From: Candidatus Melainabacteria bacterium
GTDB taxonomy: Bacteria > Cyanobacteriota > Vampirovibrionia > Obscuribacterales > Obscuribacteraceae
Direction of reading: 5' to 3'
DNA: 64,000 nucleotides
Assembly: GCA_003151275.1 (NCBI GenBank)
Contig: PLXC01000159.1
Location: forward strand, 54,760 to 118,759
Shown: one piece after another, positions 1 to 64,000 of the stretch
How the letters are laid out: each line of letters starts with the position of its first letter
Numbering within the stretch: the first letter of the stretch is position 1
Made by a program: the position numbers and the translations under genes
The notes under the pieces: model-generated
Seen by the model: only the letters and a program-made list of their open reading frames with translations
Told to the model about the DNA's origin: nothing
Databases searched by the model: none

Positions 1-60
1 GCCCGACTCCGCAAGCTGCCCGGCTGCTGCAGCAAGCTACCCGTCTCCGCAAGCTTCTCG
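1..60. repeat. Degenerate short repeats upstream of hemA
   Basis: The heptamer GCAAGCT occurs at 11-17, 32-38 and 49-55, mostly followed by CCCG or TCTCG, giving an imperfect repeat with spacings of 21 and 17 bases. It starts at the window edge, so the array may extend further upstream. It lies in the 5' leader of hemA. No function can be assigned from the sequence alone. Confidence 0.5.
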
Positions 61-93
61 ACTAATAATTATCACTTTGGAAACCCTGGTAAC

Positions 94-1452
94 ATGACTC
101 ATCTCGTCGTCTGCGGTCTAAATTATCACTCCACTCCGATTGCCATTCGTGAACGATTCACGATTCCGAAATCCTGCGTGAGCCATGCCCTCCTAGCTCT
201 TTCGCATTTACCACATGTGAAGGAAGCGGCAATATTGTCAACATGCAACCGCACCGAGATATACGCGGTCGTGTCCAACGTCCAAGCAGGTTGGCAAGAA
301 ATCGATGCTTTCTTCGCTTCTGCTCAAGCAATTAGCGACCATGGCGCCCTTAAGCCTAACTTCCGACTGCTTCGCGAAGATGTGGCATTGCACCTTTTTC
401 GGGTGGCCTCAGGGCTCGACAGTATGATCCTGGGCGAAGGCCAAATCATGTCGCAGGTTAAAGCAGCTCATCAAGCGGCACTGGAAGCCAAAACTGCCGG
501 ACCAGTGCTGGATTATCTGTTCAAAGTCGCCCTTCAATGCGGCAAGCGGGTGCGTTCCGAAACAACCATGGGTCGTCGCGCAGTTTCGATTAGCTCAGCA
601 GCGCTCGAATTGGCGCGTGACACCATGGGCGATCTCAAAGAGAAAAGAATTGCTGTTATAGGCTCCGGCAAGATGGCGCAAATCTGCGTCAAGCTTTTGC
701 TGTCAGATTCAGGGAAAGGAACAGTTTTTCTGCTCAACCGCAGCAAAGAACGCGTCAATCAATTTCTCAAAAACAATTTGCCAAACGTCCATCGTTTGGA
801 TACTGATTTTGAATTTGAAGATCGACACAAATTGGCTGCGGACGCTGATTTGGTTGTAGTCTCGACGAGCGCACAATCCTTTCTCCTGGAAAGAGAAGTG
901 CTGGCCTCAAACCGATCCAAAGAGCAAAAACCACTGTGCATAATTGACATATCGGTGCCAAGAAACGTGGAACCGACAATAGGCACGTTACCGGGCGTCA
1001 AACTTTTCCACGCAGATGATCTGGCAGATGTGGTGACTAAAAATTTGGCGGAACGCGAAGCGCTAGTCGCCGAAGCTGAAGACATTGTATTTGAGACACT
1101 GGATGAGTTTCATGGTTGGCAAAGATCACTTCTAGTAGTACCGACTATTGCCGGGCTGCGCGAGAAAATCGAAGCCATCCGCCAGGAGCAGATGGCCAAA
1201 ACACGCGGTACAAATCTCGCTGATATGACAGACCCGATGCAGATTGAAGAAATCAGCCGGGCCATCGTCAATCAAATTTTGCATTGTCCCACCGTGCAGC
1301 TCAAAGCAACGAGGGACTATGAAATTCTGCGGCAACAAGCCGAAGCACTGCGAACGTTGTTCAATTTGGATCCCTTAGGCGCCCTCAGTAAGCCCGGCAA
1401 AACCCGCAGAGCCACTGTCGCCGGCCCGGATGCAGTCTGTACAGAAAAGTGA
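94..1452 (+). CDS. hemA: Glutamyl-tRNA reductase
   Basis: Reduces glutamyl-tRNA(Glu) to glutamate-1-semialdehyde with NADPH, the first committed step of C5-pathway tetrapyrrole synthesis in the cytoplasm. The 452 aa match the family length. Visible are the N-terminal catalytic region with LSTCNRTEIY (nucleophile Cys51), the substrate-site stretch GLDSMILGEGQI, a Rossmann NADPH domain starting VIGSGKMAQ near residue 188, and the C-terminal helical dimerisation domain. The start is the ATG at 94, since the family begins with a residue pattern like MTHLVVCGLNYHS. The stop overlaps the hemC start by 4 bp, so hemA-hemC are translationally coupled. Presence of hemA indicates the C5 rather than the ALA-synthase (Shemin) route. 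Confidence 0.97.
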   Translation: MTHLVVCGLNYHSTPIAIRERFTIPKSCVSHALLALSHLPHVKEAAILSTCNRTEIYAVVSNVQAGWQEIDAFFASAQAISDHGALKPNFRLLREDVALHLFRVASGLDSMILGEGQIMSQVKAAHQAALEAKTAGPVLDYLFKVALQCGKRVRSETTMGRRAVSISSAALELARDTMGDLKEKRIAVIGSGKMAQICVKLLLSDSGKGTVFLLNRSKERVNQFLKNNLPNVHRLDTDFEFEDRHKLAADADLVVVSTSAQSFLLEREVLASNRSKEQKPLCIIDISVPRNVEPTIGTLPGVKLFHADDLADVVTKNLAEREALVAEAEDIVFETLDEFHGWQRSLLVVPTIAGLREKIEAIRQEQMAKTRGTNLADMTDPMQIEEISRAIVNQILHCPTVQLKATRDYEILRQQAEALRTLFNLDPLGALSKPGKTRRATVAGPDAVCTEK

Positions 1453-2429
1453 CAAAAATTGTTTCGAGTTCAAGCAAGCAAAAGTGCGTGCGAGTCGGAA
1501 CGCGAGAGAGTCAACTAGCCAGACTCCAAACCGACATCGTCATTGCGGCGCTATCTGGTAAGTTTCCTGAGCTGAAATTCGAAGTCGTGCCGATCACCAC
1601 GGGTGGTGACAAAGTCTTAGACAGACCTATTGCAGAACTAGGTGGTCGTGGAGTGTTCGTCAAGGAATTGGAAGACGCTCTTTACGCAGATCGTGTTGAT
1701 TTTGTAGTTCATAGCCTCAAGGATTTGCCAACAGAACTACCAAAGGATCTCATCCTGGCTTGCGTTCTCGACCGAGAAGATCCACGAGATGTCCTGGTCA
1801 GCAATAACGACACTTTGCTGAAAAAACTTCCAGAAGGTACGCGAGTTGCCACCTCGAGCCGCAGACGAACAGCTCAGATCAAAGCGCTGCGAACAGACCT
1901 TGAATTTTGCGACATTCGCGGCAACATCCCGACCAGGCTGCGCAAACAAGAAGAAGGTCAATGCGACGCCATGATTCTGGCAGCGGCAGGATTGCTTCGC
2001 TTGGGCTTAGCCAGTCGAATCACTGAATATTTGGATATGGCGATTTCAACGCCGGCGGTCGGACAAGGCGCGTTGGCTGTGGAATGCCGAGAAGGTGATA
2101 CTGCGGTCTTGGATTTTTTACGAATTATAGAAGACAAGCAAGTGCGCGCCGAAATTACAGCAGAGCGAGCTTTCTTGGACAAATTAGGGGGCGGATGCTC
2201 AGTGCCTGTCGGCGCTCTCGGTCAAACGCTACGTGACGGTCGACTGCGGCTGACCGGCTGCGTTGCCGCTTTGGATGGATCAGAGGTAATTAGAGTTTCG
2301 CTCGAATCAACGCACGAATTGGCGGCAGAACTTGGAAACACTCTAGCTGAGCGCGTGGAGGAATTGGGAGCAGACAGAATTCTTCGCGAGCTTAAGCTAT
2401 CGGCACCACCAGCGATATCACCTCCATAG
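1449..2429 (+). CDS. hemC: Porphobilinogen deaminase (hydroxymethylbilane synthase)
   Basis: Polymerises four porphobilinogens to hydroxymethylbilane. The protein is 326 aa, with VGTRESQLARLQ at the N-terminus, the catalytic Asp in HSLKDLP (about residue 92), the SSRRRTAQ phosphate/pyrrole-binding stretch and the dipyrromethane-cofactor cysteine in LGGGCSVP (Cys250). It starts with GTG at 1449, which overlaps the hemA stop as GTGA. The C-terminal domain is complete. Second gene of the hemA-hemC-hemD unit. Confidence 0.97.
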   Translation: MTKIVSSSSKQKCVRVGTRESQLARLQTDIVIAALSGKFPELKFEVVPITTGGDKVLDRPIAELGGRGVFVKELEDALYADRVDFVVHSLKDLPTELPKDLILACVLDREDPRDVLVSNNDTLLKKLPEGTRVATSSRRRTAQIKALRTDLEFCDIRGNIPTRLRKQEEGQCDAMILAAAGLLRLGLASRITEYLDMAISTPAVGQGALAVECREGDTAVLDFLRIIEDKQVRAEITAERAFLDKLGGGCSVPVGALGQTLRDGRLRLTGCVAALDGSEVIRVSLESTHELAAELGNTLAERVEELGADRILRELKLSAPPAISPP

Positions 2430-2447
2430 AGAAAACGAGTAGACTCG

Positions 2448-3287
2448 GTGATGGATAAAACACATCCACTGACCGGAATCAGTATTGTCGTAACGCGTGC
2501 TGGCCATCAGGCAAGCGGCCTGACCACAAGACTTGTCGCTCTGGGCGCCGAGGTGGTTGAATTACCGACGATTGAAATAATCCCACCTTCCAACTGGGAG
2601 AGTGTAGATCAAGCGATCGCCAAAATCGATGAATACGATTGGATGCTGTTTGCTTCGATAAACGCTGTTCAGTACTTCGTTTCACGATGGGCAGAAAAAG
2701 GTCGGGGGAAAATGTTCACTGGAAAATACGCCGCAATTGGTCCTGCCACCGCAGAAGCACTGAGGCAGAACAAAATGCAACCCTCGTTTCAACCAACCGC
2801 AGCCTGGATCAGTGAAGCTTTCGTAGATGAATTCCCAGGCTATCCGAACCTGCTTGGGCAAAGGATCCTCTGGCCCAGAACATCCATTGGTCGTGATCTA
2901 ATTGTCGAGAAATTTCAGGCGGCGGGTGCGGAAGTTGACGTCGTACAGGCGTATCAAACCGTGCCGCCGAGCAGCATGGACAAAACAGTGGGTAAGCTTA
3001 CGGATCTGCTGACCAAGGGATCGGTCGATATCATTACTGTGGCGAGTTCTCAGTCTGTTCGCAACTTGGCGAAGATATTACGAAACACCTTTACTATCCC
3101 TGAACACGATGACACATCAAGTGTTCGTCTGATTCTGCGCCAAACAGCAATCATCTCGATTGGTCCACAAACGACAGCGACTGCAGTTGAGTTTCTTGGT
3201 AAATGCGAGGGACAAGCTGAAGAATTCAACATCGACGGTCTCGTAGAAGCCATCCTGAATTACGTACAAACCAATGCCAGCAGTTAA
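2448..3287 (+). CDS. hemD: Uroporphyrinogen-III synthase
   Basis: Cyclises hydroxymethylbilane with inversion of ring D to give uroporphyrinogen III. The family is poorly conserved. The call rests on the N-terminal pattern GISIVVTRAGHQASGL, the E-LPTIEI-PP motif, the ITVASSQSVRNL segment in the second lobe, and position right after hemC with an 18-bp gap. Length is 279 aa. Two starts are possible: GTG 2448 or the adjacent ATG 2451, which would remove one residue; the ATG is slightly preferable. It is likely cotranscribed with hemA and hemC. Confidence 0.92.
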   Translation: MMDKTHPLTGISIVVTRAGHQASGLTTRLVALGAEVVELPTIEIIPPSNWESVDQAIAKIDEYDWMLFASINAVQYFVSRWAEKGRGKMFTGKYAAIGPATAEALRQNKMQPSFQPTAAWISEAFVDEFPGYPNLLGQRILWPRTSIGRDLIVEKFQAAGAEVDVVQAYQTVPPSSMDKTVGKLTDLLTKGSVDIITVASSQSVRNLAKILRNTFTIPEHDDTSSVRLILRQTAIISIGPQTTATAVEFLGKCEGQAEEFNIDGLVEAILNYVQTNASS

Positions 3288-3409
3288 AACAGTTCTTGGC
3301 AGCATTAAATCTCTGCCACACAACACCCTTAGCCGCTCGGTATACGCCATTAAAACGATATATTTAAGAGCTATGTGCTGGCCAAAAACACCACCAGCTT
3401 GAGATCGCC

Positions 3410-3462
3410 CGAATCTGCACTGTTAGAGCGAAGCTCTCGAAAGTGCGGATCGATTCCTTTTT
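3410..3462 (+). terminator. Hairpin with T-run between hemD and hemB
   Basis: Outer arms ATCTGCACT (about 3413-3421) and AGTGCGGAT (3442-3450) enclose an inner AGAGC/GCTCT hairpin (3425-3437). A T5 run follows at 3458-3462, only 18 bases before the hemB ATG. The outer stem tolerates one mismatch. It has the shape of an intrinsic terminator, but its position just ahead of hemB would also suit an attenuator. Confidence 0.6.
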
Positions 3463-3480
3463 ACTGTCAGGATTCCAACT

Positions 3481-4503
3481 ATGAATGATATGAAAACGCT
3501 CACCAAAGATCGCACTGCCCAAAGCTCGCCAAGTTATCCGAACATGAGAATGCGAAGATTGCGTGCCACTCCTGCAACTCGCAGCATGGTGAGAGAAACG
3601 CATCTTCATCTTGAAAAATTGATCTATCCGTTTTTCATTGTTGAAGGCACAAACAAAAAGATGCCAATTAGCTCCATGCCAGGTATCTTTCAACAAAGCA
3701 TCGATTCGACGTTGCAAGAGGTTGATCAGGCCGCCAACGCAGGAATTACTTCTATTCTGCTGTTTGGAATTCCTGATAAAAAAGACAGCGAGGCGTCAGG
3801 CGCATGGAAAAGCGATGGCATAGTCAACAAGGCAATTCGCGAGATCAAACAACGCTTTCCTGAGATGGTTGTGATTGCAGACACCTGTTTATGCGAGTAC
3901 ATGGATCATGGGCATTGCGGCATCGTCGCCGATGGACGCGTCTTAAACGACCCTTCTTTGCAAACACTAGCTCGCTCCGCAGTAGCCCAAGCCGAAGCGG
4001 GCGCCGACGTCATCGCTCCTTCGGACATGATGGATGGACGCATCGCAGCCATTCGCAATGCGCTGGACGAAGCTGGATTTGAACACACACCGATAATGGC
4101 GTACAGCGCCAAGTTCGCCTCTGCACTTTACAGTCCATTCCGCGAAGCAGCCGAATCAGCGCCGCAATTTGGCGACCGCATGTCATACCAAATGGACCCT
4201 GCCAACGGCCGCGAAGCGCTCAGAGAGATTGAACTGGACATTCAAGAAGGCGCCGATATAGTGATGATCAAGCCCGCTCTTCCTTACCTCGACATCATCT
4301 CCAAAGCGAGAGATATGACCAAACTGCCAATCGCGGCATATAATGTGTCAGGTGAGTACTCGATGGTCAAAGCGGCCGCAGCGAATGGCTGGATCGATGA
4401 ACGAAAAGTAGTACTCGAATCCTTAACTGGCATTGTGCGCGCAGGTGCTGATTTGATCATCACTTATCATGCGCGAGATGTAGCCCGATGGCTCAAAGGG
4501 TGA
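3481..4503 (+). CDS. hemB: Delta-aminolevulinic acid dehydratase (porphobilinogen synthase)
   Basis: Condenses two 5-aminolevulinates into porphobilinogen, so it acts upstream of hemC although it lies after hemD. The protein has 340 aa. Two Schiff-base lysines are visible, in [15 protein letters not shown] (Lys211) and [11 protein letters not shown] (Lys264). The metal site is [14 protein letters not shown] with Cys136, Cys138 and Cys146, which is the zinc-dependent type. The start is ATG 3481 with an AGGA about 8 bases upstream; a second in-frame ATG lies three codons on. It is separated from hemD by a terminator-like hairpin, so its expression may be set apart from hemACD. Confidence 0.97.
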
Positions 4504-4542
4504 CACTGTCTAGAGCACGGAGGACCTGAGGGACACTGGTAA

Positions 4543-5010
4543 ATGAAAACAAGTACCGCATACCAGATAAGCTTTGCTAATGCTTTCGCAGATTTATATC
4601 TCGATAAAGAAAATGGCGAGTTTGCACTAGACTTCCGCAGGCAAGAAGTAACTATTTACTTGAACAACACGCAGTATCAGGCGCTGGTATTGCTCATTCA
4701 GCAAAGCTTGGAAGACGATCAGTTTTTAGATTATTTGAATTGGCAAAAAGATCCGCTGCAGTGTGATGAGAATCAACTGTTTGAGGTTTGCGGACCGGAA
4801 CACATTGTTTGCATGGCATGCACGCCGAACTGCGAGCGCGTCAAGCTGACGTTTGATCTCGGCATGGCGATTGATTTATCATTCGCTGATTTTCAGGGAC
4901 TGGCCGGTTTGATCAAAGAAGCACAAGCAGATTTGGAATGGCGCAGAGAGCTATTGCGCTGGAACATGTCCGACAACGGCCCCGACTTCGCGAGCGGCGC
5001 ACAGGATTAG
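4543..5010 (+). CDS. Conserved-looking hypothetical protein
   Basis: A 155 aa acidic soluble protein that I do not recognise. It shows mixed alpha/beta composition, no signal peptide or membrane segment, and a cysteine cluster CMACTPNC near residues 91-98 that could bind a metal or form disulfides. It starts 39 bp after hemB in the same direction, so it may be the last gene of the heme transcript. Codon use and composition match its neighbours, which supports real coding. Confidence 0.65.
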   Translation: MKTSTAYQISFANAFADLYLDKENGEFALDFRRQEVTIYLNNTQYQALVLLIQQSLEDDQFLDYLNWQKDPLQCDENQLFEVCGPEHIVCMACTPNCERVKLTFDLGMAIDLSFADFQGLAGLIKEAQADLEWRRELLRWNMSDNGPDFASGAQD

Positions 5011-5014
5011 AGCA

Positions 5015-5030
5015 GGGCTATCACTAGCCC
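5015..5030. repeat. Perfect hairpin after the heme cluster
   Basis: GGGCTA and TAGCCC form a 6-bp stem around TCAC, beginning 5 bases after the preceding stop codon. The T-run that follows is weak, so this is only a possible terminator. Confidence 0.4.
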
Positions 5031-5097
5031 GAGTTTCTCGCGCACAAGACGAGCTAGCGGGACGTATTTCTTAGCGCGGGCATAATCATGTAGTCAA

Positions 5098-5115
5098 CTG
5101 ACTGTTTTAAGTCAG
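5098..5115. repeat. Short inverted repeat upstream of the M50 remnant
   Basis: CTGACT and AGTCAG form a 6-bp stem with a GTTTTA loop, 27 bases before the ATG at 5142. It could be an operator or a 5' UTR hairpin of the now truncated gene. Confidence 0.3.
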
Positions 5116-5141
5116 CGCAGACGAAACAGAGTGGAGCGCTC

Positions 5142-5366
5142 ATGATTGACTGGAACAGCAGTTTCAAAATTGCCAGACTTGCAAACATCGATATAAGACT
5201 TCATTGGGCAATGGTGCCTTATGCTGCGTTCGCGCTGGCGCCGATCATCGCAAGAGACACGATATACGCGCAGCTACTCTTCGTATCAACCCTTTGTATT
5301 CTGCTGCATGAATTGGGACACTGCTTCATGGCCAAGCAGCGAGGTTTGCTCGCCAAAAAAGTTGCT
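5142..5366 (+). pseudogene. Truncated M50 (site-2 protease) family metalloprotease, N-terminal remnant
   Basis: The first ~74 residues match the start of an M50 membrane metalloprotease: the RLHWA opening, a hydrophobic helix, then the zinc motif LLHELGHCFMAKQRG (HEXXH). Homology ends abruptly near LLAKK. From about 5366 the frame runs antisense through the 3' end of the methyltransferase gene on the other strand and yields unrelated residues to 5555. The second half of the protease, including the other zinc ligand and the remaining membrane segments, is missing. The best reading is a gene whose 3' part was lost when the methyltransferase segment became joined here. Confidence 0.75.
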
Positions 5367-6380
5367 TCACTTCGTTCCGATCAACACCGGTTGGTCCGCA
5401 ATGTTGGCCGAGTAATCGACGTGCGTGAATCCAGCTTCGTGCAACATGTCTTTCAATTCGTCAACTGCAAACACGCAACCTTCTGTTGTGTGCAAAAACA
5501 TATTCAATTCAAAAATCAAAGCGGCTGTAGGACCACTTCTTTTCTCGTTGCATAAGAACTCTGCGACCACAACCACGCCATCCGGTTGAAGTGACTTAGC
5601 GCACTGCTTGAGCAGCTTTTTGCTTTCTTCTTTGCCTTCAGAGTGGAGAATATGACCAAGCACAATAATGTTGTACTCGCTTGGTTTCCATTTTATGTTG
5701 CGCCAATCTCCAGCTAAAAAATTGTATCTATCGGCTAAGCCACGCTTGGCTGTAATCTTCTTGGTCACTTCCAAGACAGCAGGAAAATCTAACGCGTCTA
5801 CAGTTGCAGATTTGTTAGCCTCTGCAAAAGGAATGCTCCACACACCGCTACCAGCAGCCACATCGAGGATCCTAGCCTTTCCATGATTAACATCGCTGAG
5901 ATCGCGTGCCACCATCTGCGCTATCGCATAACTCATCGGAAAGATTCCTTCAGCTAAAGCTGGAAAAAATTCTTCGGCCGTTTTTTGAGTATTTACTTCT
6001 TTGATCGGCTTGCCGCTGCGAACTGCATCGCCTAATTGCGACCATCCTTTATCTAATTGCTCGGCATGCTTTAAATACAATCCCATGTACAAATCACTGC
6101 TTTGCAAAAGATAAGTGCGAGAAACTTCGATGAGTTCAAACATCTTGTCTTTGTGAGCGATGAAGTTCAGCCCTACGAGCGCATTCAACAGACACTCGGT
6201 ACCGCGCTTATCCAACTTAAGATCTTTAGCAATTGAATCTGCTGATTTTGGAGCTTTCTCCATCGTCTCGAAGACACCCAACTCCATGGCCGCTTTGAGA
6301 ATTTGATAGGCTCGTGGTGCGCTTTGCACTAACATGATTTGATCGGGAGGTGCAGGTGCTTTGTGCTCGAGAACTGTCAT
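5367..6380 (-). CDS. SAM-dependent O-methyltransferase (Methyltransf_2 type)
   Basis: A 337 aa protein with the two-domain layout of small-molecule O-methyltransferases. The N-terminal winged-helix dimerisation domain (about residues 15-100, with ILKAAMELGVFETM) is followed by a Rossmann SAM domain with motif I LDVAAGSGVWSIPFAE, an acidic loop VDALDFP, and GDWRNIKW. The substrate is unknown; relatives methylate hydroxyls of aromatic or polyketide-like compounds. I chose the ATG at 6380 because GGGAGGA sits 7 bases upstream, whereas the longer TTG frame would bury that site. The 3' end abuts the truncated M50 gene, so this gene may have arrived with a rearrangement. Confidence 0.85.
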   Translation of the reverse strand: MTVLEHKAPAPPDQIMLVQSAPRAYQILKAAMELGVFETMEKAPKSADSIAKDLKLDKRGTECLLNALVGLNFIAHKDKMFELIEVSRTYLLQSSDLYMGLYLKHAEQLDKGWSQLGDAVRSGKPIKEVNTQKTAEEFFPALAEGIFPMSYAIAQMVARDLSDVNHGKARILDVAAGSGVWSIPFAEANKSATVDALDFPAVLEVTKKITAKRGLADRYNFLAGDWRNIKWKPSEYNIIVLGHILHSEGKEESKKLLKQCAKSLQPDGVVVVAEFLCNEKRSGPTAALIFELNMFLHTTEGCVFAVDELKDMLHEAGFTHVDYSANIADQPVLIGTK

Positions 6381-6552
6381 GAACATTCCTCCCAACAGTG
6401 ATTGATACTATATGCGGTGCGACAAGGCAGCCTCAGCAGCGAGGCAACCCGATACACTTCTTATATTCCTGGCCAACCCGTCCTTAAATCATAAAATTTG
6501 GAAGTTATCAAGTTTCCACTTACTACTGAGACCATGCAGACTTACAATGGTC

Positions 6553-6558
6553 TATAAT
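6553..6558 (+). promoter_or_regulatory. Consensus -10 box of the SRP RNA promoter
   Basis: An exact TATAAT lies 8 bases ahead of the proposed RNA 5' end. No convincing -35 hexamer is present at 16-18 bases upstream. Confidence 0.6.
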
Positions 6559-6565
6559 TGCAAAC

Positions 6566-6665
6566 TAGATCGTTGGGTACGGCGGAGACCAACGAACCTG
6601 GTCAGGGGGGAAACCCAGCAGCCATAAGTTGTAAGCTTCGGGTGTGCCCAGCGGTCTACCCTTTT
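6566..6665 (+). ncRNA. ffs: Signal recognition particle RNA, small bacterial (4.5S-like) type
   Basis: The conserved domain-IV hairpin is present. GGTCAGG (6600-6606) and AGCAGCC (6617-6623) flank a GGGGGAAACC loop region, which is the Ffh-binding symmetric/asymmetric internal loop with a GGAA-type tetraloop. The ends can pair (GGGTA 6575-6579 with TACCC 6657-6661) and are followed directly by T5, so the RNA carries its own terminator. Length is about 100 nt with no Alu domain. The RNA pairs with Ffh to target nascent membrane and secreted proteins. The exact 5' end is inferred from the -10 box. Confidence 0.92.
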
Positions 6666-6717
6666 TATAGGTCAAAATTTCCGTTAGACCTCAAGCGTAG
6701 AAATAGGACGCCAGCAA

Positions 6718-6990
6718 ATGAAGACACGGTCATCAAAGTCACCAAAAGAGCCCAAACAAGAACAGAATAAGACTCTGTTGGGGCAAATTTTAGTTGAGTT
6801 GGGCTACATCACGATTTACCAGCTCGACGAAGCTCTGCACATTCAGAAGGGCGACTCCGACGCTGGCAAAGAGCAGAAGCCGTTGGGTCAAATTCTCCTT
6901 GAACTCGGATATTGCGGACCAAATCAACTTATTAGAGCCATCCAGGTTCAAGTAGATTACAGAAGAGCTCAAGAGTCCAAGCAGGACTAA
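6718..6990 (+). CDS. Stand-alone MshEN-like (GspE/PilB N-terminal type) small protein
   Basis: The 90 aa consist of a basic N-terminus and two copies of a ~24-residue motif: LLGQILVELGYITIYQLDEA (about 20-43) and PLGQILLELGYCGPNQLIRA (about 55-78). This LGxxLxxxG...LxxAxxxQ pattern is that of the MshEN domain, usually found at the N-terminus of type II secretion or type IV pilus ATPases, where it can bind cyclic di-GMP. No ATPase follows. The canonical Arg before LG is replaced by Leu or Pro, so ligand binding is uncertain. It begins about 50 bases downstream of the SRP RNA. Confidence 0.75.
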   Translation: MKTRSSKSPKEPKQEQNKTLLGQILVELGYITIYQLDEALHIQKGDSDAGKEQKPLGQILLELGYCGPNQLIRAIQVQVDYRRAQESKQD

Positions 6991-7077
6991 ACTGTTTTCA
7001 ACCTACTTGGTAAGAGCGGACTAGGCTCTCCAGAAATGTTTGGTGAAATGAGCCTGTATGGCGCTACCAGTTTGGAA

Positions 7078-7107
7078 TTGTTGGAAAAAAACGCGTTTTT
7101 CTAACAA
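7078..7107. terminator. Bidirectional hairpin between convergent genes
   Basis: TTGTTGGAAAAA (7078-7089) pairs with TTTTTCTAACAA (7096-7107) with one G-U pair around the loop AACGCG. Runs of A and T within the stem let it serve transcripts from either strand, ending the MshEN-like gene and the usp gene. Confidence 0.65.
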
Positions 7108-7150
7108 CTTATTGGTCCGACTGAGTTTGCATCTCTATACTGCGCCAAAC

Positions 7151-8086
7151 CTACTTCTGCTTAACCAATTCCACAGAACACGGTGAGTTCAGAACAACCG
7201 CTGAGGCAGTGCTACCGAGCAAGCGCTCCAAGAGACTTTTGTCTTTGGAGTGCGTTCCCATCAGGAGGAGATCCGCGCCCCAGTCCTGAGCGACTTGAAG
7301 TATTAAACTCCTTGGGCTGCCCTGAAGAACGTGATTGGTAATGTTCTTAAGGCCAAACTTTTCTTCCAACTTCTTAGAAGCAGCGGCAACCAATTCTTCG
7401 GCCTGGACCTTAGCCGCGGCTTCCACTTTCTCAGAAACATCTTGCCAATCTTTGGTCTTGCCGAACCGATCGTTATTGTGAAATGGCGGTACGACGCTCA
7501 GAATCTGAACCCGACTCTGTTCTGGCCAAGGGCGGTTCAGGGCTGTTGCCGTAATCAACTCACTATCGTCAGCAGTGGAAATCGCTAGCAATATCCGAGT
7601 TTCATCCGGGTTTTCATGCTTCTCTTCCTTCTTCATGGATCCCGAAATGTCGGGGTGAACGATCTGAACGGAGCAGGGCGCATGAATAGTAACGCCTCTA
7701 GCGACGCTTCCGTACCAACCTTCTTCGGCGTTGAAATGACCACCCATAACAATCAAATCTGCGACCCAAGTTTTCGCTGCTTGGATTATTTGCTCGCTGG
7801 GATCCCCTTCCAAATATTCGGTCGTCACTGCATCTTGACCAAACTTTGCCGCTAGCTTGGCTTTTGCTTCCTCAATCACATTCTTGATGTCTGCAACGAA
7901 CGCCGTTTGAGCTTTGCGAGACATGTCTCCTAGCCCGCCGATGAACAATGCATCGAGCTTAGTATGCAAAGGCTCAACGACACTAATTACGCGAAACAAT
8001 GCATCTGAGGGCCACGGCTTGCTGATAATTACATCCAAGGCAGAGTCTGAGCTAGCTGAACCGTCCGTCGCAACGAGTACTTTCAT
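7151..8086 (-). CDS. Tandem universal stress protein (two UspA domains)
   Basis: The 311 aa contain two UspA folds. Domain 1 (about 1-145) starts MKVLVATDGSASSDSAL and includes DLIVMGGHF followed by a GS pair; domain 2 (about 160-311) starts RILLAISTADDSE and ends with LLLMGTHSKD, GSTAS and the hydrophobic end CSVELVK. UspA proteins bind nucleotides and support stress survival. Domain 1 keeps a recognisable GG...GS nucleotide loop while domain 2 is less canonical. I start at the ATG at 8086, which has GGAGGAGC just upstream, rather than eight codons earlier. Confidence 0.93.
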   Translation of the reverse strand: MKVLVATDGSASSDSALDVIISKPWPSDALFRVISVVEPLHTKLDALFIGGLGDMSRKAQTAFVADIKNVIEEAKAKLAAKFGQDAVTTEYLEGDPSEQIIQAAKTWVADLIVMGGHFNAEEGWYGSVARGVTIHAPCSVQIVHPDISGSMKKEEKHENPDETRILLAISTADDSELITATALNRPWPEQSRVQILSVVPPFHNNDRFGKTKDWQDVSEKVEAAAKVQAEELVAAASKKLEEKFGLKNITNHVLQGSPRSLILQVAQDWGADLLLMGTHSKDKSLLERLLGSTASAVVLNSPCSVELVKQK

Positions 8087-8480
8087 TTTGCTCCTCCGAG
8101 CTGTGCCCAACCAAACACCAAAGCGTGGGGCCCGCTTGCCCTTGACGTCTCGTCAAACTTTGCTAGAACAGTTTATCAACGTTTCCCAGTCGTAGAGTGT
8201 CTCTTGAAAATTGAAAACGATACTAAATGTGTCAGTATCTCCTCTCTATTCGTTCGACCAGCCCCTGGTGAGTGGACACTATCGGTGGTGCCAGATTGAA
8301 GCCTGTGATGATCGATCGCCGTTCCCAAGCATCAAAATCGCGACTAAAAACTTTCCTTTTTTCGAAGAGAGTCCCTTGTAAACCCTATAGGAGTCCGAGC
8401 CACATCCGTTTAACATCTTGGTGAATCCAAAGGGTACGTTAAACTTCTAGTGGACACCTTCAGCTCAAACGAAAAGAAAA
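8087..8480. other. Intergenic region with nested hairpin before the receptor gene
   Basis: No coding signal is visible in these 394 bases between divergent genes. Near the 3' end GTTTAAC (8408-8414) and GTTAAAC (8438-8444) form an inverted repeat enclosing a smaller CTTGG/CCAAA stem. This lies about 37 bases ahead of the TTG start of the next gene and may be an operator or leader hairpin. Confidence 0.45.
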
Positions 8481-10880
8481 TTGGGAATCGGCGCAAAATT
8501 AACGTTCGCATTTTTCACCGTCATCCTCGTCGCAGTGCTGGGGAACGCGGTTTATGGACTGTACATGGATTTTCAAGCCAGTCATGAGGCTGCCGCTAAG
8601 CGCTTGTACACAGCCACTGAAAAGCTAGGCAAAGATTTTGAAGGCATCAAGATGACCAACCGGGGCATTGCAGCAGCGGTTTGTCAGGACACTGTTGCTA
8701 CACAAGCCCTCGCCGCTAAGGACCGCGGAGCGATGGCTGCTGAACTGAAAGTTGTGATCAACAAAACGTCGTTGATTGGATTCATCACGATTGTCGACCA
8801 GAATGGCGTGGTCTTCTACAGCACCGACACTCCCTCCAAGTTTGGATACTCCGCCAGGCAGCGCAGCGCAGGCGTGGATTATGTCATGAGCAAAAAATTC
8901 ATGTACTTGGGTCCGGCCTGTTTTAGCCCCACCAACATGTTAACGCTGAGCAGCATCTTGCCTATCCTTCAGAATGGTCGCGTTATGGGCGCGGTCATTG
9001 TCAGCCAACCTTTAGACACCGAATTCCTAACTGGCTTGGTAACACAGTTCTTCCTCGACTCCGATCACTTGACTAACGTCGACCTGGCCCTGGTCTCGAC
9101 AAAAGAAAACAAATTGGTGGCAATCACACCTAACTTGATGAATGACAAATCGGGAGAGCTTAAGTCATTCATTGCAGATCTGGAAAAAAGAGGCGTCAAT
9201 GCCATTCCGCCTCCGACGTTCGAAGAGCATCTGGCACAGTTCCTGCGTTTACCTCCGCGCGGATTTGAAAAGGGTCAACGCTGGTGGAATCAAATCAATA
9301 TAATGGATGCTGGACCGCAAGATCCACACGCCAAAATCAACTCTGACACCATTGTTGCACTTCTTTTACTGAGCACGCCCGTAAATGAATTTGGATCAAG
9401 ACTAGCCGTAGTAGTCTTGCTAGCGGGGACGTGCGGCGCCGTCGCTCTCCTGTTTGGATTACTTTTCACGGCCGGAATCAGCAAAGGTGTTAACGAACCT
9501 TTGAATTTCTTGATCGATCGTACAAGTGAGCTTGCCACTCAGAAAACCACACCACCACCGCTTGAAGGGCTATCAGGCGATTGGCTCGAGTTGGGAGAAT
9601 TAATCGATACGGCGGTATCATCGATGCGCGGTTCTGTGCAAAGTCTGCGAATCCAACTGAACAAACAAGTCGAAGAAGGTCAAGAACACTCGAAACAAGC
9701 TGAAGACAAAGCTTCTCAACTCGAAAATTTGAATCGCCAATTTTCACATCAAGCCAAACAACTGACTGAAGTTTCCAAACAAATCAACAATGCCAACAGA
9801 CAATCGGTTATGTTGCAGCACAAGCTGGACTCCGTGTTGCAGGTGTCTACAGAAGGATTTTTGGTGCTCGATCAATTCGGAAATATTCTTTCGGCTAATC
9901 CAGTTTTCCTAAATTGGCTTGGTTGTTCGGAAGGAGAAATTGCTGGCCGTCTTTGTTTCGACCTTATTAAACGCCCTGGTGAAGCGCCAAACAGCGATGG
10001 CGCCGGAAAAGCATTTGCTCGACATGGTGGCAATCCCGGCGAACTAATCAATCAGTTTTATCCCGAAGGCGTGATCTATCATCGCCAGCAGAACAAAGCT
10101 GTTGAGGTAATTGCTCACCTGCAGCCAGTTTTAAGTGAGGACAACAGCATTCAAGGTTACATCATGGTGTTGCGCGACAAATCATTGCGCAGTGAAATAT
10201 CGCACCTGAGAAGCGAAATTGTTGCCATGCTTTCCGAATCAATTCGCGGCCCGCTTTCAGTTGCAGAGCAGCAGTGGCAATACATTCTCAGCAATGCAGC
10301 TAAGACCATGCATCCATCTGTTGGACAGCCACTGGCCGAATTGCACGCACACTACGAACAGCTAATCGGTGTAGTCGATAGTTTGTTAATGATGTATGGC
10401 GGATACGTGCCGCAAATGACGACGCCGCGGGAACAGATTATCGTCACTCGATTGGTTTCTGAGTGCCTTGAACAGGTGGCACCACTGGCTAGAGAACGAC
10501 AATTAGCCCTCGATTACAAGAGCGTCACCGGATTACCTAATATTGTCGGTAATCGCGATGCGATGAAAGACATCTTGATCCAAGTGCTCGAAAAAATGAT
10601 TAGCGTCACCTCGGCAGGTGGTCGCGTACGCGTTGAAAGTTCTGCGCGCGGATCGGACATGCGCATCGTCGTTTCCAGCTCTGGTCCTTCCTTGGCAGAA
10701 TTGGAAATCGCGGATATGTTTGCCGGATTCATTGAAGGCAAGCATGCTGAGGCAACTTACAGCAGCAGGTTATCCATGTATCTGGCAAGGAACAATCTAG
10801 AACGATTGGGCGGCAAAATCTGGGCTGAATCCGAGGCTGGACGCGGAACGGCGATTATCTTCACGCTTCCGATGCAGTAG
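8481..10880 (+). CDS. Histidine-kinase-like membrane sensor with degenerate catalytic core
   Basis: Domains of the 799 aa in order: TM helix (8-28), extracytoplasmic sensor (30-300, Cache-like, with FITIVDQNGVVFYST), second TM (about 305-330), coiled coil (385-450), PAS (about 448-560), dimerisation helix region (572-640) and HATPase-like domain (660-799). Key residues differ from active kinases. The H-box reads MLSESIRGPL, with Glu586 at the phospho-His position. The N-box QVLEKMISVT lacks both Asn residues. The G1 box reads VVSSSGP instead of DxGxG. It is probably a non-catalytic receptor or scaffold. It starts at TTG 8481; no ATG or strong ribosome site is seen and a stop lies 11 codons upstream. 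Its 3' end overlaps the opposing TPR gene by 20 bp. Confidence 0.85.
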   Translation: MGIGAKLTFAFFTVILVAVLGNAVYGLYMDFQASHEAAAKRLYTATEKLGKDFEGIKMTNRGIAAAVCQDTVATQALAAKDRGAMAAELKVVINKTSLIGFITIVDQNGVVFYSTDTPSKFGYSARQRSAGVDYVMSKKFMYLGPACFSPTNMLTLSSILPILQNGRVMGAVIVSQPLDTEFLTGLVTQFFLDSDHLTNVDLALVSTKENKLVAITPNLMNDKSGELKSFIADLEKRGVNAIPPPTFEEHLAQFLRLPPRGFEKGQRWWNQINIMDAGPQDPHAKINSDTIVALLLLSTPVNEFGSRLAVVVLLAGTCGAVALLFGLLFTAGISKGVNEPLNFLIDRTSELATQKTTPPPLEGLSGDWLELGELIDTAVSSMRGSVQSLRIQLNKQVEEGQEHSKQAEDKASQLENLNRQFSHQAKQLTEVSKQINNANRQSVMLQHKLDSVLQVSTEGFLVLDQFGNILSANPVFLNWLGCSEGEIAGRLCFDLIKRPGEAPNSDGAGKAFARHGGNPGELINQFYPEGVIYHRQQNKAVEVIAHLQPVLSEDNSIQGYIMVLRDKSLRSEISHLRSEIVAMLSESIRGPLSVAEQQWQYILSNAAKTMHPSVGQPLAELHAHYEQLIGVVDSLLMMYGGYVPQMTTPREQIIVTRLVSECLEQVAPLARERQLALDYKSVTGLPNIVGNRDAMKDILIQVLEKMISVTSAGGRVRVESSARGSDMRIVVSSSGPSLAELEIADMFAGFIEGKHAEATYSSRLSMYLARNNLERLGGKIWAESEAGRGTAIIFTLPMQ

Positions 10881-11442
10881 TCGCTTGCTCTTTTGAAAAT
10901 ATCTTTTGCGCTCGCTCTTCCATCGCCTTGGCGTCTTCCGCCCTCTCCATGCGCTTTAGACAGAGCGCGTAATTATTCAAAAGCGTAACAAGATCAGGAT
11001 GCTCAGCACCCAACAATCGCTCTCTCAAATCCAATGATTGTTTGTACAACGGTTCTGCTTGCTCAAAACGGCGCTTCGCCGAATACAGCACCGCTAAGTT
11101 ATGCAGGTTAATGGCCACTTCAATGTGCTCGTCGCCGTGGATTTGCTGCTTCAGCTCGAGGCAACGCTTGTAGAGGTCTTCAGCCATGCTGTATTTGCCT
11201 TGTGTGTGATACAGAGCGGCCATATTGTTCAAACTTTTGGCTAATCGAGAATTAACCGCGGCTTGCTCACCGGCATCAATTTTTTCCAATTCTTCTGGAA
11301 GTGCCGCCTTCTCAGCGATTCTCAAAGCTGCGGCAAATTTAAGTTCCGCTTCCGTGTAACGTCGATTGGCATATGCGTCATTGCCCTCTTGCACAATGCG
11401 TTGCCATTCGGCAATATGTTCTGAGAGCTGTTGATTAGTCAT
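10861..11442 (-). CDS. Tetratricopeptide-repeat protein (kinesin-light-chain-like TPRs)
   Basis: A 193 aa soluble helical protein built of about four TPR units, for example SLNNMAALYHTQGKYSMAED, INLHNLAVLYSAKRRFEQAE and LLNNYALCLKRMERAEDA. The 42-residue spacing is that of kinesin-light-chain TPRs and serves protein-protein contact. There is no signal peptide. The ATG at 11442 is preferred over an upstream TTG because AGAAGGA precedes it by 6 bases. It converges on and overlaps the receptor gene, so a functional link is possible but not shown. Confidence 0.85.
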   Translation of the reverse strand: MTNQQLSEHIAEWQRIVQEGNDAYANRRYTEAELKFAAALRIAEKAALPEELEKIDAGEQAAVNSRLAKSLNNMAALYHTQGKYSMAEDLYKRCLELKQQIHGDEHIEVAINLHNLAVLYSAKRRFEQAEPLYKQSLDLRERLLGAEHPDLVTLLNNYALCLKRMERAEDAKAMEERAQKIFSKEQATTASEA

Positions 11443-11547
11443 GCGGAATCCTTCTGCTTGTGTCAAGCGCGGCTATTAGAGAGGGTTTAAAGAGTACAAC
11501 GAAGACGCGTGCTCGGTATACACCTTGTCATGCTACCATATATATGT

Positions 11548-12597
11548 ATGACCAAAATAACTGAAATCACCGCATCCTCAATCCTCACGCCGCAAAAGGT
11601 TGGTTCGCTAGCCTCGTCGTACGATTTCTCGCTCAATCCCTATGCAGGCTGTGCTTTCAGTTGCTCCTATTGTTATGTGCCGAAATTCCCGAACGCCAGG
11701 CATGAGTTCAACGAATGGGGCAAGTGGGTGGAAGTAAAAATCAATGCGCCCGAGCTTTTACAAAAGGAACGCACCCGAATCTTCGGCAGCAGAATATTTT
11801 TCAGCTCCGCCACTGACCCCTATCAATACTTAGAACTAAAATATCGGCTGAGCAGGCGCTGCCTGCAACAATTGCTTACGTACCAACCGCAAAAGGTAAC
11901 GATGCACACTCGCTCGCATCTGATTTTGCAGGATCTCGACCTACTTCGGCAGTTTGGCAAAAATTTGAGCGTCGGTGTTAGCCTGACGACAGACGATGAA
12001 GAAATAAGGGCCCAGTTTGAACCGCATGCCCCCAGCATTGGTCGCCGTCTTCAACTAATTAGAAAACTTCGTGAGGCTGGTGTTGAAGTTTACGTTTCGA
12101 TGTCACCGCTGCTGCCTTGCGACCCCGATCGATTGATATCTCTGGTAGCGCCTTATGTCACGAAGGTTTGGATCGATACGATGAGATGGGTGGAAGTAAA
12201 CACGCATCCGGAACTGCTTGAAAAGTACAAAGAGTTTTTTGCCCAAAGCAGTTATGAAAGCACAGTAAATTACATCGCCTCGCACTTCCCACGACACCGA
12301 ATCTCTGAGCCGGCACTTAGTCCGATCTCAGTGCAATCGGCGCTCGAAATCCTTGAGGCAGCGGTAATCCAACCGGAAAATTCCCAAGTTGTGATCGGTG
12401 CATTCGACCCCGCAGGCGATTATTTGGATGTGCCAGAAACGGAAAAAGAAACGATAATAATAGTACCAGTTCCAGAAGATCCCACAACTAGACCAATCAG
12501 AGCGGCCGCCTTAGCACCGCATGCCACGGCGGCTAAGAAGCCTCAGAGAAAATTAGTAACCTCATCGGCAACCCAGCTAAAACTCCCATTCGTATAA
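11548..12597 (+). CDS. Radical SAM protein (SplB / Rv2578c-like)
   Basis: About 349 aa with the 4Fe-4S motif GCAFSCSYCYVP (Cys35, Cys39, Cys42 from the chosen start), followed by FFSSATDPYQ and SLTTDD segments typical of the Rv2578c group. These proteins cleave S-adenosylmethionine to a deoxyadenosyl radical; the substrate of this subgroup is not established. The C-terminal 60 residues are proline- and alanine-rich and probably disordered. The frame is open from a GTG at 11509, but the ATG at 11548 fits the family start, which begins just before the ILTP motif. The next gene begins 2 bases after its stop. Confidence 0.85.
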   Translation: MTKITEITASSILTPQKVGSLASSYDFSLNPYAGCAFSCSYCYVPKFPNARHEFNEWGKWVEVKINAPELLQKERTRIFGSRIFFSSATDPYQYLELKYRLSRRCLQQLLTYQPQKVTMHTRSHLILQDLDLLRQFGKNLSVGVSLTTDDEEIRAQFEPHAPSIGRRLQLIRKLREAGVEVYVSMSPLLPCDPDRLISLVAPYVTKVWIDTMRWVEVNTHPELLEKYKEFFAQSSYESTVNYIASHFPRHRISEPALSPISVQSALEILEAAVIQPENSQVVIGAFDPAGDYLDVPETEKETIIIVPVPEDPTTRPIRAAALAPHATAAKKPQRKLVTSSATQLKLPFV

Positions 12598-12599
12598 CT

Positions 12600-14588
12600 T
12601 TGCACCACATTCAGTGCCTCTGGCGTCTCACCATATTTCTATCGTGCTCGGTAGTGATAGTTTTGAACACGTCGGTACCCGCTCAGAGTTTGAATTACAG
12701 GTTGCTGCTGCCGCAGAAGCAGGATCAGAGCAAAGGCACACCAAGTGCCTATAAATTAAAGGCAACCAACAAGCGCTACAAACAAACATCCCAATACGTG
12801 CAGCTGAAAGATGGCACTAAATTAGCGATAGAAATCTATCTGCCTGGTTCGCTCAAGCCTGGCCAAAAGGTTCCCACAATTCTCGAACTGACACGTTACT
12901 GGCGTGTGATCGAACCAAAATTTCCATTTAATAAGTTGTATTCCAAGCCGCTCAGTCCCTACAGACTAGAGTTCATCACGCATGGATACGCTTGGATCGT
13001 TGTGGACTCGCGGGGTGCGGGATCCTCATTCGGTGACCGCCCGTGGGACTTGTCACCGCTCGATCAATCCGATGGAAAGGAAATGACGGATTGGGTCACT
13101 TCGCAGCCCTGGTGCGACGGCAAAATCGGCACCATTGGTCACTCATTCTCGGGCAACCTTGCTGAACTCTCGCTGATCAATAAAAACCCAGCTGTAAAAG
13201 CCTGCGCCATTCTATCAAGTCCTTTTGATCTTTACACAGACGTAATGCGTCCAGGCGGCATTCCTAATCAGCCCTTCATTCATGATTGGGGCGATCTCTC
13301 AAAACAATTCGACAGCGACAGATTACCGGTGCGGTTGCAAAAATACCAAATGTTCTTGCACGGCAGCATGCCTGTCGATTCCGACGTGCATAGCATCTTA
13401 AAACGGGAGGCGATTAAACAACACGCACTAAACACCGATGTAACCGCTATTGATAAGATCAATTTTCGTGATGATTCACTTCTGGCAAACGAAGCGGCGA
13501 TCAAAAAGACTCCAACGTTCGATACCTGCTTGAGAATGGTCAAAGAACGTTACGGTGATCAGTACTTGGAGCGTGGACTCGAGATCGCGAGCCCGAGCGG
13601 TTATTGGAGAGATGTCGATCAAGCCCAAGTGCCGATTTATGCCGGATCAGGATGGGAAGAAGGCACCAATGCCGATGCCGCTGTTAAACGTTTCTTGAAT
13701 TACACGGCACCAGGAACCAAACTGATACTCGGTCCCTGGGAGCATAACTACATGAACATCAGCCCCTATACGCACGGCGGTCCAAGCAGATTTCGGATTG
13801 ATTCGGAGATGATGAAATTCTTCGACAGATATTTGAAGGACGCGAAGGGTCCGCTCGACTCGGACAAGCCAGTCAATTACTACACTCTTGGTGAAGAGAA
13901 GTGGCATGGCAGCGACACCTGGCCGCCGAAAGGCAGTGAGAAGGAAATTTATTTGGAGAGTGGACACGGTCTGTCGTTCAAGAAGCCTGCTACCGCAGGT
14001 AGAGACATATACAAGGTTGATGCAACCGCCGGCACGGGTAAACGAACGCGATGGGACTGCCTATTGGGACAAATTATTTGGACACCTCATCCTCAACGGA
14101 AGAAGGATGACAAAAAATTATTCACGTACAATTCAGCACCTCTGAAAAGTGCGCTTAAAATAACAGGACACCCAACACTCCGGCTGTACATCAAGCCCAA
14201 TGCGCCTGACGCGGCTATATTCGCCTATCTTGAAGACGTCGCTCCGAACGGTTTTGTACGATACATAACAGAAGGTCAATTGCTGTGCGGCAACCGCATC
14301 AATACGCACAAGCCACCTTCTTACAAAACTGTGCACCCTATTCCTTCCTTCTTAAAGACAGACTATAAAACTCTCAATCCAAACGAAACAACGGAAGTGA
14401 ATATGACGCTGCAGCCTGCGTCATTCATGTTTAAACCAGGGCACCGCATTCGGTTCGCCATTGGTGGATTGGATAGGGATCACTTCATCGCTCCAAACTT
14501 CACGAAGATAGCCAGCGAGTTGGAAATTCATACGGGCGCGTCCAATGCATCCAAGCTCTCATTGCCTGTGGATGAAAATCCAGACTAA
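12600..14588 (+). CDS. Secreted CocE/NonD-type hydrolase (S15 X-Pro dipeptidyl-peptidase family)
   Basis: The 662 aa open with a signal peptide (hydrophobic LTIFLSCSVVIVLN, cut near PAQS), followed by an alpha/beta-hydrolase domain with DSRGAGSS and the nucleophile elbow IGHSFSGN (Ser182). The C-terminal jelly-roll begins about residue 440 and contains LRLYIKPNAPDAA and the family motif PGHRIRFAI. It cleaves esters, amides or X-Pro peptides outside the cytoplasm; the substrate is unknown. The start is TTG 12600, two bases after the radical SAM stop, chosen because it keeps the signal peptide. Confidence 0.9.
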   Translation: MHHIQCLWRLTIFLSCSVVIVLNTSVPAQSLNYRLLLPQKQDQSKGTPSAYKLKATNKRYKQTSQYVQLKDGTKLAIEIYLPGSLKPGQKVPTILELTRYWRVIEPKFPFNKLYSKPLSPYRLEFITHGYAWIVVDSRGAGSSFGDRPWDLSPLDQSDGKEMTDWVTSQPWCDGKIGTIGHSFSGNLAELSLINKNPAVKACAILSSPFDLYTDVMRPGGIPNQPFIHDWGDLSKQFDSDRLPVRLQKYQMFLHGSMPVDSDVHSILKREAIKQHALNTDVTAIDKINFRDDSLLANEAAIKKTPTFDTCLRMVKERYGDQYLERGLEIASPSGYWRDVDQAQVPIYAGSGWEEGTNADAAVKRFLNYTAPGTKLILGPWEHNYMNISPYTHGGPSRFRIDSEMMKFFDRYLKDAKGPLDSDKPVNYYTLGEEKWHGSDTWPPKGSEKEIYLESGHGLSFKKPATAGRDIYKVDATAGTGKRTRWDCLLGQIIWTPHPQRKKDDKKLFTYNSAPLKSALKITGHPTLRLYIKPNAPDAAIFAYLEDVAPNGFVRYITEGQLLCGNRINTHKPPSYKTVHPIPSFLKTDYKTLNPNETTEVNMTLQPASFMFKPGHRIRFAIGGLDRDHFIAPNFTKIASELEIHTGASNASKLSLPVDENPD

Positions 14589-14597
14589 TACTAGATC

Positions 14598-14625
14598 CTG
14601 GGAGCGCCGGTTGCCAGCCGGCATC
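14598..14625. repeat. Dispersed palindromic repeat, copy 1
   Basis: AGCGCCGG then GCCGG/CCGGC arms (14606-14610 and 14618-14622) around TTGCCAG, ending GGCATC. Related copies lie at 35437-35557 and, inverted, at 50793-50822. It sits between convergent genes and could also act as a terminator hairpin. Confidence 0.65.
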
Positions 14626-14664
14626 ACAATCGAAGTGAGATGTCAGTTGAGACAGATCAACTAC

Positions 14665-15255
14665 TCAATGTTTTCCAGTAATTATCAAATTTGGGATGTT
14701 GCCCGGACGAATCGTCGCTATGTCGGTGGCGCTCTTCAACTTTCTGGCCGCTTCACGTTGTTCAGGGGGAAGGTTCTCAATAACTATTTTCTCTCCCTTA
14801 TCCTTCGCGATCATCAAAGCAGCGGCGCCTGGACCCATCAATGCTTCACCGGCAAGCGGTAATCCTTTCTGAATAACCCCGTGCACATCACCATTTCTAC
14901 CGGCAGCGATAACGCCGTTAAAACTATTGACGTGCTCTTGTCCTACTTCTTTGCCGGCAATTACAGCCTGTCCAACTATTCTTTTGGTGGTGGGATTGTG
15001 AGCAACTTCTTGCCCATAATGCAACACCTCCTTTCCCGCACCTGCAACCTCTCCCGCTATTTTCTGGGTAGTTGGATGATGAACTATTTGATCGCCTTTT
15101 TCAACGCCCTTGTGGACTAGATCCACAGTGGTATCGCGCACCACGGAGGCACCATGCTTGATCTTATCCATGAACCCAGAATGTCCGAGTAGTCCACTCG
15201 ATTCTCCAGATGGTTGCGCAGTTTTTTCGCCCTCAGTAGGTCTGTCTCCAGCCAT
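14665..15255 (-). CDS. Hypothetical protein with internal PTT-x-GKEV repeats
   Basis: A 196 aa hydrophilic protein with no signal peptide. It has an internal duplication: HHPTTQKIAGEVAGAGKEV (59-77) and HNPTTKRIVGQAVIAGKEV (86-104), a period of about 27 residues. The composition (Gly, Ala, Lys, Glu, His) and amphipathic repeats recall LEA-type or phasin-like stress proteins, but I recognise no family. The start is supported by GAGGA six bases upstream. It lies 29 bp downstream of another small unusual protein on the same strand, so the two form a likely operon. Confidence 0.7.
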   Translation of the reverse strand: MAGDRPTEGEKTAQPSGESSGLLGHSGFMDKIKHGASVVRDTTVDLVHKGVEKGDQIVHHPTTQKIAGEVAGAGKEVLHYGQEVAHNPTTKRIVGQAVIAGKEVGQEHVNSFNGVIAAGRNGDVHGVIQKGLPLAGEALMGPGAAALMIAKDKGEKIVIENLPPEQREAARKLKSATDIATIRPGNIPNLIITGKH

Positions 15256-15284
15256 GAAGTATCCTCACAAAAAGTTTTGACCAA

Positions 15285-15830
15285 CTATCTTTTAGATTGG
15301 TCGACTATGTCGCCAACAACACCGCCGATAATTGCCGCCGCGCCTGCATTTCTTAGCCGATCGTTCGGATTCCTAGTGGCAATCGCAGCTGCGGCTGCTC
15401 CAGCAATGGCATATGGGACGACCCGATTTGGCTGTTCTTCCCCAGTCCTATATTCATCCCGCGGTCTTGTTTCGAAGTTTCTGTGAGCATCTTCTCTGTC
15501 TCTGTACACCACAGGAGGCCTCTCTTCAGGTCTGCAAGAGAATTGAGGATCACAAGGTCTCTGGTCTGGTGCATATGGCTCTGAACGTGTTTGCACTGCT
15601 TCGGTAGTTTGAGAATAAGGATTAGTGATCATAATCCGACCGTCTGGCTCAATTACCACACGATCGTTTGTGTGCGCACCATTACGCTGGTTCAATGCTG
15701 TTGCTGCGCCGAGCAGTTCCAGAGCTCGCCCAGTTGTGGCTTCTTGACTTAAGGTAGTCGCCGCGTCATGCACAGCGCGAGGGTCATCTGTTCTCAAGTC
15801 TGCAGCCAATCTTTGAACTCTGTCTGACAT
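15285..15830 (-). CDS. Hypothetical protein with C-terminal glycine-zipper-like segment
   Basis: The 181 aa comprise a helical N-terminus (about 1-45), a central polar stretch rich in Arg, Pro and Glu (80-130), and an Ala/Gly-rich hydrophobic end, AIAGAAAAAIATRNPND then AGAAAIIGGVVGDIV. The end resembles glycine-zipper membrane segments. No family is recognised. The start is well supported by AGGAGAG four bases upstream. Three GTGAC direct repeats spaced 11 bases lie 70-96 bases ahead of the start and look like a response-regulator site. Confidence 0.7.
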   Translation of the reverse strand: MSDRVQRLAADLRTDDPRAVHDAATTLSQEATTGRALELLGAATALNQRNGAHTNDRVVIEPDGRIMITNPYSQTTEAVQTRSEPYAPDQRPCDPQFSCRPEERPPVVYRDREDAHRNFETRPRDEYRTGEEQPNRVVPYAIAGAAAAAIATRNPNDRLRNAGAAAIIGGVVGDIVDQSKR

Positions 15831-15887
15831 AATGCTCTCCTCTGTCGGGACTCAAAACTGCTTGCTTAAACAGACTAACTTTCATAT

Positions 15888-15926
15888 CGGGATTTTCCCG
15901 TGACAAGCTCGTGACCGTTCCGTGAC
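15888..15926 (-). promoter_or_regulatory. Three 11-bp-phased GTGAC repeats, response-regulator-like site
   Basis: GTGAC occurs at 15900-15904, 15911-15915 and 15922-15926, an exact 11-base period. On the minus strand these read TGTCACG, GGTCACG, TGTCACG toward the gene starting at 15830. Helically phased direct repeats of a TGTCA core are the layout of Pho boxes and other OmpR-family sites. A palindrome CGGGA/TCCCG (15888-15900) adjoins them. Confidence 0.5.
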
Positions 15927-16069
15927 AACACTGTCTACGACGTAGTATTACGAATCTGTTCAATGAAACGTGCGTTCCATTGAATACCTCGTCTGCCTCG
16001 GGTTATGAGTTCTGCAACTGGTCTCTACCAACGGTGCGGTACTACACTTGATGCCATTTGCTCCTTGAA

Positions 16070-16360
16070 CTAAGACTTGTGCTGATCGAGAAATGCAGTT
16101 AGTGCCCCAGCAGCCTGGTTCATCAATGTCTCAACTTCTGTAGGGTCAGTTATCGAAATGAAGTTCAGCAGGTCTTTACCTTCAAATATTATTCCAGGCT
16201 GCCATTGCCCCTTGAAGTAAGAAGCAGCTGCGCCGTTGTGCGTCATTATGAACTTGCTGCCCGCCTCATCAACACCAATTGTCGGAGCTTTCACGACGGA
16301 ATCTGTTGGGCCCGCGCCCAACGCACTGGTGGGTTCATCTGGCTTTGCTGAATCGCTCAT
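16070..16360 (-). CDS. Small hypothetical protein
   Basis: A 96 aa acidic soluble protein starting MSDSAKPDEP. The first ~35 residues look disordered, and the rest is a compact alpha/beta stretch including FIMTHNGAAASYF and a C-terminal helix. No known family is recognised. I chose the ATG at 16360 because AAAGGAG lies 7 bases upstream; a longer frame would add ten poorly supported residues. Confidence 0.65.
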   Translation of the reverse strand: MSDSAKPDEPTSALGAGPTDSVVKAPTIGVDEAGSKFIMTHNGAAASYFKGQWQPGIIFEGKDLLNFISITDPTEVETLMNQAAGALTAFLDQHKS

Positions 16361-16482
16361 CCTCACGCTCCTTTCGAGAAATGCAGGCACACGCTACGTG
16401 CAGAAATGGCAACAATTTTGTGGTGATGCAGAGCGTTGAGACAAATCCGGGCAGTAACACCTGTTTAATTGGTGCGGCCAGG

Positions 16483-17565
16483 TCAGGGACGCAGCAGCGA
16501 GGTCGTATCTACAATAGCAGTGCCGCCTGCAATCGGGATGCTGACTTGCTTTAGAGCATTCAAGCTCTTTAAATCAATTGAACGCAGCGATAAATTATCG
16601 TAAGAGCGATAGTAGAGAATTTTGTTCGTCAAATCCTTAATCACTATCCATTGCGTGTAATCGCTGTGATCTTTGTCTGCTCGTGCATCGCCGATCGGGA
16701 TATCTACAGCATTAAGCGTATGCTCAGCTAAATTAACCGCGTCCAAAGTTTGATTAGGAGGAGCTGCAAAGGCAAGCATCGCTGTTGTACGAACGAACCG
16801 AGATGGCGGCGTCCAATCACCAGGAATGCCTAGAAAACCCCCACCCTGTCCCGGAGGTGCAAGAACCGTACCATGCAGTTTTACCGGTTCAGAATTGAAT
16901 GGTGAGAGCCGAATATAATTTCGCAAGTTGGTCGTATGCCAATCAAAGGTAGGAGCATTTGTAAGAACACCATTTGGATTCTCGAAAATTTTCTGGTGTC
17001 CATCCGTAAACTCAATGACGACACTTCGTCCAGAAGCATCATGAAGAGCCAAGTGCATTGTTGGGATACCACCCCATTCAGCCATCAAGCGTCCCCAAAC
17101 TTGAACATTTCCAATGGCTGCAGTGACCTCATCCACGGTGGCATAATTACCCAAGATCCATGCACCGATATCCACTACTTCCAGGGCGGTTTTTGGGTCG
17201 CGAATGGTTTGATAAACGGTCCCGGGCAACCAAAGTCCAGACATGGAGAGCCCTTTCTCATTCATGCCGTCAACGACGATATCCATGCCGTTGCAGTCGA
17301 CGCCAAGAAATGAATACTTGGAATACCAGACCATGCTTGTCTTTTGATCAGGCGATTCACTCTTTCTATCTTCACCACGCGGATGAAAACGCACATGGGA
17401 CTTTAGATCAGCTCCCCATTCCATTGACCGGCCTTCGACAATGGAGCCGTCTTTCGCTTTGATTAGAAAGTCGGTACATGCGAGAGCCGAACTAGCGCTG
17501 GTTGTTAACACGGTAGCCGCCGCAAGAATTTTTGACAAGCATCGAATATCATTTATTGTTGGCAT
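16483..17565 (-). CDS. Secreted linear amide C-N hydrolase (penicillin V acylase / bile salt hydrolase family)
   Basis: A 360 aa Ntn hydrolase. A signal peptide ends in SSALA, placing Cys30 (ACTDFLIK) as the likely N-terminal nucleophile after export. Other family features are GRSMEWG, DGMNEKGLS, the VLTNAPTFDWH stretch and NYIRLSPF. The family hydrolyses amide bonds in N-acyl compounds (penicillin V, bile salts, acyl-homoserine lactones); the substrate here cannot be told. The start is the ATG at 17565 with AAGGGAAA upstream, because the 17 extra residues of the longer frame do not fit a signal peptide. Confidence 0.92.
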   Translation of the reverse strand: MPTINDIRCLSKILAAATVLTTSASSALACTDFLIKAKDGSIVEGRSMEWGADLKSHVRFHPRGEDRKSESPDQKTSMVWYSKYSFLGVDCNGMDIVVDGMNEKGLSMSGLWLPGTVYQTIRDPKTALEVVDIGAWILGNYATVDEVTAAIGNVQVWGRLMAEWGGIPTMHLALHDASGRSVVIEFTDGHQKIFENPNGVLTNAPTFDWHTTNLRNYIRLSPFNSEPVKLHGTVLAPPGQGGGFLGIPGDWTPPSRFVRTTAMLAFAAPPNQTLDAVNLAEHTLNAVDIPIGDARADKDHSDYTQWIVIKDLTNKILYYRSYDNLSLRSIDLKSLNALKQVSIPIAGGTAIVDTTSLLRP

Positions 17566-17680
17566 CAAAAGTTTCCCTTTTCGGTTAATTCCGAATCCTC
17601 TTGTAACAGTAGTCAAACATAGCTCCGTGTAGCGCGACCAATAATATCAACAAAGTATCCGCTCACTTTCGAAATTCAAC

Positions 17681-17713
17681 TATAATCCTGACATTCACGA
17701 CACCTTTTTGGTG
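17681..17713 (+). promoter_or_regulatory. -10 box and leader hairpin before the membrane protein gene
   Basis: TATAAT at 17681-17686 is a perfect -10 element without a clear -35. A small CACC-TTTTT-GGTG hairpin (17701-17713) follows, then CAGGAGAG as ribosome site ahead of the ATG at 17728. Confidence 0.45.
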
Positions 17714-17727
17714 CACAGGAGAGAGCC

Positions 17728-18195
17728 ATGGCCGAAATGTCCAATCTGCAAGCCTTGCTGAACATCATGACCAACGGCATGGAAATTGCCGGCTTCGCAG
17801 GAGGTGGCGGGATGCTCCTCACCAGTTTCATTCCATTCGCGAGCGGACTTAAAGGCTATTCAACTAAAATCGCGATCATTGCATTGGGCATGATCGTGCT
17901 TGGCTTGGCCGTTCCGGGTGTAATCGGCTGGATTACTGCGTCAGCGCATGATGCCAACACAGTGGACATGGGGTTATATATCTCATTATTTGTGGGCGGC
18001 ATGGTCGGGCTGATCATGGTGTGCGCCTCGGTTGGAGCATATTTTCTACCGACTATCATCGCCCAGCGCGAAAACAAGAAAAACAAAATAGCCGTTTCGA
18101 TCTGCAATTGTTTTGGGTTCGTACCGTTTGTATGGCTGGTTTCCTACATATGGTCGTGCATTCCTGAAAAGGTTACGCCAGTAACTGTAGAATAG
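17728..18195 (+). CDS. Membrane protein with superinfection-immunity-type C-terminus (Imm_superinfect-like)
   Basis: A 155 aa protein with about four membrane helices: a weak one near 20-38, then about 46-68, 82-108 and 122-143. The last part, AYFLPTIIAQRENKKNKIAV followed by N-FGFVPFVWLVSYIW, matches the YFLPTIIA...N...GW..vW pattern of the superinfection immunity family first described in phage T4 Imm. Chromosomal members are widespread and mostly uncharacterised. The ribosome site AGGAGAGAG supports the start. The following hairpin separates it from the opposing lipoprotein gene. Confidence 0.7.
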   Translation: MAEMSNLQALLNIMTNGMEIAGFAGGGGMLLTSFIPFASGLKGYSTKIAIIALGMIVLGLAVPGVIGWITASAHDANTVDMGLYISLFVGGMVGLIMVCASVGAYFLPTIIAQRENKKNKIAVSICNCFGFVPFVWLVSYIWSCIPEKVTPVTVE

Positions 18196-18216
18196 ATTAC
18201 GCTAATAACTCAGAAT

Positions 18217-18239
18217 GGGAGAATGCACTGGCTTCTCCC
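18217..18239. terminator. Hairpin between convergent genes
   Basis: GGGAGAA (18217-18223) pairs perfectly with TTCTCCC (18233-18239) around a 9-base loop, 22 bases after the preceding stop. There is no strong T-run. Confidence 0.45.
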
Positions 18240-18269
18240 GTCAATGGGAAATCAGGGTAACGTATTCTT

Positions 18270-19652
18270 CTACAATCCAGCCCTCAGGTTGATCCGCGCA
18301 GCATCCAACTGCGCCAGTTGCGACTTCAAAATTTGCGCTGGACGCTTTTCTTTTGGCAATCTGTGCCAGCGCACCTCAGAGGCAAATTCGCGGCGCAAAG
18401 TCTCCTCTTCCGCCACAGCCACACCAGCACCGTATGCGATACCACCTGCACCCAAGTTTTCAAAACGTTTTTGAGCATTACGCGGATATTTATAACTGCC
18501 GACTAAAACTTCGATACCATTAGTAAGCTTGCCACCACCCCCGACGGCTGAACCAAAATTCCCCACCACCCGGCCTATAGTGCCTTTCGGAGGCATTGGG
18601 CGGCTCGAAAAGTGCTGGGCAAGTATTTTACTTTCCACTTCGTAAACATTTTCGCGACCAGTTAATCCCGATTCTGCTCCGGCCGATGCTGTCGATCTAA
18701 ATGCCTGCAGATCGGAACCGAACTTTTCGACCATCGAGTCCTTTGCAGTAAAAGATAGTTCTCCGACTAATGGATGACCCGCTGAACGCGCACCCAACAG
18801 ACCTGCATATCCGATCGCCTCCGGCGTCACCATATTCATAGAACCCGAAATCGAATCACCGACACCACCGGGCCACGAAAAACGTGGGGGTTTGTTGTGA
18901 ATCGACGAAACGTTATTGGCCAAAGTCCCCCCACCGCCTATTGCATTGCTCGCCGCAACCCATGAATACTGAAAATAGCGCGAGGCACGGACAGACTTGG
19001 CTCGAATATAAGCTTCCTCGAGGTCGTCTGCACAACACTGACGGACGTCTTGCAATATTGAGTTTTCTTGCATCAACAATTCTCTCCTCGATGCGTCCTT
19101 TTCAGCCGAGATCAACTCGGACCTTTGTTTTATAAGATCATCAATGGTGATCAAACTTTTCTTTGCGTGCTTGGTGTACGACACCAAATCAATTCCAGAG
19201 GCGCGCTCATGTCTTTGTGCCGCAAGATCAATCACAGACTCGGCAGCGCAGCCGGCAATACTGACAGCATTCGCCACAATGCGTATCCAAGAAGCGTTTA
19301 CAAAAAGATTTTTTGGAGCCTTGTTTGGTGTATGGCGATACTGAAGCCTGCCGCAACCATTCATCAACGAACCGATAACGGTCAAGGTTTGATTTGTAAC
19401 GCTATAGGCAAACCATCGACGTTCTCTCCATTGTGATTGCGGTGCGGTTTGCAATTTCAAATTGGTTGCCATCTGCAGTAGCTCTAATTCTTTGTCAATG
19501 GCGTTTTGTGTCACCTTAGACAAGGAGTTAGCGCCAACAGGGTCTCCGGGTGCGGCATAGGACGCGGTAAAACAACCGGTCAACAGTGGCATCAGCATAG
19601 TGGCAAGGATGCTCGGGAAATAACGTCGCACCAGCAATTTTTGAATTAGCAT
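18270..19652 (-). CDS. Large hypothetical lipoprotein
   Basis: A 460 aa protein with a lipoprotein signal: hydrophobic SILATMLMPLLTGC, lipobox LLTG-Cys27. The mature part is rich in Ala, Gly and Ser with several short hydrophobic stretches (LTVIGSLMNG, VANAVSIAGCAAESVIDLAA) and Gly-rich turns such as NAIGGGGT and SAVGGGGKL. A helical segment near 160-215 is charged. No family is recognised. Its architecture loosely recalls the secreted protein at 31343-32233, which also has alternating GxG turns and an Ala-rich segment; common descent is only a guess. Confidence 0.7.
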   Translation of the reverse strand: MLIQKLLVRRYFPSILATMLMPLLTGCFTASYAAPGDPVGANSLSKVTQNAIDKELELLQMATNLKLQTAPQSQWRERRWFAYSVTNQTLTVIGSLMNGCGRLQYRHTPNKAPKNLFVNASWIRIVANAVSIAGCAAESVIDLAAQRHERASGIDLVSYTKHAKKSLITIDDLIKQRSELISAEKDASRRELLMQENSILQDVRQCCADDLEEAYIRAKSVRASRYFQYSWVAASNAIGGGGTLANNVSSIHNKPPRFSWPGGVGDSISGSMNMVTPEAIGYAGLLGARSAGHPLVGELSFTAKDSMVEKFGSDLQAFRSTASAGAESGLTGRENVYEVESKILAQHFSSRPMPPKGTIGRVVGNFGSAVGGGGKLTNGIEVLVGSYKYPRNAQKRFENLGAGGIAYGAGVAVAEEETLRREFASEVRWHRLPKEKRPAQILKSQLAQLDAARINLRAGL

Positions 19653-19742
19653 TACAGCTCAGCATTGTTAATGATTGCAGAATAAAGCATAATCGCGTGA
19701 CAAGGCACATAGACCGGTTTCAGTGGATCAATTTACTCAATT

Positions 19743-20025
19743 ATGAGTTTCGAGAGTAAGGAAGAAGTTGAGAGAATTAGCCATTTCCTGATTCAGGCAG
19801 GTGTCGTTTGTGGCGCCCTATTGCTTTGGGAGCTACTAATTAAAATCAGCGACCACAACCTCATACCTGCTCCCTCCGCAGCTATAGCCGCCCTAAATGA
19901 ACTTATTATCAAAGGTGTCTTGGTTGACGATTTGACCGAAAGCTCACTCCCATACTGGAGAAAGCACTGCCATAGGCACTGTATACGGTGCGATAGCTCT
20001 TTTGAGGGACATACAATTGTCGTAC
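19743..20025 (+). pseudogene. Remnant of an ABC transporter permease (SsuC/TauC-like), N-terminal part
   Basis: The frame from 19743 encodes ~65 residues matching the start of nitrate/sulfonate/taurine-type permeases: a TM helix (VVCGALLLWELLI), then the IPAPSAAIAALNELI signature equivalent to LPSPS...L. After about DDLTESSL the frame is lost, while IGTVYGAIALLRD, which would continue such a protein, appears in another frame around 19970-20010. The remaining ~180 residues, including the EAA loop, are absent. The reading is a decayed fragment with a frameshift and 3' loss, just upstream of an intact lactonase gene. Confidence 0.6.
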
Positions 20026-20118
20026 GGTTGTTAGAGTCATTTTTCGTTGGCGAAGAAGTTGCACTCCTAATCGGCTAAACTGGTTGGCATCACAGCAGCC
20101 CCTTTGGGAGTCGTTTAA

Positions 20119-20994
20119 ATGCACCTAATCGCCGAACCAATTCTGCAAGCTCGTGCGGCGTTAGGAGAGGGTTCAATCTGGGATTCCCGACTGAATGTTT
20201 TGAACTGGGTTGACATCGACAAATTCCAGATACACACATACGATCCTGCCATCAGTCAGGACAAATTTATCGAAGTCGGTTCACACGTTGGTACTGTGGT
20301 TAAGCGATCCCCAGAGCACGGCGGCGGATTTATAGTGGGGCTGCCAGACTCATTTGCGCATGTCGATTACTCAGGCAAAGTGACGACCATTGTGCACTTG
20401 GTAGAAACGCCAGGAAATCGCTCGAACGACGGTAAATGCGATCCAGCGGGTCGATTCTGGTGTGGCACATATAATTTTGCGGAGAAACCTGGGGTTTGCA
20501 ATCTCTGGATGCTGGATGTCGATCACACCTTGCATCACAAATTAGGCAACGTCTCGGTTTCAAACGGCATTGTTTGGACGGCAGATACTAAAATCATGTA
20601 CTACATCGATTCATTGTCCGGCCACTTGGACGCCTTCGATTACAACCTTGAGACAGGAAATATCTCGAATCGCAGAATAGCAGCCAAAAACATTTGGGGC
20701 GGCTACTTCGACGGCATGACAATAGACAAAGATGACAACGTCTACATCGCGATCTGGGAAGGCGGCGCAGTCCTCAAAATCGATCCAAGATCCGGACACC
20801 TTATTGCCAAAATCGAGGTTCCAGGAGTTAAGAACGTGACTTCATGCGCATTTGGCGGTCCAAAGTTAAAAGATTTGTACATTACCTCTTCGGGCAAGAA
20901 AACTAATCCAACTGACGAACCTAACGCCGGAGCGCTTTTCAAGATTGTGTTGAGCGATACAGAGGGTTGTAAGTCGTTTGAATATAAAGGTTGA
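20119..20994 (+). CDS. SMP-30/gluconolactonase/LRE family protein
   Basis: A 291 aa six-bladed beta-propeller sugar lactonase of the regucalcin type. The metal ligands are visible: Glu17 in LGEGSIWD, Asn in NRSNDGKCDPAGRFWCGT, Asn in SVSNGIVWTAD, and Asp in GYFDGM. The family hydrolyses aldonolactones to aldonic acids using a divalent metal. There is no signal peptide, so it is cytoplasmic. GGGAG lies 10 bases before the ATG. It is alone in its operon, behind a decayed permease gene. Confidence 0.93.
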   Translation: MHLIAEPILQARAALGEGSIWDSRLNVLNWVDIDKFQIHTYDPAISQDKFIEVGSHVGTVVKRSPEHGGGFIVGLPDSFAHVDYSGKVTTIVHLVETPGNRSNDGKCDPAGRFWCGTYNFAEKPGVCNLWMLDVDHTLHHKLGNVSVSNGIVWTADTKIMYYIDSLSGHLDAFDYNLETGNISNRRIAAKNIWGGYFDGMTIDKDDNVYIAIWEGGAVLKIDPRSGHLIAKIEVPGVKNVTSCAFGGPKLKDLYITSSGKKTNPTDEPNAGALFKIVLSDTEGCKSFEYKG

Positions 20995-21001
20995 GAAGCG
21001 C

Positions 21002-21139
21002 ACCGGAAATGGTGACTCTTGGGTTATAAAAATTGGTCACCCTTAGTCTTCAGAAATTGGCAACACCTCGCTTCAGAACTTGGTGACTCCTCGCTTCAGG
21101 AATTAGTGACTCCTCGCGTCAAAATTGGCGACTTTCCTG
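21002..21139. repeat. 23-bp tandem repeat, six units
   Basis: Units begin at about 21002, 21025, 21048, 21071, 21094 and 21117. The four last units are most alike, each starting CTTCAG or CGTCAA, with AATTGG or AACTTGG in the middle and ACTCCTCG at the end. The first two are diverged but in phase. The array starts a few bases after the lactonase stop and ends before the opposing CsaA-like gene. Confidence 0.85.
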
Positions 21140-21172
21140 AGATTCGAAGCATGCGGGACGCATGCGCTCCAG

Positions 21173-21532
21173 TTATGATATTGGCGAACCGAGTGGCACG
21201 TCCTTATCCACCGAAAGCAAGATGATGCTTCCGTCTTCCGCCGACGAGCCTAACACCAAAACCTCCGAAAAGAAGTCGGCGATTTGTTTGCGGGGAAAAT
21301 TGGTCACACCGACGATCAGTCTATTCAGGAGTTCGTCGGCGGTATACTGGACAGTTATCTGCGCCGACGAGCATTTGACGCCATATTGTCCGAAATCGAT
21401 CCAAAGTTTAAATGCAGGTTTTCGGGCCTTGGGAAAATCCTCAACCTTGATGATCCGCCCAACGCGCATCTGCACCTTTGCAAAATCTTCGTAGGCTATG
21501 ACGTCTGCGGGAGTTTCTGATGGACTTTTCAT
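21173..21532 (-). CDS. csaA: CsaA-like tRNA-binding domain protein
   Basis: A 119 aa single EMAP/tRNA-binding OB fold: MRVGRIIKVEDFPKARKPAF, LWIDFG and GVKCSSAQIT, then LIVGVTNFPRKQIADFFSEV and ILLSVDKDVPLGSPI. This matches the CsaA/secretion-chaperone group in length and motif order. CsaA acts as a chaperone or binds tRNA; the precise role varies. I start at the ATG at 21532 because the GTG eight codons earlier lacks a ribosome site. Confidence 0.93.
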   Translation of the reverse strand: MKSPSETPADVIAYEDFAKVQMRVGRIIKVEDFPKARKPAFKLWIDFGQYGVKCSSAQITVQYTADELLNRLIVGVTNFPRKQIADFFSEVLVLGSSAEDGSIILLSVDKDVPLGSPIS

Positions 21533-21681
21533 GGCTGGATATCTCTCTTTGGACACGCTACTGTTAGCAGCTTACATTCTCCAATAATTCAAAAAAATTT
21601 GGTTAGAATGTGCGAGCTCTGGGGCACATAATCGGTAACAACACCGACACTGCCTGCCGCCAAATCAAAATTTAAATCTCG

Positions 21682-21698
21682 GCCCAGACCTTCTGGGC
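21682..21698 (+). repeat. Leader hairpin before the Flp pilin gene
   Basis: GCCCAG and CTGGGC pair around ACCTT, 14 bases ahead of the GGAGG ribosome site (21712-21716). It may stabilise the message. Confidence 0.45.
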
Positions 21699-21722
21699 TA
21701 GTCGTTGTAGCGGAGGCACTCA

Positions 21723-21938
21723 ATGGCAATAACGAAATCTCGTAAGCGTAAGCGTGGTCGAAATCGAAAGGGACAGGGCATCACAGAGTACGGTGCAATC
21801 ATTGCGTTCGTTGCTCTCCTCGTTTCTCTTGCTTTCGGATTTACTAAAGGCAGCCTTGCACCAGCTCTTTCAGCAGCATTCTCGACTGTCCGCCAGAACA
21901 TGAACAATCTCTCCGGAGCAGCGGGCTCGGCCTCATAG
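21723..21938 (+). CDS. flp: Flp/Fap-type pilin precursor
   Basis: A 71 aa prepilin. A very basic leader (SRKRKRGRNRKG) ends at Gly17, followed by QGITEYGAIIAFVALLVSL, with Glu at +5 and Tyr at +6 of the predicted mature protein as in Flp pilins cut by TadV-type peptidases. A single hydrophobic helix and a short Ser/Ala tail complete it. It would be the subunit of a Tad (type IVb) pilus. The assembly genes (tadA, tadB, tadC, cpaB) are not adjacent, although TadE/TadG-like genes lie at 58.8-61.5 kb. The start is firm, with GGAGG 6 bases upstream. Confidence 0.9.
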   Translation: MAITKSRKRKRGRNRKGQGITEYGAIIAFVALLVSLAFGFTKGSLAPALSAAFSTVRQNMNNLSGAAGSAS

Positions 21939-22052
21939 TCGGGCATTGTTGCACAGTCATGATTTTCATTCTCAAATTTACTAATTCAACAAATATTGTT
22001 AGTAACCGACCCCAGACGAGACAGCGAAAGGGCAAGGGATTTTTATCTGTAA

Positions 22053-25000
22053 ATGGCGGCACCTGAGTTTAAGCACGCTTCCGGCACCGGCTGGCAGTTT
22101 TGGATAGACCGCGGCGGTACGTTTACCGACGTAATCGGATTGTCTTGGGACGGAAAGCTGGTTACCGAAAAACTATTGTCTGAAAATGAGCATCAGTACA
22201 GTGATGCCGCTACAGCCGGAATTAGACGCATACTCGGTCTCAATCCCGGAGAACCAATACCGTCACAAGACATCGAATGCGTCAAGATTGGGACCACCGT
22301 AGCCACCAACGCACTTCTGGAGCGGAAAGGCGAACCGACGGTTTTGATCACCAACAAAGGCTTTGCTGATTGCCTGCGCATCGCGTATCAAAACAGACCT
22401 GATATTTTCGCGCGACAAATAATTCTGCCAGAACAGCTTTACTCTCATGTAGTTGAAATCGACTGCCGATACGATTTCCAGGGACGTGAACTGACGCCTC
22501 TAAATGAGCAGGAAGCGCGAAAGAAAATTAAAGCCGCGAACGAACTGGGATTTGATTCTTGTGCAATCGTCTTGATGCATAGCTATAAGTTTCCGGACCA
22601 TGAACGCAGGTTACAAGAAATCGCATATTCTGTTGGTTTCACTCAAGTTTCAGCCTCTCATGAAATCAGTCCGCTAGTGAAAATGGTCGGCAGAGGTGAC
22701 ACATCAGTCGCTGACGCATATCTATCTCCAATCTTAAAACGGTATGTAGATCAACTTCAAAATGAGCTGCCTGGGGTTCGTTTGCTATTTATGCAATCGA
22801 ATGGCGGTTTGGCGGACGCAGCGCATTTCCGCGGCAAGGATAGTTTGCTTTCTGGTCCAGCCGGCGGTGTAGTCGGCGCAGCGGCGGTGGGAACCGCAGC
22901 GGGATGCGACAACATAATTGCTTTCGATATGGGAGGCACTTCAACTGACGTATCTCATGTTTCTGGAGCTTTCGAGCGCACAACCGACGCAGTGCTGGCT
23001 GGCATCCGGATAAAAACTCCGATGATTGCAATCAACACTGTTGCAGCAGGCGGTGGTTCCATTTGTTCATTTGACGGCTTCCGCATGCGCGTCGGTCCCA
23101 GATCAGCCGGTGCAAACCCTGGGCCGGCCTGCTACGGCAATGGCGGACCGTTAACTGTCACCGATTGCAATTTACTGCTGGGCAGAATCCAACCGAAATA
23201 CTTTCCGAAAGTCTTTGGTCCAGATAACAATTCTGAAATAGACGAAACCTACGTCAAAAAATTATTCACAGAGTTATGCCATACCGTTTCATTAGCAACC
23301 GGCTCTCAGGCGACACCAGAAGTGGTGGCAGAAGGATTCTTGGGGATCGCGGTGGCAAAAATGGCGCAGGCCATAAAGCAAATCTCAATTGAAAAGGGTC
23401 ATGATTTAGCAAACTATGCACTCGTAGCATTTGGAGGGGCAGGAGGACAGCACGCCTGCCAAATTGCCGATGCTCTGGGCTTGAAAACGATTTTGATTCA
23501 TCCACTTGCCGGAGTCCTCTCCGCCTATGGCATCGGCACATCAAATATTGGATGTGTAAAAAACGAATCGATTGAACTTCCTCTCGCTGAAGAGAGTCAA
23601 AGCACAATTGCAGCGTCGCTCAAAAGACTAGCGCAAGCGTGTCAGTCCGAGCTTGCTGACCAATTAGTTTTGGCAGACAAAATAGTCACCACTGAAAAGA
23701 TTTCGTTGCGCTATCACGGTACCGATTTATCTCTCTCCGTTCCTTTCGCAAACGTTGTCGCGATGAAAGAAGATTTTGAAAGGAGACATTTTGACCGCTT
23801 TGGTTTCGTCATGAATGATAAGAACCTTGTCGTTGAGTCGATTTCAGTTGACGCTGAAGCAAAATCACCGTCACCTAAGATGGCATCAGTTGCCGATCAC
23901 ATCAGCCGAAGCAAGTTGCCGAAGTGCAATGTCTATGTCGAAAATCAATGGCAACAGATTGACTTGTGGACGAGCGAAGAAATTTCGCTTTCCTCTCAAA
24001 TTCATGGACCAGCGCTCATTGTAGACAGGATCAGTACCACAATCATTGAGAGAGGTTGGCGTGCCACACTCGACACGAGCGGTGCTCTAGTGATCACACG
24101 AGTGGGCGCAATTGAATCATCGAATCAAGCACAGGACGACTTAGAGAGGCCGAACCCGGCGCGACTCGAATTGTTCAACCATATTTTCATGTCAACGGCA
24201 GAGCAGATGGGTGCGGCATTACAAAATACCAGTCAATCGATCAACATAAAAGAACGTCTAGATTTTTCCTGCGCCATATTTGATCAACAAGGCAGACTGG
24301 TTGCAAACGCACCGCACATCCCCGTGCATTTAGGCTCGATGAGCGCGTGTGTCCAACACATCATTAAGGATCGTGCGAACACAGTTGCTAAAGGAGATGT
24401 TTACGCCTCAAATAATCCTTACGCGGGTGGCACTCATCTGCCCGACATCACTGTAGTCTCACCTGTTTTCGCGGGCGGAACAGAGCCTTGTTTTTATCTC
24501 GCTTCGCGTGGTCATCATGCAGACGTTGGCGGCATTACGCCTGGTTCCATGCCGGCCGACAGCCACACTTTGGAAGAAGAAGGTGTCGTCATCGACAACT
24601 TTCAGCTCGTTAAAGCAGGGCACTTTCGCGAAGAAGAAATTTCGAACTTGTTGACTTCATCCACATACCCCGCGCGAAATCCAGTTCAAAACATCGCCGA
24701 CTTAAAAGCGCAGATTGCCGCAAACATAAGAGGCGAGCATGCATTGCTCGCCCTATGTGAAAAATATGGACTGCAGACGGTGCATCGCTATATGCGTTTC
24801 GTGCAGGAGAATGCTGAACTGGCCGTGAGAACCGCGTTAACTCTATTGCATGACGGCACATTCACTTGCACCATGGATGGCGGGGCGATAATAAAAGTGT
24901 CCATCAAAATAGACCGTGCTAACCATTCTGCGACCATCGACTTTGAGGGAACCTCAGGTCAACTGACCTCAAACATGAATGCCCCCAAATCGATTACAAA

Positions 25001-25676
25001 CGCCGCCGTCATGTACGTTTTTCGAACATTGATCGATGATGACATTCCGCTCAATGATGGATTTCTTGTACCGCTAACCATTTCAATTCCAGTCCATAGT
25101 TTCCTAAATCCAAAGTTTCCTGCAGCGATTGTGGCCGGCAACGTAGAAACATCTCAGCAGATCACTGACGCTCTCTACGGCGCCCTCGGTGTTATGGCAG
25201 CTTCGCAAGGAACGATGAATAACTTCACTTTTGGCAACGCTCAATATCAATACTATGAAACCATATCTGGTGGCTCAGGTGCTGGACCGGACTTCGACGG
25301 AACAAGCGCCGTGCAAACGAACATGACTAACTCCAGACTAACCGATCCCGAGATTTTGGAAATGCGCTTTCCTGTAATCCTGGAAGAATTTTCTATCAGA
25401 CCTCAGAGCGGCGGGCGCGGCAGGCGTAAAGGTGGTGACGGGGTGATTCGCAAAATCAAATTCTGCCAAGACATGAGCGCATCCATTCTTTCCCAACGTC
25501 GGTCGGTATCGCCATTTGGCATGGATGGTGGCGGCGATGCAGACCCAGGCTCAAATTACGTAATCCGGCGCGATGGAGAGAGGATCGACCTCGGTGCGAC
25601 GGCAACAATAGAGCTTTATGCAGGTGACACGTTTATTATCCAAACGCCCGGGGGTGGCGGATTCGGCGCCGAGTAA
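22053..25676 (+). CDS. 5-oxoprolinase / hydantoinase (fused HyuA-HyuB)
   Basis: The 1207 aa join both subunits of the oxoprolinase family. The HyuA part (about 1-690) has [43 protein letters not shown] and [11 protein letters not shown], the ATP-binding actin-like fold. The HyuB part (about 705-1207) has [43 protein letters not shown] and the Gly-rich end TPGGGGFG. It most likely opens 5-oxoproline to glutamate with ATP; hydantoin substrates are an alternative. The length equals eukaryotic-type single-chain oxoprolinases. It stands alone in its transcription unit. Confidence 0.93.
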
Positions 25677-25768
25677 CAAGTTCGAGGCTTTAAAAGCGGC
25701 AAAAGCTACATAATCTGATTAAGCGCATGAATTTGGGCATATCAAAATTATCCGACAGAGGTGAGATT

Positions 25769-26416
25769 ATGAACGCGTGGGAAAAAACTTGCGACACCTG
25801 GCGACTTCTGGCTGCAGAGATAAACGGCAGTTTCACGGAAAGCACGGTTCCATTCTCAACCATCCACACTGCATCTGTCGAGAAGCAGTATAAGAATTGG
25901 AAGATTTCGTTTCAAACAACTGGACACACTGTCACGGGCAACGTCTCTTACGTTCCTCTGGACAATTTCACCCTCAATGTAAAACGCAAAAAATTCGATT
26001 GGACAGATGCCCTGCAAGGTGCCATACCGCCTTTATTCATGATGGGTTCAGAGGTGACTAACACAGGCTTTGCCGAGGTTGAATATTTGTATTCGATCAC
26101 GTCCAATGATGTTTCGAAAGCACGCAAACTCATGAGCAATGCAAAACTCCGAGATGTATTGATGAATTCTGATGGCATGCAAAACTTTCTCATATGCTCC
26201 ATGAAAGTTGGTGGAATGCAGGCTGGCAGCATCTTGCTATTCGACCTTGGCAGAGTTTTCGATCGCGCTCAAATGAAGGATCGATTTGAGACGTTTCAGC
26301 AAACCTTGGACGAGCTCAGTCGACTAAGGCTCGCCTCGCTGGAGGCGCCACAAGCGTCCATCTCAGAAGAGCCCGAAGACTTGTTCGACCGATTCAACAT
26401 ATTCAAGAAAAAATAG
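25769..26416 (+). CDS. Hypothetical protein
   Basis: A 215 aa soluble protein starting MNAWEKTCDTWRLLAAEING. The alpha/beta pattern, with a fold of alternating strands (WKISFQTTGHTVTGNVSYV) and a C-terminal amphipathic helix, is not one I can assign. The C-terminal end, DLFDRFNIFKKK, is charged. I chose the ATG at 25769, preceded by GAGGTGA; another ATG 14 codons earlier is possible. It has no obvious functional link with the oxoprolinase upstream. Confidence 0.65.
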   Translation: MNAWEKTCDTWRLLAAEINGSFTESTVPFSTIHTASVEKQYKNWKISFQTTGHTVTGNVSYVPLDNFTLNVKRKKFDWTDALQGAIPPLFMMGSEVTNTGFAEVEYLYSITSNDVSKARKLMSNAKLRDVLMNSDGMQNFLICSMKVGGMQAGSILLFDLGRVFDRAQMKDRFETFQQTLDELSRLRLASLEAPQASISEEPEDLFDRFNIFKKK

Positions 26417-26633
26417 TGTGCGCATATCCGCGCTCACTCGCATTCGGTTTGACCATAATTAATGATCCGACTAATTCAGCCCAGGAAATTCGGCTGGCCC
26501 GTCCAGCGAGCGCGGGGATAAATGAGCAGGTTTGCCTGATCAACGCTCTGAGGAGAGGCGCTCTTCGGATAGATTACCTAGGATATGTCGCGATCCCGTA
26601 CAATAAAACACGTCAAAAAATATGAGGTGAAAA

Positions 26634-27425
26634 ATGGCTGAGCTAAGCACTAAGACTGTTGGTACAACTCACCAACCAATGCTGGCAAATAGAGTCATCC
26701 TGGTGACTGGCGCGAGTCGTGGCATCGGCGCAGCTACGGCAAAACTGCTGGCATCGCACGGGGCAAAGGTTATCGTCAACTACAACAAAAGCGTTCGCGA
26801 AGCAAACGCGGTTGTAGAGCACATTAGAGAGCATGGTGGGAACGCTGTGGCGATCAAAGCCGATGTCAACAGTGAGTCCGAAGTGAAAAAAATGATCGAA
26901 ACTTCCGTCGAACATTACAGCTTTATTGACACCACAATATTGAACGCCTCACCCAGTTTTTCAATCAAATCATTCGTCGACTACAATTGGCAAGATTTCG
27001 AGAAAAAACTTGTTGGCGAACTCAAGTCTGCTTTTTTGATCTGCAAAGAAGTGGTGCCACCAATGGTGCAAAAACGAAAAGGAAACATTATTGCGATAAG
27101 TACCGGGCTTTCACGACATCCCGTTTCTGGATTCATCGCCCACTCCAGTGCCAAAGCGGCCCTGGATGCTTTCGTACGCAGCCTGGCATTCGAGCTTGGG
27201 CCGCACGGAATTCGTGTCAACGTGATCGCTCCTGGATTAGTCGAAACGGATGCCACCAAATTCATGTCTTCCGAGCAGAAGGAGGCGTTTGCGCAGGCAG
27301 CTCCGTTAAGACGAGTGGCGATGCCTGAAGACATCGCTGGCGCTGTTCTTCTTCTTGCTTCCAGCGAAGCGCGTTTCATTACTGGTGCCTACTTGCCCGT
27401 CAATGGTGGCACACAAATGGTGTAG
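26634..27425 (+). CDS. Short-chain dehydrogenase/reductase (FabG-like) with altered active site
   Basis: The 263 aa form a classical SDR Rossmann fold: VTGASRGIGAATAKLL (24-39), acidic ADVNSES, NAS (104-106), catalytic-region Ser156, and the C-terminal NVIAPGLVETDATKF and GAYLPVNGG. The usual YxxxK reads HSSAK: the catalytic Tyr is His170 while Lys174 is kept. It would reduce or oxidise carbonyl/hydroxyl groups with NAD(P)H, but the Tyr-to-His change makes activity uncertain. GAGGTGA precedes the ATG. The stop is 15 bp ahead of the rtcB gene, so the two may share a transcript. Confidence 0.9.
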   Translation: MAELSTKTVGTTHQPMLANRVILVTGASRGIGAATAKLLASHGAKVIVNYNKSVREANAVVEHIREHGGNAVAIKADVNSESEVKKMIETSVEHYSFIDTTILNASPSFSIKSFVDYNWQDFEKKLVGELKSAFLICKEVVPPMVQKRKGNIIAISTGLSRHPVSGFIAHSSAKAALDAFVRSLAFELGPHGIRVNVIAPGLVETDATKFMSSEQKEAFAQAAPLRRVAMPEDIAGAVLLLASSEARFITGAYLPVNGGTQMV

Positions 27426-27440
27426 ATATCAGGTAAAGTC

Positions 27441-28937
27441 ATGGCCAAGCAAGAAACAGACGCCAAAACGCTAAAGCTGGCTAAGGTACTCAAGAATGGG
27501 CACAACTGGAAGCAGCTTGCCCTGTGGAATGACGACGGATATTTTGCCCTTTCGACTGAGGATATCGGCGACGTTCCTGTGCGTTTGTTTCTGACTAATT
27601 CTTTGCTAGCAGATCTAGAAGACATAATCTATCGGCAGATAGTGAACGCGACTAGATTTCCTGGTGTGCGTATGGTGGTGATCACTCCGGACACACACTT
27701 TGGCTACGGCGTGCCAGTCGGATGCGTGCTGATTACGAACTATGCCGAAGGCGCGATCGCCATGGGACCGGTAGGATACGATATCGGTTGCGGCATGATG
27801 AGCGCCCGCTCGGACGTGCTGGCCGAAGCAGCGACGCCTGAAAAACGCCTTGAATTCAATCGCCTGGTCATGCAAGGCGTATCCATGGGCGCGGGCGGCC
27901 GCAGTCATAAATTAGGCAAAGTAAGCAAACCAGAATTCGAAAAATTGATTCGAGGCGGCGCTGAGTATTATGTGCACCATTATGGTGCCAGTTTTGATCG
28001 CAGCCAGGCGGAAAGACACTGCATTCCCGTAGACGACTCTTGGCAAGTACCATGGGGCGGTGCGGGGCGTCCAGAGCGCGGCATGGACCAGCTGGGAAGC
28101 CTCGGCGGCGGCAACCATTTCATCGAACTTCAACACGCCAAAGAAACCGGAACGTTGTTTGTTCAAGTGCACACAGGCAGTCGTGGATTTGGTCACGGGT
28201 TGGCCACCAACTATTTCGAGATTGCCAAAAACGAGCGTCAAGACACAATTACAGACATCGACCTTGGTTATTTCACACCTGAAAGTACGCATTACAAATC
28301 ATATTTGAATGCCGTCGCCGCCGGTGGCAATTTCGCGATCTTGAATCGTCTGGTAATTTTCGAACAAGTCGCAGAAGCCTTTGAAAAGGTTTTCCACTCT
28401 CAATTACACTTGTTCTATGAAATTAGTCACAACCTGGTGCAAAAAGAGTGGCATCCGGATTTCGGTGACGTTTGGGTGCATCGAAAAGGTGCGACGCGAG
28501 CATTTCCAGCTGGCTATCCCGCTTTGAAGGGCACTCAGTGGGAGTACACCGGACACCCTGTTCTCATTCCTGGCAGTAACAAAGATTGGAGCTACATCCT
28601 ACGACCGTTGCCTGGTGCAGTTAAAAGCGGCTTCTCCGTTAATCACGGAGCGGGACGCCGGCTTTCGCGCGGCGAGGCAAACAGGCAATTGTCCCAGCAC
28701 GCTATGGATGAGGCCTATCGAAAAGCAGGTGTGGTGGTGAATACAGATGGCCACGTACCATTGGACGAAGCAGCGCCTGCATATAAATCATCGACTGAAG
28801 TTGTAAAAGCCGTCGTCAATGCCGGCCTCGCCGAAATCGAATACACGCTGTGGCCACTTGCTTCTCTGAAAGGCGTTGATGAACGTCGCCCAAATAGAGG
28901 CGATAAATCGAAGCAGAAGACGGGCAAGCATTATTAA
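27441..28937 (+). CDS. rtcB: RNA-splicing ligase RtcB
   Basis: A 498 aa RNA ligase joining 2',3'-cyclic phosphate or 3'-phosphate ends to 5'-OH ends with GTP and Mn2+. Visible are TPDTHFGYGVPVG, the metal ligand Cys in GYDIGCGM, GGGNHFIEL, VQVHTGSRGFGHG and the guanylylated histidine in SVNHGAGRRLSRG (His402). The length fits the longer bacterial branch. No RtcR-type regulator or RtcA cyclase is adjacent. Its 3' end overlaps the opposing GGDEF gene by 4 bp. Confidence 0.97.
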   Translation: MAKQETDAKTLKLAKVLKNGHNWKQLALWNDDGYFALSTEDIGDVPVRLFLTNSLLADLEDIIYRQIVNATRFPGVRMVVITPDTHFGYGVPVGCVLITNYAEGAIAMGPVGYDIGCGMMSARSDVLAEAATPEKRLEFNRLVMQGVSMGAGGRSHKLGKVSKPEFEKLIRGGAEYYVHHYGASFDRSQAERHCIPVDDSWQVPWGGAGRPERGMDQLGSLGGGNHFIELQHAKETGTLFVQVHTGSRGFGHGLATNYFEIAKNERQDTITDIDLGYFTPESTHYKSYLNAVAAGGNFAILNRLVIFEQVAEAFEKVFHSQLHLFYEISHNLVQKEWHPDFGDVWVHRKGATRAFPAGYPALKGTQWEYTGHPVLIPGSNKDWSYILRPLPGAVKSGFSVNHGAGRRLSRGEANRQLSQHAMDEAYRKAGVVVNTDGHVPLDEAAPAYKSSTEVVKAVVNAGLAEIEYTLWPLASLKGVDERRPNRGDKSKQKTGKHY

Positions 28938-29638
28938 ACTGAGAAAACTCTGTCGCCACCGCGAGCGATGGCAAATTCCAGAGCTTCTGATGCTCTGCCA
29001 ATTAGATGATCATATTCTTCAGCGTGCGTCGGAAAGGCCGCGACACCAAGGCTTGCCGTCACAGAAAAGCTTTGCCAATTATGCGTGATCGCCTGATTGC
29101 CGACACGTTGACGAATTCTTTCTGCTAGTAACGAGGCTCCCGCAGCGTGAGTTTGCGGTAGCACAATGCAGAACTCATGCTCAGTATATTTGGCTGGAAT
29201 ATCTATTTCACGAACAGCGCCGCGCAGCACATTGGCCACTACTTTGAGTACAGCTTCGCCAGTTAGATGACCGTACTGCTGAGTGACTGCGTCAAAATCA
29301 TCAATAGACAACATGCATAGCGAAACAGCATGTTTGTAACGCGCGGCTCTGCCAAGTTCCGCTTTGAGCTCTTTGAGAAACGTGCGGTAGTTATAAAGCT
29401 CGGTCAACCCATCAAGCAGCGCCAGACGCTCGATGTCTTCTCCTCGCGCAGACGACATCGTTGCTGCCTGTTGCTGCGGATTGCCTAATTTCTCAATGTC
29501 GCGCACACGATTGAGGATGCTTTGCTCACCCAGGTAGCCGTCTGTCGGTATGCCACGTCGTCTCTTACTGTCCGCAAAAATGCGCTGCAAACGATTTTCT
29601 TTTTCGGGTTCAGCAACCGGTTGCTCCGACATGGACAT
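28934..29638 (-). CDS. GGDEF-domain protein with degenerate active site
   Basis: A 234 aa soluble protein: ~65 residue polar N-terminus, then a GGDEF fold with LALLDGLTELYNYRTFLKEL and the C-terminal TASLGVAAFP. The signature is TEHEF (152-156) instead of GGDEF. The first metal Asp is Ser (LSIDDF) and the ND pair after it is TQ. The allosteric RxxD (Arg143, Asp146), five residues before the signature, is intact. It is unlikely to make c-di-GMP but could bind it. The start ATG at 29638 is preceded by a GGGAG ribosome site. Confidence 0.9.
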   Translation of the reverse strand: MSMSEQPVAEPEKENRLQRIFADSKRRRGIPTDGYLGEQSILNRVRDIEKLGNPQQQAATMSSARGEDIERLALLDGLTELYNYRTFLKELKAELGRAARYKHAVSLCMLSIDDFDAVTQQYGHLTGEAVLKVVANVLRGAVREIDIPAKYTEHEFCIVLPQTHAAGASLLAERIRQRVGNQAITHNWQSFSVTASLGVAAFPTHAEEYDHLIGRASEALEFAIARGGDRVFSV

Positions 29639-29723
29639 CTCCCTTTTACACGGACGCTGTTCAAGCGCCTATCCCAACAAGAGTAGTGTAGCTTTTCCCA
29701 GTCGCTGATTTGAGCTTGGCAAG

Positions 29724-30044
29724 TCACTTCTTTTTTGTTATCAGCAGACGTTTCAAAGGCTTTTTGTTCTTGGCGTGCCACTTCACAATTTTTTTGCAGT
29801 CGTCTTTATTGACCTTGCCATAAATCGAGTCATCGATAGACATAATCGGTCCATACTTACACAGGCCGAAGCATTCAGCCTTTTTGACGTGGTAAAAATC
29901 TTCGAGACCGCGCTTGCCGATCGCTTTCTTAAGTCCTTTTATTAAAGCATCAGAATCCCGCCGTGAACAGGCTTTGCCTTTCACGCAGACCAGTAAAGTT
30001 TTTGAACAGCTACTCAACGTTATGCGCCTTACCGGAGATGTCAA
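29724..30044 (-). CDS. Thioredoxin-like [2Fe-2S] ferredoxin
   Basis: A 106 aa or slightly shorter protein with four cysteines in the pattern of the thioredoxin-fold 2Fe-2S ferredoxins and NuoE: Cys20, Cys26, Cys58 and Cys62 (LVCVKGKACSRRD and AECFGLCKYGP). The lysine-rich C-terminus is unusual. It serves as an electron carrier of unknown partner. The start is uncertain: TTG 30044 opens the frame, while a second TTG at 30017 has a better AAGG site upstream. Both keep all four cysteines. Confidence 0.8.
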   Translation of the reverse strand: MTSPVRRITLSSCSKTLLVCVKGKACSRRDSDALIKGLKKAIGKRGLEDFYHVKKAECFGLCKYGPIMSIDDSIYGKVNKDDCKKIVKWHAKNKKPLKRLLITKKK

Positions 30045-30263
30045 TCGTAACGATGTTTTGCCTACTTTCCTTAGATCTAAAGGCTAGTTAGCGTTTTGTG
30101 ACTGGCAATAGCCAAGATTGGTTCCACAACGGGAAACAAAACCAATCTTGCAAACGAACCAAAGTTCCAATGTATTCGGCACCACATATAGTGCCTGGAC
30201 GTACGAGTTATTGGATATGGCGGCGTGCAGATCCGGCTAGTGCCGCGACGTACAAATGGGTAC

Positions 30264-30301
30264 GACGGTGCGCAAATCCGACGACGGTGCGCAAATTCGG
30301 C
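30264..30301. repeat. 19-bp tandem duplication
   Basis: GACGGTGCGCAAATCCGAC at 30264-30282 is followed directly by a near copy starting at 30283 (GACGGTGCGCAAATTCGGC). It lies just downstream of the EamA transporter stop in an otherwise empty 270-base gap that also holds CGACGTAC-like direct repeats. Confidence 0.6.
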
Positions 30302-30317
30302 CAGGGACGCGACGAGG

Positions 30318-31340
30318 TTAATGAGAATGACGGTGGTGCAGATCGGGCAAGTGTGGATGAGAATGCTCCACCGGTTCATGATCATGCCAGTGAGAATGAC
30401 GCAAAGAAGCTGGCTGCCCTTCATGCTTGTGGTTGTGATGCCCGTCGTCATGACCGTGTTCGTGCGTGTGCGACATAATCTCATGAGCGTGAGCGTGTTC
30501 ATGACGGTCACGAAGCAAAACAGCTATTGACGCGACCAACATTGCAGCGGCCACCAGCTGCACAGAAGTGAGCCGTTCACCTAATGTCAGGGCGGCGATA
30601 CCGATTCCCCAAAATGGTGCACTGGCAAAGATACTCTGCGACCGTGTTGCGCCAAGTTTTTGGGCTGCCGCTATGTAACATGTAATACTCACACCATAGC
30701 AAAGCACACCAATAATGATGGCACTCAACAACGTAGTTGGTGAAGCATGCAGTGGCTGCATCACACAGCCCAAGGCGAAGTTAACACCTCCGGCCATCAA
30801 TCCTTTCCAGAATGTGAATTGCACTGGCGAGATGCCGTCGATCACCGCTGTAAGATTGTTGTCGAGCGACCACAGCAAACAAGCCGTCGCTGCGGCTGCC
30901 GCTGCAATCCACCCAGCCGTTCCAGCTCCGGCTGACAGCAGGAGTGCCGCGGCTGTTGTGCCGATCACGCCAATCACGCCGAGCTTGCCCAGATGCTCCT
31001 TAAAAATCAGTGCCGCCAGAACGGCGGTGAAAGGCGACTCTAGACACAAATACATCGACACTGTGGACGCAGGTGCGAGGCTAAGTGCAAACATGTAAGC
31101 AGGTGCCGCACATCCGCCGCAAATTAAGGCGCCCAGAAGCTTAGCTCGACTCGATTTCGGCACACCGAAGCGCTTGCCTTTGTGCTGCCGTAAGACCAGC
31201 GGCAACGAGCCCAATGAAGCACCAAGATACAAAAGACCGGCTAGCTGAAAGGGTGAAAATGATGTTACGACAGCCTTTCCAGCAGGCGCCGAAGCCCCAA
31301 ACAATGCCGCCGAGAGCAACGCTAGAAGAACTGGATTCAA
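30318..31340 (-). CDS. EamA/DMT-family transporter with histidine-rich C-terminal tail
   Basis: 340 aa in total. Residues 1-275 hold about ten TM helices in two EamA repeats (LLALLSAALFGASAPAGKAV; LESPFTAVLAALIF; FWGIGIAALTLGERL). The last ~64 residues contain 23 histidines, including HEHAHAH, HTHEHGHDDGHHNHKH and HSHPH. This tail is very likely a metal-binding cytoplasmic extension, as in zinc or nickel transporters, and suggests a metal-linked efflux or regulation role unlike the usual metabolite exporters. It starts with TTG 31340, with GAGGAAG inside the end of the upstream gene (2-bp gap), so it is translationally coupled to 31343-32233. Confidence 0.88.
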   Translation of the reverse strand: MNPVLLALLSAALFGASAPAGKAVVTSFSPFQLAGLLYLGASLGSLPLVLRQHKGKRFGVPKSSRAKLLGALICGGCAAPAYMFALSLAPASTVSMYLCLESPFTAVLAALIFKEHLGKLGVIGVIGTTAAALLLSAGAGTAGWIAAAAAATACLLWSLDNNLTAVIDGISPVQFTFWKGLMAGGVNFALGCVMQPLHASPTTLLSAIIIGVLCYGVSITCYIAAAQKLGATRSQSIFASAPFWGIGIAALTLGERLTSVQLVAAAMLVASIAVLLRDRHEHAHAHEIMSHTHEHGHDDGHHNHKHEGQPASLRHSHWHDHEPVEHSHPHLPDLHHRHSH

Positions 31341-31342
31341 AG

Positions 31343-32233
31343 CTAGAGCTTCCTCATCAGGCGCATAATCTCTAAAAGCTCACGCGACATCAGACCAATC
31401 GCCGCCCGCAGATCGTTCAGCATCGCTACTCGATTATCAAGCATATCAATCGAGACTTGATGGGTCTGAGCAACCGTTCCGGACAATAGCGCGATGCGTC
31501 TTTGTCCCTCTTTGCTCTTTGGCGGAGGGATACGCTTAATTTGAACCCAGCGTTGGATAAGGATATCTCGCCGTGACAGCCCCGTGCCCCCGGGGATGGG
31601 CTCATTAAGAAAATTCCAAACCGGTGCTGGAATGTCTTTGTCTTTTGTCGTGCTCAAGCAAAAAAATCTGGCGAGCATGTTTGGATCAATGCTGGAGCTT
31701 CTCTTTTCGCCACTTGACTGCTTCAGTGCGTATGTTGAGATACCGGTTGAAATAGCACCAGCTGCAACTTCCAGAATGTTTCCAGCATTCTGATAAGGAG
31801 TAGTTGTTCCGACTTGAACTCCTGAGCCAATCATTGCAAATGCGCCGCCGCTGACAAAGTTCGTAATGTTGTTCAAACGAATTGCCTTGTCTCTGTGCGA
31901 TTCGAGCACGTTCTTCAGCTCACCAGAAATTGTCATCTCATCGTCAACGTCCGAGATAACATCTCTGGTTTCAAGAAATGTAGTCAAGAGAATTTCGGTC
32001 ATCTCTTGCTTCACATACAGAAAATGGGGGTCTCGTTTTTTCGCCTCGTCTGACGGCGATTTATCTCGCAATTCTTGGAGTTGCAAGATATAAGGCGTAA
32101 TGCCAATGTCTTTGGCGACCTCACGTGCAGCGGGCGACAGCGTGCTGAGCAAATCTGCTGCATTACATTTTTGAGGTCCTAGTGCTAATCCCAAAAAAAG
32201 GATAAGAACTGCTGTACGTTGCCAACTTTTCAT
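31343..32233 (-). CDS. Secreted hypothetical protein
   Basis: A 296 aa protein with a signal peptide (RTAVLILFLGLALGPQKCNA, cut near NAADLL). The mature part is helical: a charged N-terminal half with EEM-type segments, a Gly/Ala-rich middle (NFVSGGAFAMIGSG; ILEVAAGAISTGIS) that may insert in a membrane, then a basic helix-rich end. No family is recognised. It is first gene of a two-gene unit with the His-tail transporter, so the two may work together. The promoter region it shares with the PKS operon contains several palindromes. Confidence 0.7.
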   Translation of the reverse strand: MKSWQRTAVLILFLGLALGPQKCNAADLLSTLSPAAREVAKDIGITPYILQLQELRDKSPSDEAKKRDPHFLYVKQEMTEILLTTFLETRDVISDVDDEMTISGELKNVLESHRDKAIRLNNITNFVSGGAFAMIGSGVQVGTTTPYQNAGNILEVAAGAISTGISTYALKQSSGEKRSSSIDPNMLARFFCLSTTKDKDIPAPVWNFLNEPIPGGTGLSRRDILIQRWVQIKRIPPPKSKEGQRRIALLSGTVAQTHQVSIDMLDNRVAMLNDLRAAIGLMSRELLEIMRLMRKL

Positions 32234-32264
32234 ATCGCCGAAACCTAAGAAAACGCTCAGAATT

Positions 32265-32297
32265 GGTCACCGGTTGTGACAACACGAACATTGTCAC
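32265..32297. promoter_or_regulatory. Operator-like GTGAC half-sites in a divergent promoter
   Basis: GTCAC (32266-32270) and GTGAC (32276-32280) are inverted with 5-base spacing. GTGACAA (32276-32282) and TTGTCAC (32291-32297) form a second perfect inverted pair with 8-base spacing. They lie between the divergent genes starting at 32233 and 32459 and resemble overlapping sites for a dimeric repressor. Confidence 0.5.
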
Positions 32298-32349
32298 CAT
32301 AACAATAGAAAAAATCAAATGCTAGGTAGTGTAACCTGGCGAATGACGG

Positions 32350-32380
32350 GCTTTACGTAGTACACTTGTCTACGTAAAGC
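32350..32380. promoter_or_regulatory. Perfect 11-bp inverted repeat upstream of the type III PKS operon
   Basis: GCTTTACGTAG (32350-32360) and CTACGTAAAGC (32370-32380) are exact reverse complements around a 9-base spacer, 79 bases ahead of the first operon gene. No T-run follows, so an operator or an RNA hairpin is more likely than a terminator. Confidence 0.6.
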
Positions 32381-32458
32381 TGAAGCTGCAGAACAACTTC
32401 CGAAAAGTTGCGAGCTCAGCAATCCGCACTCTTGTACGAAGGTTCAAGGAATTGATCG

Positions 32459-33160
32459 ATGCTTACTCGTAAGCGTGTAGCCGAACTTATGGACGATCCA
32501 GCGCTCGACGATACGAGTCATATAGAAGCTTTGCGTGGTCTAGAGAGACTCAACCTGGTCAGTACGAGCGCTTCTTTGCTCTGGTCTCAAATCAAGCCAT
32601 TGGCGAAACAAAATCTGGCAAAACCGTTGCGCATTCTCGACATTGCCACCGGAGGCGGTGACATTCCAGTTTCGTTATACAAAACTGCAGAACTGGACCA
32701 GGTCAAACTCGAGATCGTGGGAGCGGATATAAGCCCGACTTCAATAAAATATTCGACTAAGTATGCGCAACAGAAGCAAGCAACAGTGGACTTCATTGAA
32801 TTGGACGTTTTGAAAGATGAATTACCTGGCGGCTTCGATGTCGTAATGACCTCTCTTTTCACGCACCATCTTGATCCACCTGAAGTGATCGCTTTGCTCG
32901 TGAAGATGGCGAACTCAGCATCTCAAATGGTGCTCGTCAATGACTTGGTGCGCAGCGAAATTTCGTTTGCCTTAGTTTGGCTAGGCACCCGCTTGTTAAG
33001 CCGCTCGCCAATTGTTCAATATGATGGTCCCGTATCGGTTCAAGGTTCATTTACCGGCAAAGAATTGCAATCAATGGGTCTTAAAGCGGGACTGGACGGG
33101 TGCTCTGTAAAATCGTGTCCTCCGTGCCGACAACTTTTGATTTGGAGGCGCAATGCTTGA
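32459..33160 (+). CDS. Class I SAM-dependent methyltransferase of the PKS operon
   Basis: A 233 aa UbiE/Methyltransf_25-like enzyme: an N-terminal helical cap (1-55, RKRVAELMDDPALD), motif I RILDIATGGGDIPVSL, an acidic end at IVGADIS, and motif FDVVMTSLFTHHL. The C-terminal basic/Cys stretch KSCPPCRQLLIWRR is conserved-looking. It likely methylates the ring or hydroxyl of the polyketide made by the third gene. AAGGA precedes the start by 8 bases. The stop overlaps the next gene by 8 bp. Confidence 0.88.
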   Translation: MLTRKRVAELMDDPALDDTSHIEALRGLERLNLVSTSASLLWSQIKPLAKQNLAKPLRILDIATGGGDIPVSLYKTAELDQVKLEIVGADISPTSIKYSTKYAQQKQATVDFIELDVLKDELPGGFDVVMTSLFTHHLDPPEVIALLVKMANSASQMVLVNDLVRSEISFALVWLGTRLLSRSPIVQYDGPVSVQGSFTGKELQSMGLKAGLDGCSVKSCPPCRQLLIWRRNA

Positions 33161-34337
33161 GGGCGAAGCTTCATTGAAACAGATTTCGCAAGACTGGGAT
33201 CTAGTAATAATTGGCGCGGGTCCTGCCGGCGCATTCGCGGCATACCTGTTGGCTCAATTTTCGTCTAAGATTTTGCTAGTGGACAAATCACACTTTCCGC
33301 GCCCGAAGGTTTGCGGTTGTTGCATCAACAATGCGGCAATTAGTCTGCTTGAGTCGAATTCCCTGGCGCATGTGTTGGCAGATCAAGGAGCTGTTCAACT
33401 CAAACAACTATGCTTGTTCGATGCCACTCAGAGAGCCAGAATAAATTTACCAAGGGGCGTTTCGCTCTCGAGAAATCGATTTGATTCGGAGTTGGTAAAA
33501 GCAGCCATGGCAAGGGGTGTAACCTTCGTGCCCGGCGTTTCAGCTCAGGTTCTCGAGGCGTTCCCTGATCACAGATCCGTGCAGCTTCGCGCAAGTGATT
33601 GTGAGCAGAACGTAAATGCAAAAGTCGTTTTAGTCGCAGATGGGTTGAACGGCCGTTCTCTTGAACGTCATCCCCACTTCAACTTTGTCACCGAGACAAA
33701 CTCGAGATTTGGCTGTGGCACAATTATGCAGGACGCTCCTGAATTTTATCAAGCAGGCCAAATATACATGGCGTGCGCCTCCGGAGGGTATGTCGGATTG
33801 GTGCGACTGGAAGATGGAAGAGTGGATGTTGCCGCGGCAATCGATCGCAATTTTTCGCGAGCAAACGCGGGTCCTGCAAAAGCTGCTGCCAAAATCTTGC
33901 AGCTAAGTAACTTACCTGTGCCAGCTGCACTGATCGATTCTCACTGGCTCGGCACTGAAGCTCTTACTCGCAAGCGTAAACACATTGCAGGCGAGAGAAT
34001 CTTCATCCTGGGCGATGCATGCGGATACGCGGAGCCCTTCACCGGCGAGGGAATAGCGTGGGCGCTAACATCCGCCGCAGGCGTAGTCGACCTTGTCCTA
34101 TCGGCGATGATCCAATGGTCACCATCATTGATCACTAACTGGCAGCAAAAACACAAAGAGATGATTCAAGTAAGGCAAGATCGAAGCAAAACAATTGCTC
34201 TGGGATTGCGGAATGATCAGCTGCGCCATTTTGCCATGCCAATCATTTCGTCTTTTCCCTTTATTGCAACCTCGATCATAAACCTTATTGCGGAACCGAC
34301 CGTCGTTCGACATGACAAACCACAAAATGCAGCCTGA
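33153..34337 (+). CDS. FAD-dependent oxidoreductase (geranylgeranyl reductase/hydroxylase-like)
   Basis: A 394 aa flavoprotein. FAD motif LVIIGAGPAGAFAAYLL (residues 18-34), the KVCGCCINNAA segment typical of the geranylgeranyl-reductase group, VVLVADGLNGRS, and the second FAD motif FILGDACGYAEPFTGEGI are all visible. It could reduce an alkyl chain or hydroxylate an aromatic ring. Between a methyltransferase and a type III PKS it fits the tailoring hydroxylase slot seen in the Streptomyces srsABC phenolic lipid pathway. It starts at ATG 33153, GGAGG four bases upstream. Confidence 0.9.
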   Translation: MLEGEASLKQISQDWDLVIIGAGPAGAFAAYLLAQFSSKILLVDKSHFPRPKVCGCCINNAAISLLESNSLAHVLADQGAVQLKQLCLFDATQRARINLPRGVSLSRNRFDSELVKAAMARGVTFVPGVSAQVLEAFPDHRSVQLRASDCEQNVNAKVVLVADGLNGRSLERHPHFNFVTETNSRFGCGTIMQDAPEFYQAGQIYMACASGGYVGLVRLEDGRVDVAAAIDRNFSRANAGPAKAAAKILQLSNLPVPAALIDSHWLGTEALTRKRKHIAGERIFILGDACGYAEPFTGEGIAWALTSAAGVVDLVLSAMIQWSPSLITNWQQKHKEMIQVRQDRSKTIALGLRNDQLRHFAMPIISSFPFIATSIINLIAEPTVVRHDKPQNAA

Positions 34338-34358
34338 ATCTCAGCAAGGACGTAACAA

Positions 34359-35435
34359 GTGTCATCTTCAATAATTGGCTTAGGCACGGCATTACCAACG
34401 AATTCGGTAAGCCAAATCGAATCTTATCGCCTCGCTAAGATTCTTTGCTGCCACACGGATAAACAAGAGCGTGTGCTGGAACAGGTTTATAAAAAATCTG
34501 GAATCCAAAGTCGTTCCACAATATTACATAAAAAGTCTGATCAATTTGTGGGCGAGAATTTTTTTCGAAAGCCTCTAACCATCTCTGATACAGGGCCTTC
34601 GACTGCTGAGCGCATGGCTGTGTACGAACAGGAAGTGGAACCCTTAGCTTCACAGGCATGTCGTGGTGCTCTTTATCAATCTGGAATCGACGCAGAAACA
34701 ATCACTCATTTAGTGACCGTTTCTTGCACAGGTTTTTATGCGCCTGGATTTGATCTGCAATTGTTTAAGTCGTTGTCCCTTAAACCCACCGTTAGACGCA
34801 CCCACATTGGCTTCATGGGCTGCCACGGCGCACTCAATGGTTTACGAGTGGCAAACAGTCTGTGCGCTGAAAACTCGAATAATGTTGTACTTATTTGTGC
34901 AACCGAGCTTTGTTCAATGCACTTTCAGTACGGCTGGTCAAAGGAATCTCTTGTTTCCAATTCTCTTTTTGCCGATGGATCGGCTGCATTGTTGATGAGA
35001 AGCGGTTCGAACAGTCTTAATTACGCAGACGAAATTTCGTACGTGGTTCCAGATTCGGAGGAGGCAATGAGTTGGCGAATTGGCGACGCAGGATTTATTA
35101 TGAGTCTTGCCAACTACGTCCCTGAGCTAATCCGTAATCACTTGCCGCCGTTGATGACAAACTGGCTATCGTCAAACGGGCTAGCAATGAGCGATGTGAA
35201 GGGCTGGGCAGTACATCCTGGCGGCCCAAGGATTTTGGATGCCGTGGAGAATGCCTTAAAACTGGATGCCGAAGCCTTATCCGCCTCCAGAGCAATCTTG
35301 GCTGAGTGTGGCAATATGTCATCACCGACGGTGCTTTTCATACTGCAGCGACTGCTCGCGATCGGCGATAAATTGCCCTGTGTAATTTTAGGCTTTGGTC
35401 CTGGTCTAACAGTCGAAGCGGCCCTCATCCGTTAA
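34359..35435 (+). CDS. Type III polyketide synthase (chalcone/stilbene synthase family)
   Basis: A 358 aa thiolase-fold homodimeric synthase. The catalytic triad is visible: Cys155 in GFMGCHGALNGL, His286 in WAVHPGGPRIL and Asn319 in AECGNMSSPTVLF. The Gly-rich CoA-binding end LGFGPGLTVEA is present. It extends an acyl-CoA starter with malonyl-CoA and cyclises it to alkylresorcinol, alkylpyrone or similar. The start is GTG 34359, 21 bp after the flavoprotein stop, with AAGGA upstream. It is the last gene of the operon and is followed by a palindromic repeat array. Confidence 0.95.
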   Translation: MSSSIIGLGTALPTNSVSQIESYRLAKILCCHTDKQERVLEQVYKKSGIQSRSTILHKKSDQFVGENFFRKPLTISDTGPSTAERMAVYEQEVEPLASQACRGALYQSGIDAETITHLVTVSCTGFYAPGFDLQLFKSLSLKPTVRRTHIGFMGCHGALNGLRVANSLCAENSNNVVLICATELCSMHFQYGWSKESLVSNSLFADGSAALLMRSGSNSLNYADEISYVVPDSEEAMSWRIGDAGFIMSLANYVPELIRNHLPPLMTNWLSSNGLAMSDVKGWAVHPGGPRILDAVENALKLDAEALSASRAILAECGNMSSPTVLFILQRLLAIGDKLPCVILGFGPGLTVEAALIR

Positions 35436-35436
35436 A

Positions 35437-35557
35437 CCTGGCAGCGCCGGCACCCTGCCGGCATCTAACCCGAAAGCGCCATCTAACCTGAGAGCACCAG
35501 CAGCTAACCTGGGAGCGCCAGCATCCGCTGGCATCTAGCCTAAGAGCGCCGCGCGAC
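35437..35557. repeat. Array of degenerate palindromic repeats, copy group 2
   Basis: About five degenerate units follow the PKS stop. Each has GAGAGC/GGCAGC-type starts and AGCGCC, some with complete palindromes (GCCGGC-ACCCT-GCCGGC at about 35447-35463; GCCAGC-ATCC-GCTGGC near 35517-35532), separated by CATCTAAC-like joins. The same element recurs at 14598-14625 and 50793-50822. Confidence 0.7.
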
Positions 35558-35685
35558 TCTTGAGAAAGTTTAAAAAGATGTGAAGTGGTCGAAGTTGTTG
35601 CCGAATGTTCATGTGACTTTTCGGTGCCGCCAAGGATGTTAGTGCTCCCAGGTATAATTGGCAGCCGGATTCTCTTGGTGAACAG

Positions 35686-36966
35686 ATGGGCAGAGTTGTA
35701 GTTGGCATGATAGGGCTGGGAACGGTCGGCACAGGTGTTGTGCGCCTCCTTGAGCAACAACGTCACTTGACGTTGAAGAAAGTAGCAGTTAAAGAACTGC
35801 AGAAAGAGCGGGCAGTTCGTCCGACATGTCCTGTAACGACGGATGTTTCTGAGGTCATTGACGACCCTGAAATCGAGATTTTGATCGAGGTGATGGGCGG
35901 TGAGCAGCCCGCGCTGGATTACATCAAACGAGCAATAGAAAAGAGAAAGCACATTGTCACAGCCAATAAAGAAGTGCTCGCCAAACATGGACCTGAGTTA
36001 TTCCAAATGGCTAAGCAAAAAGGTGTGGCCATCTTTTTCGAGGCGTCCGTTGCAGGCGGCGTGCCTCTGATTTCGACGATCAGCAAAGGGCTGGAAGCGA
36101 ACAAATTCTCCTGTGTCACCGGAATTTTAAACGGCACAACCAATTTCATTCTTTCAAAAATGGAAGAAGATAAAGAGAGCTACGCTGGAGCGCTTGAGAA
36201 AGCACAATCACTTGGATTCGCGGAATCCGACCCAACAAACGATGTTGACGGATACGACGTCGCTTACAAGCTTTCAATTTTGTCGGCGCTTTCATATCAA
36301 CGATTTGCAAAACCCGGCGAGATTTACCGTGAAGGAATTCGCAACGTCTCTTCAGAAGACATAGCTCAAGCGCAAGAATTTGGCTACCGGATCAAGCTCG
36401 TTGGCAGCACGCGTCGAGCCGATGGCGGAAAAATTGACGTGCGCGTCCATCCAATGATGGTTCCCCTCAACCACCCGCTAGCGTCAGTCTCGGGGTCGAA
36501 CAATGGCATTCTAGTTTCCGGCGATGCTGTCGGCGAAATCGTTATGGTCGGTCCAGGCGCCGGACAAATGCCCACAGCGTCCGCAATCGTGGGCGATACC
36601 ATCAACCTGGCGAGCGCCTTGCAATTGCCTGATTTCGCGTCATACTTCCAGCCTGAAATTGAACCGGAGTGGGCAACCACGGCGGACCCTGGGGAATGGA
36701 GTTGTCCTTATTATTTGCGATTCGCTGTGCATGATACCCCCGGTGTCATCGGGCGCATCGGCACCATATTCGGTGCGCATAAAATCAGCATTCAAAGCAT
36801 CTTCCAACGAGGCGTTGAAGAATCAGGAGCACGCATCGTCATCTTCACGCACGAAGTAAAGAATTCTCAAATGGAGAGCGCGCTTGCAGAACTCAAAGAA
36901 TGCGACTTCTTACGCGAGCTCGAAAGTCGCATTCGAATTTTCCAAACGGCAGGTCGCAATGGCTAA
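35686..36966 (+). CDS. hom: Homoserine dehydrogenase
   Basis: Reduces aspartate semialdehyde to homoserine with NAD(P)H. The 426 aa show the Rossmann start [16 protein letters not shown], the catalytic-domain features [36 protein letters not shown] and [15 protein letters not shown], and a C-terminal ACT domain (about 345-420, [18 protein letters not shown]) for feedback control by threonine. It is the first gene of hom-thrC-thrB-lysC. Its stop lies inside the thrC start region with an 8-bp overlap. Confidence 0.97.
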
Positions 36967-38023
36967 ACCGATTCCCCTGATTGAAAGATATCGCGAGTTT
37001 CTTCCAATCACAGACGCGACGCCAATTATTTCGCTCGGTGAAGGTGGTACGCCTTTAGTCAAAGCCACCAATCTTCCTAGAGTCTTAGGCGTACCCGATT
37101 TGCAAATCCACTTCAAGCTGGAAGGGCTCAATCCCACTGGCAGCTTTAAGGATAGGGGGATGACGCTCGCCATGTCCAAAGCATTGGAGGCAAAAGCGAC
37201 AGCAGTCATCTGCGCCTCCACGGGAAACACAAGCGCTTCTGCGGCCGCGTTTGCCACCAAAGCTGGATTGCCTTGTTATGTATTGCTGCCGGCTGGACAC
37301 GTGGCTCTCGGTAAGCTGGCACAGGCAATTTTATATGGTGCGAAAATTGTGCCGATCGACGGTAATTTCGACCAGGCACTAGATTTGGTGCGCGAACTGG
37401 CGGAACATTGCCAAATCACGATTGTCAATTCAATTAACCCCTTTCGATTGGAAGGGCAGAAAACAGCCGCTTTAGAAGTAATAGAGCAACTCGAAAGGGC
37501 ACCAGATTTCCTTTTCATTCCCGTCGGCAATGCGGGAAATATCAGCGCGTATTGGCGAGGATTCAAACTTGGTCAATCTTCCGGGCGATCAAATTCACTT
37601 CCTAAAATGTGCGGCTTTGAGGCGTCGGGATCAGCGGCGATAGTGCGTGGCAAGGTCATTGAAAACCCAGAAACAATTGCCACCGCGATCCGCATTGGCA
37701 ATCCCGCCAGCTGGCAAGAGGCTGAACGAGCAGCGTCTGAATCGAACGGGTTAATTGACGAGGTTTCGGACGAGGAGATTCTCGCGGCATATCAATTAAT
37801 TGCCCGGACCGAGGGCATATTTTGTGAACCATCGAGTGCCGCAGGTGTGGCTGGACTGATAAAACACCTAAAAAAGGGCACCGTACCTGGTGACGCGACT
37901 GTAGTATGTGTCCTGACAGGGAATGGTTTGAAAGACCCTGACACCCCACTCAAAGTCAGCAAGTCAGATTTGACGCCGGTGGCGGCGAACTTGAAAAGTT
38001 TGAGGGAGGCGATCGGACTGTGA
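36959..38023 (+). CDS. thrC: Threonine synthase
   Basis: A 354 aa PLP enzyme converting O-phosphohomoserine to threonine. The PLP lysine is Lys64 in [11 protein letters not shown]. The phosphate-binding and Gly-rich parts are [16 protein letters not shown] and [12 protein letters not shown]. The length and compact N-terminus are those of the short, plant-unlike bacterial class. The frame opens earlier at 36884, but the ATG at 36959, with AGG upstream and [16 protein letters not shown], fits the family; the 8-bp overlap with hom indicates coupling. Confidence 0.96.
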
Positions 38024-38988
38024 TCGCAGTTGCTTCTAATGTTGAATCCAAAATGACTGAATCAATTGAGAAAGAAATAACGGTCAGTGTGCCTGCCAGC
38101 ACAGCAAATCTCGGACCCGGTTTTGATACGCTGGGATTGGCTCTGAGTCTCTATTCGCGCATCAAGTTCACACTGTTGAAATCAAACGATAACGCTGTTC
38201 CACTTATTTCGTTCGGAAATGAAAACAGCCGAGCCCTATCAACTGATAGCACCAACCTCGCCTATCGCATTTTAAAAGAGTTGTGGACCGATAGCGCGGA
38301 AACATTTGCCCGTGTGAGACTAGAGATTACAACGGACATTCCTCTTGGCAGAGGGCTGGGAAGCAGCTCCACAGCCATCCTAGCAGCAGCCTGTGCGGCT
38401 CATGTCTTGAACAATCGACCCGCAGACAAATCCGAATTGCTGATCGAATCTTGTCGCTACGAAGGTCATGCAGACAACTTATCCGCATCGCTGTTTGGTG
38501 GCATGACCGTTTCGAGCACCCATGCCCGTTCCGGCAAAGTTGTCTTTCAAAAACTGGATTGGCCGCATGACTGGAAAACGACAGTGATCGTGCCAACCTA
38601 CGAATTATCAACGACGAAAGCGCGCGCCGTGATGCCCAAAAGCATCCCGATGGCCGATGCAGTCGCGAACGTACAAAATACCGCCATGCTCGTCGCCGCG
38701 ATTACCTGCAAAGATGAACGCCTGGCGCGAGAAGCGATGATCGATACTCTGCACGAACCGTATCGTCTTTCACTCGTGCCCGAGCTTGGGTCAATTCGCA
38801 GACACCTCAGAAATGAGCCAATCATCGGCAGTGTTTTAAGTGGGGCTGGATCCTCAGTGATGCTTATCTACCATAGACGTTACGAGACAGATATCGCCGC
38901 ATCGCTTAAGTCATGGCAATCGACGCAACCCAACCAACCAAGAATCCTCAATTTGGAGGTAGACAATGACGGACTCAAAACCTATTAA
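38020..38988 (+). CDS. thrB: Homoserine kinase
   Basis: A 322 aa GHMP kinase phosphorylating homoserine with ATP. Visible are [20 protein letters not shown] near the start, the ATP loop [17 protein letters not shown], and the C-terminal [14 protein letters not shown]. The start GTG 38020 overlaps the thrC stop (GTGA) with GAGG about 10 bases upstream; an ATG at 38053 is a possible alternative and would give a more usual N-terminus. The 3' end overlaps lysC by 23 bp. Confidence 0.95.
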
Positions 38989-40261
38989 TGGTCCCTCAAT
39001 TAAGATAATAGCTGGCTCGGACAAGATCATCCGTCGCGTTAGCAAATTGATCAGTGTGGTGAAATTTGGTGGCTCCTCGGTAAAGAACATTGGTCGCATT
39101 CAGCATGTCGCTGAAATTGTCAAAACCAGAATGCAAGACGGACCAGTTCTGGTCGTGGTTTCAGCCATGGGTGATACCACAGATTATCTCGTCAAGCTAG
39201 CCCATCAAGCTTCAGTCAAACCAGACCAGCGCGAGCTGGATCATCTGCTTGCCACAGGCGAACAAATTTCCATCACGCTTCTGGCAATGGTTTTACGGAA
39301 CATGAATATCAAGGCTAGCTCCTACACCGCCAGTCAGGTAGGAATTTTTACCGAGAACGTACACAACAAAGCGCGCATTGTAGACATCAGAAAACAAACG
39401 TTGTTGGACTCTTTTCGAGACAATGAAGTGATCGTGGTGGCAGGCTTTCAAGGCGTCACTACAGGCGGTGACGTAACAACACTTGGGCGAGGCGGCTCCG
39501 ACACGACAGCAGTGGCGCTGGCTGCGGCGCTTGGACTGGCTGAGTGCGACATTTACACGGATGTGGACGGAATATATACGGCAGATCCTAGGGTGATCCC
39601 ACAAGCAAAATTGCTGGAACGAATTTCTTATGACGAGGTCGTGGAGATGGCTCGCTTGGGCGCACAGGTCATTCATCCTCGAGCCGTTGAGCTGGCACGG
39701 CAATACGAGATCAAGCTGAGGATTAGAAATACTTTTAAACCCGAACACAGCGGTACTGTAATTGATGGAGGAGAGGACATGGAGGTTTATCGCACAGTAA
39801 GCGGTGTGGCGGTGGATAAAGATCAATCCAGTGTTTGTATCATGGATGTGCCGGACGTGCCGGGAATAGCCGGCGAAATCATGCAAGCGTTAGCGGACAA
39901 GAACATAGTCATCGATATGATCATGCAAGCGCTGTATCCCACAGCTGGTCTCAACAATATGACCTTCACAGTAAACTCCTCCGACCTTGATGAAACAATC
40001 GATGCCCTGGAGAAAATGACAGGAAGACTCGGAGCAAAGGGAGTTATCTTTGATTCCGACATAGCCAAAGTCAGCCTGATTGGGTCTGGAATGGCTGGTC
40101 AACCTGCTGTGGCAGCAAAACTATTTACGGTTCTTGGTAAAAACAAAATCAATATCAAAATGATCTCGGGCAGCGAGAAAAAGCTCACCTGCGTTGTTGC
40201 CGCTAGTCAAGCCGATGCCGCAGCAAGAGTGATCCACGACGCGTTCGGACTCGGCGACTGA
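38966..40261 (+). CDS. lysC: Aspartokinase
   Basis: A 431 aa enzyme for the first step of the aspartate pathway. The kinase domain has VVKFGGSSVKNI (Lys33), SAMGDTTDYLVKLA, the substrate motif VVAGFQGVTTGGDVTTLGRG, and YTDVDGIYTADPRV. Two C-terminal ACT domains follow (about 275-340 and 350-431), including SGMAGQPAVAAKLF and MISGSEKKLTCVV, which bind lysine and/or threonine as inhibitors. The ~30 residue N-terminal extension is unusual, but GGAGGT sits 5 bases ahead of ATG 38966 and supports it. The four-gene order supplies threonine from aspartate apart from asd. Confidence 0.96.
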   Translation: MTDSKPINGPSIKIIAGSDKIIRRVSKLISVVKFGGSSVKNIGRIQHVAEIVKTRMQDGPVLVVVSAMGDTTDYLVKLAHQASVKPDQRELDHLLATGEQISITLLAMVLRNMNIKASSYTASQVGIFTENVHNKARIVDIRKQTLLDSFRDNEVIVVAGFQGVTTGGDVTTLGRGGSDTTAVALAAALGLAECDIYTDVDGIYTADPRVIPQAKLLERISYDEVVEMARLGAQVIHPRAVELARQYEIKLRIRNTFKPEHSGTVIDGGEDMEVYRTVSGVAVDKDQSSVCIMDVPDVPGIAGEIMQALADKNIVIDMIMQALYPTAGLNNMTFTVNSSDLDETIDALEKMTGRLGAKGVIFDSDIAKVSLIGSGMAGQPAVAAKLFTVLGKNKINIKMISGSEKKLTCVVAASQADAAARVIHDAFGLGD

Positions 40262-40393
40262 CAGGAATCCAGACTCATCAACGAGGAAAAAGGCATGGCA
40301 CTCATCAAGTAGCAAAGGCGCTCAGAGTCGACTAAGACAGGTGTTCTCTGACTGAATGAGAAGTGTTCAATGAGAGGTGTTCTCAGGGACTGA

Positions 40394-41182
40394 ATGGAAT
40401 ACTTAGGAATAGGTCTATTCTTCTTCATTGTGTCGGCAAGTCTAGCCGCATGGCTCTTTGCAGAGTTAAACGTGCTCTCTAGACACGTCGTAACTATATC
40501 GACACAGCAACAAGACATCACCGGTTCTTGGGAAGCCAACGCAGGAAGTAAAAACTTTCGTTTGTTGATTTATCACAAAGGCAATTATTTTGGCGTACTG
40601 ATGGACGGTGTCGATAGTTGGCCGGTCAAGTTCACCTACACGGCACCAATAATCCGCTTCGAGACGAAATTCGACGGCTGGCAATACGATTTCGAAGGAA
40701 CGGTTACACGTGATGGAAAGAGAATCGATGGCACTTTCTCAGACTCAGGGGAAATTACTTATTGGTACGCCAAACGCTCGAACCTCCCGATTGAACCGAT
40801 AAGCGAGCAACAACAAGCTGTTCAACTAGTGCATACTGGTCTTGAAAATGTGCTTCAAAATCTGTTGTTCACAACTCAACAAAGCTCGCATGCTTCCATA
40901 AACGACTTGCTCACTTCAACTTCTCAGGCATCCGATCAAACATTGCAGTTGAGCAGTGCCAGTGGTGCCAGTAGCGCCACTGATGTATTCGGCAGCACAG
41001 GCGAAAACACTCAATATGAGCAGATGTTAAATGACAATACAATCAACTTTGAGCCGACCACGGATCCCGTGAGCATTCCCGCTTTAACAAAGAATAGTGC
41101 ATCCGTTAAAATGTGCCCTAAGTGCAATGCACCATGGGATGATTCTTTTAGTTTTTGCTTGAAATGCAGTCACTCGAACTAA
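40394..41182 (+). CDS. Membrane-anchored protein with C-terminal zinc ribbon
   Basis: 262 aa: N-terminal TM helix (LGIGLFFFIVSASLAAWLF), a beta-rich domain (45-130, ITGSWEANAG...GTFSDSGEITYWYA) of lipocalin- or DUF-like type, a Ser/Thr/Gln-rich linker and a C-terminal zinc ribbon with CPKC (residues 242-245) and CLKC (256-259). Unknown function; the ribbon suggests protein or nucleic-acid contact. The 5' region contains a direct repeat of GGTGTTCTC about 36 bases apart. It is not closely linked to a neighbour. Confidence 0.75.
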   Translation: MEYLGIGLFFFIVSASLAAWLFAELNVLSRHVVTISTQQQDITGSWEANAGSKNFRLLIYHKGNYFGVLMDGVDSWPVKFTYTAPIIRFETKFDGWQYDFEGTVTRDGKRIDGTFSDSGEITYWYAKRSNLPIEPISEQQQAVQLVHTGLENVLQNLLFTTQQSSHASINDLLTSTSQASDQTLQLSSASGASSATDVFGSTGENTQYEQMLNDNTINFEPTTDPVSIPALTKNSASVKMCPKCNAPWDDSFSFCLKCSHSN

Positions 41183-41261
41183 GTCCCTCGGAGCGCGCGC
41201 GTTACATCACAGTCCCCCAATAAGACCAAGATCTAATCCCTTCACATTCAAATAGAGAGTC

Positions 41262-42926
41262 ATGAAAATAAGTCCCTATGCTGGAAAACTCGCGGAAGAA
41301 TCGATGCTCGTAAACGTGCCTAAACTTGTCACGGCTTACTACACTGAGCAGCCGGATCCTTCTGTTCGTGAACAACGTGTTGCATTCGGCACCTCTGGGC
41401 ATCGCGGTTCCGCCTTCGACAGGGCTTTCAATGAGAATCACATTCTCGCTATTAGCCAAGCTATTTGCCTGTACCGTTCGTTGAACAAGATCGACGGACC
41501 GCTGTTTCTCGGCATCGACACACACGCACTTTCTGTGCCAGCTTTTGCCAGTGCACTCGAGGTGCTGGCGGCAAACGGCGTGGATGTAATGATCGCGCAG
41601 GGGGATGAATACACGCCAACTCCTGTCGTCTCACATGCGATTCTCACCTATAACAAAGATCGTACTACGGGGCTTGCGGACGGTATTGTGATCACGCCCT
41701 CACACAACCCTCCGCACGATGGGGGCTTCAAATATGATCCACCCAACGGTGGTCCAGCAGAATCTGCCATTACCGGATGGATTGAGGCAAAAGCTAACGA
41801 ACTGCTCGAGAACAAGCTTGTCGATGTGAAAAGAATTCCTTTCGAACGAGCGTTGCGCTCCTCCACAACCCATCAACACGACTACTGCACTGCTTACATA
41901 AACGACCTCGCGAATGTGATCGACATGGACGTCATTCGAGAATCAAAAATAAGTATGGGAGTGGATCCCCTGGGCGGTGCTGGTGTCTTATATTGGGGAC
42001 GAATTGCCGAGCTTTACGGTTTAAATCTGACCGTCGTAAATCAGTCTGTCGACCCCACTTTCCGATTTATGACTGTTGATTGGGATGGTCAAATTCGCAT
42101 GGATCCATCCTCTGTGTACGCAATGGAAAGACTGATTGCAATTAAAGATAAATACGAGATTGCCTTTGCCTGCGATACGGATCATGATCGGCACGGTATT
42201 GTCACCAAAAGTGCTGGACTGCTGCCGCCCAACCACTATCTTACTGTAGCTATCTTCTATCTCTTTCAGAACCGCCCGCAGTGGCGCGACGGAGCAAGTG
42301 TAGGCAAGACTGTGGTGAGCAGTCAAATGATCGATCGCGTCACAGCAAAGATCGGTCGAAAGCTATACGAAGTGCCTGTAGGTTTTAAGTGGTTCGTTGA
42401 TGGATTGCTCGACGGATCGCTTGGTTTCGGCGGAGAAGAAAGTGCAGGCGCTTCCTTTCTGCGTCGCAATGGCACGCCGTGGACGACGGACAAAGACGGC
42501 ATAGTGCCTGCGTTACTGGCGGCTGAGATCACGGCGCGAATGAAGCGAGATCCCGGCGTAATTTATCGCGAGCTTACAGACGAACTGGGCGAGCCGGTTT
42601 ATGACCGCGTTGAGGCACCGGCCAATACAGACCAAAAGGAAATATTGGCAAAGCTGTCGCCGCAACAAGTTAAATCTACCGACTTAGCTGGCGAGAAAAT
42701 CGAACGCATTCTCACTCGCGCACCGGGCAACGATGCTGCTATCGGAGGCTTAAAAGTAGTGACAAAAAGTGGATGGTTCGCGGCACGTCCATCAGGAATT
42801 GAAAGCATTTACAAAATCTACGGTGAAAGTTTCCGAGGAGCCGATCACCTGCGACAAATCTTGGAGGAAGCTCAGGCAATGGTCGACTCTACATTGGCTG
42901 CGACACCCACTGGAAGTAAAAAATAA
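41262..42926 (+). CDS. pgm: Phosphoglucomutase (alpha-D-glucose phosphate specific)
   Basis: A 554 aa member of the alpha-D-phosphohexomutase superfamily interconverting glucose-1-P and glucose-6-P. Visible are VAFGTSGHRGSAFDRAFNEN, the phosphoserine loop ITPSHNPPHDGGFKYDPPNG (Ser147), the metal loop FACDTDHDRHGI, the sugar-binding GGEESAG, and the C-terminal phosphate-binding RPSGIESIYKIYGESF. The length and motif spelling match the Pgm, not ManB/GlmM, branch. It is likely monocistronic. Confidence 0.97.
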   Translation: MKISPYAGKLAEESMLVNVPKLVTAYYTEQPDPSVREQRVAFGTSGHRGSAFDRAFNENHILAISQAICLYRSLNKIDGPLFLGIDTHALSVPAFASALEVLAANGVDVMIAQGDEYTPTPVVSHAILTYNKDRTTGLADGIVITPSHNPPHDGGFKYDPPNGGPAESAITGWIEAKANELLENKLVDVKRIPFERALRSSTTHQHDYCTAYINDLANVIDMDVIRESKISMGVDPLGGAGVLYWGRIAELYGLNLTVVNQSVDPTFRFMTVDWDGQIRMDPSSVYAMERLIAIKDKYEIAFACDTDHDRHGIVTKSAGLLPPNHYLTVAIFYLFQNRPQWRDGASVGKTVVSSQMIDRVTAKIGRKLYEVPVGFKWFVDGLLDGSLGFGGEESAGASFLRRNGTPWTTDKDGIVPALLAAEITARMKRDPGVIYRELTDELGEPVYDRVEAPANTDQKEILAKLSPQQVKSTDLAGEKIERILTRAPGNDAAIGGLKVVTKSGWFAARPSGIESIYKIYGESFRGADHLRQILEEAQAMVDSTLAATPTGSKK

Positions 42927-42965
42927 TCACCGGTATATTTCCACTAGTCACCACTACCTGTGGTG

Positions 42966-43901
42966 CTACTGCACTGGCTCGCTCAACATGTATCGCCAAA
43001 CCGGCAGACAAACAGGCAGTTCCGCATTAAATACTGAGCCGTGGTAAAGGTTCGGGTTTGAACCATTGATTGGAACGTCGGTGAACAGAACATGTGCATG
43101 GTTGTAATTTAAGGTGTTATCAACCATGGTTACGCCGAGGTTCGTCAGACCAATCTGCTGGAGAATCTCTACCTCCCTGGCGTACGGACCCTTTGGATCC
43201 TTCACATGATTGAAAGCGAAATATCTGTCTAACGGCGTTCGTGTGTCTGAGTCAAATCCTTTCGCCGGACGCTTAAAATAAAAGCTGTAATCTTTCGGAG
43301 AACCGAAAGCGATCACTCGAGCCACTTTGTGAAATTTGGAAATCACATATGCATGTCCGCCGCCTTGAGAGTGTCCGCTTATGGCTATCTTTTGCCAATC
43401 TATCTTTTTGTCCTTTTCCAGGTACTGCTCCCAACCGGAATGTGGTTGTTTTACAGTCAAATAGATGAGTAGTTTCGTCAGTCGGTTCTCGATGGAGTCA
43501 GCCTCGCTAATGCGCATGTCCCCATAATTGCCACCCTGAATTAGTGCCAATCTAAAAGTCATATGCGCATCTGGATCATCACTCTTGGAACACACGACTT
43601 GTGCCGCAACATCATCTGGATACATCAAAGAGATGACATGATATCCAAGCGCCGCTGCTGTCTCGGCAAAAGGAAATCGTTCGCGTGGTTTTCCAAATGT
43701 GCCGGGCAAGAATACTAGTAGTTGTTTGCGTGGAGACGTCGTCGGCAGCCAACTCATATGCGGATCATTAAACGATGTGATCCGAGCATCTGTCTCGCTG
43801 GGGGTGGTTGAGGTCGCGCTACCTGGCGCTTGGGCTCTTGATGGCGTCAGGAGCAGCAAGAGCAAAAGTGTGGTTAATAACAAGCCTTTAAGAGGATGCA
43901 T
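42966..43901 (-). CDS. Secreted alpha/beta hydrolase
   Basis: 311 aa with a leucine-rich signal peptide (LLLTTLLLLLLLTPSRAQA). An oxyanion strand LLVFLPGTFGKP, the nucleophile elbow ISGHSQGGGHAY and the late His in NYNHAHVLFTD support a serine hydrolase. The substrate is unknown; BAAT-like or cutinase-like esterases share the pattern. It lies opposite pgm with a 39-bp gap. Confidence 0.85.
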   Translation of the reverse strand: MHPLKGLLLTTLLLLLLLTPSRAQAPGSATSTTPSETDARITSFNDPHMSWLPTTSPRKQLLVFLPGTFGKPRERFPFAETAAALGYHVISLMYPDDVAAQVVCSKSDDPDAHMTFRLALIQGGNYGDMRISEADSIENRLTKLLIYLTVKQPHSGWEQYLEKDKKIDWQKIAISGHSQGGGHAYVISKFHKVARVIAFGSPKDYSFYFKRPAKGFDSDTRTPLDRYFAFNHVKDPKGPYAREVEILQQIGLTNLGVTMVDNTLNYNHAHVLFTDVPINGSNPNLYHGSVFNAELPVCLPVWRYMLSEPVQ

Positions 43902-44032
43902 GATATTAGTACATACCTTAGGTTGACCATTATGTGCAAGTAAGCGTGGAAATTATCCTCCCTGTTGAGCGACCGGGTCGCCATAAAAGTGGTACAACAG
44001 CATGATTGAACAAATGTCGAATGGAGGCATAG

Positions 44033-44359
44033 ATGAAATCACTTAAGGAAGTTCTTCCAGATCCAAAGAAGGTTGTCGATTTGGAGCCAGAGGAGCTTGG
44101 AAAGCACGTTCTGCATGTCTTGCATAGTGGCAACGGAACCGAAATCAAACGATCAGAGATCGCCAAAGACATGGCGTCTAGCTATCACAAGGACTTTCAT
44201 CATGAAGTTGCACATGCCGTCGAAGAAGCTCTTGGCTGGCTTGCTCAGCAATGTTTGATGGGTGCAAGCCCATACGATCAAGACTTGATTTTTCTCACCC
44301 GTCGGGGCAAAAAAGTGGCCGGCGACTATCAAGAAGAGCATCCTGTAGACATAGAATAA
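44033..44359 (+). CDS. Small hypothetical protein with winged-helix-like C-terminus
   Basis: A 108 aa acidic soluble protein opening LPDPKKVVDLEPEELGKHVL, with a likely helix-turn-helix (EIAKDMASSYHKDFHHEVAHAVEEAL) and the strand pair LIFLTRRGKKVA at the end. The layout resembles winged-helix proteins, but there is no family I can name. It sits alone before a 424-base empty stretch. Confidence 0.65.
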   Translation: MKSLKEVLPDPKKVVDLEPEELGKHVLHVLHSGNGTEIKRSEIAKDMASSYHKDFHHEVAHAVEEALGWLAQQCLMGASPYDQDLIFLTRRGKKVAGDYQEEHPVDIE

Positions 44360-44783
44360 CTGCACAGCACCGAATGCAGTATCAGACAAAGAGCGTCGTC
44401 GGGTTATAAGCAGGCAGGATGAGTGAGCTCCATGATTGCTCCACTGTCTTAATTCACACTGACCACTCATCTTTGCCACGGGCTTAACAATTTGCGGACT
44501 CTGATCCGTCGTCGCGACTCGATTCTTTAACGCGGACGATTATCGGCGCGGAGCGAGGCATCTTATTGATTACAACCCATCTACGAAGGGTTGTGTCCAT
44601 TTTAGTTAGGTGCCTGGCGCATGAACACTGGATTCACGAAGCAACAAATAGGTAGATGGGCGCCAGTATTAGGATGCAGCGCAGGAGAGATCTCTTAACA
44701 CGGAGTTAACATAGATAATTGAACTTTTTCGCTTCGGGTTACGTAAGTAAGATCATAACCCCAGAATTGCGCTCACCGTAAAT
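44360..44783. other. Gene-poor intergenic stretch
   Basis: I see no coding signal or RNA motif in these 424 bases. GGGTTA and TAACCC (about 44736-44761) can pair around 14 bases some 20 bases ahead of the next start. There is no promoter of note. Confidence 0.5.
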
Positions 44784-45824
44784 TTGGACCTACCAATTAA
44801 AAGTACTACTCACGAGCTGTCTAGCAAACGACAGATAGCTCAATCCTTTGCGAGCGTATTTCAAATGTTGTGGCTCTCCCGACTACTAAGAAATTTGTGG
44901 GCAAAGAATCAATGCTTAACGGTCCTCATTGTATTCAGTGTCATGTGCTTTTTAATTTCCGTGTTCGGATTGGCTGTTGATTCGCGCCTGATTAATGGTG
45001 AGCACGGTTGGATCAAGCCCATAAAATTCAGCATATCCCTGGCGATTTACGGTCTGACACTGCTGTGGTTTTCCCAATTCCTTACCAAACACCAAACACC
45101 TTTTCGCAGAGTGTGTGTTGGCGCACTTTCGGGAACCGTGGTCGAACTATCTGCGATCATCTTGCAGGTCGTGCGCGGCACATCCAGCCATTTCAATACG
45201 TTAACAACGTTTGACCATGCGGTCTTTTGGGTCACGGCGTTCGCAATTCTTCCGATCGCGTTCGGCACGCTAGCGTTATTTTTTATGCTCTTGCGCGAAG
45301 AAAATCTGCCACCAGTTTTGGGGGCCGCGCTTAAGTGGGGAGTGATCCTCACGGTGCTTGGATGCATACCAGGCGTGCTGATGCTTCTTCCAGCAGCCGT
45401 GCAAGATTTCATTACTCACTCGAAGCAGTTTACAGGGCATTCTGTGGGTATTTCGCAAGGTGGACCAGGCCTGCCATTCTTGGGTTGGAGCACGGTAGCA
45501 GGTGATTTGCGCGTTGCGCATTTCCTCGGCATACATGCACTTCAGATAATGCCGGTTGTTGGCTATCTAGTGATGAAAATCTTTTCGAGACTCTCAACAA
45601 TCAGACAAGAACTATTGGTCGGAAATGTCGGCGTTGCATATTGCGGCGGGATTCTTCTCTTAACGGGCCAGGCTCTGGCCGCTGAGCCTGTCACGACACC
45701 GAGCCACCACACTTTAGCTTACGCGCTGCTCATAGTTCTTTTCAGCCTGACATCATTAGCGTACATCCTGCTCGCGCCACCGCTGGTAGTACCATCCGAA
45801 TGGCAGGAAGCGGAGAGCGCATAA
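44784..45824 (+). CDS. Multi-pass membrane protein of unknown function
   Basis: A 346 aa protein with about eight TM helices, starting with a 30-residue cytoplasmic end. Helices include CLTVLIVFSVMCFLISVFGL, FSISLAIYGLTLLWFSQF, FWVTAFAILPIAFGTLALFF and ALLIVLFSLTSLAYILLA. Conserved-looking polar residues in the loops (HGWIKPIKF, GWSTVAGDLRVAHFLGIHALQIMP) include two His in a membrane segment, as in haem or metal-binding membrane proteins. The start is uncertain: TTG 44784 or ATG 44865, neither with a clear ribosome site. Confidence 0.75.
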   Translation: MDLPIKSTTHELSSKRQIAQSFASVFQMLWLSRLLRNLWAKNQCLTVLIVFSVMCFLISVFGLAVDSRLINGEHGWIKPIKFSISLAIYGLTLLWFSQFLTKHQTPFRRVCVGALSGTVVELSAIILQVVRGTSSHFNTLTTFDHAVFWVTAFAILPIAFGTLALFFMLLREENLPPVLGAALKWGVILTVLGCIPGVLMLLPAAVQDFITHSKQFTGHSVGISQGGPGLPFLGWSTVAGDLRVAHFLGIHALQIMPVVGYLVMKIFSRLSTIRQELLVGNVGVAYCGGILLLTGQALAAEPVTTPSHHTLAYALLIVLFSLTSLAYILLAPPLVVPSEWQEAESA

Positions 45825-46085
45825 AATGCACTTTAATAGCCCAAATCCTATGCTGCCCTGCTTTTTCTGCGCAGCGGGTTCGAGGGCGCTCGCGGCGCTA
45901 AATCTTTCCCTAGCAGTCAATATATGAGGATGGAATCGCCTACTATTTGCGAAGCTAAACCACTGAAGAGCCTGAGTAGGCACCCGCGTAACGGATTATG
46001 GAGAAACCTCAAGAAGGATCAAATCGGTGCACTGTTTTGGTATAAAAATACTTGTACGGCACTCAATCTCGAAGGGATCAAATCG

Positions 46086-46709
46086 CTATTCCGGATTATC
46101 GAGCAGCGCTGGTCCATGGGTTTTAAACTTGTCCCACAAAGTTGCAGGCGAACCATCCCATTCTTCCCAACCGTTATCGATTTGACCCTCGATGGAAACC
46201 GCTTCGTGAAGGGGAATCTGGTCGTAGACAAGCCCCAAAGTTTCCACACGATTTTTCGGATCTGTGCTGTCTAAATTCAATTTGTAGATATTCAGTCCAC
46301 CTGATTTTAAATGTGCACGAGTATTCATGAACTTCCACTGCAGCCTGTGATAATCAAAATCATCATGGAACTTTTTTTGGTTGTAACTTGCCAAAGAAAT
46401 GCCATCGGCAGTGCGATATTTCTTGGATCCAAAACGGATTTCGGTCACTTTACCGCGTCTAAAAAATATGTGCGTTGGCGCGTCATTGTCTTTATATTCG
46501 ACCCAACTGTCGGCTTGTTCACGTTCCGGCTTGCCCAAGGCTTCTCTAACTGCGTCAGGCGTCATGCCCAAAGATACTTGACCTACTGCTTTACCCGGCA
46601 CTATCAACAGCTCACTGGACGTGCTGGCGGTGGCGAAAGAGGGGAAGCATTGTGCTCCGGTGATCACAAAATAGACGAGTGCAGTGAGGGAAATTTTCCG
46701 AATTTTCAT
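46086..46709 (-). CDS. Secreted hypothetical protein with SmpA/OmlA-like motif
   Basis: A 207 aa protein with a signal peptide (ISLTALVYFVITGAQC...FATA). The mature part starts SSELLIVPGKAVGQVSLGMTPDAVREALGKPE, a pattern seen in small BLIP-like or SmpA/OmlA-type folds in which GxVxxGMTxxxVxxxLGxP recurs. A second repeat-like region is not obvious. It is likely secreted or periplasmic. I start at the ATG at 46709; a GTG eight codons upstream is less likely. Confidence 0.7.
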   Translation of the reverse strand: MKIRKISLTALVYFVITGAQCFPSFATASTSSELLIVPGKAVGQVSLGMTPDAVREALGKPEREQADSWVEYKDNDAPTHIFFRRGKVTEIRFGSKKYRTADGISLASYNQKKFHDDFDYHRLQWKFMNTRAHLKSGGLNIYKLNLDSTDPKNRVETLGLVYDQIPLHEAVSIEGQIDNGWEEWDGSPATLWDKFKTHGPALLDNPE

Positions 46710-46799
46710 TTCATGGTAACCAACATTTTTCACCTACAGAACGTAACAATTTGCCGAAAAAACCTTCTTCAACCAGCGCAAAATATAGTCATCGTCGCC

Positions 46800-48671
46800 T
46801 CACCGTTCTTTCAAAACTTGCTGAGTCACTTTTGTATCCCGCAAATCTCCAAACTTAGCTAAGTGCACGTCAGCAGCGCTGATCTTTGAAGAAACTATCA
46901 CCGCTCCTGAAAAATCGGCATGGCCCAGGCTAATGCATGAAATGGTGCTGCTCGTTAATTTAAAGGTAGCAACAACGTCAGGCATAGATGACAAAAACTT
47001 GCAGTTAGTCCACACACCTCCTATAAATTGCGCTCCATTGAGTTTAGAAGTCTTAAAGGAGACACCGTCCTGACCGTACTTGATGGAATTCAACCCAGCT
47101 TTGCAATTATCAAACTTCGCATTCTTTAAGTTGGATTCGTCGAAAGATATCATGACCAATTTACTGTTTTTAAAACTGCTAGATGACATCGAGCAATCTT
47201 TGAAATGAACGTTGAACATCGAACAGTCCTCAAAGTCAGTTCCAGTCAAATTCGAGTTCGAAAAAGTCAAATCATCGATCTTGCATGATTTAAAGCGAGC
47301 GCCTTGCAGTCGAGCGTTATTAATTTCCGGGACGGATATTGTGAGATTGTAGATGTCGGCTCCCGCGAGATTTACACCTTTTCGCAGTGCCTCATTGACG
47401 GCTGAAGGCAGATCAGCGGCATTGCTCGAGTATAAAATTCGCCCGTATCTGTCTTTGATTTGTTGTTTCACAGCAGCGGAGCCGGTGGGAATTTCGCTGA
47501 CCGAAGGTGGATTATTGATAAGCACGACACTCGCAGGGAATGCCCTATCGGTTTCAAAATAACGATACATCCAAGTTTGCCAAAGAACAAAAAGCATGCA
47601 AACCCCAAGTAAAATTGAGCCACTAACTAACAATTTATTGACGAGGGATGCCCAGCCTTTTGATTGAGCAAGGAATGGTTGATCACAGCTTGCAACCCTG
47701 TCTAGATCGCGCTTCAGCTCACTAACGGTCTGATATCGATCAGCGGGCCCCTTCCGCAAAGCATGTGCCACAATTGACTGCATACCGTTCACAAGTTTGC
47801 GATTACTGTGCCTAAGCACTACATTCGGTGTCTTACTGTCAACCGGCTTGAACGACAGTTGAAATGGATTCTCAGCCTGGAGTGGCGGTTTTCCAACTAA
47901 CGCTTCAAACATCAAGCATCCCAGAGAGTAGACGTCGGTACGTTCATCAAGCGGAAGCCCCATCGCCTGCTCTGGACTCAGATAAGAGGGGCTGCGAAAT
48001 AATTCACCGGCTCGGTTTAGTCTGCCATCATCTGTGGTGCGTCCCAAAGTTTGGGCAATGTCAAAGCCAACCACTTTGACGATTTCAGCATCGATGTTAT
48101 TTTTAGTTATTAGAATGCTGTTCGGATTTACATCCCGCAGAACAATACCCTTGGAACGCGCATAGATGAATGCTTCACAAAGCTGAGCAGCAATATCTAA
48201 CACTCTGGAGATGTTCAGAAAACCGTGAGACCGGATAGTCTCGCGAAGGCTAACGCCATCAATGAAGTCCATGATGATATAGGGATCGCCGTTAGCCAAG
48301 ATTCCTTGACCATATATTGCAACCAAGTTTTCGTGCGTTAAATCACTAGCAGCTTTCGCTTGTTGTTCGAATTCTTTGAGGGCTGAATCTCCCAGCAACT
48401 CGGAATGAAAAACTTTGATGGCGAATACCTTGCCCAATAACTTGTGCTTTGCTCTATAGACCTCACCCACGCCGCCCTGTCCAATCAAATTGAGCAGCTC
48501 GTACTCACCGAAATCTTGCTCCATTGCGTGAGATGCTGGCGACACTTCCGACTCTGCTGTTACTAAAATTTGAGGGTTAGTGGCGTCCGAAACAGACGAA
48601 GAGTCTGCTTCGCCAACGTTTAGTCGCGGGTTCGCATGCGGCGCTGTTCGTTTAAAAGGTCCGAATTTCAT
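46800..48671 (-). CDS. Ser/Thr-kinase-like protein with pentapeptide repeats; catalytic motifs degenerate
   Basis: 623 aa: disordered N-terminus (1-55), kinase fold (57-325), TM (346-366), short extracytoplasmic stem, then pentapeptide-type repeats (about 435-600, e.g. ANLKNAKFDNC-like units such as SNLTGTDFEDCS and SNLKNAKFDNCK). Kept: IGQGGVGEVYRAKH and Lys86 in FAIKV. Changed: HRD is LRD (178-180), the DxKxxN set reads Asp180-Asn182-Ser185, and DFG is GFD (202-204), so the Mg-binding Asp and Asn are lost. It is likely a pseudokinase receptor. SYLSPEQ and DVYSLG remain. It is divergent from the gene at 49087. Confidence 0.93.
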   Translation of the reverse strand: MKFGPFKRTAPHANPRLNVGEADSSSVSDATNPQILVTAESEVSPASHAMEQDFGEYELLNLIGQGGVGEVYRAKHKLLGKVFAIKVFHSELLGDSALKEFEQQAKAASDLTHENLVAIYGQGILANGDPYIIMDFIDGVSLRETIRSHGFLNISRVLDIAAQLCEAFIYARSKGIVLRDVNPNSILITKNNIDAEIVKVVGFDIAQTLGRTTDDGRLNRAGELFRSPSYLSPEQAMGLPLDERTDVYSLGCLMFEALVGKPPLQAENPFQLSFKPVDSKTPNVVLRHSNRKLVNGMQSIVAHALRKGPADRYQTVSELKRDLDRVASCDQPFLAQSKGWASLVNKLLVSGSILLGVCMLFVLWQTWMYRYFETDRAFPASVVLINNPPSVSEIPTGSAAVKQQIKDRYGRILYSSNAADLPSAVNEALRKGVNLAGADIYNLTISVPEINNARLQGARFKSCKIDDLTFSNSNLTGTDFEDCSMFNVHFKDCSMSSSSFKNSKLVMISFDESNLKNAKFDNCKAGLNSIKYGQDGVSFKTSKLNGAQFIGGVWTNCKFLSSMPDVVATFKLTSSTISCISLGHADFSGAVIVSSKISAADVHLAKFGDLRDTKVTQQVLKER

Positions 48672-49086
48672 TTTGTGCTCGAGTTCGAACCTCTCGTCTA
48701 TGTCCCACGGGTAAAGTCAGTGATTCGGTATTATAGCTTGTTGCCCCCATGTATTGGGTCATTACTAAAGAGAGAGAGAGGACGCACCAAATATGGTGCC
48801 GAGAATCGTGTGAATGTGGCTGATTTGGTGGGAGGGTTGAGTCCGAGATCCGCACTACACAAGATCTACACAGAGTTTTTTCAACATTTTGAGCCCGATT
48901 TGATCCGAATCCGAAGTATAATATTGACAAGTTCAATTTTCGTTAGGCGAACGGAAATGTATTCCAGCAAACATTTTTGCGGAAGACGCACTAGCGCCGG
49001 ATGCAGACTCGCCTTAAAGATGATTGAATATACTCCATTGGCTATTGGTCAGGGCGTTGGACGCCCTTTTGTAGTGTTTTATCAAA
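48672..49086. other. Divergent intergenic region with palindrome and leader hairpin
   Basis: A perfect palindrome GCACCA-AATA-TGGTGC lies at 48784-48799 and a GA-rich run (48770-48780) just before it. TATAAT occurs at 48917-48922. GGGCGT (49052-49057) and ACGCCC (49061-49066) plus TTTT form a terminator-like hairpin 16 bases before the ATG at 49087, where it could attenuate that gene. No coding region is convincing. Confidence 0.55.
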
Positions 49087-50181
49087 ATGACAAACAACCA
49101 ACTTACCGTTCCTGAAACTTCAAACGAACAGATTGCGCTTGTGCAGCAAATTCTGGATGACCCTCGCGAGCTAGCGCCAAGTGTGCAAGTCAGATTCGCA
49201 AAACGTGTGGGGCGCCCGGGTGCGAGCCGCGTGATGCTGATGGATGCGCAGACTTCTGGACCGATTGCTGACGAAGATGAAGAGTCCATTTCGAATCTAG
49301 CATTGCGTCTTGCAGACGGCACTAATGTGCAACTGTCGCTAAGCTTTTTTAACGACAACCAGCCGGCCTTGGCTGGAGCCAGCATGGGAGGTGGCGGTCG
49401 ACGAGCCACTTTTGCTCCATTCAATACATATGTGTATGAGCCGCGGAGTTACACGATTCATAAGAATGAATCAAAATTGCCATTAATAATGATGACGACT
49501 GCGATTGTTTTGGCAGCCGGCTGTTATGGATTGATCACTGGACCGTTTAGCAACTACCTGCAGACCAAAGCAGCCAAACCAGTAACCGCTACTGCGATTC
49601 CCAAAACTGCTCCGAAAGCAGCCCCGATTAAAGTGGCTACAATTCATGCTGCACCAAAAATTGTGCATGAGCCTATTCCTGCTCCACCGCCGATGACCTT
49701 CGAAGTTTCAAATCCATTTAAGACTGGGTCCAAAAAAATATCGTCAGGGACGCGAACGTCGCGGACCCATATCCAATCTCAGTCTTCGAGAACGGGGCAT
49801 TCGTCCAGAAACGAAATGTTCGTTCCTCCTCCTCCACCTATGACATTCGCATCTGCGCCTCCGGTAATGGGCTTCGTGCCACCGCCACCTCCGACTCCTT
49901 ACACAGTGCCTGCCGGAATTCCGGCAGCCTTTGATCCTTTGCAATCATTGGCACCAGCTGTAGCCAGAAGCAGACGGGTGTACACCCCACCGAAAAAATT
50001 GGAATCGATCGCGCCATCATCAACAAGTGCAGAAAGCAAAATGCCCATAGTCCAAAGTGCCGCTAAAGACATCTCTTACGAGAAGCCAGCGGCCGTTCAG
50101 CAGTCAGCTGAAACGAACTGGTCACGCGGGCAGCAACTGTTGGAACAGACGCCGACCAGTGCGCCGGCTCCTATTAAATAG
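49087..50181 (+). CDS. Proline-rich single-pass membrane protein
   Basis: 364 aa. Residues 1-125 form a cytoplasmic domain with a DDPRELAPSVQVRF start; a TM helix follows (LIMMTTAIVLAAGCYGLI, about 135-155), then 200 residues of Pro/Ala/Ser/Thr-rich extracytoplasmic sequence with motifs such as APPPMTFE, VPPPPPMTFA and VPPPPPTPYT that repeat at about 20-45 residue intervals. Unknown function; possibly a wall-spanning stalk of an envelope complex. It lacks a ribosome site and has a terminator-like hairpin in the leader. It is divergent from the pseudokinase. Confidence 0.75.
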   Translation: MTNNQLTVPETSNEQIALVQQILDDPRELAPSVQVRFAKRVGRPGASRVMLMDAQTSGPIADEDEESISNLALRLADGTNVQLSLSFFNDNQPALAGASMGGGGRRATFAPFNTYVYEPRSYTIHKNESKLPLIMMTTAIVLAAGCYGLITGPFSNYLQTKAAKPVTATAIPKTAPKAAPIKVATIHAAPKIVHEPIPAPPPMTFEVSNPFKTGSKKISSGTRTSRTHIQSQSSRTGHSSRNEMFVPPPPPMTFASAPPVMGFVPPPPPTPYTVPAGIPAAFDPLQSLAPAVARSRRVYTPPKKLESIAPSSTSAESKMPIVQSAAKDISYEKPAAVQQSAETNWSRGQQLLEQTPTSAPAPIK

Positions 50182-50710
50182 CACGATCAATACGCAGAAT
50201 TATTTCTTCTGCTTCAATTTCACCAAACCACTTCCGCGGCATTCGATTCAAAGGCGTGTAAGCATTTGGAAGAATCATGCCACCGTATTTGGTTAAGACA
50301 GCATTGCTCTGGTGGACGCAATTATTCTGCGTAACATTCCACCCGATGTCTTTCATTGTTTCTGCAAGCATGCTAGCGGCGTCTGGATCTGGGTTGAGCA
50401 CAGGCATGAGCTTGTAAGCGTGATAACGAACGTGACTGCCCGATCGCATGGTCCGCAGCATTTCTTCTTCGGTGCCAAAAGCTGACCAATAGTCGTTGTT
50501 TTTTCCTGGCTCCACATCCATATATCGATACAACTCAGCCGGATCCCACAATGGGTAATTGCGATTCCAGAGGTGGTCGGTAGATCCAAAAAAATACCGG
50601 TTCTCTTCTACGAAAAATCCCCAGCCAATGTGACCGAAGGTCATGGCTTGCTCATAATTTATGAATACGTAGACAGATCCAACATGTTCCATAGTTTCCA
50701 GTATGACCAC
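50174..50710 (-). CDS. Hypothetical protein, possible papain-fold hydrolase
   Basis: A 178 aa protein without a clear signal peptide. The stretch GHIGWGFFVEENRYFFGSTD near residue 26 and NCVHQSNAVLTKYGG near 130 recall the circularly permuted papain-fold (NlpC/P60-like or LRAT-like) H...N-C layout, with Cys131 and His27 as candidate residues. This assignment is weak. The 3' end overlaps the preceding gene by 8 bp. Confidence 0.6.
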   Translation of the reverse strand: MVILETMEHVGSVYVFINYEQAMTFGHIGWGFFVEENRYFFGSTDHLWNRNYPLWDPAELYRYMDVEPGKNNDYWSAFGTEEEMLRTMRSGSHVRYHAYKLMPVLNPDPDAASMLAETMKDIGWNVTQNNCVHQSNAVLTKYGGMILPNAYTPLNRMPRKWFGEIEAEEIILRIDRAI

Positions 50711-50792
50711 AAACCGTAAAAAAAGGTTTGCGATCTTGGTTAACTCATCGGCACAGACCTTTGATCTGAAGAGTTGCGGGATACAAGGTTCG

Positions 50793-50822
50793 GTGCCGGC
50801 AAGGATGCCGGCGCTTCCAAGC
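50793..50822. repeat. Dispersed palindromic repeat, copy 3 (inverted)
   Basis: GCCGGC (50795-50800) and GCCGGC (50808-50813) surround AAGGAT and are followed by GCTTCC. On the minus strand this reads GGAAGCGCCGGC then GCCGGCACC, matching the copies at 14.6 kb and 35.4 kb. Confidence 0.65.
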
Positions 50823-50861
50823 TATGCTTCGGAAAATAAAAACTACAGCTGAAAGCGAAAA

Positions 50862-51056
50862 TCAGGAGTGGCTGGATCGCAACTCATGAGACGGTCCATT
50901 TTGTGCCGTGCCGAGTGAACGTTTTGCCACTCTTACTTGTCGGATATTTCTAGCCAGCGACTTGTATCCGCTGCGAACAACGTCGCTGCTCAAAGAACCG
51001 AAACAATTACCGACAATACTCCAGATAACGAGCAGTGCCGCTTTTTTCTTTTGCAC
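50862..51056 (-). CDS. Possible small secreted or membrane peptide
   Basis: A 64 aa frame starting GTG 51056, with AGGA seven bases upstream. The N-terminus KKKAALLVIWSIVGNCFG is a plausible signal/anchor; the rest is basic and uninformative. It fills part of an otherwise empty 480-base gap. Composition alone cannot tell it from chance. Confidence 0.35.
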   Translation of the reverse strand: MQKKKAALLVIWSIVGNCFGSLSSDVVRSGYKSLARNIRQVRVAKRSLGTAQNGPSHELRSSHS

Positions 51057-51193
51057 AAGGGAATCCTCATCTTTCTAGTAACGAGATCTATTGAATTGAA
51101 TAAAGAGAAAGACGACCGTGTTCCCGGAAGGGTTCACATCTTGACATTGGGGTTCCCTAAGCTAGTTGGTGCAGAAAACTTCGAGAAGCAAGA

Positions 51194-53173
51194 CTACTTC
51201 GTGCTGGAGGAAAGGTTTTCTATTTCAACCGGCTCGATTTTATCGGCTGGGCTGAAACCAAAAATCGCTGCGTAAAAGTAAAACTCGGCTTCGATTGTCC
51301 GTTTAATATTCTCGGCTTTTCTGAAACCGTGCTGTTCCCCTTCATAGGCAATGTAGGCGACTGGCAAACCCTTTTTCCGCAGCGCCTCAACCATCACTTC
51401 TGCCTGGCTCGGAGGCACTACCTTATCCTCAAGACCCTGGAAAAAAATGACTGGCACAGCCAGTTGATCCGTAAAATGCACTGGAGATCGAGAAACATAC
51501 AAATCTTTTGCTTCTGGATAGGGGCCGATTAAAGTGTCACCATATCTGGACTCGAATTTATGGGTGTCGTCCATGAGCAACTTCAGGTCGCTAACACCGA
51601 AATGACTTGCTCCCGCTTTAAATGTGTTTCCGAAAGTCAAAGCGCACAGGGTCGTGTAACCGCCCGCAGACCCACCCGTAATCGCAAGCCTGTTGCCGTC
51701 TACCTTCCCCGTTTTGACAAGGTGAGCTGCAACGTTCTCACAATCCTGAACGTCCACCACACCCCACTGACCGTTAAGGCGCTGACGAAACTCACGACCA
51801 AATCCCGAACTGCCACCATAATTCACATCAACTACTGCGAATCCCCGGCTGGTCCAATATTGAATACCCAGGTTGAAAGTGCTCGACGCCGAGCCAGTCG
51901 GACCTCCATGGCTCTTCACGAGCAAGGGCGGCAATTCATCCTTCGTCCCTAAAAATTCCGGATTGTTTGGCGGATAGAAAAACGCGTAGGCAATTTCACC
52001 ATTGGCGGTATCAAAAGTGATCGGCTCGGGTGCCGAAATGTATTTTGGATCAACGGTGCTGCTTGCAGAAGACTTGGCGACCGTAAAGTGCAATGATTTC
52101 AAGTTCAATTCCACGATAGCTCCTGGAATGGCGGGCCCTGCCGCGTCAATCGCAACCGTTTTTCCGTTTGAAGTGAAGTAACTAACTTCGGTGAACTCAG
52201 ATTTGATCTCCGTTAGAGCGAATTTGCCATTCTCGGAATCCATTTTTAGTTGCGCAAGTTTCCATAATCCTTTGTCACTGAAGCTGCAGATAATCAATTC
52301 ATCCGACACAACCGCATAAGTCGACATGCCGAATACCCACTGGGGAATGCCGAAATCGTTGTTTCTTTCAGTCATATTTACGGCATCGTCGGAATACAAA
52401 TCTTTGATATACAGATTCCACCAACCGCTTCTGTCCGATATGAAAGTTAGCGAACCGCCTGGAAGCCACTCGGGCTGGAAAATAGATTCACCTGGCCCAC
52501 CAGCTATTTTTCGTGGTTCTGATACCATTGCACTTTTGTCAACGTGACCCAGCCAAAGCTCGCAGCCGTCCCATGGCATGTTCGGATGCTTCCAGGACAA
52601 CCATGCAAGCAATCTACCGTCAGGGCTGATTCTAGGACTTGAGAAAAAGTCGCAACCACATACGGTGACATCGCCAAATCCCAACTTGGTTGCCGGATCT
52701 AGAGGTACCGCAACTATTGAGTTGATTGGCTGTTCGCCGGCCACCGAATGATCTTCCTGTACACAAAAAATAATGCGCTTTTGCCAGTCGACTACATAAT
52801 CAGCATATCTATAAGGTCCGACTTCGGTGAGCGGAACAGGCTTCAAGCCATCTTCCATTTTATAAATTCTTTGATCGGATAGATTCGAATAAACGACAGT
52901 TTTATTTTTGACTGTGTAAGGTCCACCGCCATATTCATGTGCCAGAGTGCGAACATTGAACTCGGCTGGCAGCACGTCCCCGATTTCACCTTGTGCGTTC
53001 CGTCTAACGAGAACTTGTCGCCCACCCTCGGAAGGTCGACCTTCCAACCAATAAAGATCATCGTTGTCATAAAGCGTTTGCCCCAGGCGCACGCCACTTG
53101 TGGCAACCAATTCAGCGCTAATCGGTGAACTCCAAGCTCCGTATGGGCGAAGCTGTTTTGTGTGGTTAGTCAT
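51194..53173 (-). CDS. S9-family prolyl oligopeptidase-like peptidase
   Basis: 659 aa: a seven-bladed beta-propeller (about 20-380, WLEGRPSEGGRQVLVRR; FISDRSGWWNLY) and a C-terminal alpha/beta-hydrolase domain with PPLLVKSHGGPTGSA, the nucleophile in AITGGSAGGYTTL, Asp in FFQGLEDKVVPPSQ and His in YEGEQHGFRKAENI. It is a cytoplasmic dipeptidyl- or acyl-aminopeptidase type. The start ATG 53173 has AAGGTG just upstream; an overlapping GTG three codons earlier is less likely. Confidence 0.93.
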   Translation of the reverse strand: MTNHTKQLRPYGAWSSPISAELVATSGVRLGQTLYDNDDLYWLEGRPSEGGRQVLVRRNAQGEIGDVLPAEFNVRTLAHEYGGGPYTVKNKTVVYSNLSDQRIYKMEDGLKPVPLTEVGPYRYADYVVDWQKRIIFCVQEDHSVAGEQPINSIVAVPLDPATKLGFGDVTVCGCDFFSSPRISPDGRLLAWLSWKHPNMPWDGCELWLGHVDKSAMVSEPRKIAGGPGESIFQPEWLPGGSLTFISDRSGWWNLYIKDLYSDDAVNMTERNNDFGIPQWVFGMSTYAVVSDELIICSFSDKGLWKLAQLKMDSENGKFALTEIKSEFTEVSYFTSNGKTVAIDAAGPAIPGAIVELNLKSLHFTVAKSSASSTVDPKYISAPEPITFDTANGEIAYAFFYPPNNPEFLGTKDELPPLLVKSHGGPTGSASSTFNLGIQYWTSRGFAVVDVNYGGSSGFGREFRQRLNGQWGVVDVQDCENVAAHLVKTGKVDGNRLAITGGSAGGYTTLCALTFGNTFKAGASHFGVSDLKLLMDDTHKFESRYGDTLIGPYPEAKDLYVSRSPVHFTDQLAVPVIFFQGLEDKVVPPSQAEVMVEALRKKGLPVAYIAYEGEQHGFRKAENIKRTIEAEFYFYAAIFGFSPADKIEPVEIENLSSSTK

Positions 53174-53280
53174 TTTCTGCACCTTTTGCGTGATCCGGCA
53201 ATCAGTTTATCGAAGATCCTATCTAGTGAAGCTGACCCATAGGATAATAGGTGGCTGTTGTATCACATCTGAGATAGAAA

Positions 53281-53871
53281 ATGACCAGACCTTTTGAACA
53301 CGGCTCAGCAGAGGGCGCAGCTCACCCTGAGCTTGTCACCATCGGCACACCATTGCTGCGGCAACCCACTAGTCGAGTCGAAGATTACGCCAGTGCTGGA
53401 GAGCTCTGTGAAAAATTAGTCTACTTGCTCGCCGAGATTAACGGTGCCGGATTGGCAGCCAATCAGATTGGCGTTTCGATGCGGGTCATGGTTTTTCAAG
53501 TACGAAAAACGGAATTGCATCCCGACCGACCCGAAACCCCGCTCTACGTGATGATTAATCCAGACATTCTTGAGCGATCAGACGATACCTTAGACGGCTG
53601 GGAAGGGTGTTTTAGCGTTCCTGGTTATCTTGGCCTTGTACCGCGGGCGGCGCGCCTCACCTGCAGATACAACACTCCAGACGGCGTCGAACACGTTGAA
53701 AAATTCGAAGGCTACGCGGCTCGGGTCATTCAACACGAGTGCGACCATCTGGACGGGAAAGTTTACTTGGACCAGATGAAGTCGATGCTGGATTTCACAA
53801 CTCAGGCCAATTTCAAACAGTTTCTCAATCCCAAAAAGCCTGAGACAGAAAAGTCTGAAGCAGAAATCTAA
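53281..53871 (+). CDS. def: Peptide deformylase
   Basis: A 196 aa Fe/Zn metalloenzyme removing the N-formyl group from nascent proteins. The three family motifs are GLAANQIGVS (58-66), EGCFSVPG with metal ligand Cys110, and QHECDHLDG with His152, Glu153 and His156. The length is somewhat above the E. coli enzyme because of N- and C-terminal tails. Only one base separates its stop from the next gene, so it is co-translated with the pseudouridine synthase. Confidence 0.97.
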   Translation: MTRPFEHGSAEGAAHPELVTIGTPLLRQPTSRVEDYASAGELCEKLVYLLAEINGAGLAANQIGVSMRVMVFQVRKTELHPDRPETPLYVMINPDILERSDDTLDGWEGCFSVPGYLGLVPRAARLTCRYNTPDGVEHVEKFEGYAARVIQHECDHLDGKVYLDQMKSMLDFTTQANFKQFLNPKKPETEKSEAEI

Positions 53872-53872
53872 C

Positions 53873-54496
53873 GTGTTTAAGCCTGCTGAAAATCAACACT
53901 ACATCGCGCTATACAAGCCGTTTCACGTGCTCAGTCAATTTAGCGTGCCCGAAGATTCAGAGAAAGAGACGTTGGCACTATTTGATCTGCCAAAGAACGT
54001 TTATCCAGTCGGCAGGTTAGATTTCGACAGCGAGGGGCTGCTGCTGCTCAGTGATGATGGGCGCTTAAATTCCCTTCTGCTCGACCCATCGCTCGCACAT
54101 GAGCGCACCTACTGGGCGCAAGTTGAGAATGTGCCAACCCCGGAGGATATTCGTCGGCTTAGCCAAGGTGTGGTGATCGAGAACAAAAAGACGTTGCCTG
54201 CCCACGTCGAACTATTGGGAGAGGAGCCCATGCTGCCTGAAAGGAATCCGCCAATCAGGTTTCGGAAAAATATCCCTACCACTTGGCTAAGCCTGACATT
54301 AACGGAAGGGCGAAATCGCCAGGTTCGCAAGATGACGGCGGCGATAAACTGCCCGACTCTGCGCTTGCTGCGCAAAGCAATCGGGCGGCTCAGCCTCTTC
54401 GACTTAGAACTAGAACCCGGTCAGTGGTGCGATTTGAGCCACGAACAGCTGTCATGGGCTTTTCAGAGGGTCCATAATTTGCACGGCCGCGCTTAA
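53873..54496 (+). CDS. rluE: 23S rRNA pseudouridine synthase (RluE/RsuA type)
   Basis: A 207 aa RsuA-family enzyme without an S4 domain. The catalytic aspartate is Asp50 in VGRLDFDSEGLLLLSDDG; the EGRNRQVRKMTAAI and TLRLLRKAIGRL segments are those of RluE, which modifies U2457 of 23S rRNA. The start is GTG 53873, directly after the def stop. I infer the target from the family, not from the window. Confidence 0.93.
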   Translation: MFKPAENQHYIALYKPFHVLSQFSVPEDSEKETLALFDLPKNVYPVGRLDFDSEGLLLLSDDGRLNSLLLDPSLAHERTYWAQVENVPTPEDIRRLSQGVVIENKKTLPAHVELLGEEPMLPERNPPIRFRKNIPTTWLSLTLTEGRNRQVRKMTAAINCPTLRLLRKAIGRLSLFDLELEPGQWCDLSHEQLSWAFQRVHNLHGRA

Positions 54497-54570
54497 ATAC
54501 CAGCTGTTTATGCTGACACAGCCTCTCCAGTGTGCGAAAATCAAACCTGCTGACATCATTTTGGCAAACC

Positions 54571-54825
54571 ATGAAACCGGGCAGTAAAACTATCCATATT
54601 CAGTATTACGCGCTAATGCGAGAAGAGCGCGGGCTTTCCAATGAAAGTTACAACACTGATGCGCAAGATGCTCAACAACTCTTCGCTGAATTGAATCAGC
54701 AATTTCGTTTCAGCCTACCGCCGGAACGTCTCAGGGTCTCGATTAACGATCAGTTTGAGAATTGGAATAGCGCTATCAATGAAAACGATCGGATTGTTTT
54801 TATTCCACCAGTTGCGGGGGGATAG
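54571..54825 (+). CDS. moaD: Molybdopterin synthase small subunit
   Basis: An 84 aa ubiquitin-fold sulfur carrier ending in VAGG, whose terminal glycine is thiocarboxylated. FIPPVAGG at the end and YALMREERGLSNES near the start are characteristic. The frame opens at GTG 54532, but the ATG at 54571 gives the normal length. Its stop is followed directly by the moaE ATG. Confidence 0.93.
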   Translation: MKPGSKTIHIQYYALMREERGLSNESYNTDAQDAQQLFAELNQQFRFSLPPERLRVSINDQFENWNSAINENDRIVFIPPVAGG

Positions 54826-55293
54826 ATGTTCAGTATTTCTGAAACCAGCATTGATGCAACCAAATTAAAGGAAAACTTTTCCAACAGTCACGCTGGCGCG
54901 TTTGTCAGCTTTGAAGGCTGGGTGCGCGATCACAACGAAGGAAAAGAAGTACTGACGCTAGAGTACGAAGCCTACGACCAGCTGTGCAACAACGAAGCGC
55001 AAGCAATTTTTGCAGAAGTAAGAGAAAAATTCGGCGTGATTGAAGTATGTTGTGTGCACAGAACCGGCGCTTTGAAAATCGGCGAATTGGCTGTCTGGGT
55101 GGGCGTTTCATCTGCTCATAGAGGAGACGCTTTCGCTGCATGTCGTTATCTAATTGACGAGATCAAATCCAGACTGCCAATTTGGAAAAAAGAAACGTAC
55201 CTGAACGGAACCACTGGTTGGGTAAATTGTCAAACGCATTGCGCTCACACTCAACCTCACCAGGAGGCGTCACCAGCCCCGCTGCATCGATAA
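54826..55293 (+). CDS. moaE: Molybdopterin synthase catalytic subunit
   Basis: A 155 aa enzyme that adds two sulfurs to cyclic pyranopterin monophosphate using MoaD thiocarboxylate. AGAFVSFEGWVRDHNEGKEV, VHRTGALKIGE, SAHRGDAFAACR and the lysine-rich KSRLPIWKKE are visible. It abuts moaD, and moaA begins 4 bp after its stop. Confidence 0.95.
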   Translation: MFSISETSIDATKLKENFSNSHAGAFVSFEGWVRDHNEGKEVLTLEYEAYDQLCNNEAQAIFAEVREKFGVIEVCCVHRTGALKIGELAVWVGVSSAHRGDAFAACRYLIDEIKSRLPIWKKETYLNGTTGWVNCQTHCAHTQPHQEASPAPLHR

Positions 55294-55297
55294 ATCT

Positions 55298-56281
55298 ATG
55301 AACAAGCTGATTGATACATTTGGCAGGAAACACACTTATCTCCGAATTTCGGTGACAGATCGATGCAACTTGCGCTGTGTCTATTGCATGCCACATGATG
55401 GAATTGAATGGAAAAAGAAAGAGCAATTGCTTTCCTACGAAGAGATTCTTCGAATCTCCCGTGTGTTCGCACAGATGGGCGTCGACAAGATTCGGCTAAC
55501 CGGCGGCGAACCCATGGTGCGCAAAAATTTGGAAGTCTTAATCGAACAGTTAGCACTGATCGATGGCATCAAAACTCTGGCCATGACGACGAATGCTACG
55601 CTGTTAAAACCAATCGCAAAACATTTGCGAAGCATTGGATTGACTGCTCTCAACATCAGCCTCGATACCTTCAAACAAGAGAGATTCACTGCGATCACAA
55701 GAAGGGACGATCTGGATAACGTTATAGGCGGCATCCACGCAGCCATTGAAGCCGATTTCCAATCTTTGAAGCTGAACGTGGTAGTTATGTCAGGCGTTAA
55801 CGATGACGAAATTTTGGACTTCGTAGAGTTCGTCAAAGACAAAAAGATGAACGTGCGATTCATTGAATACATGCCATTTAAGGACAATTCCTGGAAGCTA
55901 GATAAGGTTGTCACTTTTCAAGAAATGCGCGACCGTATTCAACAAAAGTACAATCTTTATCAATTGCCAACTGAAGCGTCGGCTGTCGCCAAAGATTTTG
56001 GAATTGAAGGATATCCGGGAACGGTGAGCTTTATCAGCTCTATGTCTGACAGCTTCTGTGGCACTTGCAACAGACTGCGATTGACTTCAGATGGCTCGAT
56101 CAAATCGTGCCTTTTCTATCCGGCTGAAACAAGCTTGAGGGATGCTTTGAGAAAGGGCATTACAGATCAAACATTGGAAGAAATGATTTTGTACGCCTTA
56201 ACACTGAAGCCAGAGGCGCACCCGCCGGCTGAAGAAATAGCGGCAGCAGACAACAGAGCGATGATCGAAATTGGGGGTTAA
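55298..56281 (+). CDS. moaA: GTP 3',8-cyclase
   Basis: A 327 aa radical SAM enzyme making 3',8-cyclo-GTP from GTP. The N-terminal cluster is DRCNLRCVYCMP (Cys23, Cys27, Cys30). The C-terminal cluster lies in CGTCNRLRLTSDG and CLF. It ends in GG as the family does. AMTTNA, RLTGGEP and NISLDTF are further hallmarks. Confidence 0.97.
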   Translation: MNKLIDTFGRKHTYLRISVTDRCNLRCVYCMPHDGIEWKKKEQLLSYEEILRISRVFAQMGVDKIRLTGGEPMVRKNLEVLIEQLALIDGIKTLAMTTNATLLKPIAKHLRSIGLTALNISLDTFKQERFTAITRRDDLDNVIGGIHAAIEADFQSLKLNVVVMSGVNDDEILDFVEFVKDKKMNVRFIEYMPFKDNSWKLDKVVTFQEMRDRIQQKYNLYQLPTEASAVAKDFGIEGYPGTVSFISSMSDSFCGTCNRLRLTSDGSIKSCLFYPAETSLRDALRKGITDQTLEEMILYALTLKPEAHPPAEEIAAADNRAMIEIGG

Positions 56282-56284
56282 TTG

Positions 56285-57226
56285 ATGCGAGACATTTCGC
56301 AAAAGACAGACAGCTTACGTACTGCAGTTGCCAAAGCTGTTTTGCGAGTCAGTCCTACTACAATCCAACTAATTAGAGATGGAAAAATACCAAAGGGTGA
56401 TCCGCTAAGTTGCGCCAAGGTCGCGGCGATTCAAGCAGCGAAGAATACCAGCCAGATCATTCCTTACTGTCATCCCATTCCGATATCATTCGTTGGCGTC
56501 GAGTTCCAGCTCGATGAAGATGCAATTGAGATCGTCGCTACAGTTAAAGCAATTTACAAAACAGGCGTTGAAATGGAAGCATTGACAGCCGCATCTGTAG
56601 CTGCTCTTACCATTTACGACATGACAAAAATGCTGGATGAAGTGATGCAGATTGAAACAGTGCGACTGGAAAGCAAAACTGGTGGCAAATCTGATCGCCA
56701 ACTGAAACACGATGGTCCTAAACATCGTGCCGCAGTTTTCGTCTTGTCTGACTCTGTTGCTGAAGGCAAAGCTGAAGACGTGTCCGGTCACCTAATTCAA
56801 AAGAGACTGGATGCGGAAGGATTCGACATCACCGAGTACAAAGTCATGCGCGACGATGAATCCGAAATCACTGCGGCAGTTAAAAGATGCGCGGACGAAT
56901 TGAAAGTGGATTTGATCATCACCACAGGCGGCACTGGAATTGGTCCTCGAGACCAAACACCCGAGGCTATAACGCGTCTTTTGGATAAAGAATTACCGGG
57001 AGTGACTGAGCAAATCAGATCTTATGGTCAAGCGCGCACTCCGTTTTCAATGTTGTCCAGATCGCTTGCGGGTGTGCGAAACAAAACTGTAATTATTAGC
57101 TTGCCTGGCTCTGCCGGTGGTGTTCAAGATTCTCTCGACGCAGTCTTTCCGGCGATCAAACACGCCTTTAAAATGATTGCTGGTGAGAGTCACGGTAAAC
57201 GAGACAAAGAGACAATCAAACACTGA
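56285..57226 (+). CDS. moaCB: Bifunctional cyclic pyranopterin monophosphate synthase / molybdopterin adenylyltransferase (MoaC-MoaB)
   Basis: 313 aa: MoaC (about 1-150, IIPYCHPIPISFVGVEF and EMEALTAASVAALTIYDM-K) fused to MoaB/MogA (about 150-305, VFVLSDSVAEGKAEDVSG, TGGTGIGPRDQTPEA and ISLPGSAGGVQDSLDA). It covers the second step of Moco synthesis and the adenylylation of molybdopterin. The MoaC N-terminus is shorter than usual; a Met-Met pair (TTG 56282, ATG 56285) marks the start, directly after the moaA stop. Confidence 0.94.
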   Translation: MRDISQKTDSLRTAVAKAVLRVSPTTIQLIRDGKIPKGDPLSCAKVAAIQAAKNTSQIIPYCHPIPISFVGVEFQLDEDAIEIVATVKAIYKTGVEMEALTAASVAALTIYDMTKMLDEVMQIETVRLESKTGGKSDRQLKHDGPKHRAAVFVLSDSVAEGKAEDVSGHLIQKRLDAEGFDITEYKVMRDDESEITAAVKRCADELKVDLIITTGGTGIGPRDQTPEAITRLLDKELPGVTEQIRSYGQARTPFSMLSRSLAGVRNKTVIISLPGSAGGVQDSLDAVFPAIKHAFKMIAGESHGKRDKETIKH

Positions 57227-57228
57227 GC

Positions 57229-58467
57229 ATGATCACCTATCAAGAAGCGCTGCGAATGATTCTCGAGCAAGCAGCACCGCTTCCGCAAACGCGATTAAAA
57301 CTTGACAGTTTACTCGGTTCATTTTTATCACAACCAGTGAGCGCAAAATTTGCTCTGCCTCGATTCGATAACTCGGCAGTGGACGGATTCGGTGTTCTTT
57401 GCTCGGACCTGGAAGGAGCGTCAGAGGGCAAGGCAGGTCAACTTCAACTGATCGGTGAAGTGAAAGCGGGTTCGCCAGACGAATTCAAACTGTCCACAGG
57501 CACTGCGCTAAAAATCCTGACGGGCGCGCGCGTGCCATCCAGCGTTGAAGCCGTCGTGATGAAAGAATACTGCCAAGAGCATTATGGTTTTGTGCACATT
57601 TCAACGACTGCTGCCCCTGGGGAAAACATTCGTAGAATTGGTGGTGAATTCAGAGCAGGCGATCAGGTCTTGCCCGCCGGTGTTCGAGTCAATCCGCCTG
57701 TAATCGGACTTCTCGCGAACTTAGGATATTCATCTTTCACCGCCCACACAAAACCACGCGTTGCCATTGTCACCACCGGTGATGAACTGATTCAGCCAGG
57801 TCATCAGTTAGCAGAGGGACAAATTTACGACTCCAATTCTTACGCTCTTCAAGCTGCGCTTGCTTCTCTGGGCATTGACGAGTGGTTCGTTCACCACGCA
57901 CGTGACACAAAAAAATCCACGAGACAAGCTTTCAATTTTGCTATTGAGCAGGCAGACGTGATCATTTCTTCAGGAGGAGTTTCAGTCGGCGATCATGATT
58001 ACGTGAAATTGACGCTTGAGGAGATGGGCGTCCAGACTGAATTTTGGCGGATCGCAGTTAAGCCCGGCAAACCCGTCTATTTCGGAACTTTGGAACAACC
58101 CAGGCGCAAGCAAAAGAAATTGATCTTCGGATTACCTGGAAATCCAGTATCGGTACTGGTGACTTTCAACGAATTTGTCAAACCAGCATTGATGAAACTG
58201 ATGGGGAATCTAGACGAGCAACCGAAGCGCCTTTCCGCCATTCTAACCAAGTCGCTCCGGAAGCAAGCCGGACGTCTCGACCTAGTGCGCGGAGTTCTCA
58301 ACATGAACGAGAAAGGACAAATGATCGTTCATCCGACTTTAGGACAAGAGTCCCACATGTTGAGCGGGCTGGCTCTGGCTGACTGCCTCATTCACTTTGA
58401 CTCAGACCTGGAGCAGCTTTCAGAGGGCAGCAACGTTGCTGTTGAAATTTTGAATTGGAATGGTTAG
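57229..58467 (+). CDS. moeA: Molybdopterin molybdenumtransferase
   Basis: A 412 aa enzyme inserting molybdate into adenylated molybdopterin. RFDNSAVDGFGV, GDELIQPG, DSNSYAL, SSGGVSVGDHDYVK and FGLPGNPVSVLVTF identify it. It starts 2 bases after moaCB. The 3' end, including its stop, is followed by a diverged 20-bp duplicate, described separately. Confidence 0.96.
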   Translation: MITYQEALRMILEQAAPLPQTRLKLDSLLGSFLSQPVSAKFALPRFDNSAVDGFGVLCSDLEGASEGKAGQLQLIGEVKAGSPDEFKLSTGTALKILTGARVPSSVEAVVMKEYCQEHYGFVHISTTAAPGENIRRIGGEFRAGDQVLPAGVRVNPPVIGLLANLGYSSFTAHTKPRVAIVTTGDELIQPGHQLAEGQIYDSNSYALQAALASLGIDEWFVHHARDTKKSTRQAFNFAIEQADVIISSGGVSVGDHDYVKLTLEEMGVQTEFWRIAVKPGKPVYFGTLEQPRRKQKKLIFGLPGNPVSVLVTFNEFVKPALMKLMGNLDEQPKRLSAILTKSLRKQAGRLDLVRGVLNMNEKGQMIVHPTLGQESHMLSGLALADCLIHFDSDLEQLSEGSNVAVEILNWNG

Positions 58468-58491
58468 GCATGAATTGGATTGGCTAGGCAG
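58452..58491. repeat. 20-bp tandem duplication at the moeA 3' end
   Basis: GAATTGGAATGGTTAGGCAT (58452-58471), which contains the moeA stop, is repeated with three or so changes at 58472-58491. It may be a slippage product. Confidence 0.6.
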
Positions 58492-58507
58492 TTCGACCAG
58501 CATCAGA

Positions 58508-58573
58508 TCAAATCCCCACCTGGTCTAAAAGACCTTTGAGTTCCGGCAAATCATCCTGTTCGTGAGTCTTCAT
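58508..58573 (-). CDS. Possible 21-residue peptide
   Basis: An ATG-initiated frame on the minus strand encodes an acidic 21 aa peptide (starts MKTHEQDDLPELKG, ends DQVGI). It has no strong ribosome site and no known relative. It could be a decayed gene end. It fills the ~290-base gap after moeA. Confidence 0.25.
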   Translation of the reverse strand: MKTHEQDDLPELKGLLDQVGI

Positions 58574-58761
58574 TTTGGAGTTTCGACCGGGCGTCGGGCC
58601 GGCCAATTACAATCCACCATCCTAGCACTATAGAGTTACTCGCCTGCACGATAGGGTGAGAAAACGAACTGCTCCTAATGGGTGATGTGCTCGAAGGAAC
58701 CTATCAGGTACGGTGTTAGCAGAGAGCAGAGATTTTCAAATGTGTCGAACAGGCTTGGGTT

Positions 58762-59286
58762 ATGAAAACGCGCAATAAAAACGGACAGAGCCTAGCCGAA
58801 CTTGGACCAACACTTTGGTTTGCGCTCGTGATTATCTTTTTTCCAATGATCACTTATTCGACAGTTGGTGTCCGCTACATCCTCCTCATGAATGCCGCAA
58901 AGATGGCAGCTGGTCAAGCAGCACAGTGCAGAAGCTTTCAAACCGATATTTCTTCAAGCGAGAAATCAGCCGTAAACACGGCCAACTCCCTTGCCACAAC
59001 TGCGGTTGGCTACTTCACAGGAGTCCACTTGCAGCAGGTCACGACAAGCATTGTAACCTGCTCATACTCAGGCTCAACAGTCACTAAACGAACGACCCCA
59101 CTTACCTCTCCACCAGACACAAGCTTCAACGCTTATGACGTTGAAGTCCTGCTTCTGGCGCAAATCGACCCGATTATTACCAATCATTCTTTATCAAGTA
59201 TGGGAATTCCCGGACTGACTACACCAATGACCGTAGTTGCCAAATCCAACGTCGTCTTCGAAAACCCACAAGGATTAACACAATAA
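58762..59286 (+). CDS. TadE-like pseudopilin
   Basis: A 174 aa protein with a short basic leader and NGQSLAELGPTLWFALVIIFFP: Gly, then Glu and a hydrophobic helix, as in TadE/TadF pseudopilins. The rest is Ser/Thr-rich extracytoplasmic sequence with two cysteines (55 and about 98). It is likely part of a Tad pilus or secretion unit. Its stop overlaps the next start (TAATG). Confidence 0.75.
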   Translation: MKTRNKNGQSLAELGPTLWFALVIIFFPMITYSTVGVRYILLMNAAKMAAGQAAQCRSFQTDISSSEKSAVNTANSLATTAVGYFTGVHLQQVTTSIVTCSYSGSTVTKRTTPLTSPPDTSFNAYDVEVLLLAQIDPIITNHSLSSMGIPGLTTPMTVVAKSNVVFENPQGLTQ

Positions 59287-59771
59287 TGAGGCGACGCCGA
59301 CGATTACGATCGATGATTCGAAGCAACACACGAGGAAACATGTGCATCGACCTGACCCTGACGACGATGTTAGTGTCAGCGCTTGGAGCGATTGGCGCGA
59401 ATGCGACGGTGATCATTCTTGCCTGCAACGTTAACGACGCTGCTTGTCGAGATGCCACCCGAGCAGCGGCGCAGACCACTAGTTCGACGCAGGCCCTGAT
59501 GGCTGCGCAAGCCCAATTGACCATACATAGCACGGCTGCATTTTTTGTCAGTCAACCCGCATTAAGTTCGACAAACGCGCCGGATTTTGTCTATAACGAT
59601 TTTGGCGGCAATCCCCCGACCGATACATCGCCGTACGTTGCCGTCTCAACAAGCGTGAACATAAGCATTCCAGCCCCGATTCTGTTTTTTGGAACGAAGT
59701 TTGGGTCGGCACCAATTGTTTACAAAAAGCGCTATGTATTTCCAATCATTAAAGAGAAATTCTATGGTTAG
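59286..59771 (+). CDS. TadE/TadG-like small membrane protein
   Basis: 161 aa. Basic N-terminus RRRRRLRSMIRSNTRGN, a TM helix (TTMLVSALGAIGANATVIIL), then an extracytoplasmic domain starting ACNVNDAACRDATRAAAQTT with two cysteines. It matches the single-pass architecture of TadE-family members but lacks the typical Glu. The start ATG overlaps the stop of the gene before, and its stop overlaps the next by 8 bp. Confidence 0.7.
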   Translation: MRRRRRLRSMIRSNTRGNMCIDLTLTTMLVSALGAIGANATVIILACNVNDAACRDATRAAAQTTSSTQALMAAQAQLTIHSTAAFFVSQPALSSTNAPDFVYNDFGGNPPTDTSPYVAVSTSVNISIPAPILFFGTKFGSAPIVYKKRYVFPIIKEKFYG

Positions 59772-61530
59772 AAATAGCACACAACGGAGAAGCTGCAATG
59801 GACAGGCTGTTTCAGCCTTGGTCGTGTTACTGTGCACGTTAGTGATGGCACCAATTTCGATGTTCTCCTTCGAATTTGGCAGGTATTGGCTGGCAAAACA
59901 ACAACTCAAAACTTGTGTTGACTCGTGCGCTCTTGCCGGCGCTGCCACCAATGCCAGCTCGGATCAAGATCCAATGGGCACTCAACTGAGCGCTATGGCG
60001 ACAGCGCTCAGCATTTTCCAACAAAATGATGTGATCGGAATGTCGCTTGCCAATGCCGCTCAAGCATCGAGCATGCCAATGTCACCACCGGCTAATTCAG
60101 CACAGCTCTACTTCCAATTTCTCAACCCAACAACCAAGACACCTGTGGCTTTGGGCGATGTAAGTGGAAAAATATTCCACGTTACAGCCTCCTACGGTTT
60201 CACTCCTGCTTTAGGCAACTTCGCTGGAATAACCGGCATTTTCCCGATCGTTGAAGCATCGAACGGCGGTCTGCCACAACTCGACGTAATTCTGTGTTTT
60301 GACATTTCATCATCAATGGATGACTTCACTCTCATCTCAGCAGTAGACCGTTACAACAATGGAGGCACCAATGGCTACAATGTGATCGCCCATGGTCCAC
60401 TCTATTCCGCTTTAGGCTGCACAAGCGCGACAGGCTCACCAGTAAACGCAACGTTTCCCCAAAACCTGGATGCCGGCGGTGGCACCGCCAGTACTTACAA
60501 GTTCAGCGGATCACTAAGAGGCACCAACAGCGGTGCGACGCCAACAGGGGCAACTTCCAGCTACTTCACCGATATTGTCGTAAATATAGATGGTACGAAT
60601 ACTTATTCGACTGGAACCATCGTCACGTACAACAGCACGACCTATGAATTTCCCGCAGGTTGTGTTGGTTGTCTCGTGGAGGCAGCGCGAGGAAATTTAG
60701 AATCGACAACAGTAGCTGCGACGGCCCACGTGCCTTACACATCATGGGGCATTGTTCCAAAGGCGGGATACTATGCAGCCTATAAACAAGCTGCGTTTGC
60801 CCAGAGGCATCCAATCAGCGACGCGATTAACGCGGCAACCAATTTCTTCGACTTAATGAACGTGGATTGCGATGTGCATTTCGGCCTTGTCACTTTCAGC
60901 AGTCAAGCCGGAACGTTGCCAACCTCCACTGTACCTGCCGATTATAGTGGGCTTGGCAATATCAGCGACAACCCAACAAGCTATTCAGCCAACGCATATC
61001 CTAGCGACCCTTACAATCCCTTACCGCCAAACCCAACTGTTGCCTTAATTCCCACGGCCGGTCCTGCATATAGCAACTACTCAACGGTATCGTCTGCGGT
61101 GCAGCCGCTGGTCGCCTATGGCGGCACAAACATATCTGGAGCACTCTATCAAGCCATTGGGCAAATGAAGACAACTGCCCAAGGCGGCAGCGGATTGAGC
61201 AGAGTCGGATCGACCAAAGCAATCGTTCTATTCACTGATGGCTTGCCGACTGCCTCAAGCACCGGCAGCAGCCCTCTTCAAGATGCCCGAACTCAAGCAT
61301 CTTCAGCCAAAACCGCCGGAATTCCCATCTATTGCATCGGTCTTTGCTTGGTGCCGTCTTTGCAAACCTCACAAACAGACATTCTCACCGACACGAACAC
61401 GAACGCAACCAGCGGTGGGATCGCTGGAATATCGGGCAACGGCGCGAAATTCTACCAAGCCACACAGATTTCTCAAATCAACAGTCTATTCCAAAATGTG
61501 GCACGGGCGCTGACACAATTGGTCCGCTAA
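59764..61530 (+). CDS. TadG-like protein with von Willebrand factor A domain
   Basis: 588 aa. An N-terminal hydrophobic helix (VSALVVLLCTLVMAPISMFSF), a stalk with CVDSCALAGAATN as in Tad proteins (TadG_N), and a VWA domain whose MIDAS is DISSSMDD (Asp180), with IVLFTDGLPTAS later and a threonine site between. A long Ser/Thr/Gly insert (about 200-350) separates MIDAS parts. It probably acts outside the membrane, binding a metal-dependent ligand or anchoring the pilus. ATG 59764 is used, not the earlier open frame. Confidence 0.85.
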   Translation: MVRNSTQRRSCNGQAVSALVVLLCTLVMAPISMFSFEFGRYWLAKQQLKTCVDSCALAGAATNASSDQDPMGTQLSAMATALSIFQQNDVIGMSLANAAQASSMPMSPPANSAQLYFQFLNPTTKTPVALGDVSGKIFHVTASYGFTPALGNFAGITGIFPIVEASNGGLPQLDVILCFDISSSMDDFTLISAVDRYNNGGTNGYNVIAHGPLYSALGCTSATGSPVNATFPQNLDAGGGTASTYKFSGSLRGTNSGATPTGATSSYFTDIVVNIDGTNTYSTGTIVTYNSTTYEFPAGCVGCLVEAARGNLESTTVAATAHVPYTSWGIVPKAGYYAAYKQAAFAQRHPISDAINAATNFFDLMNVDCDVHFGLVTFSSQAGTLPTSTVPADYSGLGNISDNPTSYSANAYPSDPYNPLPPNPTVALIPTAGPAYSNYSTVSSAVQPLVAYGGTNISGALYQAIGQMKTTAQGGSGLSRVGSTKAIVLFTDGLPTASSTGSSPLQDARTQASSAKTAGIPIYCIGLCLVPSLQTSQTDILTDTNTNATSGGIAGISGNGAKFYQATQISQINSLFQNVARALTQLVR

Positions 61531-61542
61531 AGGAGATCACCA

Positions 61543-62064
61543 GTGAAGGTTACTACTCTTTTGTTAGCCTATTTCGCTTCCATACTAATAGCTACTCCAG
61601 CAATGGCAGCCGATGGCCTCAATGATGCCGACTTGTTGAAGGCTTACGGGCTATTGCAGAACGGAGACTATATAGGTGCCAATCGGCTGCTGAAGCCACT
61701 GATAAGGCAGCAATCATCCAACGTAGTGGCAAGACGATATTTCAGTTATGTGCTTTTGCAGCAGGGCAAGCTCAAAGAAGCAGCGGACCAGATTCGAGCA
61801 ATGTCAAAACTTGGAGCAAATAGCTCGTTTGATTATTGGCTATACGCGCAAAGCTACGTCGGTGCCGGACAAAAATCAACCGGGCAATTGTGTTTGACAA
61901 GAGCATTTTCCGTCTTCAATTCACCATCTATGTCGAGTTTCTTGCGGAAATACTCAGCCGATTTGGAAAAAGATCCTCAGCTAAAGCCGACACCTAAAAT
62001 AGACTACGGAAACGACCAAAAAAGATTCCCGCCAACACCATTTGCTGCCAAAGCTGGCGCCTAG
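61543..62064 (+). CDS. Secreted TPR-like protein of the Tad cluster
   Basis: A 173 aa protein: signal peptide (LLLAYFASILIATPAMA, cut after AMA), then helix pairs in a TPR-like arrangement (LLKAYGLLQNGDYIGANRLL, YFSYVLLQQGKLKEAADQI, YWLYAQSYVGAGQKSTGQLC). GTG 61543 is preceded by AAGGAG. It is 12 bp after the VWA gene. TadD-type lipoproteins also carry TPRs and may play a similar assembly role. Confidence 0.8.
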   Translation: MKVTTLLLAYFASILIATPAMAADGLNDADLLKAYGLLQNGDYIGANRLLKPLIRQQSSNVVARRYFSYVLLQQGKLKEAADQIRAMSKLGANSSFDYWLYAQSYVGAGQKSTGQLCLTRAFSVFNSPSMSSFLRKYSADLEKDPQLKPTPKIDYGNDQKRFPPTPFAAKAGA

Positions 62065-62088
62065 CTCACGGCCTAGGTGAAGGTAGCA

Positions 62089-62115
62089 AGGTGCTAATCG
62101 CCATAGCAAGCACCT
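62089..62115. terminator. Hairpin after the Tad-type cluster
   Basis: AGGTGCT (62089-62095) and AGCACCT (62109-62115) pair around 13 bases, with an inner GCT/AGC pair. There is no long T-run. Confidence 0.4.
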
Positions 62116-62142
62116 AATGATTCGCAGCGTGATTTTGTATAT

Positions 62143-62158
62143 TATGTGTCAACACATA
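62143..62158 (+). promoter_or_regulatory. Operator-like palindrome before the ferritin-like gene
   Basis: TATGTGT and ACACATA form a perfect 7-bp inverted repeat with a 2-base spacer, overlapping a possible -10 region (TATATTATG) 22 bases before the GGGGG ribosome site and ATG 62180. Confidence 0.5.
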
Positions 62159-62179
62159 GTCGACAAATAGGGGGAAAAG

Positions 62180-62605
62180 ATGTCAAACCAGATTGACAGA
62201 TTGAATGCGCTGATTGGTGGCGAATTATCTGCTGTCGAATGTTATTCGATGGTTATAGCAAAAGCAAAAACTCCAACCGTAATTGCGGCGCTCACAAGTT
62301 ATAAAGCAGAACATCAGCAACGAATAGAAAAGCTGAGTCAACTGTTAACTACGCTAGGCGGAACACCAACCACGAAGTCTGGAGCTTGGGGCGCGTTTGC
62401 AAAAATTGTTGAAGCCGGTGCTGTTGCGCTGGGCGAGACCTCAGCCATCGGCACTCTCAAAGAGGGCGAGGACCACGGCGTTGAACTCTACCGCGCTGAA
62501 TTGAAGCACCTGGATGGTGAAGCGCTAGCACTTGTGCAGAATGAACTTCTTCCTGCTCAAGAAGCTACGCAAAAGGCGGTCTCATCATTATCTGACCAGT
62601 ATTGA
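62180..62605 (+). CDS. Ferritin-like DUF2383-type protein
   Basis: A 141 aa four-helix protein. GGELSAVECYSMV near the start, the helix EHQQRIEKLSQLL, and EGEDHGVELYRAEL in the second half fit the DUF2383/PA2169-like ferritin-fold family, with Glu and His as potential metal ligands. Its role may be metal or stress related. A strong GGGGG ribosome site precedes the ATG, and a palindrome lies just upstream. Confidence 0.8.
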   Translation: MSNQIDRLNALIGGELSAVECYSMVIAKAKTPTVIAALTSYKAEHQQRIEKLSQLLTTLGGTPTTKSGAWGAFAKIVEAGAVALGETSAIGTLKEGEDHGVELYRAELKHLDGEALALVQNELLPAQEATQKAVSSLSDQY

Positions 62606-62830
62606 GCGAAGGCATCTCGCCTGCCCGTAGTACTGCTCGAGGCGGGTCTGGAGAGCCGCGCATCCATTTCATGATCCGGCAACTGCAAACGTAAAGAGTG
62701 AGTGTTAATCTAGGATTGAACACCCCACCGTCTGTTACCATTGTGCCTGTTGGGCGATAGAAGGCGCCTCAGTCCGAAGGTTGAGCTGTGCGAAGGTGTG
62801 GCGAAGATTCGGGTGTTTGGGGACAATTTG

Positions 62831-63817
62831 ATGAAATCACGCACTCTTAAACTAGTTGTACTCGGCATTCTTGCTTCGGTGGGTTTTGCCCACAGTGCTG
62901 GCGCGGAGCCTGTAAAAATCGTCGACTCTACAGTCGGGACAGAACTCAATTTGCCTGTAGTTGAGTGGAAAGACGATGCTGCCGCAACAAAGGCGATCAT
63001 CTTCGGCATCCATGGTGCCACTCTCTATTCTGAGACCTTCAACGATGTGGCACGCCACCTCGCTGCGAATGGTTATCCTGTCTACGCTCTCGACATGCGT
63101 GGCTTCGGTCGCTGGCAGCATGAAAACGATAAATTCGGAGGCGATTCGGCGATTCACTACACGCAGAGTAAAGTCGATATGACCGAAGTGCTAGGCATGC
63201 TCAGGCGCATTTATCCGAAACAAAAAATCTTTTGTATGGGCGAGAGTCTTGGCTCAAATATGGCTCTGTGGCTTCTTTCCAACAAACCGGAATTAGCCGA
63301 TGGTGCCATCCTATCCAGCCCATGTATTAAGAAATTCCTTCATCCGCGCCCAAGGTTGGTGGTCGACTTGGTCAAAGGCTGGTCTTCACCATATAAGCCA
63401 TATGAACTGGAGCCACACATTGCCCCTTATTTGTCGGAAGACAGCACAGTCACGGACGCTTACTTAAAAGATCCAATGATCAACCGCAAGCTCAGCGCTG
63501 CTGATCTTATTAAGAGCATGCGCACTAACTCGGAAGCACTCGAAGGTGCAGAAAAAATGCCAGAGAATATGCCTCTACTGGTGGTGGCAGGCGCGAAAGA
63601 CCAAGTTTACAAAGCAAAAGCGATCGAACCATTCATGAAGAAGGTGGGATCGCAGCAGAAAACAATCTACATTTCACCGGAGAAAGGGCACCTGCTGCTT
63701 GAAACGACTCACACTGATGCCAAAATCTTAGGCGAAATCGATACTTGGCTAGCGAAGCAGCTGGTGAGTCAGACTGACAAAATCGTGGGCGTTCCGGCTC
63801 AAACCAAAAGCGATTAG
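62831..63817 (+). CDS. Secreted alpha/beta hydrolase (monoacylglycerol-lipase-like)
   Basis: A 328 aa protein with signal peptide (LVVLGILASVGFAHSAGA). The hydrolase core shows AIIFGIHGATLYS, ALDMRGFGRW, the nucleophile elbow FCMGESLGSNMALW and a late His in PEKGHLLLET. The GESLG elbow and lid length resemble Hydrolase_4 type lipases. ATG 62831 is preceded by GGGGAC; the open frame begins 30 codons earlier without a signal sequence. Confidence 0.88.
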   Translation: MKSRTLKLVVLGILASVGFAHSAGAEPVKIVDSTVGTELNLPVVEWKDDAAATKAIIFGIHGATLYSETFNDVARHLAANGYPVYALDMRGFGRWQHENDKFGGDSAIHYTQSKVDMTEVLGMLRRIYPKQKIFCMGESLGSNMALWLLSNKPELADGAILSSPCIKKFLHPRPRLVVDLVKGWSSPYKPYELEPHIAPYLSEDSTVTDAYLKDPMINRKLSAADLIKSMRTNSEALEGAEKMPENMPLLVVAGAKDQVYKAKAIEPFMKKVGSQQKTIYISPEKGHLLLETTHTDAKILGEIDTWLAKQLVSQTDKIVGVPAQTKSD

Positions 63818-63869
63818 CGCCGTTGCTATTTAGCCGCTCTATTTAGTCGCCGTGTCCGTCCGTCTCGAA

Positions 63870-64000
63870 TTAGACCTGTCCGACCCAATCACTGGCCGAA
63901 ACCTTTGCCCAAGTCTTTCTGATCGCTTCGAATTCTTCTTTGCTTAGCGCTCCCTTTGCCAGTAAATCGGCATTCTCGCGCCACCGACCAGGCTTAGTCG
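63870..64000 (-). CDS. 3' end of a SHOCT-like protein (partial)
   Basis: The last 42 residues of a gene running in from the right edge. The segment ENADLLAKGALSKEEFEAIR is a SHOCT-type C-terminal helix pair, followed by a Trp-containing tail ending WVGQV. The rest of the gene lies beyond the window. Confidence 0.6.
   Translation of the reverse strand, partial: TKPGRWRENADLLAKGALSKEEFEAIRKTWAKVSASDWVGQV

Follow-up and report, generated by a model that had tools for sequence, protein, structure and literature searches.

A three-gene operon encoding a methyltransferase, an FAD-dependent oxidoreductase and a type III polyketide synthase (PKS) is present in the 64,000-nucleotide stretch of DNA analysed here (the window). 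It is very probably a hierridin-type (hidABC-like) alkylresorcinol operon, as its gene order, the PKS residues Trp239 and Met248, and its phylogeny fit that type. The closest known system is hidABC, which makes hierridins, together with its planctomycete counterpart, not the Streptomyces srsABC operon. The chemistry and product of the trio are inferred from its relatives, and the predicted product is a long-chain alkylresorcinol, methylated and perhaps hydroxylated. The machinery is not new, since the known operon in cyanobacteria and planctomycetes makes decorated alkylresorcinol lipids; the present case would extend this phenolic-lipid pathway to the Melainabacteria/Obscuribacterales line, and it names a lipid to seek in Obscuribacterales enrichments.

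Host and distribution

The locus nearest to that of the window (L001) is in a Melainabacteria MAG and encodes a PKS that is 79% identical, which bears out the supposition of the initial annotation that the host is one of the Melainabacteria-type relatives of cyanobacteria. These relatives are non-photosynthetic. Judged by this match the host is Obscuribacterales-like, its class and order being taken as those of the L001 genome and equated by inference with Vampirovibrionia and Obscuribacterales, respectively. PKS matches at E ≤ 1e-60 occur in 18 of the 53 genomes of the host's order. In a literature search covering open-access journal articles, neither a type III PKS nor a polyketide or alkylresorcinol pathway turned up for Melainabacteria, Obscuribacterales or Vampirovibrionia; the one Melainabacteria passage found in PMC8406957 concerns CylC-like halogenases.

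Operon organization

The operon and its flanks consist of the following features:

30318–32233, minus strand: left flank outside the unit, EamA transporter (30318–31340) and ORF296 (31343–32233)
32234–32458, no strand: non-coding stretch that separates the methyltransferase gene from the divergent ORF296, presumed site of the operon promoter
32459–33160, plus strand: SAM-dependent methyltransferase, 233 aa, HidA counterpart (ORF, Pfam, NCBIfam; 93% identity in L001)
33153–34337, plus strand: FAD-dependent oxidoreductase, 394 aa, GG-reductase/flavoprotein-monooxygenase superfamily, HidB counterpart
34359–35435, plus strand: type III PKS, 358 aa, HidC counterpart, GTG start codon (ORF, Pfam, NCBIfam, alignment)
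35436–35685, no strand: intergenic region between the PKS and homoserine dehydrogenase genes, with degenerate 18- and 21-bp repeats
35686–36966, plus strand: homoserine dehydrogenase (hom), flank outside the unit that marks the operon's place (Pfam, NCBIfam)

The first gene starts at 32459, with 32350–32458 lying upstream of its start codon. The three ORFs are on one strand, the first two overlapping by 8 bp (33153–33160) and the third following after a 21-bp gap (34338–34358), and they form the one compact unit that had been proposed. The overlap is kept in L001 and in a second related locus, L113; the left-flank neighbours, EamA and ORF296 (the latter without a Pfam or NCBIfam match), are also the same in both, and in L113 the homoserine dehydrogenase is 93% identical and in the same place. 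In a genome-neighbourhood check of the kind suggested in the initial annotation, 50 of 80 related loci had the trio side by side and ordered identically, so the arrangement is not due to chance. Within the host's class, 18 of 19 loci have the order methyltransferase–oxidoreductase–PKS (MT-FAD-PKS), the remaining one being cut by a contig end, and it was found in all 12 picocyanobacterial-type loci fetched. Judging from relatives, the trio is presumably co-transcribed, the overlap kept in L001 and L113 being an indirect sign of this. A promoter and terminator scan gave three promoter-like and three terminator-like sites, where shuffled sequence had means of 3.3 and 4.4, respectively; this consensus scan, at chance level overall, placed no site in 32234–32458, and Rfam and tRNA scans returned nothing at the operon.

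As the initial annotation had noted, no acyl-activating enzyme is nearby: none is among the 17 proteins scanned against Pfam (trio included) between 25.7 and 43.9 kb, where the sole fatty-acid-type match is an SDR reductase at 26634–27425. This absence is unremarkable, because the described three-gene operon is also without such a gene (PMC10896814).

Divergence within the operon

Between the window and L001, identity at four-fold sites is 0.694 for DGC and 0.689 for the methyltransferase gene, and 0.411 and 0.392 for the FAD and PKS genes, respectively. Synonymous divergence jumps near the methyltransferase/oxidoreductase border, with the best break near 33089, and the difference was reached in none of 20000 permutations. 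This step suggests that the oxidoreductase–PKS half may have been exchanged between lineages, and such a swap, if true, would suggest product changes under selection. It is also quite conceivable that the step reflects uneven rates or a misjoined metagenome contig instead of recombination, as the L001 MAG contig stops 56 bp past the PKS stop codon (leaving the far side beyond reach), no gene in the comparison with L113 exceeds FAD and PKS in amino-acid divergence, and the upstream EamA gene has a four-fold identity of 0.574, between the two sets of values. The presence of the step at four-fold sites, the best break near 33089 and the permutation result argue against this reading.

Component enzymes

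The PKS matches Chal_sti_synt_N and Chal_sti_synt_C at 103.4 and 91.1 bits, respectively (Pfam; cut-off 27), and has an intact catalytic triad; it is a genuine type III PKS. Cys155, His286 and Asn319, correctly numbered from the outset, are identical in all 124 aligned PKS rows. An assignment to the KASIII branch, raised earlier as the outcome that would count against a type III PKS, is rejected, as the FabH models score only 43.8 and 49.7 bits (cut-offs 292.1 and 249) and the Chal_sti_synt scores far exceed those of ACP_syn_III (27.7 bits) and ACP_syn_III_C (37.0 bits) in Pfam. The best NCBIfam match, over the whole length, is DpgA (3,5-dihydroxyphenylacetyl-CoA synthase, NF042429), but its 154.7 bits are far under the cut-off of 425, and glycopeptide-type neighbours are absent.

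The methyltransferase matches Methyltransf_25 (40.2 bits) and Ubie_methyltran (22.1 bits) in Pfam, and NF004851 in NCBIfam at 205.5 bits, under the cut-off of 243; it has no PDB match at 1e-3. Its positions conserved at a level of 97% or more across 87 hid-type rows include H136, H137, D162, R165 and P222.

The FAD protein matches FAD_binding_3 (56.6 bits, Pfam) and the GG-reductase superfamily model TIGR02032 (111.7 bits, under the cut-off of 158.8; NCBIfam), and contains the conserved motifs PRxKxCGxC (P49–C57) and GDxxxYxEPxTGEG (G287–G300). It has 13 PDB matches (best 4.8e-11), and its structural matches are a mixture of monooxygenases, halogenases and reductase-type proteins. As Bmp2, PltA and CndH are among the structural matches, a halogenase role was considered. 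Flavin-dependent halogenases have a conserved catalytic Lys and a WxWxIP motif. Across 87 rows, in the stretches where these would be expected, none of residues 72–89 has Lys as one of its five most frequent amino acids and no WxWxIP occurs at residues 205–221. For want of a conserved Lys in this range we set the role aside tentatively; PMC8086630 calls the chlorination of hierridin C unexplained, so a halogenase role may yet prove relevant. The role of the FAD enzyme also stayed unsettled in the planctomycete study (PMC10896814).

Comparison with known operons and predicted product

The hidABC operon of Cyanobium sp. LEGE 06113 has the same three enzyme types in the order MT-FAD-PKS and a Met at the CHS Phe265 place; the product expected of a hidABC-type operon would be an O-methylated, ring-hydroxylated 5-pentadecylresorcinol. 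It differs from the window operon in belonging to a separate tree clade and another host class, and the window operon is located beside hom. The Planctomycetota operon likewise has the same families and order, with Gimesia PKSs (L016, L025, and L029) that are 48% identical to that of the window, although it belongs to another host phylum, and the window's class has a clade to itself. Averaged over 56 planctomycete rows, identity to the window PKS is 47%; over 18 rows of picocyanobacterial type it is 45%.

The PKSs of both hidABC and the planctomycete operons make alkylresorcinols (PMC8086630, PMC10896814). Of 96 type III PKS genes in planctomycetes, 58 were reported to stand in the methyltransferase–oxidoreductase–PKS order, and among six planctomycete PKSs expressed in C. 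glutamicum, four gave alkylresorcinols: the G. maris and R. baltica enzymes (both from the full operon), the S. maiorica one (from a two-gene version that lacks the oxidoreductase) and the S. ferox one (from a different operon), while the two from outside the operon are described as giving no product (PMC10896814). The mtr and fdo pair of G. maris added one methyl, probably on carbon, and hierridins are known as phenol ethers (PMC10896814).

The parallel with srsABC drawn in the initial annotation stands for enzyme content, as the Streptomyces srsABC/pkq operon also combines a PKS, a methyltransferase and a flavin hydroxylase, but not for gene order, which fits hidABC. In srsABC the methyltransferase and hydroxylase genes are downstream of the PKS gene (PMC9927152), whereas the window has MT-FAD-PKS, and srsABC was rejected as a model on this ground.

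By analogy with these relatives, the PKS would be primed with a long-chain acyl thioester supplied by primary fatty-acid synthesis and add three malonyl-CoA to give a tetraketide, which would be closed by C2–C7 aldol condensation and decarboxylation to a 5-alkylresorcinol. The methyltransferase would then add a methyl group to a ring carbon or oxygen. The FAD enzyme would also modify the ring, hydroxylation being its likeliest reaction, and the end product would be a methylated alkylresorcinol or an alkylhydroquinone/quinone lipid. Of the pathways considered at the outset, a phenolic-lipid one is very likely.

Polyketide quinone electron carriers are described for Streptomyces MNU77 and M. smegmatis, where three-gene operons with the same three enzyme types make such quinones (PMC9927152). 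That the end product here is likewise an alkylbenzoquinone acting as an alternative membrane electron carrier, a variant of the main reading to which it adds a role, is unlikely, as the actinomycete operons are PKS-first and absent from our trees, and hierridins are phenol ethers. We consider it quite unlikely, and speculative, that in non-photosynthetic relatives of cyanobacteria the operon makes a lineage-specific methylated alkylquinone that serves either as a resting-stage lipid or as a second electron carrier of the membrane, and that lineages exchange the FAD-PKS half, the chemotype changing as the operon stays put.

Resorcinol or pyrone specificity

ArsB and ArsC of Azotobacter are likewise long-chain type III PKSs, encoded in an operon that differs from MT-FAD-PKS. 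In alignments with solved structures, Trp239 and Met248 of the window PKS fall at the places of CHS Gly256 and Phe265, respectively. L022 was left out of the structure alignment owing to a stop in its reference. The spacing of Trp239 and Met248 equals the nine residues between Gly284 and Met293 of ArsC (PMC6274091), so Trp239 should correspond to ArsB Trp281, a resorcinol-type residue; ArsC itself was not among the best 60 rows of four solved-structure searches. The HidC clade is reported to keep a Met where CHS has Phe265 (PMC8086630). The two residues discriminate weakly, as nearly every aligned row has both, hid-type or not.

The active-site alignment proposed earlier favours a resorcinol-type synthase, with the qualification that a Trp occupies the ArsB 281 place in the pyrone-type synthase PKS11 as well. 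It is very unlikely that the window PKS is an alkylpyrone synthase and the product of the trio a long-chain pyrone, methylated or oxidised: PKS11 and a second pyrone synthase, PKS18, are among the nearest solved structures, but in our alignment reading they have Trp/Leu and Leu/Cys, respectively, at the 239/248 places, whereas the Trp/Met pair matches reports on HidC's clade. Moreover, the operon relatives of known product make resorcinols (PMC10896814), and a flavin hydroxylase with a ring methyltransferase would suit a phenol better than a pyrone.

Phylogeny and acquisition

Rows for the MT and FAD trees were each locus's best tblastn match, adjacent or not. Four loci (L004, L005, L006, and L014) were dropped as duplicates of L125, L115, L120, and L126, respectively, as were FAD proteins under 320 aa, PKSs under 330 aa, and the MT and FAD matches of L036, L190, L191, and L194; the FAD proteins of L134–L136, missed by tblastn, were added by annotation. 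The picocyanobacterial-type rows, 6 Synechococcus loci and 12 further genomes of their class, form one clade. In the three-protein trees, the copies of the host's class form a clade surrounded mostly by planctomycete rows and distinct from the picocyanobacterial clade, with SH-aLRT of 99.8 and 99.4 (92-row and 42-row trees, respectively), and they are one clade in every single-gene tree (0.991 for MT, 0.78 for FAD, and 0.994 for PKS). In the 42-row tree, the host's class groups with six others, five of them planctomycete (SH-aLRT 99), and the picocyanobacterial rows with three others, two of them planctomycete (SH-aLRT 97).

A union of the host's class with picocyanobacteria, tested after the first tree had been seen, was rejected at no better than p-AU 0.048 with 92 rows (LG+G4) and strongly with 42 rows under a site-mixture model (p-AU 0.00076, which may be too small as these rows were picked with the first tree in view). 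As one test is strong and the other borderline, it is likely, not certain, that the host's line and picocyanobacteria acquired the operon separately. Vertical inheritance from an ancestor that the host's class shared with Cyanobacteriia would agree with the presence of the operon in both classes and with the borderline 92-row result, but is very unlikely given the 42-row test, the grouping of each class with other rows and the patchy distribution in the host's order (18 of 53). Rather, the Obscuribacterales line probably gained the operon by horizontal transfer from within its mainly planctomycete diversity, separately from picocyanobacteria; in the window's close relatives it sits beside hom. 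The tree evidence, one strong and one borderline test, argues that the two cyanobacterial classes do not share the operon by descent, and bears on the published question of planctomycete–cyanobacterium transfer (PMC10896814).

PKS-MT-FAD cassettes were also seen on Deinococcus and Sphingobium plasmids, and their FAD proteins gave no tblastn match to that of the window. The FAD proteins of the Sphingobium and Psychrobacter cassettes match the GG-reductase superfamily, and the Deinococcus one is of the UbiH/rifampin-monooxygenase type. With the picocyanobacterial clade standing in for HidC itself (QBC65480), all three window proteins group in the trees with hid-type rows, against the Deinococcus, Psychrobacter and Sphingobium cassettes.

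Gene content and family of the operon

The methyltransferase (MT), FAD-dependent oxidoreductase (FAD) and type III polyketide synthase (PKS) genes form one tight unit (referred to as the trio), as the initial annotation had described; its coordinates and residue numbering were correct, except that the coding unit starts at 32459, not 32350. The trio and its left flank are organized as follows.

30318-31340, EamA transporter, left flank (Pfam/NCBIfam)
31343-32233, ORF296, 296 aa, without Pfam or NCBIfam match, left flank, divergent from the trio
32459-33160, plus strand, SAM-dependent methyltransferase, 233 aa (ORF call)
33153-34337, plus strand, FAD protein, 394 aa (ORF call), 8-bp overlap with MT
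34359-35435, plus strand, type III PKS, 358 aa, GTG start (ORF call), 21 bp after the FAD gene

The PKS belongs to the chalcone/stilbene-type synthases (Pfam); NCBIfam ranks DpgA first, with 154.7 bits, well short of the cut-off of 425. A KASIII/FabH identity, raised earlier as a possible misassignment, was rejected, as FabH models give only 44-50 bits (NCBIfam). The FAD protein falls in the geranylgeranyl (GG)-reductase/flavoprotein-monooxygenase superfamily, with a score under the curated cut-off (NCBIfam). In agreement with the initial annotation, the scan of 17 proteins at 25.7-43.9 kb, trio included, turned up no acyl-activating enzyme.

Based on gene order, sequence and phylogeny, the trio belongs to the operon family of the picocyanobacterial hierridin operon (hidABC) and its planctomycete counterparts. 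According to PMC10896814, 58 of 96 type III PKS genes of planctomycetes stand in the MT-FAD-PKS order, which is identical to that of cyanobacterial hidABC; the latter yields hierridin B, a pentadecylresorcinol with hydroxylation and O-methylation. The same paper describes alkylresorcinols from four of six expressed PKSs (G. maris, R. baltica, S. maiorica, and S. ferox) and no product from the two lacking this operon; addition of the G. maris MT and FAD genes gave one ring methyl, probably C-linked, and the paper leaves the role of the FAD enzyme open. The previously drawn parallel with Streptomyces srsABC holds for gene content only: in srsABC the PKS is followed by the tailoring genes (PMC9927152), whereas MT and FAD precede the PKS in the window. 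Deinococcus and Sphingobium plasmid cassettes also differ from the window, having the order PKS-MT-FAD, and a Psychrobacter cassette carries MT and FAD on the strand opposite the PKS. None of the FAD proteins of these three cassettes gave a tblastn match to the window FAD; two of the three match the GG-reductase superfamily, and the Deinococcus one is another monooxygenase type.

The operon is real and has a good explanation, and as a type it is ordinary. What stands out are its host, of a presumably non-photosynthetic lineage, its likely separate acquisition, and a possible exchange inside the operon. In the literature searched, we found no earlier report of such a pathway in Melainabacteria, Obscuribacterales or Vampirovibrionia.

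PKS active site

The Cys155/His286/Asn319 triad is intact. In an alignment to chalcone synthase (CHS)-type chains and relatives, Trp239 aligns with CHS Gly256 and Met248 with Phe265 (CHS numbering). Trp281 of ArsB and Gly284 of ArsC represent the resorcinol versus pyrone switch, and Met293 of ArsC, nine residues past Gly284, neighbors the switch residue (PMC6274091); Trp239 and Met248 are likewise nine residues apart, a comparison by spacing. The HidC clade is reported to have Met throughout at the Phe265 place (PMC8086630). Trp and Met are kept in all rows of the PKS alignment from the host's class (20/20; the class of the nearest locus, L001), planctomycetes (56/56), and the picocyanobacterial type (18/18; six named Synechococcus loci and 12 genomes of the same class). 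They also occur in most of the remaining alignment, and Trp is likewise present at the Trp239 place of PKS11, an alpha-pyrone synthase by name. The two residues favor, without proving, C2-C7 aldol closure to a resorcinol.

Distribution among genomes

The closest locus, L001 (a Candidatus Melainabacteria MAG), is identical to the window at 79% in PKS, 93% in MT, and 91% in EamA; L001, L002, L003, L005 and L006, among the six best loci, are labeled as Melainabacteria or Obscuribacter. The EamA-ORF296-MT-FAD-PKS block is common to the window, L001 and another related locus, L113, and continues into the homoserine dehydrogenase gene (hom, 93% identical) in the window and L113; the L001 contig ends 56 bp past the PKS. 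Arrangement was counted in 80 genome_contigs loci kept out of 115 confirmed: MT-FAD-PKS are adjacent and in order in 50 and otherwise arranged on one strand in 7, while in 4 MT and FAD lie elsewhere in the locus on the opposite strand; 13 lack MT and/or FAD by tblastn, and 6 end too early.

PKS matches are present in 109 of 289 genomes of the host's class at E<=0.001 and in just 27 at 1e-20; the other 82 have a best E of 9.6e-10 and are probably FabH-like. Trio-type PKSs number 19 in the class; 18 of these loci contain the whole trio, and a contig end truncates the remaining one. Within the host's order, the match reaches 1e-60 in 18 of 53 genomes; in a further one, G126, the hit is broken into two parts and falls short of this threshold. 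Trio genomes range from 2.8 to 9.2 Mb; because 6-8 Mb genomes of the same order (G078, G105, G130, G136, and others) give no match, the distribution is patchy, allowing for incomplete MAGs. Matches at 1e-40 occur in 51 of 291 genomes of the class to which a Synechococcus locus belongs; of these, 20 were fetched, and MT-FAD-PKS stand next to each other in order in 12, the three genes are differently ordered in 5, and a partner is absent from 3.

Several other arrangements were observed. L114 (8437-8930; genome G075, host's order) has the PKS as C-terminal pieces only, the best 73% identical to the window (tblastn); MT, FAD and hom are all absent from the 18 kb fetched, and the locus looks like an operon remnant. 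Further genomes of the host's class (L186-L194) encode divergent type III PKSs, 25-38% identical; methyltransferase and flavoprotein genes adjoin that of L191 on the other strand, and G101 holds both the divergent PKS of L194 and the trio. In planctomycete L049, L056, L064 and L065, MT-FAD lies ~2.5 kb from the PKS, separated in L049, the one inspected, by two opposite-strand ORFs. The trio of L133 is plasmid-borne (Paludisphaera borealis PALBO1), beside sensor kinase and response regulator genes.

Phylogeny and origin

In the concatenated FastTree of 92 rows, all 19 host's-class rows form one clade (support 1.0; SH-aLRT 99.8 in IQ-TREE) and all 18 picocyanobacterial-type rows a separate one (0.997), both placed among mainly planctomycete rows. 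Forcing their union changed the log-likelihood by -68.5 (p-AU 0.048; 92 rows, LG+G4) and by -66.1 (p-AU 0.00076; 42 rows, C20 mixture), in a test set up after the first tree was seen, with the 42 rows picked with that tree in view. This provides moderate evidence for two separate entries of the operon, and the host's lineage likely acquired it separately. Vertical descent common to both classes gains some room from the tests not being named in advance, and we consider it improbable. The host's-class rows stay together in every single-gene tree (MT 0.991, FAD 0.78, PKS 0.994), so the three genes share a history at this depth. L133 joins the picocyanobacterial-type clade (FastTree support 0.87; within a set at SH-aLRT 97 in the 42-row tree).

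Divergence within the operon

When the window is compared with L001, dS amounts to 1.62 in FAD and 1.87 in PKS, against 0.61 in MT and 0.59-0.92 in four genes upstream, one of which is partial; four-fold-site identity is 0.694 in DGC, 0.574 in EamA, 0.689 in MT, 0.411 in FAD, and 0.392 in PKS. The difference at four-fold sites was not matched by any of 20000 permutations, whether MT was taken alone or together with the two upstream genes. Synonymous divergence rises abruptly over window 33089-35435 versus L001 6733-9077, the best break being at ~33089, the 3' end of MT. The two are sisters in the trees of all three genes; in the comparison with L113, most synonymous sites are saturated. The step is most simply read as a possible exchange within the operon, in which one lineage swapped the FAD-PKS half for a related allele; a misjoined L001 contig or uneven rates could also produce it.

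Neighboring genes

The flanks of the trio are ordinary. On the right are a homoserine dehydrogenase, a PLP-dependent enzyme, a GHMP kinase, and an aspartokinase-type protein (family scans), predicted by order and family to be threonine pathway genes. Degenerate tandem repeats of 18 and 21 bp occupy the PKS-homoserine dehydrogenase gap (35462-35523). ORF296 is also beside the operon in L001 (as a shorter, 208-aa ORF) and L113, and the EamA protein, likewise present in both, ends by eye in a long, histidine-rich C-terminal tail, which possibly hints at a metal link. Elsewhere in the window are a small bacterial SRP RNA (6567-6660; RF00169, 57.7 bits), an oxoprolinase-like 1207-aa ORF with fused hydantoinase A and B halves (22053-25676), and a protein kinase with C-terminal pentapeptide repeats (46800-48671).
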